From: Brevundimonas sp.
Lineage (GTDB): Bacteria; Pseudomonadota; Alphaproteobacteria; Caulobacterales; Caulobacteraceae
Reading direction: 5' to 3'
Length of the DNA: 49,093 nucleotides
Assembly (NCBI RefSeq): GCF_024711105.1
Contig: NZ_JANJTL010000123.1
Coordinates: 1 to 49,093, forward strand
The translations under genes and the position numbers were made by a program. This document shows, piece by piece, positions 1 through 49,093 of the stretch (the first letter of the stretch is position 1; every line of letters begins with the position of its first letter). The notes under the pieces are model-generated. The model was not told where the DNA came from. It was given only the letters and a program-made list of their open reading frames with translations, and ran no database searches.

Positions 1-438
1 CTGGGACGCATCCGGCTGCCAGCCCAGCAGGGCCAGGAGCGCGACCGCCACCGCCCACGGCCACCCCCGGCCACGCGTCTCCGAGGCGAAGCCCACCGCC
101 GCCGCGGGCAACAGCAGCATCGCCATGTTGACGTAGACCGGTCCCACCGCGACCCAGCGGTGCACGCCGTCCTGTCCCGTCACGAACAGTGTGGCCCCGA
201 CCCCCAGGAGCGCCACCGGCAGGGCGATGAGTGCGGCTCTCGGCGGCGTGAACATCGCCAGGCCCGCCGCCAGCGCCCCGCCGACCGCCCAGGCCGCGAG
301 GTTCCGGCCCCACAATCCCGCCGGCACGCCGCTGCCCGCGCAGATCAGCGCCCCCAGTCCCACCGTCGCCAGCGAAAGCACGGCGAACGCCAAGAGCAGC
401 CGCCATGCTCCGTTAGACCGTCCGCTTTCCGCATTCAT
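1..438 (-). CDS. Integral membrane protein, partial (runs off the left window edge)
   Basis: Manual reverse-strand reading from ATG at 438 is open to base 1: MNAESGRSNGAWRLLLAFAVLSLATVGLGALICAGSG...HRWVAVGPVYVNMAMLLLPAAAVGF..., with several hydrophobic segments. Absent from the ORF track because it has no stop in the window. Confidence 0.7.
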   Translation of the reverse strand, partial: MNAESGRSNGAWRLLLAFAVLSLATVGLGALICAGSGVPAGLWGRNLAAWAVGGALAAGLAMFTPPRAALIALPVALLGVGATLFVTGQDGVHRWVAVGPVYVNMAMLLLPAAAVGFASETRGRGWPWAVAVALLALLGWQPDASQ

Positions 439-489
439 GCCTGCGCCTCCCGCACCCGCAGGGACCTTAGGTCAAGCGTTGGGGCCGTC

Positions 490-504
490 CACACAGGGTG
501 TGTG
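490..504. promoter_or_regulatory. Palindrome CACACA-GGG-TGTGTG upstream of kynA; candidate operator
   Basis: Perfect 6-bp arms with 3-bp centre, ~30 bp before the kynA start, in the intergenic region of divergent genes. Confidence 0.35.
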
Positions 505-535
505 CAGGCTGCGCCATTTCGCCTAAACGAGCGGC

Positions 536-1324
536 ATGAGCGACATGACCTACGCCCGCTACCTGACGCTGGATCAGGTGCTGACGGCGCAGAATCCGCT
601 GAGCGACCAGCATGACGAGATGCTGTTCGTCATCATCCACCAGACCAAGGAGCTGTGGCTCAAGCAGATCCTGCACGAGATCGGCCTGGCCAAGCGGCTG
701 ATCCGCCGAGGCGACCTGGTCCCGGCCTACAAGTCCCTGGCGCGGGTGAGCCGGATCCAAGCGGTGATGACCCAGAGCTGGGACATCCTGTCGACGATGA
801 CACCGGCGGACTATCTCAAGTTCCGCGACCGGCTGGGCGCCTCCTCGGGTTTCCAGAGCGACCAGTTCCGCAAGCTGGAATACCTGCTGGGGCTCAAGGA
901 CCGCGCCTTCCTGCGCCATCACGAGGACCGCCCCGCCGCCCACGCCGGCCTGGTCGAGGCGCTCGAGCAGCCCAGCCTCTATGACGACGCGCTGCATCAG
1001 CTCGCCGCCCACGGCGTGGAGGTGCCGCCCGACGTGCTGAACCGCGATGTGACCGAACGCTACCAGCCGCACCCAGGCGTCGAGGCCGCCTGGCTTACCG
1101 TCTATCGCGACACCACACGCCACTGGGACCTGTACCAGCTGGCCGAAAAGCTGGTGGACCTCGACGACGCCCTGATCACCTGGCGGCACAAGCACGTCCT
1201 GACCGTCGAGCGTATCATCGGCATGAAGACGGGCACCGGCGGCACTCCGGGCGTGGCCTATCTGGCCAAGACGCTCGAGCGCCGCTGCTTCCCCGAGCTC
1301 TGGTCCCTGAGGACGGCGCTTTGA
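536..1324 (+). CDS. kynA: Tryptophan 2,3-dioxygenase
   Basis: MTYARYLTLDQVLTAQNPLS..HDEMLFVIIHQTKELWLKQILHEI..., GTGGTPGVAYL near the C-terminus. Confidence 0.95.
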   Translation: MSDMTYARYLTLDQVLTAQNPLSDQHDEMLFVIIHQTKELWLKQILHEIGLAKRLIRRGDLVPAYKSLARVSRIQAVMTQSWDILSTMTPADYLKFRDRLGASSGFQSDQFRKLEYLLGLKDRAFLRHHEDRPAAHAGLVEALEQPSLYDDALHQLAAHGVEVPPDVLNRDVTERYQPHPGVEAAWLTVYRDTTRHWDLYQLAEKLVDLDDALITWRHKHVLTVERIIGMKTGTGGTPGVAYLAKTLERRCFPELWSLRTAL

Positions 1325-2499
1325 GCTTCAAGCGACTGTTCTCGAAGGCGCTCGCCGCTGCGCCGGGCCGGCTGCATTTCGCCGCCCACAGCCATCACCT
1401 GTGGCCCGACGCCAGCTTCGACGGCCACATGCAGGCCTGGACCGACGGGATCGAGCTGGCTGACACCAAGTGGGACAAGGTCTTCTCCGAGGTCATCCCG
1501 GAGGCGCAAGGCCACGTCTGCCGCGAGCTCGGCCTGCCGAACCCTGCGGAAATCGTCTTCTCGTCGAACACCCACGACTTCCTGATCCGCCTCCTGTCCG
1601 CCTTGCCGGGGCGGCCCGTGCGCGTGCTGACCACCGACGGGGAGTTCCACTCCCTGCGCCGCCAGGCCGCGCGCTGGGAGGAGGCCGGTGACGCCGTCGT
1701 CACCCGCGTTCCGCTTGAGCCGCGCGACACGCTCGCCGACCGCTTCCTGGCCGAGGCCGGGAAGGGCGGTCACGACCTGATCGTCGTCAGCCACGTCTTC
1801 TTCCGAGCCGGCCTGATCTTCGAGCGCGTCGCCGAGCTCGCCGCCCTGGCCCGGCCCGAGGGCCCCTGGGTGCTACTCGACGGCTACCACGGCTTCATGG
1901 CGGTCGAGACCGACCTCAGCCCGGCGGCCGACCGGCTCTTCTACGTCGGCGGCGGCTACAAATACGCCATGGCCGGCGAGGGCGCGGCCTTCCTGCGCGC
2001 GCCGCGCGGCTTCGGCGAGCGGCCCGTCCTGACCGGCTGGTTCGCCGAGTTCGGCGACCTCCAGGGCCCGCCCGGCGGCGTCGGCTACACCACCGACGGC
2101 GGCAGGTTCTGGGGCGCGACCTTCGATCCCTCCGGCCTCTATCGCTTCAACGCCGTGCGCCGGATGCTGGACGCCGAGGGCCTGACCACCGCCGCCGTCT
2201 CGGCCCACGCCGATGGCCTGATGGCCCGCTTCGAGCAGGCGGTCCGCTCAGGCGAGGCCGGGCCGCTGGCGGACGCCGAGATTCTCAATCCCACCGGCCC
2301 CGGGCCCCACGCCCGCTTCCTGGCGCTGCGCCATCCGCAGGCGCAGGGCTGGAAGAAGACGCTGCTGGCCCACGGCGTGGTCACCGACGTGCGCGACGAC
2401 GTCATCCGCTTCGGCTTCGGCCTCTATCAGGACGCGGCCGACGTAGCCGCCCTGACCGCCGCCTGCCGGCGCGTCCTCACTCAAGGAGATCCCCGATGA
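1321..2499 (+). CDS. Class V aminotransferase-fold PLP enzyme, kynureninase-like
   Basis: FAAHSHHLWPDAS..., LLDGYHGFMA, GGGYKYAMAGEG (PLP-Lys context); ATGA overlap with kynA. Confidence 0.75.
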   Translation: MSFKRLFSKALAAAPGRLHFAAHSHHLWPDASFDGHMQAWTDGIELADTKWDKVFSEVIPEAQGHVCRELGLPNPAEIVFSSNTHDFLIRLLSALPGRPVRVLTTDGEFHSLRRQAARWEEAGDAVVTRVPLEPRDTLADRFLAEAGKGGHDLIVVSHVFFRAGLIFERVAELAALARPEGPWVLLDGYHGFMAVETDLSPAADRLFYVGGGYKYAMAGEGAAFLRAPRGFGERPVLTGWFAEFGDLQGPPGGVGYTTDGGRFWGATFDPSGLYRFNAVRRMLDAEGLTTAAVSAHADGLMARFEQAVRSGEAGPLADAEILNPTGPGPHARFLALRHPQAQGWKKTLLAHGVVTDVRDDVIRFGFGLYQDAADVAALTAACRRVLTQGDPR

Positions 2500-3932
2500 C
2501 CGAACGCCACGCCAACCTCATCGGCGGCGAGTGGGTCGAGGCCGGCGACTGGTCCGAGAACTGCAGCCCGTCGGACCTGTCTGACGTCATCGGCCTCTAC
2601 GCGCAGGGCTCGGCCGAGGACGTCGACCGCGCCGTCCAGTCCGCCCGCGCGGCGCTTCCGGCCTGGTCGCGCGATCCGCAAGCGCGCGGCGACGTGCTCG
2701 ACCGCGTCGGTGACCGGTTGATGGCCGCCCGGGACGAGCTCGGCGAACTCCTGGCCCGCGAGGAGGGCAAGACCCTGGCCGAGGGCAAGGGCGAGGTCGA
2801 ACGCGCCGCGCGCATCTTCAAATTCTTCGCCGGGGAGCCCCTGCGCTCGGGCGGCGAGCTCATCCCCGGCGCCCGTCCCGGCGTCGCGGTCGAGGCCCGG
2901 CGCGAGCCCGTCGGCGTGGTCGGCCTGATCACCCCCTGGAACTTCCCCATCGCCATCCCGGCCTGGAAGGCGGCCCCGGCGCTGGCCTACGGCAACACGG
3001 TGGTGATGAAGCCCGCCGACCTCGTCCCGGCCTCGGCCTGGGCGCTCGCTCGGATCCTCCACGAGGCCGGCGCGCCCGCCGGGGTGTTCAACCTGGTCAT
3101 GGGCCGGGGCTCCAGGGTCGGCGAGGCCCTGCTCACCCATCCGGGGATCGACGCCATCAGCTTCACCGGCAGCCAGGGCGTCGGCGGCCGCGTGGCCCAG
3201 GCCTGCGCGTCCGGCCTCAAGCGCTTCCAGCTCGAGATGGGCGGCAAGAACCCTCTGGTGGTCCTCGCTGACGCCGACCTCGACGCCGCCGTGGAGGCCG
3301 CGGTCAACGGCGCCTTCTTCGCCACCGGACAGCGCTGCACGGCCTCGTCGCGCCTCATCGTCGAAAAGGCGATCTACGCCCCGTTCGTCGACAAGGTCGC
3401 CGCGCGCATGAAGGGCCTGAAGGTCGGCCACGCGCTCGACCCGGCCACGAACATCGGCCCGGTCGTCTCCGACAGCCAGCTGAAGCAGGACCTCGACTAT
3501 GTCGATATCGGCTGCCGCGAGGGGGCCCGCCTCGTCGCCGGCGGCGAACGGCTGAACCTGGACAAGGACGGCTACTACCTGTCGCCCGCCCTCTTCGCCG
3601 ACGCCTCCAACGACATGCGGATCGCCCGCGAGGAAATCTTCGGACCGGTCGCGGTGGCCATCGCGGCGGACAATCCCGACCACGCGCTCCAGCTCGCCAA
3701 CGACACCGAGTTCGGCCTGTCGGCCGGCGTCTTCACCACCTCGCTGAAGCAGGCTGAGCGCTTCAAGCGCGAGCTGCAGGCGGGCATGGTCATGGTCAAT
3801 CTGCCGACCGCCGGCGTCGACCTCAACGCCCCCTTCGGCGGCACCAAGGGCTCAAGCTTCGGCCCGCGCGAGCAGGGCCCCTACGCGCGCGAGTTCTATA
3901 CGAAGATCAAGACGGCCTATGTGTCGGCCTAG
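2496..3932 (+). CDS. NAD(P)-dependent aldehyde dehydrogenase family protein
   Basis: TPWNFPIAIPAWK, FTGSQGVGG, QLEMGGKNPLVV, GQRCTASSRLIV motifs. Confidence 0.92.
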   Translation: MTERHANLIGGEWVEAGDWSENCSPSDLSDVIGLYAQGSAEDVDRAVQSARAALPAWSRDPQARGDVLDRVGDRLMAARDELGELLAREEGKTLAEGKGEVERAARIFKFFAGEPLRSGGELIPGARPGVAVEARREPVGVVGLITPWNFPIAIPAWKAAPALAYGNTVVMKPADLVPASAWALARILHEAGAPAGVFNLVMGRGSRVGEALLTHPGIDAISFTGSQGVGGRVAQACASGLKRFQLEMGGKNPLVVLADADLDAAVEAAVNGAFFATGQRCTASSRLIVEKAIYAPFVDKVAARMKGLKVGHALDPATNIGPVVSDSQLKQDLDYVDIGCREGARLVAGGERLNLDKDGYYLSPALFADASNDMRIAREEIFGPVAVAIAADNPDHALQLANDTEFGLSAGVFTTSLKQAERFKRELQAGMVMVNLPTAGVDLNAPFGGTKGSSFGPREQGPYAREFYTKIKTAYVSA

Positions 3933-4004
3933 GGCGTAGGGCTTGGATGGTAGGGCTTGGGGGGCCGGCCGCTGTGCGGCGCTTCGCTAAGCCCTAAGCC
4001 CTAG
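3929..4004. terminator. 16-bp inverted repeat (15/16) spanning the stop codons of convergent genes; possible bidirectional terminator
   Basis: ctagggcgtagggctt (3929-3944) versus aagccctaagccctag (3989-4004). Confidence 0.5.
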
Positions 4005-4138
4005 TTCCGCACATCCTCCGCCGTCTCGGCGACCGCCTCGCCTGCGGCCTCGACGTCGCGGCCGATGCCGGCGACGGTGTTGCAGGCCGAGACCAGTAAC
4101 GCCGACGCGGCGGCGGCGAGAACCAGGATCTTGCGCAT
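4001..4138 (-). CDS. Entericidin A/B family small lipoprotein (copy 1)
   Basis: Manual translation MRKILVLAAAASALLVSACNTVAGIGRDVEAAGEAVAETAEDVRN*; lipobox SAC plus entericidin-type NTVxGxGxDV; below the ORF-track length cut-off. Confidence 0.85.
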   Translation of the reverse strand: MRKILVLAAAASALLVSACNTVAGIGRDVEAAGEAVAETAEDVRN

Positions 4139-4163
4139 GGGATGTCCTCCGTAAGGCTGGAAT

Positions 4164-4188
4164 AACGGCCAAGCTTAGCCGCGGTTCC
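4164..4188 (-). promoter_or_regulatory. EcfG-type promoter GGAAC-N16-CGTT upstream of entericidin 1
   Basis: + strand reads AACG (4164-4167) N16 GTTCC (4184-4188). Confidence 0.85.
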
Positions 4189-4203
4189 GGTCCCGGAGAA
4201 GCG

Positions 4204-4737
4204 TCAGGCGCCCTGCCCGCCCGCGGCGATGTCGCGGCAGGCCGTGACGAAGTTCGCCAGGGTCTCGGCGTCCGGCGCCTCATAGGGGCCGGCCTGCTGC
4301 GTCCCGTAGAGCGCCGAGATGTCCTCCGTCCGCGGCAGCCGGTCCAGCAGCATGGGATCGATGGCGGCTTCCGCGCGCACGCCCAGTCCCTCGGCCAGGG
4401 TGTCCGCGACCAGGCCGAAGGCCTCGTTGTCGACGCCCAGCGTCAGCCGCTCCTCGCTGCCGATCACGGTGAAGCCGGGCACGTTCACGGTCATCCGCGC
4501 CGGCGCCGACAGGCACGCCATGTGGAACACCTGGTTGTCGGCCTGATCCAGCAGCATCAGGGCCGAACCCTCGCCGCTCGCGATCGGCTCCCAGCGCAGA
4601 TGGGGCGCCTCGGGCGCGGCGGGAGTCTCCGGGGCGGGCGGCGCTTCGGGCGTGTCCTCGGCCCGGTCACAGCCGGTCAGCACCACGGTGGCGGCGAAGA
4701 AGGCGGCGAAGGTCCGGGCGAAATCGCGAGCGCTCAT
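4204..4737 (-). CDS. Putative lipoprotein, function unknown
   Basis: N-terminal hydrophobic segment with lipobox-like VLTGC, then a Pro/Ala/Glu linker. Confidence 0.7.
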   Translation of the reverse strand: MSARDFARTFAAFFAATVVLTGCDRAEDTPEAPPAPETPAAPEAPHLRWEPIASGEGSALMLLDQADNQVFHMACLSAPARMTVNVPGFTVIGSEERLTLGVDNEAFGLVADTLAEGLGVRAEAAIDPMLLDRLPRTEDISALYGTQQAGPYEAPDAETLANFVTACRDIAAGGQGA

Positions 4738-4852
4738 GGCGCTTCATAACGCGAACGCGGGCCATTGGTTACCCAAGGCTTAACGCCTGGAGAGAAGCAG
4801 GGTTAAGGCGCCGCGCAGGAGGGGAATCCGGCGCGTGTCGCCCCAATGTCTG

Positions 4853-4931
4853 ACCACGCCCTCATCTCCCGCGCAGGCCTGCGGCTTCGCCTCCGGCGCG
4901 CGGGGCCCTCTTCTCCCCTGACGGGGAGAAG
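4853..4931 (+). repeat. Left inverted-repeat arm of the DUF559 cassette; contains palindrome cttctcccc-tgac-ggggagaag (4910-4931)
   Basis: Imperfect inverted match to 5301-5377; both begin accacgccctcatct (read outside-in) and end in the same palindrome. Confidence 0.8.
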
Positions 4932-4945
4932 GTTAGCGTCACCGT

Positions 4946-5293
4946 ATGGTGGGGGGACGGATCAGTCGGGCTCGCGAGCTTCGACGGGAGCAAACGGCGG
5001 CCGAGCGCAGGCTTTGGTCCTGCCTTCGCGACCGTGGCCTTGGCGGGTACCGCTGGAAGCGGCAGGTCCCCATTCCGCCGTACTACGTCGACTTCCTCTC
5101 TCCTCAGATCGGTCTAGTCATCGAGGTAGACGGCGGACAACACTCGGCAGATACCCTCCGGGACGCACGCCGCACCGCGGACCTTCATGCCCGCGGCCTG
5201 CACGTCATCCGCTTCTGGAACTACGAGATCATGGAGGATCTCGACGCCGTCTGCCGCACGGTGCTCGCGGCCTGCAAACGTCTCGACCATTAA
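4946..5293 (+). CDS. DUF559 domain protein (Vsr/restriction-endonuclease-like fold)
   Basis: ARELRREQTAAERRLWSCLRDRGLGGYRWKRQVPIPPYYVDFLSPQIGLVIEVDGGQH... RTADLHARGLHVIRFWNYEI, typical DUF559 motifs. Confidence 0.9.
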   Translation: MVGGRISRARELRREQTAAERRLWSCLRDRGLGGYRWKRQVPIPPYYVDFLSPQIGLVIEVDGGQHSADTLRDARRTADLHARGLHVIRFWNYEIMEDLDAVCRTVLAACKRLDH

Positions 5294-5300
5294 GCGAACT

Positions 5301-5377
5301 CTTCTCCCCGTCAGGGGAGAAGAAGGCTCCGCGCACCGGAGCGCAGCGAAGGTCTGCGCGGAAGATGAGGGCGTGGT
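5301..5377 (-). repeat. Right inverted-repeat arm of the DUF559 cassette; contains palindrome cttctcccc-gtca-ggggagaag (5301-5322)
   Basis: Reverse complement aligns with 4853-4931 with scattered substitutions and a ~2-bp length difference. Confidence 0.8.
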
Positions 5378-5419
5378 GCGACCTCGCCAAGCCACCGCGC
5401 CAGCGGCCCCAAACGAAAA

Positions 5420-5443
5420 AGGCCCCGCCGAAAGGCGGGGCCT
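5420..5443 (-). terminator. Rho-independent terminator for entericidin 2
   Basis: Minus strand: aggccccgcc-tttc-ggcggggcct followed by ttttcg. Confidence 0.85.
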
Positions 5444-5464
5444 GATCTGTGTCCTGACGAAGCC

Positions 5465-5602
5465 CTAGTTGGCCGCGTCCTGGGCGGTTTCCTCGACCGC
5501 CTCGCCGGCGGCTTGGACGTCGCGGCCGGCGCCGGCGACGGTGTTGCAGGCGGCCACGGCCAGGGCGGCAGCGGCGGCCATGAAAACAAACGCTTTGCGC
5601 AT
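5465..5602 (-). CDS. Entericidin A/B family small lipoprotein (copy 2)
   Basis: Manual translation MRKAFVFMAAAAALAVAACNTVAGAGRDVQAAGEAVEETAQDAAN*; same 45-aa length as copy 1. Confidence 0.85.
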   Translation of the reverse strand: MRKAFVFMAAAAALAVAACNTVAGAGRDVQAAGEAVEETAQDAAN

Positions 5603-5643
5603 CGGTCGATCCTTTGCAGTTTGGGGAGGTCTGCGTCTCAGGA

Positions 5644-5668
5644 AATGCCTAGGCGGCGCCTTGGTTCC
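5644..5668 (-). promoter_or_regulatory. Near-consensus EcfG promoter GGAAC-N16-CATT upstream of entericidin 2
   Basis: AATG (5644-5647) N16 GTTCC (5664-5668) on + strand; -10 differs by one base; -35 overlaps the 3' end of the kinase gene. Confidence 0.5.
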
Positions 5669-7373
5669 GGTCCGCCTCCGCCCCGGCCGTCGGCTCGGGG
5701 GCTTCGATCTCCGGGGAGGGGAAGGTGAGGCGGGCCAGCACGCCGCCCGCCTCGCCGGACAGAATCTCGGCGCGCCCCCTTAACTGGCGCGCGAAGGCGG
5801 TCATCAGGGTCTGGCCCACGCCGCCTTGACCGTCGACGGGGCCGGGGCCGTCGTCCTCGACCTCCAGCACGCTGTCCTCCTCGCCCCGGCGGAACCTCAC
5901 CTGGAGCAGGCCGCCGCGGCCGGCGAAGGCGTGCTTCTGGGCGTTGGAGATGGCCTCGACCGCCCACAGGGCGATCGGCGCCAGCTTGTCGGGATCCACG
6001 ACGAGGGCGTCGGCTTCGACGCGGGTCTCCACCGCGGGGCCCCGGCCGCTGTCCTGGGCGATCAGCTGGCCGACCAGGTCTTCCAGAAACTGGCCGACGT
6101 CCACCCGCTTGAGGTTCTCGGACTGGTAGAGCGCCCGATAGATCAGCGCGAGCGCGGTGATCCTCTGGCGGGTGTCATTCATGGCCAGGCGGGCGGCGGG
6201 GTCCTTCAGCGCCCGCTGCTGCATGTTGAGCAAGGACGTGATGACCTGCAGGTTGTTCTTCACCCGGTGATGGATCTCGCGCATCAGCCGGTCCTTCTCG
6301 TCGAGCGACTCGCGAAGCGAGGCGTCTCGGGCGACGATGGTGTCGACCATGTGATCCAGGGTGCGGCCCAGGCTGCGGATCTCCGCTGGGCCGTGCCGGG
6401 CCTGGACCGGACGCACGTTGAATCGTCCCTTGGCGTAGATGGCCGCGATCCGCTCCAGATAGAGCAGCCAGCGCACCACCACCCGCTCGGTCACCACCAG
6501 GACGAACAGCAGCGCCAGGCACCAGGTCAGCAGCGGCAGATAGAAGACCCCGGCTGCGTTACCGACAGCCCAGGCGACCAGGCCCTGGCTCGGGATCGAC
6601 AGCACCACCTGGACGTCCCCGTCGGCGAACGGTGAGGCCGTGACGATGCGGCGGTCGCCGCGCGCGTCGACGATGTCGGTCAGCTCCGACCTCAGGCTCG
6701 TTTGCGGCACGCGCCCTTCGGGAAAGGCCTGCCGATCGGTCGCCGTGAGGATGATCCCGTTGGCGTCGACGAGGGCCACCTGGGAGTCTTCCAGGGTCAC
6801 GCCCACGGGACGCTGGGGAGTCACGTCCTCCAGCGGCATCACGGCCAGGAAGACGCCGTCGAACGCGCCCATCGGCCGTTCCGAACGGATGGCCGCCAGC
6901 AGGGCGGGGTTCTCGGAGAAGACTCCGTCGGGCGCGCGCGAGATGACCAGACTCTCGCCGTTCCGGATCCGCTGGAACCACGGCTGGTTGATCAGGGCGT
7001 CGGCGGCCCTCACGTCGCCGGAGGCGCAGGTGACCCGTCCGTTGCGTCCCAGATGGACCAGGGCGTCGTAGGCCTCCAGATCCTGAACCAGCTGCCTCAG
7101 GCGCGGCACGCAGTAGAGGCCGATGGTCTCGGGCCTCAGGGTGCGCAGCATGATCACCGCGCCGTCGATCCGCATCTGGGCGTCGGCGGCGCTGGCGCGC
7201 GCGGCGCGCACCAGCTCCGTGCGGGTCCGCTCCACCTCGTTGTCATAGGCCGTGCGGGATTGAAGGGCGCTCAGCACCAGGATGGGGGCCAGCGCCAGGC
7301 CAAGGGCCACGCCGAGCCGGAAGCGGATGCCCTGAACCCCGGCGCCGAGCCTGAGCTTGCGCCAGGCGAGCAC
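5649..7373 (-). CDS. Membrane sensor histidine kinase, HisKA_2/HWE type (PhyK-like)
   Basis: N-terminal TM, extracytoplasmic sensor region, second TM, HAMP-like segment, then EKDRLMREIHHRVKNNLQVITSLLNMQQR; downstream of ecfG. Confidence 0.9.
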   Translation of the reverse strand: MLAWRKLRLGAGVQGIRFRLGVALGLALAPILVLSALQSRTAYDNEVERTRTELVRAARASAADAQMRIDGAVIMLRTLRPETIGLYCVPRLRQLVQDLEAYDALVHLGRNGRVTCASGDVRAADALINQPWFQRIRNGESLVISRAPDGVFSENPALLAAIRSERPMGAFDGVFLAVMPLEDVTPQRPVGVTLEDSQVALVDANGIILTATDRQAFPEGRVPQTSLRSELTDIVDARGDRRIVTASPFADGDVQVVLSIPSQGLVAWAVGNAAGVFYLPLLTWCLALLFVLVVTERVVVRWLLYLERIAAIYAKGRFNVRPVQARHGPAEIRSLGRTLDHMVDTIVARDASLRESLDEKDRLMREIHHRVKNNLQVITSLLNMQQRALKDPAARLAMNDTRQRITALALIYRALYQSENLKRVDVGQFLEDLVGQLIAQDSGRGPAVETRVEADALVVDPDKLAPIALWAVEAISNAQKHAFAGRGGLLQVRFRRGEEDSVLEVEDDGPGPVDGQGGVGQTLMTAFARQLRGRAEILSGEAGGVLARLTFPSPEIEAPEPTAGAEADRNQGAA

Positions 7374-7375
7374 GG

Positions 7376-7978
7376 TCAGCGCGGTCCGCTTAGCCGATCC
7401 GCCTCTGCGAGGATGGCCCCCATGGCGTCTCCGGCGGCGCGGCCGTCCTGACGGTATTGCCCGCCTTCCAGCGTCGCCTGCAGCGCGCGGCGTGCACGGC
7501 TGACGCGGCTCTTCACCGTGCCGACGGCGCAGTGGCAGATTTCGGCGGCCTCTTCATAGGCGAAGCCGCCGGCGCCAACGAGCACCAGGGCTTCCCGCTG
7601 TTCCGGCGGCAGCTCCTGAAGCGCGCGGCGCAACTCGTCCAGGGCAAGCGGCGCGGACGGGTCGTCCACGGCCACCAGCGTCCGCTCGGCGGCCTCCTGG
7701 TCCAGCTGGGACTGCCGCCAGGACCGGCGCTTCTCGGAATAGAACTGGTTGCGCAGGATCATGAAGGTCCAGGCCTTCATGTTGGTGCCCATCTGGAAGC
7801 TGGCCCGCGCATCCCACGCCTTCATCATGGCGTCCTGCGCCAGATCGTCGGCGGCGGTGGCGTCACCGGTCAGGGTCCGGGCGAAGGCGCGCAGATGCGG
7901 AATGAGGGTGACCAGCTCTTTCTTGAAAGCCGTATCTTCATCCTCTGAGCGCTCCGGTCGGGTCCGGGCCTCGCTCAT
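7376..7978 (-). CDS. ecfG: ECF sigma factor of the general stress response, EcfG/SigT
   Basis: Sigma-70 region 2 (DLAQDAMMKAWDARASFQMGTNMKAWTFMILRNQFYSEKRR) and region 4 (LPPEQREALVLVGAGGFAYEEAAEICHCAVGTVKSRVSRARRAL); next to nepR and phyR. Confidence 0.95.
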   Translation of the reverse strand: MSEARTRPERSEDEDTAFKKELVTLIPHLRAFARTLTGDATAADDLAQDAMMKAWDARASFQMGTNMKAWTFMILRNQFYSEKRRSWRQSQLDQEAAERTLVAVDDPSAPLALDELRRALQELPPEQREALVLVGAGGFAYEEAAEICHCAVGTVKSRVSRARRALQATLEGGQYRQDGRAAGDAMGAILAEADRLSGPR

Positions 7979-8187
7979 GCGCCGCCCTTCTTGCGCTCGT
8001 CGGCCTTCTGCAGGATCGCGAGAAATTCGTCGGGGACCGGCTCGCTCACGACCTCGTCGAACAGGGTCCGAAGGCGCACGCCGATCGCCTGCTGACGGAG
8101 GCGGGCTTCCGCCATGTCGGGCTCACGTCGGGATTGCACGTCCGCTGGTCTCCGGCCGGAGCCACGTTTTTCGTTCATATCAAACAC
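7975..8187 (-). CDS. nepR: NepR family anti-sigma factor
   Basis: IGVRLRTLFDEVVSEPVPDEFLAIL core motif; ATGA overlap with ecfG. Confidence 0.93.
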   Translation of the reverse strand: MFDMNEKRGSGRRPADVQSRREPDMAEARLRQQAIGVRLRTLFDEVVSEPVPDEFLAILQKADERKKGGA

Positions 8188-8223
8188 AGACGCCCCGTTT
8201 TGCCCCGCCGCAACTGACCGAGA

Positions 8224-8248
8224 AACGCCGGGGGGTTGCCGGGGTTCC
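8224..8248 (-). promoter_or_regulatory. EcfG-type promoter GGAAC-N16-CGTT for nepR-ecfG-kinase
   Basis: AACG (8224-8227) N16 GTTCC (8244-8248) on + strand. Confidence 0.88.
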
Positions 8249-8290
8249 GGGATTGCTGCGATTTAATGTGCAGCTTGGCCGCGTGTCGAG

Positions 8291-8315
8291 GGAACCGGTC
8301 GCGACCATAGCCGTT
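8291..8315 (+). promoter_or_regulatory. EcfG-type promoter GGAAC-N16-CGTT for phyR
   Basis: GGAAC (8291-8295) N16 CGTT (8312-8315). Confidence 0.88.
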
Positions 8316-8369
8316 TCACGAGACGATCGGGTCCCGCGCGGGCCTGCACACTGCTGTCGGGGATTTCAT

Positions 8370-9161
8370 ATGAGTCTTGTGGCCAAGCTGGCTCCGCACC
8401 TGCCCTACGTCCGCCGCTATGCGCGGGCGCTCACGGGGGACCAGGCCTCGGGTGACAATTATGTCCGCGCCGCGCTCGAAGCCGTCGCGGCCGGCGAAGT
8501 TCAGCTGAAGGAATCGGTCACGCCGCGCGTGGCGCTGTATCAGGTCTTCCACGCCATCTGGGGCACCACCGGGGCCCAGCTCGAGATGGAGGCGGCCAAC
8601 GCCGGCGACGATCCCAGCCGCCGGCTGCTGCGCATTCCGCCGCGCTCGCGCCAAGCCTTCCTGCTGACCGCGCTGGAAGGATTCACGCCCAGCGAATCCG
8701 CCCAGATTCTCGGCGGCGAAGTGTCCGAGGTCGAACAGCTGATCGCCGAGGCGCAGGCCGAGATCGACGCCGAACTGGCTACCGACGTCCTCATCATCGA
8801 GGATGAGGCCGTCATCTCCGCCGACATCGAGGCGCTGGTGCGCGAACTCGGCCATCGGGTCGTGGCCGTCACCACCACCCGCACGGAGGCCGTGGACGCC
8901 GTCGCCGAGGAGCGGCCGGGTCTGATCCTCGCTGACATCCAGCTGGCCGACGGGTCCTCGGGCATCGATGCGGTCAAGGACATCCTCAAGCGCTACGACG
9001 TGCCGGTGATCTTCATCACCGCCTTCCCCGAGCGCCTCCTGACCGGCGAGCGGCCCGAGCCGACCTTCCTCATCACCAAGCCGTTCCAGCCCGACAATGT
9101 TAAGGCGGCGATCGGCCAGGCCCTGTTCTTCCATCCGGCGCGCGAGCGCGTCGCGGCCTAG
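8370..9161 (+). CDS. phyR: PhyR anti-anti-sigma response regulator (sigma-like domain plus receiver)
   Basis: MSLVAKLAPHLPYVRRYARALTGDQASGDNYVRAALEA... then VLIIEDEAVISADIEALVRELGH...ILADIQLADGSSGIDA...PVIFITAFPE...ITKPF. Confidence 0.96.
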   Translation: MSLVAKLAPHLPYVRRYARALTGDQASGDNYVRAALEAVAAGEVQLKESVTPRVALYQVFHAIWGTTGAQLEMEAANAGDDPSRRLLRIPPRSRQAFLLTALEGFTPSESAQILGGEVSEVEQLIAEAQAEIDAELATDVLIIEDEAVISADIEALVRELGHRVVAVTTTRTEAVDAVAEERPGLILADIQLADGSSGIDAVKDILKRYDVPVIFITAFPERLLTGERPEPTFLITKPFQPDNVKAAIGQALFFHPARERVAA

Positions 9162-9185
9162 GCCAGGCAGGGATCGCAAACGAAG

Positions 9186-9213
9186 AGGGCGGCTCGTTCG
9201 AGCCGCCCTTTTT
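9186..9213 (+). terminator. Rho-independent terminator after phyR
   Basis: agggcggct-cgttcg-agccgccct then ttttc. Confidence 0.88.
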
Positions 9214-9229
9214 CTTGCCTTGGGTCTCG

Positions 9230-9514
9230 TCAGGGCGTGCCCGGCTCTTCGGGCGGTTGCTGACCGGGCGGCGACTGCCGCGCATAATCGCCTTCCGGCA
9301 TGTCGAACGGCTCGGCGTCGGTCGCCTGGCGTGCATTGTGCTGTTCGACGTTCTGGTGGTTGAACAGATAGACCACCGCCATCGCCAGTCCGGACAGGAC
9401 GACGGCCACCACCAGCACCGCCAGGACGGGCAGGCCCCTGCGCCCCTGCTTGGCGCGGTCTTCCGAGACCACGCGCGGCTCGGCGGGAGTGTCGTTCATG
9501 GGGTCGTGGGTCAT
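9230..9514 (-). CDS. Small single-TM protein, function unknown
   Basis: GLPVLAVLVVAVVLSGLAMAVVYLFNHQNVEQHNARQ; EcfG promoter upstream. Confidence 0.75.
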   Translation of the reverse strand: MTHDPMNDTPAEPRVVSEDRAKQGRRGLPVLAVLVVAVVLSGLAMAVVYLFNHQNVEQHNARQATDAEPFDMPEGDYARQSPPGQQPPEEPGTP

Positions 9515-9553
9515 GGAGCGCCTGCGGTCATCAGCTTTGCGTCAGGCCCTACC

Positions 9554-9579
9554 AACGCCCGGAAATCCGCCGCCGTTCC
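9554..9579 (-). promoter_or_regulatory. EcfG-type promoter GGAAC-N17-CGTT for the 94-aa membrane protein
   Basis: AACG (9554-9557) N17 GTTCC (9575-9579) on + strand. Confidence 0.75.
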
Positions 9580-9617
9580 GAATTCCGCGGACGCGCGAAA
9601 AAAAGTTGGACCTGCCC

Positions 9618-9642
9618 GGAACCGAACTTCGGGAACGCCGTT
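9618..9642 (+). promoter_or_regulatory. EcfG-type promoter GGAAC-N16-CGTT for the intergenic sRNA
   Basis: GGAAC (9618-9622) N16 CGTT (9639-9642). Confidence 0.88.
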
Positions 9643-9649
9643 TCTAAGC

Positions 9650-9760
9650 TTGCGGAGGCGGCGACGCCCCCCCGACTTGAGGCTGATTAGTTTCAGCCTG
9701 CCGCCTCCGCGCTCTATTTCTCGATGAACTGACGGGCCCCTTGCGGGGCCCTTCTTTTTT
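9650..9760 (+). ncRNA. Candidate GsrN-like EcfG-dependent small RNA
   Basis: No ORF; 11-bp outer stem gcggaggcggc (9652-9662)/gccgcctccgc (9700-9710), C7-containing single strand (gacgcccccccgac), inner 7-bp hairpin aggctga-tcagcct, terminator gggcccc-ttgc-ggggccc-ttcttttt. Confidence 0.75.
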
Positions 9761-9765
9761 GCCCG

Positions 9766-10236
9766 TCAGGCGCCGGGCGCCGCCTCGATCAGCAGCTCCA
9801 CCCGGCGGCGCACCGGCTCGGCCACGCCGCCCTGGACCGCGCCGTCCTCGCCGGCCGCCATCACCTCGAACACCGGCGCGGGCCAGCCCTCGGCCGCCAG
9901 GGCCTCGGTCACCGCCATCGCGCGCCGCTCCGACAGCGTCAGGTTCCTCGTCGCCCCGCCCGAGGCGCTCGCCAGGCCCACGACCTGGACCCGCCGGATC
10001 TCGCAGCCGCTAAGCCTCTGCGCCGTCGTGGCGATCAGCTCGCGCGCCGGCCCCGTAAGGCTCGCATTCCCTTCATCGAAATAGACCGGCAGCGTCGTCG
10101 CCACGCAGACCGCCGGCTCGGCCACCAGTTCGCTTCTGTCCCGAAACAGGCTCCGGGTCGTGTCGCACCCGGCCAGCCCCATCGCCGCGACCAGCGCAGC
10201 TCCCACCATCACCCTCACGTCCAGCCCTCCAAGCAA
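9766..10236 (-). CDS. OmpA-family lipoprotein
   Basis: Lipobox LAGC; VYFDEGNASLTGPARELI...VQVVGLASASGGATRNLTLSERRAMAVTEAL OmpA-C-like. Confidence 0.8.
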   Translation of the reverse strand: MLGGLDVRVMVGAALVAAMGLAGCDTTRSLFRDRSELVAEPAVCVATTLPVYFDEGNASLTGPARELIATTAQRLSGCEIRRVQVVGLASASGGATRNLTLSERRAMAVTEALAAEGWPAPVFEVMAAGEDGAVQGGVAEPVRRRVELLIEAAPGA

Positions 10237-10240
10237 GACA

Positions 10241-10272
10241 AAGGGCGGCCCGCCTCGCGACGAACCGCCCTT
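10241..10272 (-). terminator. Hairpin terminator downstream of the glycine-zipper gene
   Basis: aagggcgg...ccgccctt, short U-containing tail on minus strand. Confidence 0.5.
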
Positions 10273-10290
10273 CCTCCGAGCCTTCCGGCC

Positions 10291-10620
10291 CTAGTTCCGC
10301 CGCGTCCCGTCTTCCCAGTAGCAGTCGCCTTCCGGGTAGCAGTAGTAGTACCGGCCATAGCGGCTGTCCCACTGGCGAGACAGGTTGCGGGCTTCGCGGT
10401 CCTGTTGCGAACCGCGGACGGCCCCGGCGATGCCGCCGACGACGGCGCCGATGGCGGCCCCGCGTCCGGCGTTGCCGTCGCCGACGTTATTGCCGATCAC
10501 GGCGCCCGCGAGGGCCCCGAGGGCGGCGCCGCCGGCGGCGTTACGCTCAACATTACCCGTCGAGGTACAGGCGCCGGCCACAAGAGCGGCGCCCGCGACG
10601 GCCACAAAAACCTTCTTCAT
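10291..10620 (-). CDS. Glycine-zipper 2TM lipoprotein
   Basis: Lipobox VAGAC; GGAALGALAGAVIGNNVG..GRGAAIGAVVGGIAGAV. Confidence 0.85.
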   Translation of the reverse strand: MKKVFVAVAGAALVAGACTSTGNVERNAAGGAALGALAGAVIGNNVGDGNAGRGAAIGAVVGGIAGAVRGSQQDREARNLSRQWDSRYGRYYYCYPEGDCYWEDGTRRN

Positions 10621-10652
10621 GAGATCGTCTCCCTATTCGCTCCCCAGGCGAG

Positions 10653-10677
10653 AACGCTGGATTGCGGCCACGGTTCC
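10653..10677 (-). promoter_or_regulatory. EcfG-type promoter GGAAC-N16-CGTT for the glycine-zipper lipoprotein
   Basis: AACG (10653-10656) N16 GTTCC (10673-10677) on + strand. Confidence 0.85.
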
Positions 10678-10765
10678 CTGACTATCACTCCGGCCAAGGT
10701 TGCGTTAACCTTTTCGGCGGCCTCGCCTGCGTGGGCGTGGCGGGTGAGTTCAAGGGGGCTTGAGT

Positions 10766-11113
10766 ATGGCTGACGACGGAGAACACGGGGGACGTCCCGC
10801 GTGGGAACGCGGCCGGCGCAGAAGCGGCGGTAATCCTCTGGTTGGGCTGATTGTGACCCTGCTGGCGCTGTTCGGTGCCCTGACGGCGGGTCTCGGGATC
10901 GCCGAGCGCTCGGTCGGCGCGGCGGGTGATCGGATCGACGGCTGGATTTCCACTGCGTGGAACACGGTCACCGGCGCGGCTGACGACGTAGACGAGGAAG
11001 CTGCCGCGGCGGCCGAGGAGGTGGTCGAGGAATCCGGCGAGGCTGTCCAGCAGGCTGGCCAAGCCGTGGAAGGCGCCGCCGACGAGGCCGCCGAAAACCT
11101 CGCTCGCGACTAG
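10766..11113 (+). CDS. Small membrane protein with acidic Ala/Glu-rich helix, function unknown
   Basis: NPLVGLIVTLLALFGALTAGLG TM followed by EEAAAAAEEVVEESGEAVQQAGQAVEGAADEAAENLARD. Confidence 0.75.
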   Translation: MADDGEHGGRPAWERGRRRSGGNPLVGLIVTLLALFGALTAGLGIAERSVGAAGDRIDGWISTAWNTVTGAADDVDEEAAAAAEEVVEESGEAVQQAGQAVEGAADEAAENLARD

Positions 11114-11135
11114 GCCCCTGTCGGCCTGAGCCGCC

Positions 11136-11160
11136 GGAACCTCAGGCTTCGCCATTCGTT
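11136..11160 (+). promoter_or_regulatory. EcfG-type promoter GGAAC-N16-CGTT for the diacylglycerol-kinase-like/metallophosphoesterase pair
   Basis: GGAAC (11136-11140) N16 CGTT (11157-11160). Confidence 0.82.
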
Positions 11161-11168
11161 CGGGCGAC

Positions 11169-12080
11169 ATGGACCTCAGCCCAACGTCCGAGCCTCGGGC
11201 GCTGACCCCTCATGCGCGGCTCGACCGGATCGAGGTCATCGTCAACCCGAAGTCGGGCAGCGTCTCCGCGACCGCGGCCGAGGAGCTTGCGGCCGTCCTC
11301 GACGAGCTCGGTCTGAAGGCCAACATCCACATCTTCGAGGGCGGCCGTCTTACGTCCCTGCTCGATCAGGTTTTCGGCGCTGAGCCGGATCTGGTCATCG
11401 TGCTGGCGGGCGACGGGACCGTGCGGGCCGTCGCGGCCCGCGCTGGACCGACGGGTCCGCTGATCGCGCCCTTGCCTGGCGGCACCATGAACATGCTGCC
11501 CAAGGCGGTCTACGGCGTGACGGACTGGAAGGAGGCGCTGGGCAAGGCGTTGTCTAGGGGATGCGAGCAGCCCATTCCCGGCGGCCGCGTCGGCGAGGAG
11601 CCCTTCTACTGTGCGGCTATTCTCGGCTCGCCCGCGCTCTGGGCGCCGGCGCGCGAAGCCATCCGGGAAGGCAAGGCGCGCCTGGCCTGGCTCTACGGGC
11701 GCCGCGCCCTGAAGCGGGCCTTCTCGGGGCGGGTGCGATTCCGGCTGGACCGCGGACCGCTCCGCCGCGCCGAAGCGCTCGTCCTGATCACTCCCCTGAT
11801 CTCGACGGCCGTGGAGAAAGCCGATGGCCTCGAGGCCGCCGTCATGACGCCGGCGCGGGCCGGCGAGGCGTTCCGCATGGCCGCCCGTGCGCTGTTCGCG
11901 GACTGGCGCAGCGATCCGGCCGTGGCGACCCAGGTGGCCCGGCGCGTACACGCCTGGGCGGGGTCTCGAATTCCGGCCATCCTTGACGGCGAGACCATTC
12001 GTCTGGACGATTTCGCCGAAGTGACCTTCGAGCCTGTCGCCTTCCGCGCGCTCGCACCGCCACCGGAGCCGACAGTTTGA
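11169..12080 (+). CDS. Diacylglycerol/lipid kinase catalytic-domain protein
   Basis: VIVNPKSGS...DLVIVLAGDGTVRAVAAR...PLPGGTMNMLPK. Confidence 0.9.
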   Translation: MDLSPTSEPRALTPHARLDRIEVIVNPKSGSVSATAAEELAAVLDELGLKANIHIFEGGRLTSLLDQVFGAEPDLVIVLAGDGTVRAVAARAGPTGPLIAPLPGGTMNMLPKAVYGVTDWKEALGKALSRGCEQPIPGGRVGEEPFYCAAILGSPALWAPAREAIREGKARLAWLYGRRALKRAFSGRVRFRLDRGPLRRAEALVLITPLISTAVEKADGLEAAVMTPARAGEAFRMAARALFADWRSDPAVATQVARRVHAWAGSRIPAILDGETIRLDDFAEVTFEPVAFRALAPPPEPTV

Positions 12081-12868
12081 TCGGACGCATCTACCAGCTT
12101 TCGGACATCCATTTCGGGGTCGAGAACAAGGCTGCGGTGGAGGCCGCGCTCGCCCACTGTCACGAGACGCCGCCTGACCTGGTGCTGATCACCGGGGACA
12201 TCACCCAGCAGGGATTCAGGGATGAGTTCGAGGCAGCGGCGCGCTGGATCAAGGCGATGCCGGAACCGGTCTTCGTCACGGTCGGCAATCACGACGTCCC
12301 CTACTGGAACGCCTATGACCGGCTGTTCCAGCCATGGAAGCGGTTCGAGACCTCGACCGGCCACCCGGCCCACGACCATCAGTTCGAGACCGATAAGCTG
12401 ATGGTGCGGGGCGTGACCACCGCCCGCGGCTGGCAGGCCCGGCTGAACTGGTCCAAGGGCGTGATCGATCTGGATCAGACCCGCCGCGCGGCGGAGGCTC
12501 TCGCCGCCACCCCGCGGGACCACCTACGCATCCTGGCCTGCCATCATCCGCTCATCGAGATGATCGGCGCGCCCATGACCGGCGAGGTGAAGCGGGGGCG
12601 GGCGGCGGCCGAGATTTTCGCCGGGGCCGGCGTCGACATCATCGCCAGCGGGCACGTCCACGTGCCATTCGCCCTGCCGATCGGTGTCGGCGACCACCGC
12701 TGCTATGCGGTCGGGTGCGGAACGCTGTCGGTGCGGGAGCGTGGCATGGCCCCGAGCTTCAACTGCATCACCTGGAGCGAAGCCGAGATTTGCGTGACGG
12801 CGCTGGCCTGGACCGGCTCTCGGTTCGAGGCGCAGCGGACCTGGAATCTCGATCGGCGGGTCGACTAG
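12077..12868 (+). CDS. Calcineurin-like metallophosphoesterase
   Basis: LSDIHFG, LITGDITQQG, VGNHDVP, ACHHPL, SGHVHVPF; overlaps the upstream gene. Confidence 0.92.
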   Translation: MIGRIYQLSDIHFGVENKAAVEAALAHCHETPPDLVLITGDITQQGFRDEFEAAARWIKAMPEPVFVTVGNHDVPYWNAYDRLFQPWKRFETSTGHPAHDHQFETDKLMVRGVTTARGWQARLNWSKGVIDLDQTRRAAEALAATPRDHLRILACHHPLIEMIGAPMTGEVKRGRAAAEIFAGAGVDIIASGHVHVPFALPIGVGDHRCYAVGCGTLSVRERGMAPSFNCITWSEAEICVTALAWTGSRFEAQRTWNLDRRVD

Positions 12869-12880
12869 TCCCAAAGAAAA

Positions 12881-12908
12881 AGGCCGCGGCCCTGACCGGC
12901 CGCGGCCT
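12881..12908. terminator. Bidirectional hairpin terminator
   Basis: aggccgcggcc-ctgacc-ggccgcggcct between convergent genes; A-rich on the left side gives a U-tract for the minus strand. Confidence 0.8.
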
Positions 12909-12933
12909 GTATTTCAGCGTGTCTGGTCAGTCG

Positions 12934-13104
12934 CTAGACGCGCGGTCCCCGGAACCTGCCGGCGACCAGCGAGATCACGAACAACACAATGAAGATGATG
13001 AACAGGATCCACGCGATGTCCATCGACAGACCCGCCACTCCGCCGAAGCCGAGAGCCAGGGCGATGAGGGCGATGACCAGAAAAATGACGGCCCAACGCA
13101 GCAT
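12934..13104 (-). CDS. DUF1328-like small membrane protein
   Basis: Manual translation [56 protein letters not shown]. Confidence 0.87.
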
Positions 13105-13155
13105 TTCTTTTCTCCTCCAGTTTCGGAAACGCCGCGTCGCGGCATCCGGGAGGGG

Positions 13156-13180
13156 AACGTCGATACGGCAGGGCTGTTCC
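13156..13180 (-). promoter_or_regulatory. EcfG-type promoter GGAAC-N16-CGTT for the DUF1328 gene
   Basis: AACG (13156-13159) N16 GTTCC (13176-13180) on + strand. Confidence 0.87.
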
Positions 13181-13194
13181 CGCCAAGCTGAAGT

Positions 13195-13815
13195 TTAGCG
13201 GGGCGCCGGATAGGTCCAGCCGGGGGCTGCGGACTGGGCCGCGGAGAGCTGCGAGGCGGCGAAGCGCCAGTTGGCCAGACGGTCGAACCAGGCCTCCAGA
13301 AAGCCTTTCCGGTCCTGCTTGTGGTCCAGGTAGTAGGCGTGCTCCCAGACATCGCAGACGAGAAGGGGAAAGCCCTCGTCCTCGGACAGGGTGTTCATGG
13401 CGTCGTGGGTCGAGGGGACCGCGAGCGCGCCATCCTTGAGCGTGATCCACACCCAGCCTGAGGCGAAGTGGCCAGCGCCTTCGGTGACGAAGTCCTCGCG
13501 CAGCTTGTCCAGTCCGCCGTAGGCCTCGATCAGGCCGGCCAGGTCGCCCGAAGGCGCCTCATGGTCCGGCGCCATGCACTCCCAGAAGAAGCCGTGGTTC
13601 CAGGTCTGGGCGGCGTTGTTGAACAGCTTGCCCGGCCCGGCGTCGCGGATGACCTCCTCAAGCGAGGCAGGCCGGCGGCCTTCCTTCGCAAGCAGATCGT
13701 TGAGGGTGTCGACGTACTTCTTGTGGTGCTTGCCGTGGTGAGTTTCGAGCGTGGTCCGGGACAGGACCGGCTCCAGCGAGGCGTGCGGATAGGGGAGGTC
13801 GGACAGAACGAACAC
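13195..13815 (-). CDS. sodB: Superoxide dismutase, Fe/Mn family
   Basis: THHGKHHKKYVDTLN, NNAAQTWNHGFFWECM, DVWEHAYYLDHKQDRKGFLEAW. Confidence 0.95.
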   Translation of the reverse strand: MFVLSDLPYPHASLEPVLSRTTLETHHGKHHKKYVDTLNDLLAKEGRRPASLEEVIRDAGPGKLFNNAAQTWNHGFFWECMAPDHEAPSGDLAGLIEAYGGLDKLREDFVTEGAGHFASGWVWITLKDGALAVPSTHDAMNTLSEDEGFPLLVCDVWEHAYYLDHKQDRKGFLEAWFDRLANWRFAASQLSAAQSAAPGWTYPAPR

Positions 13816-13845
13816 GGGCTTACTCCTTCGGCGCTTGACTCGAAA

Positions 13846-14244
13846 TCAGCGCCGGGGCCGCCGTGTTCCCCTCGACTTCTCGGTGAAAGCCGCCGCCACC
13901 ATGGTGGCGAGCGCAGGATTCCTCAGGAAGATCCACCCGGCCGCCAGGCCCGCTACCGTGCCCAGGATGGGCCGGGTGCGGAACAGCTGGATGGCGCGAT
14001 CGGTGAGGCCTTCGGGCTCGTCCTCCTCGGCTTGGTCCGGGGCGGCCTTGCCCTTGAGGACAAGGGCGCACACGCCCGCTGCGATCGCGAAGATCAGCGC
14101 GGTCAGGGCCGCCGCCGCGGCCGGGATCAGGACGATGGCGAGGCCGTAGTAGATGGCGAAGCCGAGCGCGACCACGGCCACGCCGACCGAGGCCGTCATG
14201 GCGGCGGTCGACGCCGCCTTGACGACCAGCCCCCGGCCAATCAT
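13846..14244 (-). CDS. Putative membrane protein (holin/YqjE-like), function unknown
   Basis: Two hydrophobic segments plus a C-terminal TM; overlaps the DUF883 gene. Confidence 0.65.
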   Translation of the reverse strand: MIGRGLVVKAASTAAMTASVGVAVVALGFAIYYGLAIVLIPAAAAALTALIFAIAAGVCALVLKGKAAPDQAEEDEPEGLTDRAIQLFRTRPILGTVAGLAAGWIFLRNPALATMVAAAFTEKSRGTRRPRR

Positions 14245-14630
14245 CAGCGCCGACCGCCCGCCAGCAGCAGGCCGATGATGACGCCGACGCCCAGCGCGAT
14301 GCCGGTCGATTGCAGGGGACGCTCCTGAACGCGCTCGGACAGGTAGCGCTGATATTCGTCGAAGCGCTCGGAGGCTTCATCGTAGTACTCGCGGCCACGG
14401 ACCTGGGCCTCGTCGTAGTACCGGCGGGCGCGGTCGCGCAGCTCGGCGGTGCGGGCCCGGACGCTCTCGTCGGCCTGGGCGGCAAGGCCGCGCAGGCGCT
14501 CGGCCTCCTCGCGGCCAACGGCCTCGACGTCGTTCTTCAGGTTCTTGAGGTCGCGCTTGACGTTGTCGCGGGCGCGGCTGCGGGGCTCGCCATCGGCGGT
14601 CGCGGCGGTCGCGGCGGGGGCACGGGCCAT
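14244..14630 (-). CDS. DUF883 (ElaB/YqjD-like) family protein
   Basis: Amphipathic helix DNVKRDLKNLKNDVEAVGREEAERLRG... and C-terminal ERPLQSTGIALGVGVIIGLLLAGGRR; start at 14630 preferred over 14663. Confidence 0.85.
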   Translation of the reverse strand: MARAPAATAATADGEPRSRARDNVKRDLKNLKNDVEAVGREEAERLRGLAAQADESVRARTAELRDRARRYYDEAQVRGREYYDEASERFDEYQRYLSERVQERPLQSTGIALGVGVIIGLLLAGGRR

Positions 14631-14682
14631 GTCATTGTCTCCGGCTAAGCTTGTCCACGCCATATGGGCGCATCTCGTTCTG

Positions 14683-14707
14683 AACGCTAGAGGTTAGGCA
14701 GAGTTCC
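14683..14707 (-). promoter_or_regulatory. EcfG-type promoter GGAAC-N16-CGTT for the DUF883 operon
   Basis: AACG (14683-14686) N16 GTTCC (14703-14707) on + strand. Confidence 0.86.
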
Positions 14708-14764
14708 GGTGCGCGCCGGCGACGGTCGCTGGCGCGGGACCCCTCCGGCGCCTATGAGAACCGC

Positions 14765-15451
14765 ATGATCGACTTTCTGTTCCCGCCGGCCGAGCCGGTC
14801 ACCCTGCCGATCCGCGGAGCCAGCGCCCGGCTGCCGGTGCGGCGCATCCTGTGCGTCGGCCAGAACTACGCCGCGCACGCGCGCGAGATGGGGGGCGATC
14901 CGGAGCGGCGGCCGCCGTTCTTCTTCTCCAAGCCGGCCGACGCCCTCGTGCCGCTCGGCGGCCAGGTGCCCTACCCGAGCGAGACGCGGGACCTGCATCA
15001 CGAGGTCGAACTGGTGGTCGCCCTGGGTCATGGGGGGACCGATGTCACGCCCGACGAGGCGCGGTCCATGATCGCCGGCTGGGCCGTCGGGGTCGACCTG
15101 ACCCGGCGCGACATCCAGGCCCAGGCCAAGAAGGACGGCCGGCCCTGGGACGCCGCCAAGGGCTTCGACTTCTCGGCGCCCATCGGCGAGGTGGTCCTGA
15201 AGCGCGACCTGCCCGAGGCGCACGGCGCGATCCGGCTGTCGGTCAACGGCGAGACGCGTCAGGCGGGCGACCTGTCGGACATGATCTGGAGCCCCTTCGA
15301 GGTCGTCGCCCAGGCCTCGCGCCTGTGGCGGCTCATGCCCGGCGACCTGATCTTCACCGGCACGCCCGAGGGCGTCGGGCCGCTGGTCCGCGGCGACGAG
15401 GTGCGCGCCGAGATCGATGGCCTGCCCGCCCTGTCCTTCACGGTGGTCTGA
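14765..15451 (+). CDS. Fumarylacetoacetate hydrolase family (fumarylpyruvate hydrolase-like)
   Basis: ILCVGQNYAAHAREMG, PPFFFSKPADALVP, LHHEVELVVALG, PGDLIFTGTPEGVGPL. Confidence 0.9.
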   Translation: MIDFLFPPAEPVTLPIRGASARLPVRRILCVGQNYAAHAREMGGDPERRPPFFFSKPADALVPLGGQVPYPSETRDLHHEVELVVALGHGGTDVTPDEARSMIAGWAVGVDLTRRDIQAQAKKDGRPWDAAKGFDFSAPIGEVVLKRDLPEAHGAIRLSVNGETRQAGDLSDMIWSPFEVVAQASRLWRLMPGDLIFTGTPEGVGPLVRGDEVRAEIDGLPALSFTVV

Positions 15452-15460
15452 GGCGCGAAG

Positions 15461-16090
15461 ATGATCCTGCACGGCTATTGGCGCTCGGGGACGTCCTACC
15501 GGACGCGCATCGCGCTGAACCTCAAGGGCGTGGCCTATGAGCAGCGGACCCACGACCTGCGCCAGGGCGAGCAAAAATCCGAGACCTATCTGGCGCTCAA
15601 TCCGCAGGGACTGGTTCCCGCGCTCGAGCACCAGGGCTGGGTGGTGACCCAGAGTCTGGCGATCCTCGGCTGGCTGGACGAGCGGTTCCCCGAGCCGCCG
15701 CTGCTGCCGCGAACCAGTCCGGAGGACCGGGCCGAGGTGCGCGCCATGGCGACCCTGGTCGCGTGCGACATCCATCCTCTGAACAACCTGAGGGTGCTCA
15801 AGGCGGTGAAGGGCCTGGGCGGCGACACCGACGCCTGGGCCGAGCAGTGGATCCGGCCCGGGTTCGACGCGCTTGAGCGGCTGATCGAACAACGCGGCGG
15901 CGGCTGGAGCTGGGGTGAGGCGCCGACCATCGCCGACTGCTGCCTGATCCCGCAGGTCTATTCAGCACGGCGGTTCAACGTCGATGTGTCGGCCTGGCCC
16001 CTGATCTCGGCGGTCGACGCGAGGGCGCAGCAGCATCCCGCCTTCCAGGACGCCCACCCGGATGTCCAGCCGGACGCGGACGGGGCCTGA
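15461..16090 (+). CDS. maiA: Maleylacetoacetate/maleylpyruvate isomerase (zeta-class GST)
   Basis: WRSGTSYRTRIALNLKGVAYE, ALNPQGLVPALE, CDIHPLNNLRVL, PTIADCCLIPQVY. Confidence 0.88.
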   Translation: MILHGYWRSGTSYRTRIALNLKGVAYEQRTHDLRQGEQKSETYLALNPQGLVPALEHQGWVVTQSLAILGWLDERFPEPPLLPRTSPEDRAEVRAMATLVACDIHPLNNLRVLKAVKGLGGDTDAWAEQWIRPGFDALERLIEQRGGGWSWGEAPTIADCCLIPQVYSARRFNVDVSAWPLISAVDARAQQHPAFQDAHPDVQPDADGA

Positions 16091-16136
16091 GCCCCAAGTC
16101 CCGGGCGCGGCGGTCGGCCCGCCGCGCCTGTCCTCC

Positions 16137-18257
16137 TCAGAAGGTCGTGGTCAGCGACACCCGGAAGGCCCGCGGGGAGCCGGGGGTGATGTTGTTGTTG
16201 CTGTGGGCGGTCGACCAGTAGGTCGCGTCGAACAGGTTCTCGACGTTCATCTGGACCCGCACGCGCGGCGAGACGTCATAGAAGACGGCCGCGTCCACCC
16301 GCGTGAAGCCGGGAAGGGTCACGGCGTTATCGATGCCGGTGAAGACTTCGCCTTGGTGGATCACGCCGAGGCCCGCGGCCCAACGTTCATCGAACTGGTA
16401 CCGGTTCCACAGCGATGCGCTGTGCTCGGGGACCAGCGGCACGGTCCGGCCGGCCGGCGCAGCGGTCGTCGCGCTCGTGATTTCGGCGTCCTGCCAGGCG
16501 TAGCCGCCCATGATCTCCCAGCGGTCGGTGACCCGGCCGCTGATCCCCAGTTCGAGCCCCTCGGTGCGCTGCTCGCCGGTCTGGACGATCACTCCCGGGT
16601 TGGACGGATCGTTCGCCGTCGTGTTGGTGCGCTCTAGGCGGTAGAGGGCGGCCGACAGCATCAGCCCCTCGACGGGCTCCCAGCGCGCGCCGATCTCCTG
16701 GTTGGTGAACTCCTCGGGCTCCAGCGTCAGGGTCGAGGCGGAGAGGGAGGCGAACTGGTCTCCGGACGCAGGCAAGAAGGATCGCGCATAGCTGGCGTAG
16801 AAGCTGAGCGCCTCGGTCGGCTGATAGATCAGGCCCAGGCGTGGCGAGACCATCTCGTCGGTGCGCTCGAATACGGCGCCCGTGCGATTGTTGGTCAGGT
16901 CGAGACCGAAGGAGTCGAAGCGCAGGCCGGCCACGACCTGCCACTGCGGCGTCAACTCGATCTGGTCTTGAACGTAAACGGCGAAGACCGTCGCCTCACC
17001 GTCATTGTCGGCGTCCGAGACGCTCTGCTGGAAGGTGATCGGGGTCCCGAACAGGGTCGGAGAGGCGACCGGCACGGTGATTGAGGTGGCGGTCCCGCCG
17101 AAATAGCCCGTCTCGCGGAAGTTGTGGCTGTCCTGCCGGCCCAGCTCGAAGCCGGCGAGCAGGCGATGGCCGATCGATCCGGTGCGCGTCTCGTAGATGA
17201 AGTCGGTCTGGGTGAAGAGGTTCTGCCGTTCGGTCAGGTTGTTGTAGGCCGAGATCGACACGGTCGTACCGCCGCCGCCGACGGCGCCCGGGAAGACGTT
17301 CTGGTAGAATTTCTCATAGTCGGCGAAGACCGTCCGGTTGCGGATGATCAGTCCGTTCCATCCGACCCACTGGACGCCCGCGCTCAGCCAGTCGACCTCT
17401 GCCGTCGAATAGCTCTGGTCCGGATCGCCGAAGAAGGTCGAGACATCGGTTTCGAGCGGGCGGCCCATGAAGGACGGCACGCCCCGGTCGACGGTGCGGT
17501 CGTCCTCGAAATGCTCATAGGACACCACGAGCGACAGCTGGTCGTTCGGGATGAAGGCCACCGTCGGATTGACGCCCCAGCGCTCCAGCCCGACGAAGTC
17601 GCGATAGCTCTCTGAATCCTCGAACATGAGGTTGAGGCGTCCCGACGCCATCGGGCCCAGCGGCTGGTTCAGGTCCAGCGTCGCGCGGCGATGGTCGAAG
17701 GAGCCAAGCTCAAGCGACAGGCCGCGTTCGACCGACGAGAAGGGCGTCTTGGTCACGCGGTTGATGATCCCGCCGCCGCCGCCACGGCCAAAGATCATGG
17801 CGTTCGGCCCGCGCAGGACTTCGACGCGCTCCAGGTTGTAGAGGTCGCGGAAATACTGGACGTCGTCGCGCACGCCGTCGGTGAAGAAGTCCGCCGTGGT
17901 CGCCTGGCCGCGGATGGTCGGCGCGTCGCGGTGACCCTCGCCCTGGCCCATGGTCACGCCGGGCACGTAGCGGACGACGTCAGCCATGCTGTCCATGGCC
18001 TGGTCCTCGATGGCCTGGCGCGTGACGATGGCGATGGACTGCGGCGTGTCTTCCAGTTCGGTGTCGGTGCGGGTGGCCGTCGCGGTGCTCTCGACTGCAT
18101 AGCCCTCGGCGCGCGCGCGGCCATAGACGGCGACCTCGGCGACCGTTGTGGGCTGGCCGTCCTCGATGTCCCCAGCCTCGTGAGCAAGGACGGGACCCGA
18201 GACGGCGATTCCCGCCGCGGAAACGAGCAGCAGGCGGCGGTACGAAGCGAAATGCAT
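16137..18257 (-). CDS. TonB-dependent siderophore receptor
   Basis: TATRTDTELEDTPQSIAIVTRQAIEDQ plug, LRGPNAMIFGRGGGGGIINRVTK, C-terminal PRAFRVSLTTTF. Confidence 0.92.
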   Translation of the reverse strand: MHFASYRRLLLVSAAGIAVSGPVLAHEAGDIEDGQPTTVAEVAVYGRARAEGYAVESTATATRTDTELEDTPQSIAIVTRQAIEDQAMDSMADVVRYVPGVTMGQGEGHRDAPTIRGQATTADFFTDGVRDDVQYFRDLYNLERVEVLRGPNAMIFGRGGGGGIINRVTKTPFSSVERGLSLELGSFDHRRATLDLNQPLGPMASGRLNLMFEDSESYRDFVGLERWGVNPTVAFIPNDQLSLVVSYEHFEDDRTVDRGVPSFMGRPLETDVSTFFGDPDQSYSTAEVDWLSAGVQWVGWNGLIIRNRTVFADYEKFYQNVFPGAVGGGGTTVSISAYNNLTERQNLFTQTDFIYETRTGSIGHRLLAGFELGRQDSHNFRETGYFGGTATSITVPVASPTLFGTPITFQQSVSDADNDGEATVFAVYVQDQIELTPQWQVVAGLRFDSFGLDLTNNRTGAVFERTDEMVSPRLGLIYQPTEALSFYASYARSFLPASGDQFASLSASTLTLEPEEFTNQEIGARWEPVEGLMLSAALYRLERTNTTANDPSNPGVIVQTGEQRTEGLELGISGRVTDRWEIMGGYAWQDAEITSATTAAPAGRTVPLVPEHSASLWNRYQFDERWAAGLGVIHQGEVFTGIDNAVTLPGFTRVDAAVFYDVSPRVRVQMNVENLFDATYWSTAHSNNNITPGSPRAFRVSLTTTF

Positions 18258-18277
18258 ATTCAAAGAACCCGACTTGA

Positions 18278-18306
18278 TTGCGAACGAAAGTGCGAAGCGT
18301 TCGCAA
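18278..18306. promoter_or_regulatory. TGCGAA/TTCGCA inverted-repeat cluster upstream of the siderophore receptor; candidate iron-regulator operator
   Basis: ttgcgaacg-N11-cgttcgcaa (9-bp arms) containing TGCGAA-gcg-TTCGCA. Confidence 0.5.
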
Positions 18307-18456
18307 AAGCGGATAGGGGACGCGTGTGGCGCTGTCAACTTGGCCGCGGTCGGGCGGGCCTGCGGGAGGTTAAGCTCCCATAAGGGTTCCGCTCAGCGTC
18401 CCTTAAGGTTTCCGGATCATCATCCTTACCGAGGCTTCCCGCCTGGAGGATGCGCG

Positions 18457-19545
18457 ATGACGCGCCTGGGTTCGGTCACGGCGAACGGGGAAAGACGGAT
18501 CAACCGTCGGCCCGCGAACGACCATGCCGCGCCCGCCGACTACGCCTCGGCGCTGAAGCTCTCGCCCGTGCGCGACGGGGCCTGGACGATCGGCCGGGAC
18601 GGCCGGCGCCGGCTGGACCTGTGCAACGCCGCCGGGAGGGTGGTCATCGGCTGGAACGACCCGCACATCGAGGCGGCGGCGGCCGAGGCGGCGGCCGGGC
18701 TGCACGGCCGGCTGGCCGGGCGGCTTTCGGAGATGACCCCGGGCGCGGACGCCGTGGCCTTCGAGGCGACGGTCGCCTCGGCCATGGCGGCGGTGCTGCT
18801 GGCCGCCAAGACGACCACGGGCCGGGACGGCGCCTATTTCTGCGACGAGGCGGTTTCGGCCTCGGGCGACCTAGAGGGACTGGCCGAGACGCTGGACCGG
18901 CGCGGCGGCGAAATGGCCGCACTGGTCATCCGTCCGCTGGACGCCTCTCCCGCCTTCCTGAAGGCCGTCCGGCGGCTGTCCGACCGGCACGGGGTGGTGC
19001 TGGTGTTCGAGGAGAGCCGCAGCGCGCTGCGGGTGCATCGCGGCGGAGCCCAGGGCCTGTCCGGCGTCACCGCCGACGCCGTGGTCTTCGGCCCGTCCCT
19101 GGCCAACGGCCGGGAGCTTGCGGCCGTCACCGGCCGGATCGAACTGATGTCGGCGATCAGCCGTCAGGGTCCCGCGCCCGATCCGGCCGCCGTCGGGGCG
19201 GCGCTCGCGGTGCTGGACAGGGCCGAGCGCGAGGACCTGGCCCACCGCCTGCAGATCATCGGCGCCGAGATCGCCGCCGAGCTGGAGCAGCGTCTGGTCC
19301 GAACCGGCGCGGACGCCTTCGCGGGGGTCTACGGCGACCCGAGCTGGAGCGTCGTGGCGGGCGATCCCGCCTTTGAGGCCGCGCTGTCGGACGCGCTCGC
19401 CCAGGAAGGGGTGCTGAGCTTCGGCGCCCACACGCCGTCGGCGGCCTGCGGCCCCTCGGAGGTGGCCTATCTGCTAGCGGCCTATGACCGCGCCCTGCCC
19501 CGCGCGGTCGAGCGCGCCCGCTGGTCGGGGCTGCGCGCCGGATGA
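18457..19545 (+). CDS. Class-III aminotransferase-like protein, apparently lacking the PLP lysine
   Basis: VVLVFEESRSALRVHRGGAQGLSGVTADAVVFGPSLANGRELAAVTGR resembles GSA-aminotransferase LIFDEV..GFR...GGAQ...G..PDL...GK...G.P..A..GR. Confidence 0.7.
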   Translation: MTRLGSVTANGERRINRRPANDHAAPADYASALKLSPVRDGAWTIGRDGRRRLDLCNAAGRVVIGWNDPHIEAAAAEAAAGLHGRLAGRLSEMTPGADAVAFEATVASAMAAVLLAAKTTTGRDGAYFCDEAVSASGDLEGLAETLDRRGGEMAALVIRPLDASPAFLKAVRRLSDRHGVVLVFEESRSALRVHRGGAQGLSGVTADAVVFGPSLANGRELAAVTGRIELMSAISRQGPAPDPAAVGAALAVLDRAEREDLAHRLQIIGAEIAAELEQRLVRTGADAFAGVYGDPSWSVVAGDPAFEAALSDALAQEGVLSFGAHTPSAACGPSEVAYLLAAYDRALPRAVERARWSGLRAG

Positions 19546-20441
19546 CCGAACCGCATCGCGCCCGCCTCGGGCTGGGCACGGCCCAGTTCGGCCTCGACTA
19601 CGGCGTGTCGAACACGCGCGGCCGGGTCGGCGAGACCGAGGTCCTGAACATTCTCGACACCGCCGCCATCAACGGAGTGACGCTGGTCGACACGGCGGCG
19701 GCCTATGGCGACGCCGAGCGGGCGCTGGGCCGCAGCTGGCCGTTCCCGAGCCCGTTCCAGGTGGTGACCAAGACCCTGCGCCTGTCCGAGGGGCTGGATC
19801 GCATCGAACACCGCGCGCGCCGCTCGCTGGAGCGGCTGGGCGTGGCGCGGGCGCAGGCGTTGCTGGTGCATTCGGCCGAGGACCTGCACGGCGCCGAGGG
19901 GCGCGCCCTGTGGGCCCGGCTGGAGAAGCTGAAGGGCGAGGGCCTGTTCCAGCAGATCGGCTTTTCCGCCTATGCCGAGGACGACCCGGCCACCCTGGCG
20001 CGGCGCTACAACGCCGATGTCGTGCAGGTTCCGTGCAGCCTGCTGGACCAGCGGCTGGTGCGCGACGGGACGCTCGACCGGCTGGCCAGCCAGGGCGTCG
20101 AGGTGCACCTGCGCTCGGTCTTCCTGCAGGGGCTGCTGTTCCTGGACCGTGAGAACCTGCCGGCGGCCCTGAGCGGGGCCGGACCGCGGCTGTCGCGCAT
20201 CCGCCGGGCGCTGGCGGAAGCCGGCGCCGATCCGCTGCAGGCGGCGCTGGCCTTCGCGCTCGATCGGCCGGAGGCCTCGGCGGCGATCGTGGGGGTGACC
20301 TCGGCGGCGGAACTGCGCGCCATCATCGCCGCCTCGCATCAGCCGAGCCCAAGGCTGGACTGGACGGCCCTGTCGCTCGACGACACGGCCGCCCTGGATC
20401 CCCGGACCTGGGCGGCTGCCTCCGTCAGTAGCGCAGCCTGA
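19542..20441 (+). CDS. Aldo/keto reductase
   Basis: LGLGTAQFGLDYGVSN, LVDTAAAYGDAERALG, QQIGFSAYAEDD; overlaps the upstream gene. Confidence 0.88.
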   Translation: MTEPHRARLGLGTAQFGLDYGVSNTRGRVGETEVLNILDTAAINGVTLVDTAAAYGDAERALGRSWPFPSPFQVVTKTLRLSEGLDRIEHRARRSLERLGVARAQALLVHSAEDLHGAEGRALWARLEKLKGEGLFQQIGFSAYAEDDPATLARRYNADVVQVPCSLLDQRLVRDGTLDRLASQGVEVHLRSVFLQGLLFLDRENLPAALSGAGPRLSRIRRALAEAGADPLQAALAFALDRPEASAAIVGVTSAAELRAIIAASHQPSPRLDWTALSLDDTAALDPRTWAAASVSSAA

Positions 20442-22254
20442 CCCCCGCATAGACGGCGCGTCCGGCCTCTCCGTAGAAGAGCGTCTCCTGATAGGCCGCG
20501 TCCGTCAGGTTCTCGACCCGCAGGGTCAGCTCGGCCTGGTCCGACAGGGCGTAGCCACCGGCGAAACGGCCGATGACGAAGCCCTCGCGCGTCCCGCCGG
20601 CGTCAGCCTGGTCGCTCTCGCCGCGCACCGTCAGGGCCGCCCGCCACGGCCCGCCGGTCCAGCTGACGGTCGCCGAGCCGGAATGCTCGGGCACGCGCAG
20701 CAGGCGGTCGCCGTCCTGGTCCTCCGCATCGGTGAAGGCGTAGGCGGCGCGGATCTCCCACGAGGGCGTGATGGCCCATTCTCCCTCCAGCTCCACTCCG
20801 GTCGAACGGGTGCGCGCGAGGTTCACATAGACGGACTCGAACGTCAGCGGATCGAACAGGAAGGTGATCTCGTCGGTCACCTCCAGCCAGAAGGCGGTGG
20901 CGCGCAGCGAGCGTCCGCCGCCAGAGGAGCGCCACGACAGGCCGAGATCGACACCTTCCGCCCGCTCGGGCCGGAGCACCGGATAGGGCGAAAGCGAGAA
21001 GCAGAAGTCGCAGACGGTCTGGCTGATGGTCGGGGTCTTGAAGCCCTGGCCATAGGCGCCGCTGAGCGTCAGGCCCGGCGCCAGCTCATAGGCGGCCGAC
21101 GCCCGGAGGGTCGTCTCGGCGTCGTATTCGTCCGGGTCGTCCCACCGGACGCTGAGCGAGGCCGACAGCTGCTCGGTCGCCTGCACGCGCGCCACGCCGA
21201 AGGCCGATGTGGCGCCGAGTTCGGCGGCGGTTCCGATCGAGAGGTCGCCCTCGGTATCCTCGCGCTCCAGTCCGACGATCAGGTCGACGGTGTTGTAGAA
21301 GAGAGGCCGTTCCGCCTGCCAGCGTAGGGCCTCGCGCGCGCCGGTGTAGCGCGAGGGGAAAGCGCCGCCGCTGATCGACCGGTCGATGTCCGAGCGGGCC
21401 CAGGTCAGGGCATGCTCGAAGCCGAGCGCGTCGAAGCGGCCGCGCAGGAACCCGGAGGTGCTCTCGGTGTCCGACACCTCGTCCGTGTCGCCGAAGGCGT
21501 AGGTCGGCGGGGGATAGCCGTCGAGTTCGGCGACCGCGTCGTTCCAGCGGACGCGGCCGTCGAGGCTGACGGGGCCAAGGTTGATGCGGCCGCTGGCGCC
21601 GAGCGTCCGGTTCTCGAAGCCGTCGGCCTCGGTGTTCCCGTCGCGGACGTCGGCGCGTGACACGCCATCGGTCTCATAGGCCGAGGCGAACAGGCTGAAG
21701 GCGAAGCGGTCCGAGCGCGTCCCGACGGACGCGGAGCCGCGCAGGGTTCCGAGCGATCCGGCCTCCGCATCCAGGCGCCCGCCGTCGAGCTCGCGGCTGG
21801 TGAAGGCGATCACGCCCCCGATGGCGTCCGAGCCCCACAGCGAGCCCTGTGGTCCGCTGAGCACCTCGATCCGCTCGATATCGCCAAGCTCCAGCGAGGC
21901 GAAGTCGTAGCCGCCGGCCGGCTGGCTCGGATCATTCAGAGGCACGCCGTCGAGCAGGACCAGGGTCTTGTCCTGGCCGGCGCCGCGCAGACGCACCGAG
22001 GTGACGCCGCCGAAGGCGCCCTGGCTGTAGAGGCTGACGCCGGGAATCTCGCCCAGGATGTCGGCGGCCAGGACCGCGCCGCTCTCCTCGATCCGCTCGG
22101 CCTCGATGACGTAGGCGCCGGCCACCTCCGGCTGGGGCGCCTCCAGGCGGGTGGCGGTGACGATGACCTCTCCGACCTCGGTCGGGTCGTCCTCGGCGTG
22201 GGCGGCAAAGGCCAGGGCGCTCGCCGCCGTGGCCAGAAGGATGGCGCGTCTCAT
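20425..22254 (-). CDS. btuB: TonB-dependent vitamin B12 receptor
   Basis: VGEVIVTATRLEAPQPEVAGAYVIEAERIEESG plug, LSGPQGSLWGSDAIGGVIAFTSR; cobalamin riboswitch upstream. Confidence 0.88.
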   Translation of the reverse strand: MRRAILLATAASALAFAAHAEDDPTEVGEVIVTATRLEAPQPEVAGAYVIEAERIEESGAVLAADILGEIPGVSLYSQGAFGGVTSVRLRGAGQDKTLVLLDGVPLNDPSQPAGGYDFASLELGDIERIEVLSGPQGSLWGSDAIGGVIAFTSRELDGGRLDAEAGSLGTLRGSASVGTRSDRFAFSLFASAYETDGVSRADVRDGNTEADGFENRTLGASGRINLGPVSLDGRVRWNDAVAELDGYPPPTYAFGDTDEVSDTESTSGFLRGRFDALGFEHALTWARSDIDRSISGGAFPSRYTGAREALRWQAERPLFYNTVDLIVGLEREDTEGDLSIGTAAELGATSAFGVARVQATEQLSASLSVRWDDPDEYDAETTLRASAAYELAPGLTLSGAYGQGFKTPTISQTVCDFCFSLSPYPVLRPERAEGVDLGLSWRSSGGGRSLRATAFWLEVTDEITFLFDPLTFESVYVNLARTRSTGVELEGEWAITPSWEIRAAYAFTDAEDQDGDRLLRVPEHSGSATVSWTGGPWRAALTVRGESDQADAGGTREGFVIGRFAGGYALSDQAELTLRVENLTDAAYQETLFYGEAGRAVYAGVRLRY

Positions 22255-22399
22255 GCGCAGTGCTCCGTCGCTGGTCCCGCGGAGCCGCGCGTGGGACCCG
22301 TTCAGCGACAGCGATCGTCCGGGAGTCCGGACGGCGGCCGATCGCGTCGCTGCGACGGAAGGTCCGCGCCCCTATCTGGTCCCGGACCAGGGCGAGCGA

Positions 22400-22497
22400 C
22401 GTGAACGGACAGGCATTCGGACTTGCGGCTCAGTCGAGCCGCCTACCGCTGCGGGCACAGTGGCGGATTTGGACCGCCTTCCCCCGTGCCGTTCGTA
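22400..22497 (-). ncRNA. Cobalamin (AdoCbl) riboswitch upstream of btuB
   Basis: Minus strand: gggggaaggcggtccaaatccgccactgtgcccgcagcggtaggcgg...gccgcaagtccgaatgcctgtcc, matching the B12-box core; candidate P1 gaacgg/ccgttc. Confidence 0.9.
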
Positions 22498-22534
22498 CTC
22501 AGTATCGCAACGCCGCGGTCGAGCGGCAAGCGGC

Positions 22535-23341
22535 CTAGAACCAGCCCAGGCCCATCGCGCCGAGGCCGAGCACGCCGACGACGATCCGCCACCAGGCGAA
22601 GGGGGCGAAGCCGTGGCGGCTGACGAAGTCCAGCATGGTCCTCACCACGAAGGCGCCGCTGATGAAGGAGACGACGAAGCCGATGGCGACGACCTGCAGG
22701 AAGTCGGCGGTCAGGACATCGCGCGTCTCCCACAGGCTGAGCGCGAAGGCCCCCACCATGGTCGGGATGGCCAGGAAGAAGGAGAACTCCGCCGCCGCCC
22801 GCTTGTCGACGCCCGACAGCAGGCCGCCGACGATGGTCGCGCCGGAGCGCGACACGCCCGGGATGATCGAGAGGCACTGGTAGAGGCCGATCAGCGCCGC
22901 CGAGCGGAAGGTCAGGGCCATGGCGTCATGCTCGCGCGGGGCGGGCGCATGGCGCTCAACCAGCAGCAGGGCGACGCCGCCGACAATCAGGCTGATGAAG
23001 ACGAACAGCGAGTTGAACAGGACCGCGAAGAGCACGTCCTTGAGCAGCAGACCGACGACGGCCGAGGGCAGGAAGGCGATGAGCACCGCGATGGCGAAGC
23101 GGCGAGCCGACGGATCCGTCCCGAACAGGCCGAGCAGCACTTTCCACAGGCGCACGAAATAGAGGACGACCACGGCCAGAATGGCGCCCAGCTGGATCAT
23201 GTAGATGAACGGATCCCAGCGCTCGTCCGCGAGGCCCAGCATCTCCTTGGTGATCAGGAGATGGCCAGTGGAGGAGACCGGAATGAACTCGGTCAGTCCC
23301 TCGACAAGACCGAGAATGATGGCCGCGAGCCAGTCCGCCAT
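22535..23341 (-). CDS. uppP: Undecaprenyl-diphosphatase
   Basis: LGLVEGLTEFIPVSSTGHLLI, CLSIIPGVSRSGATIVGGLLSG. Confidence 0.96.
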   Translation of the reverse strand: MADWLAAIILGLVEGLTEFIPVSSTGHLLITKEMLGLADERWDPFIYMIQLGAILAVVVLYFVRLWKVLLGLFGTDPSARRFAIAVLIAFLPSAVVGLLLKDVLFAVLFNSLFVFISLIVGGVALLLVERHAPAPREHDAMALTFRSAALIGLYQCLSIIPGVSRSGATIVGGLLSGVDKRAAAEFSFFLAIPTMVGAFALSLWETRDVLTADFLQVVAIGFVVSFISGAFVVRTMLDFVSRHGFAPFAWWRIVVGVLGLGAMGLGWF

Positions 23342-23365
23342 GAACGCGCCTTCGAATACCAGGAA

Positions 23366-24529
23366 TCAGGCCGCGCCGCCGGCAGGACCTGGCCCGACAT
23401 AGCGCAGGCGGGCCCGAGGAGGCGAGCCCGATACCGCCTGTTCCATCGCGTGACCCAGCCAGCCGACCGTGCGGCCGATCGTGAGAAGGGCGAAGGGGGC
23501 CTCGCGAGGCAGGTCCAGCCGCTGGGCGACCAGCGCCAGAGCCAGGTCGAAACAGGGCGCTCGCCCGGTCAAGGATTCGCCGACCCGCGCGATGTCTGCG
23601 AGGGGCGCCGGCAGTCCGGCCGCCTCGATCAGCGCGCGGGCGCGCGGGTCGCCCTCGGGGTGCGCCTCCAGGCCGAAGCCGGGAAGATCGAGTCCCTGCG
23701 ACAGGCGATTGCGGGCGGCGGTTCGGGCGTCGGCCTTCCGGGCCTCCAGGACGAAGCCGGTCACCTGGGCGAGACGGCCGCCCAGCTCGGGGCCTGAAAG
23801 GGCAGCCAGTCCGGCCAGAGCGCAGGCGGAAAGCGAGGCCCCCGCGCCGGCGGCGACGCGGACCGCCAGGGTCGCGGCGTCCGCTTCGTGATCGCAGGCG
23901 AGGACCAGCGCCCGGCGGATCAGATGGGCGCCCTGCTCGGGCGCCTTCCAGGCGCGCGCCAGGCGTTGATGGAGATGCAGGCGCGGTCCCGGTCCGGCGA
24001 TCGAATCGACGAGCTCATTGACCAGCGAGGCCGCCTCGCGGCGCAGCGAAGCGGGCGACCGGCCCGATGAGGCTCCGTCCTCGTCTGCGCGCCGGGACAG
24101 GCAGGCGAAGGCCCGCGCGCGCGGGCCGCCGGGAAACAGGACGTCGATGCGCGGCCGCTGCTCGGCGAACGGGTCTTCCACGCCGCCCCAGAACAGGCGC
24201 GCGGTCTGCTCGAGCGTGGCGTGCTCGGACAGGGCGATGGCGTCCTCGCCGCGATAGGTGAGGGTGTCCTCGCCGACTTGGGTGAGGGCGCTTTCGATCA
24301 AAATCTCGTGGCGCGCGCCGCGGCCGGCCGACGGGGCGGCGCGCACGCCGGAGCGGTCCGCCAGCCGCTGGACATCTCGCGCGTCGTAGAGGCTGCGGCG
24401 GGGATTCTCGGGATCCGGCCGCGCGGTGATGTGGCCTCGGCTGACGTAGGCGTAGAGCGTCTGGCTCTTCACGCCGAGCAGGCGTTCGGCGTCGCCGCGC
24501 CCGATCCAGGTCCGCTCGTGTCCGGTCAT
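23366..24529 (-). CDS. MerR-type HTH domain fused to a citrate-synthase-like domain
   Basis: WIGRGDAERLLGVKSQTLYAYVSRGHITARPDPENPRRSLYDARDVQRLADRS followed by a citrate-synthase-like region (LTYRGEDAIALSEHATLEQTARLFWGG...LPGFG..AHPEGDPRARAL...IGRTVGWLGHAMEQ). Confidence 0.85.
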   Translation of the reverse strand: MTGHERTWIGRGDAERLLGVKSQTLYAYVSRGHITARPDPENPRRSLYDARDVQRLADRSGVRAAPSAGRGARHEILIESALTQVGEDTLTYRGEDAIALSEHATLEQTARLFWGGVEDPFAEQRPRIDVLFPGGPRARAFACLSRRADEDGASSGRSPASLRREAASLVNELVDSIAGPGPRLHLHQRLARAWKAPEQGAHLIRRALVLACDHEADAATLAVRVAAGAGASLSACALAGLAALSGPELGGRLAQVTGFVLEARKADARTAARNRLSQGLDLPGFGLEAHPEGDPRARALIEAAGLPAPLADIARVGESLTGRAPCFDLALALVAQRLDLPREAPFALLTIGRTVGWLGHAMEQAVSGSPPRARLRYVGPGPAGGAA

Positions 24530-24545
24530 GGACGCATGATGGCGC

Positions 24546-24557
24546 GTCAATGTTGAC
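24546..24557. promoter_or_regulatory. Palindrome GTCAA-TG-TTGAC between divergent HTH-citrate synthase and CDF transporter genes
   Basis: Perfect 5-bp arms; overlaps a possible -35 TTGACA. Confidence 0.4.
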
Positions 24558-24606
24558 AAAATGCGGACATTGCCTTGCGCGCGGCCTTTGGTCACAAGGG
24601 GCGCGG

Positions 24607-25581
24607 ATGTCCGACGCCCAGCCCGCCTCCCCGAGCCCCACTGCTCCCGCCGAGGCCGCGCGCCTGACCCACGGCGCCACCAGCCTGTCGGTGGCCGTCG
24701 CGGTCGTCCTGATCGGATTGAAGGTGTTCGCCTGGGCGGCCTCGGGCTCGGTGGCCCTGCTGGCCTCGCTGGTCGACTCGAGCCTCGACCTCGTCGCGTC
24801 GTTGGCCACCTTCTACGCCGTGCGCTGGGCCGCGGCGCCCCCGGACGAGGGCCACCGGTATGGACGCGGCAAGGCCGTGGCCTTCGCCGGCCTGTTGCAG
24901 GCCGGGCTGGTGTTCGCCTCGTCGCTGTTCGTGGGATGGGAGGCGGTGGACCGCATCGTCGAGCCGCGTGAGGTGGCCAATGGCGGCTGGGCCGTGGCGG
25001 TGATGATCGTCTCCATCCTGCTGACGCTGGTTCTGGTGGCCGTGCAGACGCGCGCCATCCGCAAGACCGGCTCGATCGCGGTCAAGGGGGACCGGGCGCA
25101 TTATGCGGCGGATCTCGGCTCGAACGTGGTGGCCCTGGTCGGGGTCGGCTCCGCCGCCCTGCTCGGCGCCGCGCCGCTGGACGCCGCGGCGGGTCTCATC
25201 GTCGCCGTCTGGCTCTTCTGGGGCGCGACCAGCGTGCTCAAGGAGGCGGCCCTGCATCTGCTCGACCGGGCCCTGCCGGCGGCCGATCAGGCCAGGATCC
25301 TGGAACTGGTGCTGGAGGACCCGCGCATTCACGGAGCGCACCAGCTGAGGACGCGCGCGTCCGGCACGGTCTGGCTGATCCAGATGCACGTGGATCTCGA
25401 CCCGTACCTGACACTGGAGGCCGCGCACGAGATCGTGGTGGGCGCCGAACGGCGCATCCTGGCCGCGCATCCCCTGGCGGACATCATCATCCACCCTGAC
25501 CCCAAGGGCCGGGCCGAGCCGCACGGCGGGGCCTTCGGCGAAGGCACGGCCGACGAAACAGAGGCGCCCCCTCGGACGTAG
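24607..25581 (+). CDS. Cation diffusion facilitator transporter
   Basis: VALLASLVDSSLDLVASLATFYAVRWA..DEGHRYGRGKAVAFAGLLQA, KGDRAHYAADLGSNVVAL. Confidence 0.93.
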   Translation: MSDAQPASPSPTAPAEAARLTHGATSLSVAVAVVLIGLKVFAWAASGSVALLASLVDSSLDLVASLATFYAVRWAAAPPDEGHRYGRGKAVAFAGLLQAGLVFASSLFVGWEAVDRIVEPREVANGGWAVAVMIVSILLTLVLVAVQTRAIRKTGSIAVKGDRAHYAADLGSNVVALVGVGSAALLGAAPLDAAAGLIVAVWLFWGATSVLKEAALHLLDRALPAADQARILELVLEDPRIHGAHQLRTRASGTVWLIQMHVDLDPYLTLEAAHEIVVGAERRILAAHPLADIIIHPDPKGRAEPHGGAFGEGTADETEAPPRT

Positions 25582-25626
25582 TGAACGGGACCTTAAGCCT
25601 TCGCACGGCAAGGCAGTGCCGACGCC

Positions 25627-26313
25627 ATGACCCAGACCCTCGTCCTGCATCACTTCCCCCTCGACCCGGCCTCGCGCCAGGTCCGGCTGGCGCTGGGCGA
25701 AAAGAAGCTGGCCTTCAGCGAACGGCCCGTTCGCTACTGGGAACACGATCCGGTCTTCCACGCCCTGTCCCCGACCGGTCGGACGCCGGTGCTGGAGATC
25801 GAAGGACCGCAGGGGCGGGTGGTGGTGTGCGAGCTGCTGGCGGTGATGGACTGGGCCGAGACCTTCGGCGGTCGCCCCGTCCTGCTGTCCGCCGATGTGG
25901 CCGAGCGCGCGGAGGCGCTGCGGCTGCGCAGCTGGTTCGACCGCCGCTTCGAGGTCGAGGTCGACGCCCTGATCCTCTACGAGCGGATGGAAAAGCGACT
26001 CCAGCGCCTGGGCCCGCCGGAGGCCGAGCCGCTGAGGCAGGGGCGGGCCGCGCTCAAGGAGCATCTGGCCTATCTCGAGGGCCTGCTGGCGCGGCGCGAC
26101 TGGCTGGCGGGCCGCGATCTAAGCCAGGGCGACCTGGCTGCGGCCTCGCACCTGTCGGTGCTCGACTATTTCGGTGAGGTCTCCTGGGCCAACTGGCCGG
26201 CGCTAAAGACCTGGTACATGCGCATCAAGAGCCGCCCGAGCTTCCGGCCGCTCCTCCAGGACAGACTATCCGGCGTGCCACCGGTCGATCACTACGCCGA
26301 CCTGGATTTCTGA
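25627..26313 (+). CDS. Glutathione S-transferase family protein
   Basis: [57 protein letters not shown]. Confidence 0.9.
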
Positions 26314-26341
26314 AGCTCAGTTCAGGCCGTATAAGGCGCGA

Positions 26342-27406
26342 GTGTACGCCGCCCCCGCCCTTCAAGACCGCACGTCGGACATCCGTCCCGTCCTGCGCGC
26401 GCGCGCAGAGGCGCTGGGGTTCGCCGCCTGCCGGTTCGCCTCGGCGGGCGAGCCGTGGGTGGAGGGCGCGCGGCTGGCGGAATTCGTGGGCGAGGGCCGG
26501 CACGGGACGATGGGCTGGATGGAGACGACGCTGGAGCGCCGGTCGCATCCGCGCGCCATGTGGTCCGACGCGCGGACGGCGATCGTGCTGGGCATGAACT
26601 ATGGGCCCGACGAGGATCCGCGCGCGGCGCTGGAGGACCGGAGCGCGGGCGTCATCTCCTGCTATGCGTGGGGCGACGACTATCACGAGCTGATCAAGGG
26701 CCGGCTGAAGGACCTGGCCGGCATCGTCGCGCGCGAGACGGGCGCGGAGGTGAAGGTCTTCGTCGACACCGCGCCCCTGATGGAAAAGCCGCTGGCCCAG
26801 CGGGCCGGGCTCGGCTGGCAGGGCAAGCACACCAATCTGGTGTCGCGCGAGCATGGCTCGTGGCTGTTCCTGGGCGTCATCCTGTCGGCGGCGGAAATCG
26901 CGCCGGACTCGGCTGAGGCCGATCACTGCGGCTCGTGCCGGGCCTGCCTGGACGCCTGCCCGACGGCGGCCTTCCCGGCGCCGTACCAGCTCGATGCGCG
27001 CCGTTGCCTGTCCTACCTCACGATCGAACACGCGGGCCCGTGGCCGGAGGAGTTCCGGGTGGCCGCGGGCAACCGCATCTACGGCTGCGACGACTGCCTG
27101 GCGGCTTGTCCATGGAACAAGTTCGCCGCCGAGGCGCGGGAGATGCGGCTGCAGGCCCGGCCCGAGCTGAAGGCGCCACGCCTGGCGGAGCTGGCGGCGC
27201 TGGACGATGCGGCCTTTCGCGAGCTGTTCCGCAAGAGCCCGGTCAAGCGCATCGGCCGGGATCGCTTCGTTCGCAACGTGCTCTACGCCGTCGGCAACTC
27301 GGGCGACGCGAGCCTGAAGCCCGTCGCGCTGGCCCGCGCGCAGGACGCCGATCCGGTGGTCCGCGACGCCGCGCTGTGGGCGCTGCAGCGGCTGGAGGCC
27401 GCGTGA
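26342..27406 (+). CDS. queG: Epoxyqueuosine reductase (GTG start)
   Basis: [69 protein letters not shown]. Confidence 0.95.
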
Positions 27407-28377
27407 GCGCGCCGGAAGTCTCGGTCATCGTGGTGACCTATGAGAGCGCGCCGGTGCTGAGCCGGTGCCTGGCGCAACTGCGGGCCCAGACCTTTCGCGA
27501 CTTCGAGGTGATCCTGTCCGACAACGGTTCGACCGACGGGGCGGCCAAGGCGGCGGCGCGCGCGGACCCGAGCCTGATCCTGCTGGAGAACGGCGCGAAC
27601 CTGGGCTTCGCCGAGGGCAACAACCGGGCGGCGCGGATCGCGGGCGGGCGATGGCTGGCGCTGCTCAATCCGGACGCCTTCGCCGAGCCCGACTGGCTGG
27701 AGCGGCTGATGGCGGCGACGCGGCGGCATCCGGAGGTGAAGTGCTTCACCTCGCTGCAGTTGGCGGCCGACGATCCGGCGGTGCTGGACGGGGCCGGGGA
27801 CACCATGACGAGCACCGGCCTGCCTTATCGGATGGGTTGGCGGAAACCACGGCCGGATCATATCGCCGAAGGCGAGGTGTTCAGCCCCTGCGGCGCGGCC
27901 ATGCTGATCGAACGGGAGACCTTCCTGGAGCTCGGCGGGTTCGAAGCTCGGTTCTTCAGCTATTGCGAGGATGTCGACCTCGGCTATCGCCTCAGGCTGG
28001 CCGGCGGGCGCACGCGGCTGGTCCCCGATGCGGTGGTCCATCACGTGGGCTCATCAACGCTGGGGGCGCGGTCGGACTTCGCGGTGTTTCACGGCTTCCG
28101 AAATCGCATCTGGTGCTTCGCCAGGAACACTCCGGGGCTGGTGCTGCCCTTCATGGCGGTGGCGCATCTGGTCGCGACCCTGCTGCTGCTGGCCGGCTAC
28201 GTCGCGCGAGGTCAGGCGCGGCCGGCGCTGCGCGGCGTCGCGGCCGCCCTGCCGGAGGTCTGGCGGATGCGGCGTGAGCAGAGGGGCAGGCGCGGCCACG
28301 CGCTGGAGACGCTCGGAGCCATGACCTGGAGTCCGCTGAAGACGATACGGCGGGCGCTGGATATCCGCCCGAGCTAG
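27403..28377 (+). CDS. Family 2 glycosyltransferase (GTG start)
   Basis: [62 protein letters not shown]. Confidence 0.92.
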
Positions 28378-28898
28378 GCGCGGGCGCTGGCCGCCTCGCC
28401 GCCGGGGACCTCGGCCACGCCGAGCAGTTCGACGCGGAAGACCAGCACGCTGTGCGGCGGGATCTCGGGCGGGGAGCCCTCGGCCCCGTAGCCCTGCTCG
28501 GGCGGGACGTAGATGAGCCACTCGTCGCCGACGTGCATGTGCGGGATGGCCTCCTGCCAGGCCGGGATCAAGCGGTCCAGCGGCATGGCCGCCGGCACGC
28601 CGCGGCGATAGCTGGAATCGAACACCGTCCCGTCGGTGAGGGCGCCCTCGTAGTTCACGCGCACCAGATCGTTGGAGTCCGGCTGGGGCCCGGACGGATC
28701 GCCCGAACGGACGACTTTGTACTGGACGCCCGACTCCAGGACGTGGACGCCCTCGGCGCGGGCGTTGCTCTCCATGAAGAAGGCCGCGGCGCGCTCGGCC
28801 TCGGAGGTCTCGTCGGGCGCCGCGGCGCCGTTGCACGCCGAAAGCGCCAGGGCCGACAGGCCGGCGGCGAGCAGCGCCCTAGTCGCGCTTGAGAACAT
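28374..28898 (-). CDS. FKBP-type peptidyl-prolyl isomerase lipoprotein
   Basis: Lipobox LSAC; VRVNYEGALTDGTVFDSSYRRG, IPAWQEAIPHMHVGDEWLIYVPPEQGYG. Confidence 0.92.
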   Translation of the reverse strand: MFSSATRALLAAGLSALALSACNGAAAPDETSEAERAAAFFMESNARAEGVHVLESGVQYKVVRSGDPSGPQPDSNDLVRVNYEGALTDGTVFDSSYRRGVPAAMPLDRLIPAWQEAIPHMHVGDEWLIYVPPEQGYGAEGSPPEIPPHSVLVFRVELLGVAEVPGGEAASARA

Positions 28899-30081
28899 AG
28901 CCTTTTTCCTCCAAGGCCCGCGCGATCTGCTGGGCGTGCTCGTCGTCGCGCGTCTCGACCTGGATGTCGTATTCCGCGCCTTTGACCGGCACGTCGAGCG
29001 CCAGCCGGTTGTGATGGATGTCGATGATGTTGCCGCCGCGGCGGCCGATGACGGCGGTCATTCCCGCCATCATGCCGGGGCGGTCGTCGCCGATGATGCG
29101 GAAGGTGACCAGCCGGTGCTCGCGCACGAGCTCGCGGTTCAGGACCACGGCCAGGATGCGCGGATCGATGTTGCCGCCGCAGACCACAAGTCCGACCTTC
29201 ATGCCCCTGAAGCGCTCGGGATAGCGCAGCAGGGCCGCAAGCCCGCCCGCGCCCGCGCCTTCGACGACCGTCTTTTCGATCGTCGCATAGAAGGCCACGG
29301 CCTGTTCAAAGTCCGGCTCGTCGACGACCATCACGTCCTCGATCAGCGGATCGCCAAGCGCGAAGGGGATCTCCCCGACCGCCTTGATGGCGATGCCCTC
29401 GGCGATGGTCTGGCCGCCGCACTTCGGCGGCTGGCCGGCCCGGCGGGCCGTGAAGGACGGATACATGGCCGCCTCGACCCCGAAGATGCGGATGTCGGGC
29501 TTCAGCGCCTTGGCCGCGATTGCCGAGCCGGCGATCAGGCCGCCGCCGCCAATCGGGATGATCAGGGCGTCCAGCTCCGGCGCATCCTCAAGGAACTCCA
29601 GCCCGCAGGTGCCCTGGCCGGTAACGATGCCCTCGTCGTCGAAGGCCGAGACGAAGATGTAGTCATGCTCGGCCTGCAAGGCTTTGGCGTGGTTCGTCGC
29701 CTCGGTGAAGTCCAGGCCGTGGATGACGACCTTGCCGCCGTAGCGCTCGGTCTTCTCGATCTTCACGAAGGGCGTGCCCTCCGGCATCACGATGGTGACC
29801 GGGATGCCCAGACGTGAGCCGTGATAGGCCAAGGCCGAGGCGTGGTTGCCGGCCGAGGCGGCGACGACGCCGCGTTTGCGCTCGTCGGCGGTCATCTGCG
29901 ACAGCCGGTTGCAGGCGCCGCGCTCCTTGAAGGAGGACGTGTAGTGGAGGTTTTCGAACTTGAGCCAGACCTCCGCCCCCGTCAGTTCGGACAGCTTGCG
30001 CGAATAGCGGGTCGGAGTGCGGTCGACGTGACCGCGGATGCGTTCGGCGGCGGCCTGGATGTCTGCGAAGGTCACGCTCAT
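28879..30081 (-). CDS. ilvA: Threonine ammonia-lyase
   Basis: KFENLHYTSSFKERGACN, AASAGNHASALAYHG, PIGGGGLIAGSAIAAK, C-terminal ACT-like region. Confidence 0.93.
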   Translation of the reverse strand: MSVTFADIQAAAERIRGHVDRTPTRYSRKLSELTGAEVWLKFENLHYTSSFKERGACNRLSQMTADERKRGVVAASAGNHASALAYHGSRLGIPVTIVMPEGTPFVKIEKTERYGGKVVIHGLDFTEATNHAKALQAEHDYIFVSAFDDEGIVTGQGTCGLEFLEDAPELDALIIPIGGGGLIAGSAIAAKALKPDIRIFGVEAAMYPSFTARRAGQPPKCGGQTIAEGIAIKAVGEIPFALGDPLIEDVMVVDEPDFEQAVAFYATIEKTVVEGAGAGGLAALLRYPERFRGMKVGLVVCGGNIDPRILAVVLNRELVREHRLVTFRIIGDDRPGMMAGMTAVIGRRGGNIIDIHHNRLALDVPVKGAEYDIQVETRDDEHAQQIARALEEKGYVLKRD

Positions 30082-30212
30082 GGCGGGCGGAACCTAGCAG
30101 GGCGCCGCCAGCGCGCAACGACTGTCTGGAGCCCGGTCCGAGACCGCAACCTTGGCCGTATCCGCCCGTTGAGTCGAAACCTTCGCAGTCTTGGGCTAAA
30201 AGGGATCCCGTC

Positions 30213-30719
30213 ATGAAGAAGCTCGCTCTATCCGCCCTCGCCCTCGGTTCCGCCCTCGCCCTGTCGGCCTGCGGCGGGCCGCCGCCGCCGAACCCGATGA
30301 TCGCGGTCTTCAACGCGACCGACTTCGCCTGGTCGACCATGGCCGGGACCAACGAGATCGAGGGTCAGGTCAGCTATTTCGGCGGGGCCCGGGAATGGAC
30401 CTGCGCCGGCTCGGTCGGCCTGACGCCCGAGACCGCCTGGACCCGCCAGCGGTTCCAGACCCTCTATGGCTCCAGCGAGCGGGCCGCCCTGCCTGCGGCG
30501 GTCGTCCGTGCGCGGACGGTGTCGGAGGCCACGGACGACTATCGGGCCTTCGTGCGCAATACGACCTGCGACCGCTCGGGCCGGTTCAGCTTCGAAGGTC
30601 TGCCCGACGGCGCCTGGTTCGTGATCGCGCCGGTGACGTCCGACGGCGCCGAACCGGTGGTGCTGATGCGCCGGGTCGAGACCCGGGGCGGCCGCGTCAC
30701 GATGGTGACGCTGGACTAG
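30213..30719 (+). CDS. Putative lipoprotein, function unknown
   Basis: MKKLALSALALGSALALSACGGPPPPNP signal and lipobox. Confidence 0.8.
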   Translation: MKKLALSALALGSALALSACGGPPPPNPMIAVFNATDFAWSTMAGTNEIEGQVSYFGGAREWTCAGSVGLTPETAWTRQRFQTLYGSSERAALPAAVVRARTVSEATDDYRAFVRNTTCDRSGRFSFEGLPDGAWFVIAPVTSDGAEPVVLMRRVETRGGRVTMVTLD

Positions 30720-31701
30720 TCGGCAGCCTCGATCTCCACGCCGGCCAACACCAGCGAGGTCCCTTCTATCCGAAAGTCGAGTCGCGCCTCGCCGCCGCTG
30801 GGGCAGCAGTTGCCGTCGCCGTCTCGCCACAGGTGCGTCTGGGCGGTCAGGTCCCGCCAGCGGTAGTCGACGCCCTTCCAGACCCCGAGGCCATCGGGCA
30901 GCTGCGGATCCAGCGTGGCCCACCAGCCGGTGAGCTCGATCTCGGTCAGGCCCTCGGCGTCGACCCGGTAAAGAACGTCTGCATTGTGATCGCCAGTGCC
31001 TCCGTGGCGGCCGGGGACCACGACCAAGTCCCCTGGTCGGTCTCGAACAGGCTCGGCGCCTCGTAGGTGACGCCTTCGTAGGCCCAGCCGACTGGCCGCA
31101 TCTGGCGCCCCTCGACCTCGAAGAGGACGAAGCCCGCCGACAGGCCGTTCGCCTCGGTCACCCCGTCCTGGACCTGCCAGGCCAGCCGACGCTCGCGATC
31201 GAGGTTCAGGAAGCCGGCGACGGGCACGGAGCACTGGTTCAACCCGACCCCGACGCAGGCGTCCGCCAGGCTCGATACCGCAACGCTCTCCGGCATGCCC
31301 TCGGCTAGGCGGACCTCCTCCTGCAGGGCTTCGATGTAATCTTCGTGGAACTGGCGCAGCTCCTCCGCGTCGCGCGGCCGCCGCGTTTCGCCGCCGTCCT
31401 GCCAGTCCCACTCGCCGGCGAGACGGTCGCGTAGCCACTGCCCGTGCTGATGCCGCAGGGTGGTGGGCCGCCCCGCGCGGGCGCTGACTTGCGGCCACAG
31501 CTCCGCCACCTGGCGATCCAGGGCGCGCAGCGTGGAGTCGGCGCAGATCTGCCGCTCGACCGCGTGATCGGCCTCGGCGCAGTCCAGCGCGCCGGCGACA
31601 GCGGCTGAGGACGTTTCCGACTTGGACTGGGCCTCCGCGCCGCATCCGGCCAGAAGGGCGTACAGCATCAGCAAGGACAGTCGGCGCATCGGCGTCTCCA
31701 T
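30716..31701 (-). pseudogene. LprI N-terminal-like (DUF1311-like) lipoprotein gene with a single-base frameshift at ~31030-31033
   Basis: N-terminus in frame of ORF 30946..31701 (...YEAPSLFETDQ) continues in frame of ORF 30716..31645 (GDLVVVPGRHGGTGDHNADVLYRVDAEGLTEIEL...), consistent with a missing G in a G4 run. Confidence 0.65.
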
Positions 31702-31756
31702 TCCGGAGCAGCCTATGTTGCCACGGCGAGGGCCGCCTACTGACGGAAATCGACGA

Positions 31757-32623
31757 TCAGCCCAGCGTCCGGCGCAAGAAGGCCGTCACGTCCGCCAGCG
31801 TGGAGACGCGTGATCGGAACAGCGGCGAGAAGGCCGCGATCGTCGTGGCGTGGTCGACGCCTGGATAGAGCTCCAGCTCGGCCCGGCCGCCGGCCGCATT
31901 GACCGCCTCAGCGAGCAGTTCGGCGTCTTCGGCGTGCACCGTCTCGTCTCCCGTGCCGTGGCCGAGCCAGAGCGGCGGCGCGTCGGCCGAGGCGAAGGTG
32001 ATCGGCTGGGTCTGGAGCGGGTCGGGGGCCTGGCCGAAGGCGTTGATGCTGGACGCCACGTCGAAGGGGAGAAACTCGTACGGGCCCGAGATGCCGAAGG
32101 CCGCGCGGATCGCATCCGGCGCCCCGGCCGCTCCGAGATAGCGGGGGTCGAGCGCGATCATCATCGCCAGGTGGGCGCCGGCGGAGTGGCCTCCGACCGC
32201 CAGCCGGTCGGGCCGTCCGCCGTGAGCGCCTGCGATCTCCTGCACATGAGCGGTGGCGGCCGCGGCGTCCTCGATGAAGTGCGGAAAGCGGACCGCCGGC
32301 ACCAGCCGGTAGTCGGGCAGGGCGACCAAGAAGCCCTTCGCGGCCAAGGCCTGGGCCGCCCAGCCGTAGTTGTCCTTGGACCCCGAGTTCCAGCCACCGC
32401 CGTAGAAAAAGACGACGACCGGCCAGGTCCCGTCTACGACCGGGGCGTAGAGATCGAGCTTCTGCCGTTCGTGAGCGCCATAGGCGATGTTGGCCGCGAT
32501 GCGCCGCGCGCCGCGGTCCCTCGGCGACAGGGTCTCCATCAGGGCCAGCGGCGAACAGGCGGCCGCCAGCGGCGCGACGGCGCCTGCGGCGAGGGACAGC
32601 AGCGATCTACGGCTCATGGGCAA
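31757..32623 (-). CDS. Alpha/beta hydrolase (esterase/lipase family)
   Basis: VVVFFYGGGWNSGSKDNY, LAVGGHSAGAHLA, PGVDHATTI. Confidence 0.9.
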   Translation of the reverse strand: MPMSRRSLLSLAAGAVAPLAAACSPLALMETLSPRDRGARRIAANIAYGAHERQKLDLYAPVVDGTWPVVVFFYGGGWNSGSKDNYGWAAQALAAKGFLVALPDYRLVPAVRFPHFIEDAAAATAHVQEIAGAHGGRPDRLAVGGHSAGAHLAMMIALDPRYLGAAGAPDAIRAAFGISGPYEFLPFDVASSINAFGQAPDPLQTQPITFASADAPPLWLGHGTGDETVHAEDAELLAEAVNAAGGRAELELYPGVDHATTIAAFSPLFRSRVSTLADVTAFLRRTLG

Positions 32624-32688
32624 GGCGGCTCTTCCGATGGACGGTGCAGATACGACCCCGACAACCCATCGGCCGCAGTCTTGTTCAC

Positions 32689-33168
32689 TCAGACGCCCGC
32701 GCGGCAGACGACGCTGTCATGGCCGGTGTCGTCGGCAGGCGAGACCTCGAAGACGAGTTCCACGACGGCGCCATCGGTGTTCACCCGCGCCCCGCCGACG
32801 CGGTTCGGCGCGTCGTCCACGCCGCCGAGATCGCCGTCCCACTGCACCGTGCGGTCTTCGGCCAGGGTCATGGAGCCCTCCTGACGGCCCCCGCCCTTGA
32901 GAATGAGGGTGTAGCGGTCGTTGACCACCCCCAGCCGGCCATAGGGCCGCTCGTCCTGATCTCCGCCGGCGAGGACGCAGTCGTATTCCAGCTGCGGAAG
33001 CCGGCCGCGCTCGACCATGCGGGCGACGAGATCGTCGGCTGCCCCCGGCCCGCGCTGCGGCTCCTCCGGTCGGCCGGATTCCGTGGCGCCACGGCCGCCG
33101 AGGTCGCAGCCGGTCAGCGCCAGGACGGCCAGGCCCAGTCCTGCGACGGTCAAGCGGCTGATCATCAA
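32689..33168 (-). CDS. Putative lipoprotein, function unknown
   Basis: MISRLTVAGLGLAVLALTGCDLGGRG lipobox. Confidence 0.75.
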   Translation of the reverse strand: MMISRLTVAGLGLAVLALTGCDLGGRGATESGRPEEPQRGPGAADDLVARMVERGRLPQLEYDCVLAGGDQDERPYGRLGVVNDRYTLILKGGGRQEGSMTLAEDRTVQWDGDLGGVDDAPNRVGGARVNTDGAVVELVFEVSPADDTGHDSVVCRAGV

Positions 33169-33274
33169 GGCGTCTCCTTCCCGGCCGCCAGCTTAGCGGC
33201 CCGCGCCGGGGTCGAGAACTTGATTTCGCCGGGGTTCGGGCGCATAAGCCGCCGCTTCCGGCGCAAGTGAACCC

Positions 33275-33356
33275 TCGCGCCTCCTCCAACACGACCCCAT
33301 CTTCGGATGGCTGAGGTTGGAGAGGACCCCCGTCGACGCGAACGTCCACGGGGGCT
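33275..33356 (+). promoter_or_regulatory. Two consecutive hairpins in the ffh 5' leader
   Basis: ctccaac...gttggag enclosing ccat-cttcgg-atgg; then cccccgt-c-gacg-cgaa-cgtc-c-acggggg (33327-33354). Confidence 0.6.
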
Positions 33357-33384
33357 GAGGGCGTTTGGGCCAACAGGAGTAGGC

Positions 33385-34923
33385 ATGTTCGAGGCTCTGA
33401 ACGAGCGGCTGTCAGGCGTCTTCGACCGGATCACCGGCCGCGGCGTGCTGACCGAAGGCGACGTCGATGCGGCGATGCGCGAGGTGCGCGTGGCCCTGCT
33501 CGAGGCCGACGTCGCCCTGCCGGTCGTCAAGGACTTCATCGCCAAGGCGCGCGAGCGCGCGACGGGCGAGGAGGTCATCCGCTCGGTCAAGCCGGCCGAC
33601 CAGGTCATCAAGATCGTCCACGACGGCCTGATCGAGACGCTCGGCGGCGACGAGCCCGAACCGCTGAACCTGAACGCCAATCCGCCGGTGGTCATCCTGA
33701 TGGCCGGCCTGCAGGGGTCGGGCAAGACGACGACCTCGGCCAAGCTGGCGCTGCGGCTGACCAAGGTCGACCGCAAGAAGGTTATGATGGCCTCGCTGGA
33801 CACCCGCCGTCCGGCCGCCATGGAGCAGCTGGCCAAGCTGGGCGAGCAGGTCGGGGTCACCACCCTGCCGATCGTCCAGGGCCAGTCGGCCCCCGACATC
33901 GCGCGCCGCGCCCTGTCCGCCGCCAAGCTGCAGGGCTTCGACGTCCTGATCCTCGACACCGCCGGCCGCACCACGCTCGACGAGGCCCTGATGGCCGAGG
34001 CGGCCGAGATCGCCCAGATCTCGAAGCCGACCGAGACCCTGCTGGTCGCCGACAGCCTGACCGGCCAGGACGCGGTGCGCACCGCGACCGCCTTTAACGA
34101 ACGCCTGCCGCTGACCGGCCTGATCCTGACCCGCGCCGACGGCGACGGGCGCGGCGGGGCCATCCTGTCGATGCGCGCCGTCACCGGCCTGCCGATCAAG
34201 TATCTCGGCTCCGGCGAGACGGTCGAGGCGCTCGACGCCTTCGACGCGCGCCGCGTGGCCGGCCGCATCCTGGGCCAGGGAGACATCGTCGCCCTGGTCG
34301 AAAAGGCAGCCCAGGAACTCGATCAGGCGAAAGCTGAAAAAGCCGCCCGCAAGCTGGCCAAGGGCCAGTTCGATCTCGACGATCTCGCCGCCCAGCTCCA
34401 GCAGATGAAGCGGATGGGCGGCCTGCAGGGCATCATGGGCCTGCTGCCCGGCGTGGCCAAGATGAAGTCCCAGATGGCGGCATCGGGCGTCGACGACCGG
34501 ATGATCGCCCGCCAGGAGGCCATCCTGTCCTCCATGACCAAGGCCGAGCGCAGGAAGCCCGACCTGCTGAACGCCTCGCGCAAGCGCCGCATCGCCGCCG
34601 GCTCGGGCGTCGACGTAGCCGACATCAACCGCCTGCTGAAACAGCACCGCCAGATGGCCGACGCGGTCAAGGCGATGAGCAAGAACGGCGGCAAGGGCTT
34701 CGGCCAGATGGCCCGGATGCTCGGCGGCATGGGCGGCCCCGGCGGGGCGGACCTGGCTCGCCTCAAGGCGCTGGGCGGCGGCAAGCTCGACCCGGCGGCC
34801 TCCGAGATCGACGAAGCGAAACTCCAGGAGGCCATGAGCCGCCTGCAGGGCCTGGGCGCGCCCGGCCAACCCACCCTCCCTGGCGGTCTTCCCGGCCTGC
34901 CCGGATTTCCTCCCAAGAAGTAA
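33385..34923 (+). CDS. ffh: Signal recognition particle protein Ffh
   Basis: MFEALNERLSGVFDRITGRGVLTE, MAGLQGSGKTTTSAKLA, DTAGRTTLDE, M-domain MKRMGGLQGIMGLLPG. Confidence 0.97.
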   Translation: MFEALNERLSGVFDRITGRGVLTEGDVDAAMREVRVALLEADVALPVVKDFIAKARERATGEEVIRSVKPADQVIKIVHDGLIETLGGDEPEPLNLNANPPVVILMAGLQGSGKTTTSAKLALRLTKVDRKKVMMASLDTRRPAAMEQLAKLGEQVGVTTLPIVQGQSAPDIARRALSAAKLQGFDVLILDTAGRTTLDEALMAEAAEIAQISKPTETLLVADSLTGQDAVRTATAFNERLPLTGLILTRADGDGRGGAILSMRAVTGLPIKYLGSGETVEALDAFDARRVAGRILGQGDIVALVEKAAQELDQAKAEKAARKLAKGQFDLDDLAAQLQQMKRMGGLQGIMGLLPGVAKMKSQMAASGVDDRMIARQEAILSSMTKAERRKPDLLNASRKRRIAAGSGVDVADINRLLKQHRQMADAVKAMSKNGGKGFGQMARMLGGMGGPGGADLARLKALGGGKLDPAASEIDEAKLQEAMSRLQGLGAPGQPTLPGGLPGLPGFPPKK

Positions 34924-34945
34924 TCACCCCTAAGGACTGCCTGAA

Positions 34946-35551
34946 ATGCTGAAGATCCGTCTCGCCCGTGGCGGCGCCAAGAAGCGCCCCTACTACTCGA
35001 TCGTCATCGCCGACAGCCGCGCGCCCCGCGACGGCAAGTTCCTCGAGAAGGTCGGCTCCTACAACCCGATGCTGCCGCGCGACGGCGAGCAGAAGCGCGT
35101 CAACCTGAATGTCGAGCGCCTGCAGTACTGGCTGTCCAAGGGCGCTCAGCCGACCGACCGCGTCGCCCGCTTCCTGTCGCAGGACGAGACCTTGGGCCAG
35201 ACCGTGAAGTGGCAGGCCGGCAACAACCCGAATAAGGCCAAGCCGGGCAAGAAGGCCGAGGAACGCGCCGCCGAGCGCGCCCAGCGCGAAGCCGACCGCG
35301 CCGAGGCTGAAGCCGCCGCCAAGGCCGAGGCCGAAGCCGCCCCGCCGCCGGCCGAAGAGCCGGTCGCCGAGGAAGCCCCCGCCGCTGAAGAGGCCGCCCC
35401 GGCCGCCGAGGAAGCCGCTCCGGCCGAAGCCGCCGCCGAAGAGGCCCCGGCCGCTGAAGAGGCTGCTCCGGAAGCCGAAGGCTCCGCCGAGACCGCCGTC
35501 GAAGAGGCTCCGGCTGAAGGCGCCGCCGAGGAAGAGAAGACCGAGGGCTGA
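34946..35551 (+). CDS. rpsP: 30S ribosomal protein S16 with long Ala/Glu/Pro-rich C-terminal extension
   Basis: [42 protein letters not shown] core plus ~100-residue low-complexity tail. Confidence 0.95.
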
Positions 35552-35576
35552 TCCCTCCGTCTTTCTGACGAAGTCG

Positions 35577-35607
35577 AACGGCGGCGCTCCACGTGGGCGC
35601 CGCCGTT
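35577..35607 (+). promoter_or_regulatory. 11-bp hairpin between rpsP and rimM
   Basis: aacggcggcgc-tccacgtgg-gcgccgccgtt, no U-tract. Confidence 0.6.
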
Positions 35608-35623
35608 CTGCTATCTGGGCGCC

Positions 35624-36148
35624 ATGAGCACGGACACCCTTATCCTCGTGGGCCAGGTCGGCGGCGCCTTCGGCGTGCGCGGCGAGGTCCGGATCACCAG
35701 CTTCACCGCCGAGCCCATGGCGCTGCTGACCTATGGGCCGCTGCTGAAGGCTGACGGCTCGGTCGCCCTGACGCTGACGGGGGGGCGGCCTGACAAGAAG
35801 GGCGTGGTGGCGCGGGCGAAGGAGATTGCCACCAAGGAGGACGCTGACGCCATGCGGGGCCTCAAGCTCCACGTGCCGCGCGACCGCCTGCCTGAGCCGG
35901 AGGAGGACGAGTTCTACCTCACCGACCTTATCGGACTGGAGATCCGCGACGCGTCGGGCGCGGTGCTCGGCCGGGTGCGGTCGGTCCCGAACTTCGGCGC
36001 CGGCGACATCCTCGAGGTGGCCCCGACCGGCGGGGGCCAGACCTGGTATCTGCCCTTCACCCGCGAGGCCGTGCCCGAACTGCACATCGCCGACGGCTGG
36101 CTGCTGGCCGTGCGGCCCGAAGAGATCGGCGAGCGCGAAGCGGACTGA
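35624..36148 (+). CDS. rimM: Ribosome maturation factor RimM
   Basis: VGQVGGAFGVRGEVRITSFTAEP, EFYLTDLIGLEI, VRSVPNFGAGDILEV, LPFTREAVPEL. Confidence 0.94.
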   Translation: MSTDTLILVGQVGGAFGVRGEVRITSFTAEPMALLTYGPLLKADGSVALTLTGGRPDKKGVVARAKEIATKEDADAMRGLKLHVPRDRLPEPEEDEFYLTDLIGLEIRDASGAVLGRVRSVPNFGAGDILEVAPTGGGQTWYLPFTREAVPELHIADGWLLAVRPEEIGEREAD

Positions 36149-36244
36149 TCGCTCCGTCCACCACTTTCTTTCGCGGCCAAGCTGAACCCTCGGACTCCAT
36201 AGGTGTTCTCCCCCGGGACAGGGGAAGCGTTCAGGAGCGAGGCC

Positions 36245-36778
36245 ATGAATGACATGCGCGCCCAATCCTATGTCCAACCGGCAAGCGGCCTGGAGCGACC
36301 GTTGCCGCCGCGCCGGGCCTTGCGGCCGCCAAAGCTGGCCGTGCTGGGGGTCGCCGGGGGCGCGCTGTTGATGTTCGGCCTGTCGCTGGTGCGGACCTCC
36401 GATCTCAGGTTTCTGGAAACGGGCGGCGGCATCGAGGCGGCCGACGCGGCCGTGCCCGTCGCCGAGCCGGTGGAGCGCCGGGTCGAGGTGACCCCGGCCG
36501 CCGCCTCCGAGCCTTCCGAGCGCGAGGCGGAGGAGCCCCGGGCCGAGGTTCAGCCCGTGGCGATCACCCGGCCCGAGGTTTCGGAGCCCGCGGAAACTGT
36601 TGAAGCGGGGGCGCCCAGCGAGCCCGCCGAAGCGGAGGTTCGGCTCCAGCCCGCCTCCCTTTCGGAGGCCGAACCGGCCGAACCCGAGCCGGTGGTCGTG
36701 GTCCCCGAACTCCCCGAACCGCCCGCGCCTGTCGCCGTCGAAATTCCGACGATTCAGCCGGTGGCCGCCGAGGGCTAG
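36245..36778 (+). CDS. Single-TM protein with Pro/Glu/Ala-rich periplasmic region
   Basis: LAVLGVAGGALLMFGLSLV TM then VEPVERRVEVTPAAASEPSEREAEEPRAEV... Confidence 0.7.
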   Translation: MNDMRAQSYVQPASGLERPLPPRRALRPPKLAVLGVAGGALLMFGLSLVRTSDLRFLETGGGIEAADAAVPVAEPVERRVEVTPAAASEPSEREAEEPRAEVQPVAITRPEVSEPAETVEAGAPSEPAEAEVRLQPASLSEAEPAEPEPVVVVPELPEPPAPVAVEIPTIQPVAAEG

Positions 36779-36819
36779 TTTTAACCCGGCCCTAACCGCG
36801 TCCCTTCACCTTGTCCCGG

Positions 36820-39648
36820 ATGGCCGGGGCAGCCCGACAGTCGAGGCGGCGCATCGCGCGCACGACCGCCGCGGTGCTCACCGCCGGCGCGGTGGCGGCT
36901 GCGCCCCTGGATGGCCTGGCTCTGGCGGCGCCCGGCGATCCCATCGACATTCGACTTGGGGTCAACGAGCGCTTTGCGCGCGTGGAGTTCGCGGGCCCCA
37001 TCGGGTCGCGCGCGCGTATTCGCCGCGAGGGAAACACCGTCGTCGTCCGGGTCGGCTCCACCGCCGCGCCGGATGTCGCCCTGCTCAGGGTCAACCCGCC
37101 GCGCGGCGTGGCCTCGGTCGAGACCCGCGCGGTCCAGTCCGCCACGGAAATCGTCCTCACCCTGGCTGACGGCGCCGACGCCCGCTTCGGCCAGGCCGAC
37201 GGCGCGGCCTATGTGAACATCTTCCCGCCCGGCCAGTCGGCCGAGGCGCCGGGCGCGCCCGCCGAGACCGTGGCCGTCGGCGCCGAGGTCCACGGCGGGG
37301 TCCTGACCCTGGACTTCGACTGGCGGACCCCGACGCCGGCGGCGGTGTTCCGGCGCGGCGACGCCGTCTGGGTGGTGTTCGACGCCTCGGCGCGGCTCGA
37401 TCTCGAGACGCCGCCCGACGGGTTGGGTCCGGCCTCCGGCATTCGCTGGGTGCGCGGCGGCGACTTCACCGCGGTACGGATCGCGGTGCGCGAGGACGTC
37501 GCGCCCGTCGCCCGCAGCGAGGGCGGACGCTGGATCGTCACCCTCGGCGGCGAGCCGGCCGCACCCGAAGCCGCCGTGACCCTGGCCCGCGACGACGACA
37601 GCGGCCCGACCGGCATGACCGCGGCCGTGCCCGGAGCCACGCGCGTGCTGTGGATCCAGGACCCCACCATCGGAGACCGCATCGGTGTGGTGACCGCGCG
37701 TGGCCCGTCCAAGGGGCTCGAGCACGCACGCCGGCTCGTCGATCTGACGCTTCTGCCGACGGCGCAGGGGCTGGCCCTGATCGCCTCGGCCGAAGACCTC
37801 CGGGTCGCGGTCGATGGAGACCTGGTTCGGATCGGTCGGCCGGGCGGCCTGCATTTGTCCGCGCCCACCGACGGGCTCCAGCAGGCGGCGCACGCCCCGG
37901 AGGCGCCGCGCGCTGCGCGCCTGCCCGCGTTGATCGACGCCGAATGGGCGGACCTGGGCCAGGCGGACTTCGGCGCCCGCTATCGTCAGCTCCAGACGTC
38001 CGCTGCCGAGGAGATGGCCCAGGGATCCGGCGCGCCTGTCGAGGCCCGGTTGGCCCTGGCGCGATTCCTGGTCGGATCGGGGCTGCACTACGAGGCGATC
38101 GGGGTGATCAACGCCCTGGTCCAGGACGACGAACGCATGGGCGGCCTGGCCGAGGCCCGCGGCCTCAGGGGCGCCGCGCGCGCCGCCATCGGCCGCTTGT
38201 CCGAGGCCCAGGCCGATTTCGCCTCGGGGCCTCTCACCGGCGACACCTCGGCCGCGGTCTGGCGCGGCTATATCGCGTCGCGCCAGGGCGAGTGGGAGGT
38301 GGCGCGCCGCGCCTTCTCCGAGGGCGCCCGCGCCGTCGACGGCTTCCCGGCCGAGTGGCGCACCCGCTTCGCAGTGGCCCACGCCGAGGCCGCGCTCGGG
38401 GTCGGTGACCGGGACGGCGCCCGCGCGCTCATCGACTATGCGCTGAACCATGCCAACGGTCCGCGACAGCTGCTCGAGGTGCGGCTGGTCCAGGCCCGCC
38501 TGCTGGAGGAGTCCGGCGACGCGGCGCGCGCCCAGGCCGTCTATCAGGCCATCGCCCGCGCGCCCTTCGAGGACCTGGCCGTGCCCGCCAGCCTGCACGC
38601 CACCCGACTGGGCCTCGCGGCGGGGAGTCTGACGCCGGCCGAGGCCGTGCGGCGCATGGAGCCGCTGCGCTGGCGCTGGCGCGGTGACGCAGCCGAGCTG
38701 CAGGTGATCCGGACGCTCGGCGGCGTCTATCTGTCCCAGGGCCGCTATCGCGAGGCGCTGGAGGTGCTGCGCGGCGCCGGCACGCGGATGCCGGACCTGC
38801 CACAGGCCGCCGAGCTGCAGGCCGATCTGTCCAACGCATTCCGCGCCCTGTTCCTCGAGGGGGCCGCCGATGGGCTCCAGCCGATCCAGGCGGTGGCCCT
38901 GTTCGAGGATTTCCGTGAGCTCACGCCTCCCGGCGCCGAGGGGGATGACATGGTGCGCCGTCTGTCGCGCCGCCTGGTTGATCTGGACCTGCTCGACCGC
39001 GCAGCGGCCCTGCTCGAATACCAAGTCGAGCACCGGCTCGACGGTGTGGCCAAGGCCAGTGTCGCGACCGACGCGGCGGCCATCCGTCTGATGAACCGCG
39101 AGCCGCAGAAGGCGCTGGAAAACCTCTGGGGCTCCCGCTCGACCCTGTTGCCCACCGCCCTGCAGGCCGAGCGCCGCGCGCTGGAGGCCCGCGCCCTGAT
39201 GATGCTGGGCCGGTACGACCACGCCCTGGAGGTGCTCGCATCCGACGCCAGTCCGGCCGCCCAGGCCGTTCGCGCCGATATCCTTTGGCGCCAGCAGGAC
39301 TGGGCCGGCGCGGCCGCCCTCTACGAGGCCGGCCTCGGAGCGCGCTGGGAGAATGAGACCCGGCTCAGCGCCGCCGAGGAGACCCAGGTCACCCGCGCCG
39401 GCATCGGCTATTCCTTGGCGCGAGAGGCTGCGGCGCTGGCGCGCCTGAACCAGCGGTACGGGCGCTTCATCGAGGAGGCGCGCAGCCCCGCCGCCATGCG
39501 GCTGGCCTTGGCGCCGCGCGAGGATTTCTCAGGGCTCAGGGACGCCGAGCGCCTGGCCCAGAGCGTCGACACCTTCACCGGCTGGGTTTCGCAGGCGCGT
39601 GCCCGCTTCCGCGAACGCACCGAAGAGCCTCGAGCCGAGGCCGCCTAG
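36820..39648 (+). CDS. Large exported TPR-like repeat protein
   Basis: N-terminal hydrophobic signal, beta-rich N-terminal region, repeated helical A-L-x(n)-A-x-Y segments typical of TPR. Confidence 0.75.
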   Translation: MAGAARQSRRRIARTTAAVLTAGAVAAAPLDGLALAAPGDPIDIRLGVNERFARVEFAGPIGSRARIRREGNTVVVRVGSTAAPDVALLRVNPPRGVASVETRAVQSATEIVLTLADGADARFGQADGAAYVNIFPPGQSAEAPGAPAETVAVGAEVHGGVLTLDFDWRTPTPAAVFRRGDAVWVVFDASARLDLETPPDGLGPASGIRWVRGGDFTAVRIAVREDVAPVARSEGGRWIVTLGGEPAAPEAAVTLARDDDSGPTGMTAAVPGATRVLWIQDPTIGDRIGVVTARGPSKGLEHARRLVDLTLLPTAQGLALIASAEDLRVAVDGDLVRIGRPGGLHLSAPTDGLQQAAHAPEAPRAARLPALIDAEWADLGQADFGARYRQLQTSAAEEMAQGSGAPVEARLALARFLVGSGLHYEAIGVINALVQDDERMGGLAEARGLRGAARAAIGRLSEAQADFASGPLTGDTSAAVWRGYIASRQGEWEVARRAFSEGARAVDGFPAEWRTRFAVAHAEAALGVGDRDGARALIDYALNHANGPRQLLEVRLVQARLLEESGDAARAQAVYQAIARAPFEDLAVPASLHATRLGLAAGSLTPAEAVRRMEPLRWRWRGDAAELQVIRTLGGVYLSQGRYREALEVLRGAGTRMPDLPQAAELQADLSNAFRALFLEGAADGLQPIQAVALFEDFRELTPPGAEGDDMVRRLSRRLVDLDLLDRAAALLEYQVEHRLDGVAKASVATDAAAIRLMNREPQKALENLWGSRSTLLPTALQAERRALEARALMMLGRYDHALEVLASDASPAAQAVRADILWRQQDWAGAAALYEAGLGARWENETRLSAAEETQVTRAGIGYSLAREAAALARLNQRYGRFIEEARSPAAMRLALAPREDFSGLRDAERLAQSVDTFTGWVSQARARFRERTEEPRAEAA

Positions 39649-39658
39649 TCGTCGCGGT

Positions 39659-40928
<1,270 letters not shown>

Positions 40929-41007
40929 GACGGCCTCCGGACCCGAGCCCCACCTTCAGGGCAGATCAGATTACTACGTTAGGCGAAGTTGGTAAACTGA
41001 CCTTACG

Positions 41008-41538
41008 TCAACCTCGGCGGCGATAGCGCCGCACCCAGGCGTCGGCCCAGGAGCCGTCAGCCTGCTCGGTCTGCCAGCGCCAGACTAGGCTGTCCTCGGT
41101 GACCTGCTCCCAAATCATGCGGCGCATGGCCGGCGTCTGGGCGCCGCGCGGCTCGGTGGTGCGCAGCTCGAAGATGTGCGGCTGACCCTCGACCGGTCCG
41201 CCAACGAGGAAGAAGGGCGTGCCGGCGTTGTCGACCCAGGTCTGACGCCACTGGCCGGTCTGCGGGTCATAGACCGACCAGGACGCGCCGACATAGCCGA
41301 TATCGGTCTGCTCGAAGTGCTCGGCGATCACACAGTCGCCGAACTCGTCGCGGGTGATGCGGTTCGTCGCCCGGCCGACGGTTCCGTTCGGATTGTCGAA
41401 CTCCAGGTCCCAGTCGCCGACCCAGAAATCCATCTGGCGGTCCTCCGGCCCCTGGCACGGCGAAGCGGCGGGCGCCTGGGCATGGGCGGCGCCTGCCGTC
41501 AGGGCGAGCGCGGCCAGGGCGGCGGCGGATCGAAACAT
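41008..41538 (-). CDS. Secreted protein, DUF1579-like
   Basis: Signal peptide; QMDFWVGDWDLEF...WRQTWVDNAGTPFFLVGG. Confidence 0.7.
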   Translation of the reverse strand: MFRSAAALAALALTAGAAHAQAPAASPCQGPEDRQMDFWVGDWDLEFDNPNGTVGRATNRITRDEFGDCVIAEHFEQTDIGYVGASWSVYDPQTGQWRQTWVDNAGTPFFLVGGPVEGQPHIFELRTTEPRGAQTPAMRRMIWEQVTEDSLVWRWQTEQADGSWADAWVRRYRRRG

Positions 41539-41591
41539 GGGAGCCTCCCTCGGGACGGCTCAGCTTGGCTCAAGCGGCGCGTGGCCGCAAA

Positions 41592-42377
41592 TCAACGTCC
41601 GGCCGCGCGGGCGCCGAGCATCTTCTTGGTCTCGGCGATGGCCTTGGCGGGGTTCAGGCCCTTCGGGCACACCTGGGCGCAGTTCATGATCGTGTGGCAG
41701 CGGTAGAGCTTGAACGGGTCCTCGAGGTTGTCGAGCCGCTTGTCGGTCGCCTCGTCGCGGCTGTCGGCCAGCCAGCGGTAGGCCTGGAGCAGGGCGGCCG
41801 GGCCGAGGAACTTGTCCTGATTCCACCAGGAGCTGGGACAGCCCGTCGAGCAGCAGGCGCACAGGATGCATTCGTACAGGCCGTCGAGCTTCTCGCGGTC
41901 CTTGGGCGACTGAAGGCGCTCCTTCTCGGGATCGGGCTCGTCCGACTGCAGGAAGGGCTCGATCGAGGCGTACTGGTTGTAGAAGCCGGTCAGGTCCGGG
42001 ACCAGGTCGCGCACCACCGGCATATGGGGCAGGGGCGAGATGGTGATGTCGCCGTCGATCTCCTCCCAGCCCTTGGTGCAGGCCAGGGTGTTGCGGCCGC
42101 CGATGTTCATCGAGCAGGAGCCGCAGATGCCTTCCCGGCACGAGCGGCGGAACGACAGGGTCGGATCGATGGTGTTCTTGATGTGGATCAGGGCGTCCAG
42201 GACCATCGGGCCATGGTCCTCGGTCGCCACCTCATAGGTGTCCCAGCGCGGCGTCTCATCCGTCGACGGGTCGTAGCGGTAGATCTTGAAGGTCTTGACC
42301 TTCGACGCGCCTTCGCGAGCGGCCCAGCGCTTGCCGGCCTTGGGTTTGGATCCGCGCGGAAGGGTGAGTTGGACCAT
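41592..42377 (-). CDS. sdhB: Succinate dehydrogenase iron-sulfur subunit
   Basis: [64 protein letters not shown]. Confidence 0.97.
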
Positions 42378-42440
42378 CGGAAAACCTATCGGGGAGACGA
42401 GGTGTTCATGGCGCTCCGCGCCTGCGGACGCAAGAGGGTG

Positions 42441-43358
42441 TCAGGCCTTCGGCCACCCTCCGGCGCGCGACAGGGCCGAGGGCGCCGGCCGCCCCAGCTT
42501 CTCGCCGATCCAGCGGGCCGTCTCGATCAGGGCGTCGAGGTCGTAGCCGGTCTCGAAGCCCGCGCGGTGCAGCATGTAGACCACGTCCTCGGTCGCGACA
42601 TTGCCGGTGGCGCCCGGCGCGAAGGGGCAGCCGCCGATGCCGCCGACCGAGGCGTCGATGAAGTCGATCCCGGCCTCGACTCCGGCGAAGACATTGGCGA
42701 GCGCGGTGTTGCGCGTGTCGTGGAAGTGCAGGCGCAGGGTCACGTCGGGTGCGGCCTTCCTGGCGATCTCGACCTTGCGGCGCACGGCCCAGGGGTCGCC
42801 CACGCCGATCGTGTCGGCCAGGCCGATCTCCTTGACGCCCAGGGCGGCGACGTCGCGGACCAGGGCCTCGACCTGATCGTCGGAGACCTCGCCGTCGAAG
42901 GGACAGCCCCAGACGGTGGAGATGATGGCCGTCACCGACGGGCCCGAGCCCGGGCCGCCGCCCATGTTGTGCGACCGGCCGACGATCTCGGCCAGCATCT
43001 CGACTTGCTGGGCCACGGTCAGGCCCGAGTTCTTGAGCGCGAAGCCGTCCGAGGCGGCGATGGAGACATTGGCCTGATCCACGCCCGTGGCCACCGCCCG
43101 GTCCCAGCCGCGCTGGTTCAGCACCAGGCCGATGCGGGTGACCTCCGACGCGGGCGGCAGGGCGGCCATGACGGCCTCGGCGTCGGCCATCTGCGGCACG
43201 CGGCCCGGGTGGACGAAGGAGACGGTCTCCAGGCGCTTCGCACCGGCGGCTTCCAGCCGGGCGATGAAGGCCACCTTGTCCTCGGTGGAGATCAGGACCT
43301 TCTCGTTCTGCAGGCCGTCGCGCGGGCCGACTTCGACGATCTCGATGAAGCGGCTCAT
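42441..43358 (-). CDS. Hydroxymethylglutaryl-CoA lyase
   Basis: IVEVGPRDGLQNEKV, DASVGGIGGCPFAPGATGNVATEDVVYMLH; start inside the longer track ORF. Confidence 0.94.
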   Translation of the reverse strand: MSRFIEIVEVGPRDGLQNEKVLISTEDKVAFIARLEAAGAKRLETVSFVHPGRVPQMADAEAVMAALPPASEVTRIGLVLNQRGWDRAVATGVDQANVSIAASDGFALKNSGLTVAQQVEMLAEIVGRSHNMGGGPGSGPSVTAIISTVWGCPFDGEVSDDQVEALVRDVAALGVKEIGLADTIGVGDPWAVRRKVEIARKAAPDVTLRLHFHDTRNTALANVFAGVEAGIDFIDASVGGIGGCPFAPGATGNVATEDVVYMLHRAGFETGYDLDALIETARWIGEKLGRPAPSALSRAGGWPKA

Positions 43359-45043
43359 CGCTCGGCCTCCTCGCGGTAGGGGCCGTAGATGGACAGGCGC
43401 AGCTGGTCGCCGTTGGAATAGTTCAGCCCCTCGATGACCGCGCGCGGGCGGGGCGTCATGGCGAGCGCGGCGGCCTCGGCGGCGAAGGCCTCGGCCTGGG
43501 ACTGATCGACCACGGCGGGCCGCCCGGCGGCGAGGGCCCGGGCCGCGTCGGCGCCGTCGCCAAGCTGGGTGTCGGTGCCGATCAGGAAGACGGCGCTGGG
43601 TTCGGAATAGCCGGCCAGGGTCACGGCTGCCCCGGCCTCGCCGCTCATGGGATGCAGGCCCTCTTCGCGGAGCGCCGCCTCCAGCCGGGGCGCGACCCAA
43701 AGGGGGCCCAGGCCGCTGATCAGCTTGACCAGGGAGGCGTGGGCGAGAACGCCGAAGACCAGGCTGACGACCAGCGCGGTGACCGACATCCGGTTCAGCA
43801 GCATGAAGGCGCCCACCGCCGCCCCGACCAGGGCCAGGGCGATGGTGGCGGCCGCCCAGCTCTGGTCGCCGGGGCCGCCGTACTCGGAGAAGCCATAGAT
43901 CACCAGGGCCGTGACCATCAGCGCCCCGAACGCCATCAGCCCCGCGCCGATGCGGCGGCTGAGCGTGCCCAGCGGCTGGGTCAGGCTGGCGGCCATCAGC
44001 CAGGCCAGGGCGCCGAAGGTCGGCAGGGTGTAGTGCCACAGCTTGGTCGGGAAGAGTTCGAAGGCGACCCAGGTCGGGATCAGCCAGCAAAGGGCGAAGC
44101 GGATGGCCGACTGATTGCGGTGCGCCCAGCCCATGGACAGGCCGGCGGGGATCAGCAGGGTCGCCGGGAACAGAAGCAGCGGCGCGAGCAGCAGATAGTA
44201 GCCCGGCCACCCGCCGTGCCGCTCGTGGCCGCCCACGATCTTGGGGAAGAGGTCACCGCCCAGCGCCGCGCCCCAGAAGGCGCCGTCGGTCTTGACCGTG
44301 ATGGCCAGCGCCCACGGCCCGATGCCGAGCAGCACCAGGGCCAGGCCCCAGCGCCAGCCGAGGCGGCTCATCCAGCGCCACTTCCGGTCCCACAGACCAA
44401 GCGCCACGAGCGTCAGGCCAACGACGAGCGCGATGATCGGTCCCTTGATCAGGACCCCCAGCGCCACGCCGCCCCAGAAGAGCAGCTTGGTTCGCCTGCC
44501 GGGCGGATCGAGTCCGTCCCTCTGGGCGATGTAGAGCCGCGACAGGGCCGCCATGGCGAGCGTCACCGCCCCGCAGAGCATGGCGTCGGTCTTGGCGATC
44601 CCCGCCTCGCTCGACAGCAGGAAGCTGGCCCCCAGGATGGCGCCGGCCAGCACGCCGGTTCGCGCCCCGAACGCCAGCCCCGCGCCCCAGGCGCAGGCCG
44701 CCGCCGCAAGCATTGCCCCCAGCAGGGACGGCACGCGGTAGGGCCGGATGTCCCGATGCTCCACGTCGGACAGCAGGGACACCGAGACCGCCTGTAGCCA
44801 GTGGATGCCGACCGGCTTCTTGTGACGCGGCTGGTCCTGGAAAGAGATGCTGGTGAAGTCCCGCGTCTCCAGCATCTGGGCCGTGGCCTGGGCGAAGCGG
44901 CTCTCGTCACGGTCCAGCGGACCGAGCGTCAGCACGGTCGGCAGGCCGGCGATCAGCGCGATCAGGGCGGCGATGGCCGGGCCCCGCCACCCCTCGAACC
45001 AGCGGTCGTCGATCACGAGCTTCATCGCGCTAGGCAATCCCAT
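43355..45043 (-). CDS. ArnT/PMT-like membrane glycosyltransferase
   Basis: LTLGPLDRDESRFAQATAQMLETRDFTSISFQDQPRHKKPVGIHWLQ and many TM segments. Confidence 0.88.
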   Translation of the reverse strand: MGLPSAMKLVIDDRWFEGWRGPAIAALIALIAGLPTVLTLGPLDRDESRFAQATAQMLETRDFTSISFQDQPRHKKPVGIHWLQAVSVSLLSDVEHRDIRPYRVPSLLGAMLAAAACAWGAGLAFGARTGVLAGAILGASFLLSSEAGIAKTDAMLCGAVTLAMAALSRLYIAQRDGLDPPGRRTKLLFWGGVALGVLIKGPIIALVVGLTLVALGLWDRKWRWMSRLGWRWGLALVLLGIGPWALAITVKTDGAFWGAALGGDLFPKIVGGHERHGGWPGYYLLLAPLLLFPATLLIPAGLSMGWAHRNQSAIRFALCWLIPTWVAFELFPTKLWHYTLPTFGALAWLMAASLTQPLGTLSRRIGAGLMAFGALMVTALVIYGFSEYGGPGDQSWAAATIALALVGAAVGAFMLLNRMSVTALVVSLVFGVLAHASLVKLISGLGPLWVAPRLEAALREEGLHPMSGEAGAAVTLAGYSEPSAVFLIGTDTQLGDGADAARALAAGRPAVVDQSQAEAFAAEAAALAMTPRPRAVIEGLNYSNGDQLRLSIYGPYREEAER

Positions 45044-45110
45044 GACGCGGACGCGGCGTCCATCCCGCCGAACATATGGAAACGGAACGGGAACATGCTA
45101 TGGGCTCCGG

Positions 45111-47558
45111 GTGTCGCCGCTGCCTCCGCGCTTTCAGGACTGGTTCGCCGCCAAGGGTTGGGCGGCGAGGCGGCATCAGCTGGAGATGGTCGACAAGGGC
45201 CGCGAGGGCCGCGACGTCCTGCTGATCGCGCCGACCGGCGGCGGCAAGACGCTGGGCGGCTTCCTGCCGAGCCTGATTGAACTATCTGAGCGCGGGCCGC
45301 GGAACACCCCGCCAGGCCTGCACACCCTCTATATCTCGCCGCTGAAGGCCCTGGCGGTGGACGTCGAGCGGAACCTGCTCACGCCGGTGCGCGAGATGGG
45401 CCTGCCGGTGCGGATCGAGAGCCGCACCGGGGACACGCCGGTGTCGAAGCGCCAACGCCAGAAGGTCAGCCCCCCGGACATCCTGCTGACCACGCCCGAG
45501 CAGCTGGCCCTGTTCTGCGCCTGGGAGGGCGGGCGCGAGTGGTTCTCCGACCTGCGCTGCGTCATCGTCGACGAGGTTCACGCCATCTGGTCGAGCAAGC
45601 GTGGCGACCTGCTGAACCTCGGCCTGGCGCGGCTGAGCCAGTATGCGCCGATGTGTCGGCGGGTGGGCCTGTCGGCGACGGTGCAGGACCCGGACGCCAT
45701 CCGCCGCTGGCTGAGCCCGCATCCCGGCATGGCCGACCTGGTGCTCGGCGATCCCGGAGCGCCGCCCGTGGTCGAGGTGATGGGGGCGACGGCCAAGACC
45801 ATCCCGTGGAGCGGCTGGACCGCCCAGCACGCCATGGCCGACGTCTATGAGCGCATCAAGCAGAGCCGGCTGGCCCTGATCTTCGTCAACACGCGGTTCC
45901 AGGCCGAGATGGCCTTCCAGACCCTTTGGGAGATGAACGAGGACGATCTTCCGATCGCGCTGCACCACGGCTCGCTGGCTGCGGAACAGCGCCGCAAGGT
46001 CGAAGCGGCCATGGCGCGCGGCCAGCTGCGCGCGGTGGTCTGCACCTCGACGCTCGATCTCGGCATCGACTGGGGCGACGTGGACCTGGTCATCCAGCTG
46101 GCGGCGCCCAAGGGCTCGGCGCGGCTGATCCAGCGCATCGGGCGAGCCAACCACCGGCTGGACGAGCCGAGCCGCGCGCTGCTCGTGCCCGCCCACCGCT
46201 TCGAGGTGCTGGAGTGCGAGGCGGCCAAGGCGGCGGTGGCCGAGAACGACCTCGACGCCGATCCGGCGCGCGCGGGCACGCAGGACATTCTGGCGCAGCA
46301 CGTCATGGGCTGCGCCTGCGCTGAGCCCTTCCTGGCCGATGATCTGTATGCGGAGGTTCGGACGGCGGCGCCCTACGCCGACCTGCCGCGCGAGGACTTC
46401 GACCAGGTCGTCGAGTTCGTCTCGACCGGCGGCTATGCGCTGCGCACCTATGACCGGTTCAAGCGGATCGTGAAGGGCCGCGACGGGCGCTGGAAGGTGC
46501 GCAACGAACAGACGGCCCAGCGCCACCGGATGAACGTTGGGGCCATCGTCGAAATCCCGATGCTCAACATCCGGATCGGCACGGGCAAGCGCGGCGGGCG
46601 CAAGGTCGGCCAGATGGAGGAGAGCTACATCGAGCAGCTCACCGCCGGAGACACCTTCCTGTTTGCGGGCCAGGTCTGGCAGTTCCACACGGTCGAGGGG
46701 ATGGACGCCTGGGTGACGCCCGCGCCGCCGGGCTCCGAGCCCATGGTGCCGAGCTGGGGCGGGTCCAAGTTCGCGCTCTCGACCTACCTGGCCCGACGCG
46801 TGCGCCGCATGATCGCCGACGAGGCCGGCTGGGGCCGCCTGCCCGACGACGTGCAGGAGTGGCTGCACATCCAGAAGATCCGCTCGGTCATCCCGTCGCC
46901 GGACGAGATGCTGGTCGAGACCTTCCGGCGCGGCTCGCGGCACTATCTGGTCTGCTACCCCTTCGACGGGCGGATCAGCCACGGGACCCTGTGCCACCTC
47001 TTGGCGCGGCGGCTGGAGCGGGCGGGGAAGAACCCGCTGGGGTTCGTGGCCAACGACTATGCGCTCGCCATCTGGGCGATGAAGCCGCTAGGCGACCTCG
47101 ACCTCGATGAGCTGTTCCAAGAGGACATGCTCGGCGACGACCTGGAATCCTGGCTGGACGAGAGCGTGATGATGAAGCGCGGCTTCCGTCAGTGCGCGGT
47201 GCTGTCGGGCCTGATCGAGCGCCGCATGCCGGGCCACGAGAAGAGCGGGCGGCAGGTCACCTTCTCGACCGATCTCATCTATGACGTGCTGAGGCGGCAC
47301 CAGCCGGACCACCTGCTGCTGCGCTGCGCGCGGGCGGATGCGGCGTCTGGTCAGCTGGACGTGGCGCGGCTGGCCGGGCTTCTGGCGCGCATCCGGGGAC
47401 GGATCACCCATGCGCCGCTGGCCAAGGTGTCGCCCTTCGCCGTGCCGGTCATGCTGGAGATCGGCCGCGAGCCGGTCGCCGGCGGCGCCTGGGCCGACGC
47501 CGTCATGGAAGAAGCCGCCGAGGAACTGATCGCCGAGGCCATGGAGTTGACAACGTGA
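45111..47558 (+). CDS. Lhr-type ligase-associated DEXH-box DNA helicase (GTG start)
   Basis: LLIAPTGGGKTLGGFLPSLIEL, LYISPLKALAVDVERNL, VDEVHAIWSSKRGD, LDLGIDWGDVDLVIQLAAPKGSARLIQRIGRANHR. Confidence 0.93.
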   Translation: MSPLPPRFQDWFAAKGWAARRHQLEMVDKGREGRDVLLIAPTGGGKTLGGFLPSLIELSERGPRNTPPGLHTLYISPLKALAVDVERNLLTPVREMGLPVRIESRTGDTPVSKRQRQKVSPPDILLTTPEQLALFCAWEGGREWFSDLRCVIVDEVHAIWSSKRGDLLNLGLARLSQYAPMCRRVGLSATVQDPDAIRRWLSPHPGMADLVLGDPGAPPVVEVMGATAKTIPWSGWTAQHAMADVYERIKQSRLALIFVNTRFQAEMAFQTLWEMNEDDLPIALHHGSLAAEQRRKVEAAMARGQLRAVVCTSTLDLGIDWGDVDLVIQLAAPKGSARLIQRIGRANHRLDEPSRALLVPAHRFEVLECEAAKAAVAENDLDADPARAGTQDILAQHVMGCACAEPFLADDLYAEVRTAAPYADLPREDFDQVVEFVSTGGYALRTYDRFKRIVKGRDGRWKVRNEQTAQRHRMNVGAIVEIPMLNIRIGTGKRGGRKVGQMEESYIEQLTAGDTFLFAGQVWQFHTVEGMDAWVTPAPPGSEPMVPSWGGSKFALSTYLARRVRRMIADEAGWGRLPDDVQEWLHIQKIRSVIPSPDEMLVETFRRGSRHYLVCYPFDGRISHGTLCHLLARRLERAGKNPLGFVANDYALAIWAMKPLGDLDLDELFQEDMLGDDLESWLDESVMMKRGFRQCAVLSGLIERRMPGHEKSGRQVTFSTDLIYDVLRRHQPDHLLLRCARADAASGQLDVARLAGLLARIRGRITHAPLAKVSPFAVPVMLEIGREPVAGGAWADAVMEEAAEELIAEAMELTT

Positions 47559-48292
47559 GCGCCGAACCGATCCAGCCCGAGCCGGGACCCGCGATGCGGC
47601 GCTCGCCCTGTGGCGGCTGCGTGGTCGAGGTCAATGGCGCGGCGGTGACCGCCCGCGCCTCGGGCGCCGTGTGGATCGCGGCCCATGGCGTGCTCGCCGC
47701 CGGCGACCTGCCCTTCGAGAAGGGCTCGGCCTATGGCGTGCGCGGCCAGCTGCTGCCGCCTTACGACACCCTGGCGACGCTAGAGCGACTCGAGACCGAG
47801 GTGGCGGCGACGGGCGCCCGCACCGTGATCCTGATGGGCGACAGCTTCCACGACGCGGGCGGCGAGAGCCGCCTGTCGGCCGAGGTCGTCGCGCGCATCG
47901 AGGCGCTGGCCGCCGGTCGGACGCTGGTCTGGATCGCGGGCAACCACGACGAGGACGCGCCGGTGTCCCTGCCCGGCGAGGCGGCGGCCGAGGTGCGGCT
48001 GGGCCGGCTGATCCTCACGCATGAACCGGCCGAGGACCGCGCGCCGGGCGAGATCTCGGGGCACCTGCATCCGGTCGCGACGGTCGCCCGCTATGGCCAG
48101 CGGGTGCGGCGGCGCTGCTTCCTGACGGACGGCGAGCGGATGATCCTGCCGGCCTTCGGGGCCTATGCGGGCGGGCTGAACGCCGTGGACCGCGCGTTCG
48201 CGGGCCTGTTCGGCCGGCCGCCGACGGCGCTGCTGCTCGGCGAGGGACGGGTCCACGCGGTCAGTTGGGCGCGGCTCAGCCCGGGCCGCTAG
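47555..48292 (+). CDS. pdeM: Ligase-associated DNA damage response endonuclease PdeM
   Basis: HGVLAAGDLPFEKGSAYGVRGQLLPPYDTLATLERL, VILMGDSFHD, WIAGNHDED, ISGHLHPV. Confidence 0.92.
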   Translation: MSAEPIQPEPGPAMRRSPCGGCVVEVNGAAVTARASGAVWIAAHGVLAAGDLPFEKGSAYGVRGQLLPPYDTLATLERLETEVAATGARTVILMGDSFHDAGGESRLSAEVVARIEALAAGRTLVWIAGNHDEDAPVSLPGEAAAEVRLGRLILTHEPAEDRAPGEISGHLHPVATVARYGQRVRRRCFLTDGERMILPAFGAYAGGLNAVDRAFAGLFGRPPTALLLGEGRVHAVSWARLSPGR

Positions 48293-49093
48293 TTCCGGCG
48301 GAAATAGGTCGAGGCGGCCCAGCCGGTGACCAGCGCCACCATCACCGACAACAGGCCGTAGAGCCACGGCTGCTGGTGGGCGAAGTCGTGGACGAAGCGC
48401 TCGACGCCGACCTTGCGCACCTCGATGGAGCCGCGCCGCACCGAGATGGCGCGGCCGTTCTGGAACAGCCAGACCTCGGTCTGATACTGGCCCGTGGGCG
48501 CCTCGGCGGGGAGGACGATCTCGGCGCGGAACAGGCCCTGGTCGACGAAGCGGACGCCCTGGGGATCGACCGCGTAGAGGCCATTAGCTTCCTTCAGGCG
48601 GATCACGGCGCGGCGCCAGTCGAGATAGTCCTCGCCCAGCCGGCTGATGACCACGTCGCGCACGCCGTAGAGATTGACCGTCCGCTGCTCCTCCGGCGCG
48701 TCGATGCGCAGGTGGTCGAGCCCGACGCCGAGCCGTCGCAAGACGCCGAAGCCCGCTATGTCCGACAGGGGCCGCGTGGAGGCGGTCATGTAGAAACCCG
48801 GCGCGCCCTCGAACAGCACGGGCCGGCTGTTCAGCCACAGGCCGGCGACGCGGGTCTTGCGGACCAGGCGGACCGGCTGCTCGGGGCCGCGCACCACGAC
48901 GACCACGTCGGCGGGGCTGTCGCCGGGATTGAAAACCGCTCCATAGAGCACGATCGAAGTCCCGGCGTAGCCGGCGTCCACCTCCACCTCGGTCTCGGTC
49001 AGGGCGGCGGAGACGGACGGGCCCGCGGGCGCGACAGCGGTCGGTCGTGCCGGCGCCTGCTCGACGATGGCCGGCGGTTCGGGAGGCGGCGGC
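48289..49093 (-). CDS. TIGR02186 family membrane protein, partial (open to the right window edge)
   Basis: VEVDAGYAGTSIVLYGAVFNPGDSPADVVVVVRGPE...; C-terminal TM; reading frame stays open upstream of 48987 to the window end. Confidence 0.8.
   Translation of the reverse strand, partial: PPPPEPPAIVEQAPARPTAVAPAGPSVSAALTETEVEVDAGYAGTSIVLYGAVFNPGDSPADVVVVVRGPEQPVRLVRKTRVAGLWLNSRPVLFEGAPGFYMTASTRPLSDIAGFGVLRRLGVGLDHLRIDAPEEQRTVNLYGVRDVVISRLGEDYLDWRRAVIRLKEANGLYAVDPQGVRFVDQGLFRAEIVLPAEAPTGQYQTEVWLFQNGRAISVRRGSIEVRKVGVERFVHDFAHQQPWLYGLLSVMVALVTGWAASTYFRRN

Follow-up and report, generated by a model that had tools for sequence, protein, structure and literature searches.

The window, that is the whole 49,093-nucleotide stretch of DNA analysed here, contains a region whose protein domains mark it as the core locus of the general stress response (GSR) in alphaproteobacteria. 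A sensor histidine kinase with HisKA_2/HWE domains (5649-7373, minus strand), PhyK-like by position, adjoins ecfG/sigT, the gene of the general stress sigma factor (7376-7978, minus strand; Sigma70_r2/r4_2 and PhyR_sigma2-like domains), which is followed by nepR, encoding the anti-sigma factor (7975-8187, minus strand; PF18557), and by phyR, encoding the GSR anti-anti-sigma response regulator (8370-9161, plus strand, ATG at 8370-8372; PhyR_sigma2, PhyR_sigma-like and Response_reg domains). The encoded PhyR matches that of B. aveniformis at 83%, in agreement with a Brevundimonas origin. Scanning for exact EcfG promoters (GGAAC-N15..18-CGTT) revealed ten in the window against 0.98 expected; they span 4164-16408 on both strands, and one precedes phyR (8291-8315, plus strand), with others upstream of nepR-ecfG, a 94-aa ORF, a Gly-zipper protein, a DAGK-like protein and further positions. 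One member of this local cluster, which by its motifs is a stress-regulon cluster, drives a putative small RNA gene lying about 490 bp past the phyR stop codon and 2 kb from ecfG, so that the location near phyR asserted by an earlier note on this DNA holds, with EcfG, NepR and PhyR all recognized by their domains. Elsewhere in the window, a Cobalamin riboswitch (RF00174, 42.9 bits) was found at 22391-22542 on the minus strand.

The promoter of the small RNA gene, GGAAC-N16-CGTT at 9618-9642 (plus strand), is an exact EcfG consensus, as had been claimed, and its spacing varies little among 61 relatives (N16 in 54, N17 in 7). Transcription would start at G9652, which is +10 after CGTT here and +9 in Caulobacter, giving an RNA of about 105 nt (9652-9758) as delimited by the RF01529 match and the Caulobacter register described below. 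In the predicted fold, an 11-bp outer stem (9652-9662 as 5' arm, 9700-9710 as 3' arm) encloses a C7 loop (gacgcccccccgac, 9663-9676), which forms part of a conserved and putatively target-recognizing C-rich loop (GACGCCCCCCCGACTTGAG, 9663-9681), and a 7-bp inner hairpin (9680-9686/9693-9699), and the gene closes with an intrinsic terminator made of a 7-bp G-C stem and a T-run (9734-9760; stem-loop 9734-9751). The earlier note had drawn the same stem, loop, hairpin and terminator, and every coordinate that it gave was borne out. The folding energy of -56 kcal/mol (z -5.18) was equalled by none of 200 shuffles, and by computation the CCCCGAC loop needs as little as 0.9 kcal/mol to open. The stretch had also been described as free of open reading frames; this stands for credible genes, but two mechanical ORFs on the plus strand (9215-9727 and 9450-9647) overlap the sRNA and look like noise.

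The covariance-model search proposed for this element was answered by an existing model, Rfam RF01529 (CC3552), which matches 9654-9751 end to end at 68 bits (E 8e-9 over the window), above its gathering score of 50 bits. The genome holds no second copy of it. Of 249 Caulobacteraceae genomes, 165 contain RF01529, and these represent 17 of 22 genera; among 289 genomes sampled across the class, it appeared in this genus only. Both the linker and the terminator hairpin of the window's sRNA fall a few nucleotides short of the model consensus, and it is the shortened 3' linker (GATGA-ACTGAC against GATGATGCCACTT) that places its score below that of most relatives. A structural alignment of 54 homologues further strengthened the fold: 98.4% of cells are paired (100% in the outer stem, 96% in the inner hairpin), with 60 double-change cells and double changes at five of the eight aligned pairs of the inner hairpin, while none of 500 shuffles did as well and slid controls paired in only 30-53% of cells. 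The stem and C-rich loop are thus kept across Caulobacteraceae with covariation, where their loss among relatives would have spoken against a GsrN-like regulator. Within the sRNA, conservation is highest in the 5' arm of the outer stem and next in the loop, which reads GACG-C6..8-GACTTGAG in 47 of the 54 relatives, identical save for the number of Cs (6-8). Several Brevundimonas genomes also gave a second, weaker RF01529 match (29-37 bits, L226-L231); these were rejected as paralogues, being one conserved coding-like sequence with neither promoter nor terminator, which on reading its letters we take to be pyrB. At the level of sequence, the promoter, structure, terminator, accessible C-loop, family membership, synteny and conservation of the gene can therefore be regarded as established.

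In Caulobacter crescentus, GsrN (ccna_R0081) is expressed from a sigma-T promoter, carries a 5' C-rich loop and is processed to a 5' isoform of 51-54 nt, its landmarks being six Cs, a cleavage at C53|T54 and T64 (PMC5869019). Only one register of L007, the Caulobacter RF01529 sequence, accommodates them all, with its start at the ninth nucleotide after CGTT (GCGAAGGCGGCGACGCCCCCCGAC), and the reverse complements of the published interaction sites UCAAGUCGGGGC and GGGGGCGU (Table 1 of PMC5869019) coincide with the RF01529 loop. On these two grounds RF01529 is taken as GsrN, CC3552 and ccna_R0081 being very probably the same gene. The position homologous to C53|T54 predicts an endonucleolytic processing point at 9705/9706 and hence, we infer, a 54-nt 5' isoform (9652-9705).

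The window's gene shares with C. crescentus GsrN the EcfG/sigma-T promoter directly upstream, the 5' C-rich loop between stem and hairpin, the size, the terminator and the conservation across Caulobacteraceae, together with sequence homology to the Caulobacteraceae homologues, as seen in the alignment and in the L007 register. It differs in having C7 instead of C6 and a shortened 3' linker, in offering no visible katG target site and a loop complementary to the phyR ribosome-binding site, and in adjoining phyR where the C. crescentus gene is distal, although proximity to ecfG-nepR-phyR is the arrangement found in non-crescentus Caulobacteraceae. Homologues beside ecfG-nepR-phyR had already been reported in Brevundimonas (Tien et al. 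2018, PMC5869019), and the element is therefore an ortholog of a known sRNA, a further Brevundimonas member of a known family and not a discovery; we hold this identification, which agrees with the GsrN-like regulator first proposed from the letters, with little doubt. The GsrN-like RNAs proposed for Rhizobiaceae (PMC5869019) have the EcfG promoter, the GSR-locus position and the exposed C-rich loop in common with it, but no sequence homology to them was found, the class-wide sample having returned RF01529 in this genus alone. The gene as such is an expected ortholog, and the value of the analysis lies in the comparison of targets.

Here, the best-supported local candidate is the ribosome-binding site of phyR. 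The window's phyR leader (ctgctGTCGGGGatttcatATG) carries GUCGGGG at 8356-8362 (plus strand), ahead of the start codon, and this motif is the exact complement of the loop segment CCCCGAC (9670-9676). Across 81 Brevundimonas genomes the (G)UCGGGGA is near-invariant in a leader that is otherwise unconserved, its columns holding G in 68 genomes (70 with two rows re-registered), U in 80, C in 80, the four following Gs in 81, 81, 81 and 77, and A in 80, whereas the phyR leaders of Caulobacter and Phenylobacterium have CGGGAGGGG in its place. Opening the phyR site would cost 5.2 kcal/mol, set beside a 7-bp duplex worth -12.8 kcal/mol and the small cost of opening the loop. Building on these observations, a mechanism can be proposed in which EcfG transcribes GsrN from the 9618-9642 promoter under stress, the fold would hold the C7 loop accessible between outer stem and inner hairpin, and the RNA would be processed at 9705/9706, after which the loop (CCCCGAC/CGCCCC) would pair with G-rich mRNA leaders and alter their translation; stress induction, processing and translational effect are here carried over from the studied ortholog. 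Pairing at phyR would cover the ribosome-binding site, and PhyR synthesis would thereby be dampened once EcfG is active. If true, GsrN in Brevundimonas would feed back on the very sigma-factor pathway that controls it, acting on a target not known for Caulobacter GsrN and opposite to the absence of feedback in C. crescentus. What is new here, the conserved complementarity between the C-rich loop and the phyR ribosome-binding site, suggests such feedback; the complete proposal, in which pairing at phyR exerts negative feedback on the GSR while the katG branch is absent, is one that we consider possible yet doubtful.

We lean instead towards an account in which (G)UCGGGGA before phyR is no more than a ribosome-binding site peculiar to the lineage, complementary to the loop by coincidence. 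Weak pairing of GGGG with the anti-Shine-Dalgarno sequence is possible and would suit this account. In three genomes (G107, G180 and G207; loci L304, L305 and L306) the sRNA has lost its C-tract while phyR keeps UCGGGGA, altered loops in G213 and others are accompanied by no compensating change at phyR, and cognate loop-phyR pairs were not significantly better in energy than permuted ones (p 0.12). In C. crescentus, moreover, GsrN left transcription from a sigma-T-dependent reporter unchanged, even though nepR-sigT mRNA co-eluted with it (PMC5869019). An incidental match is harder to reconcile with its specificity, since at least six contiguous pairs between the cognate loop and the phyR ribosome-binding region were found in 69 of 74 genomes, as opposed to 6 of the 103 starts of neighbouring genes in those loci and 5 of 24 nepR leaders. 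The U and C that come before the G-run are also near invariant, though unnecessary for ribosome binding, and in G251 (L067/L301), the sole genome with loop CCCCAACU, the ribosome-binding site reads AGUUGGGG, an 8-bp perfect match with both partners changed, which at the sequence level constitutes one clear compensatory change.

The katG part of the analogy fared less well. Pairing in Caulobacter joins the seven nucleotides at the very start of the katG mRNA to seven of the loop, among them four of its six cytosines; this is a property of a C. crescentus target and not one by which the authors defined homologues (PMC5869019). That GsrN acts in the same way here, with the loop pairing at the katG mRNA start and KatG raised, would fit a loop that is the same as in Caulobacter and a genome whose katG (L130) is preceded by a region of OxyR type. 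The 110 nt upstream of this katG, however, hold no G4 tract, and its leader forms a duplex with the loop of -9.4 kcal/mol that is worse than shuffles (z +1.7). With start codons assigned automatically by a simple rule, G4 tracts occur in 4 of 29 Brevundimonas katG leaders against 19 of 29 in Caulobacter (Fisher p 1e-4, a value that ignores shared descent), whose leaders often have a tract reading (T)CGGGG at about positions -38 to -46. The katG site is clearly not genus-wide in Brevundimonas, the katG branch is probably absent there, and katG activation in the window's genome is not supported, so that we judge the C. crescentus mode of action unlikely in this lineage. As the loop is nearly unchanged while katG, the one validated target, lacks its site, other targets must hold the loop. 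Finally, that the sequence is only a terminator or attenuator of neighbouring genes would suit the intrinsic terminator at its end and its place between two genes, but both of these genes (9230-9514 and 9766-10236) lie on the opposite strand and the sRNA's own EcfG promoter is kept at a fixed distance in relatives, which makes this reading extremely improbable.

Other candidates for the target set were tried and rejected. The nepR leader carries GGGGCGTC, an 8-nt loop complement (8189-8196, minus strand), which is not conserved in relatives. Genome-wide, GTCGGGGGG sites showed no enrichment, numbering 20 against 32 for the reversed control and lying mostly inside genes. Of 94 matches to GTCGGGG-N4..12-ATG, about half of which were inspected, only a handful fell at plausible gene starts, those being presumably of a PtsN-like protein, a TonB-dependent receptor and an M16-like peptidase by our reading of the sequence.

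Variants of the RNA were also observed in related lineages. In a B. diminuta-type clade, a syntenic EcfG-driven RNA keeps the linker and terminator while its loop is rewritten (AUUCCCCCGG and similar), and the RF01529 search misses it; the loci concerned are L042, L052, L063, L092, L240, L255, L259, L260, L266, L275, L277, L279 and L288. At L279 and L288, the phyR ribosome-binding site carries GGGGAACG or GGGGAAU, which the rewritten loop matches. The three loci L304, L305 and L306 likewise hold a syntenic EcfG-driven RNA, devoid of a long C-tract, in which the GATGATGCGACTT linker is kept; because it persists where the C-tract is lost, this linker may have a function of its own.
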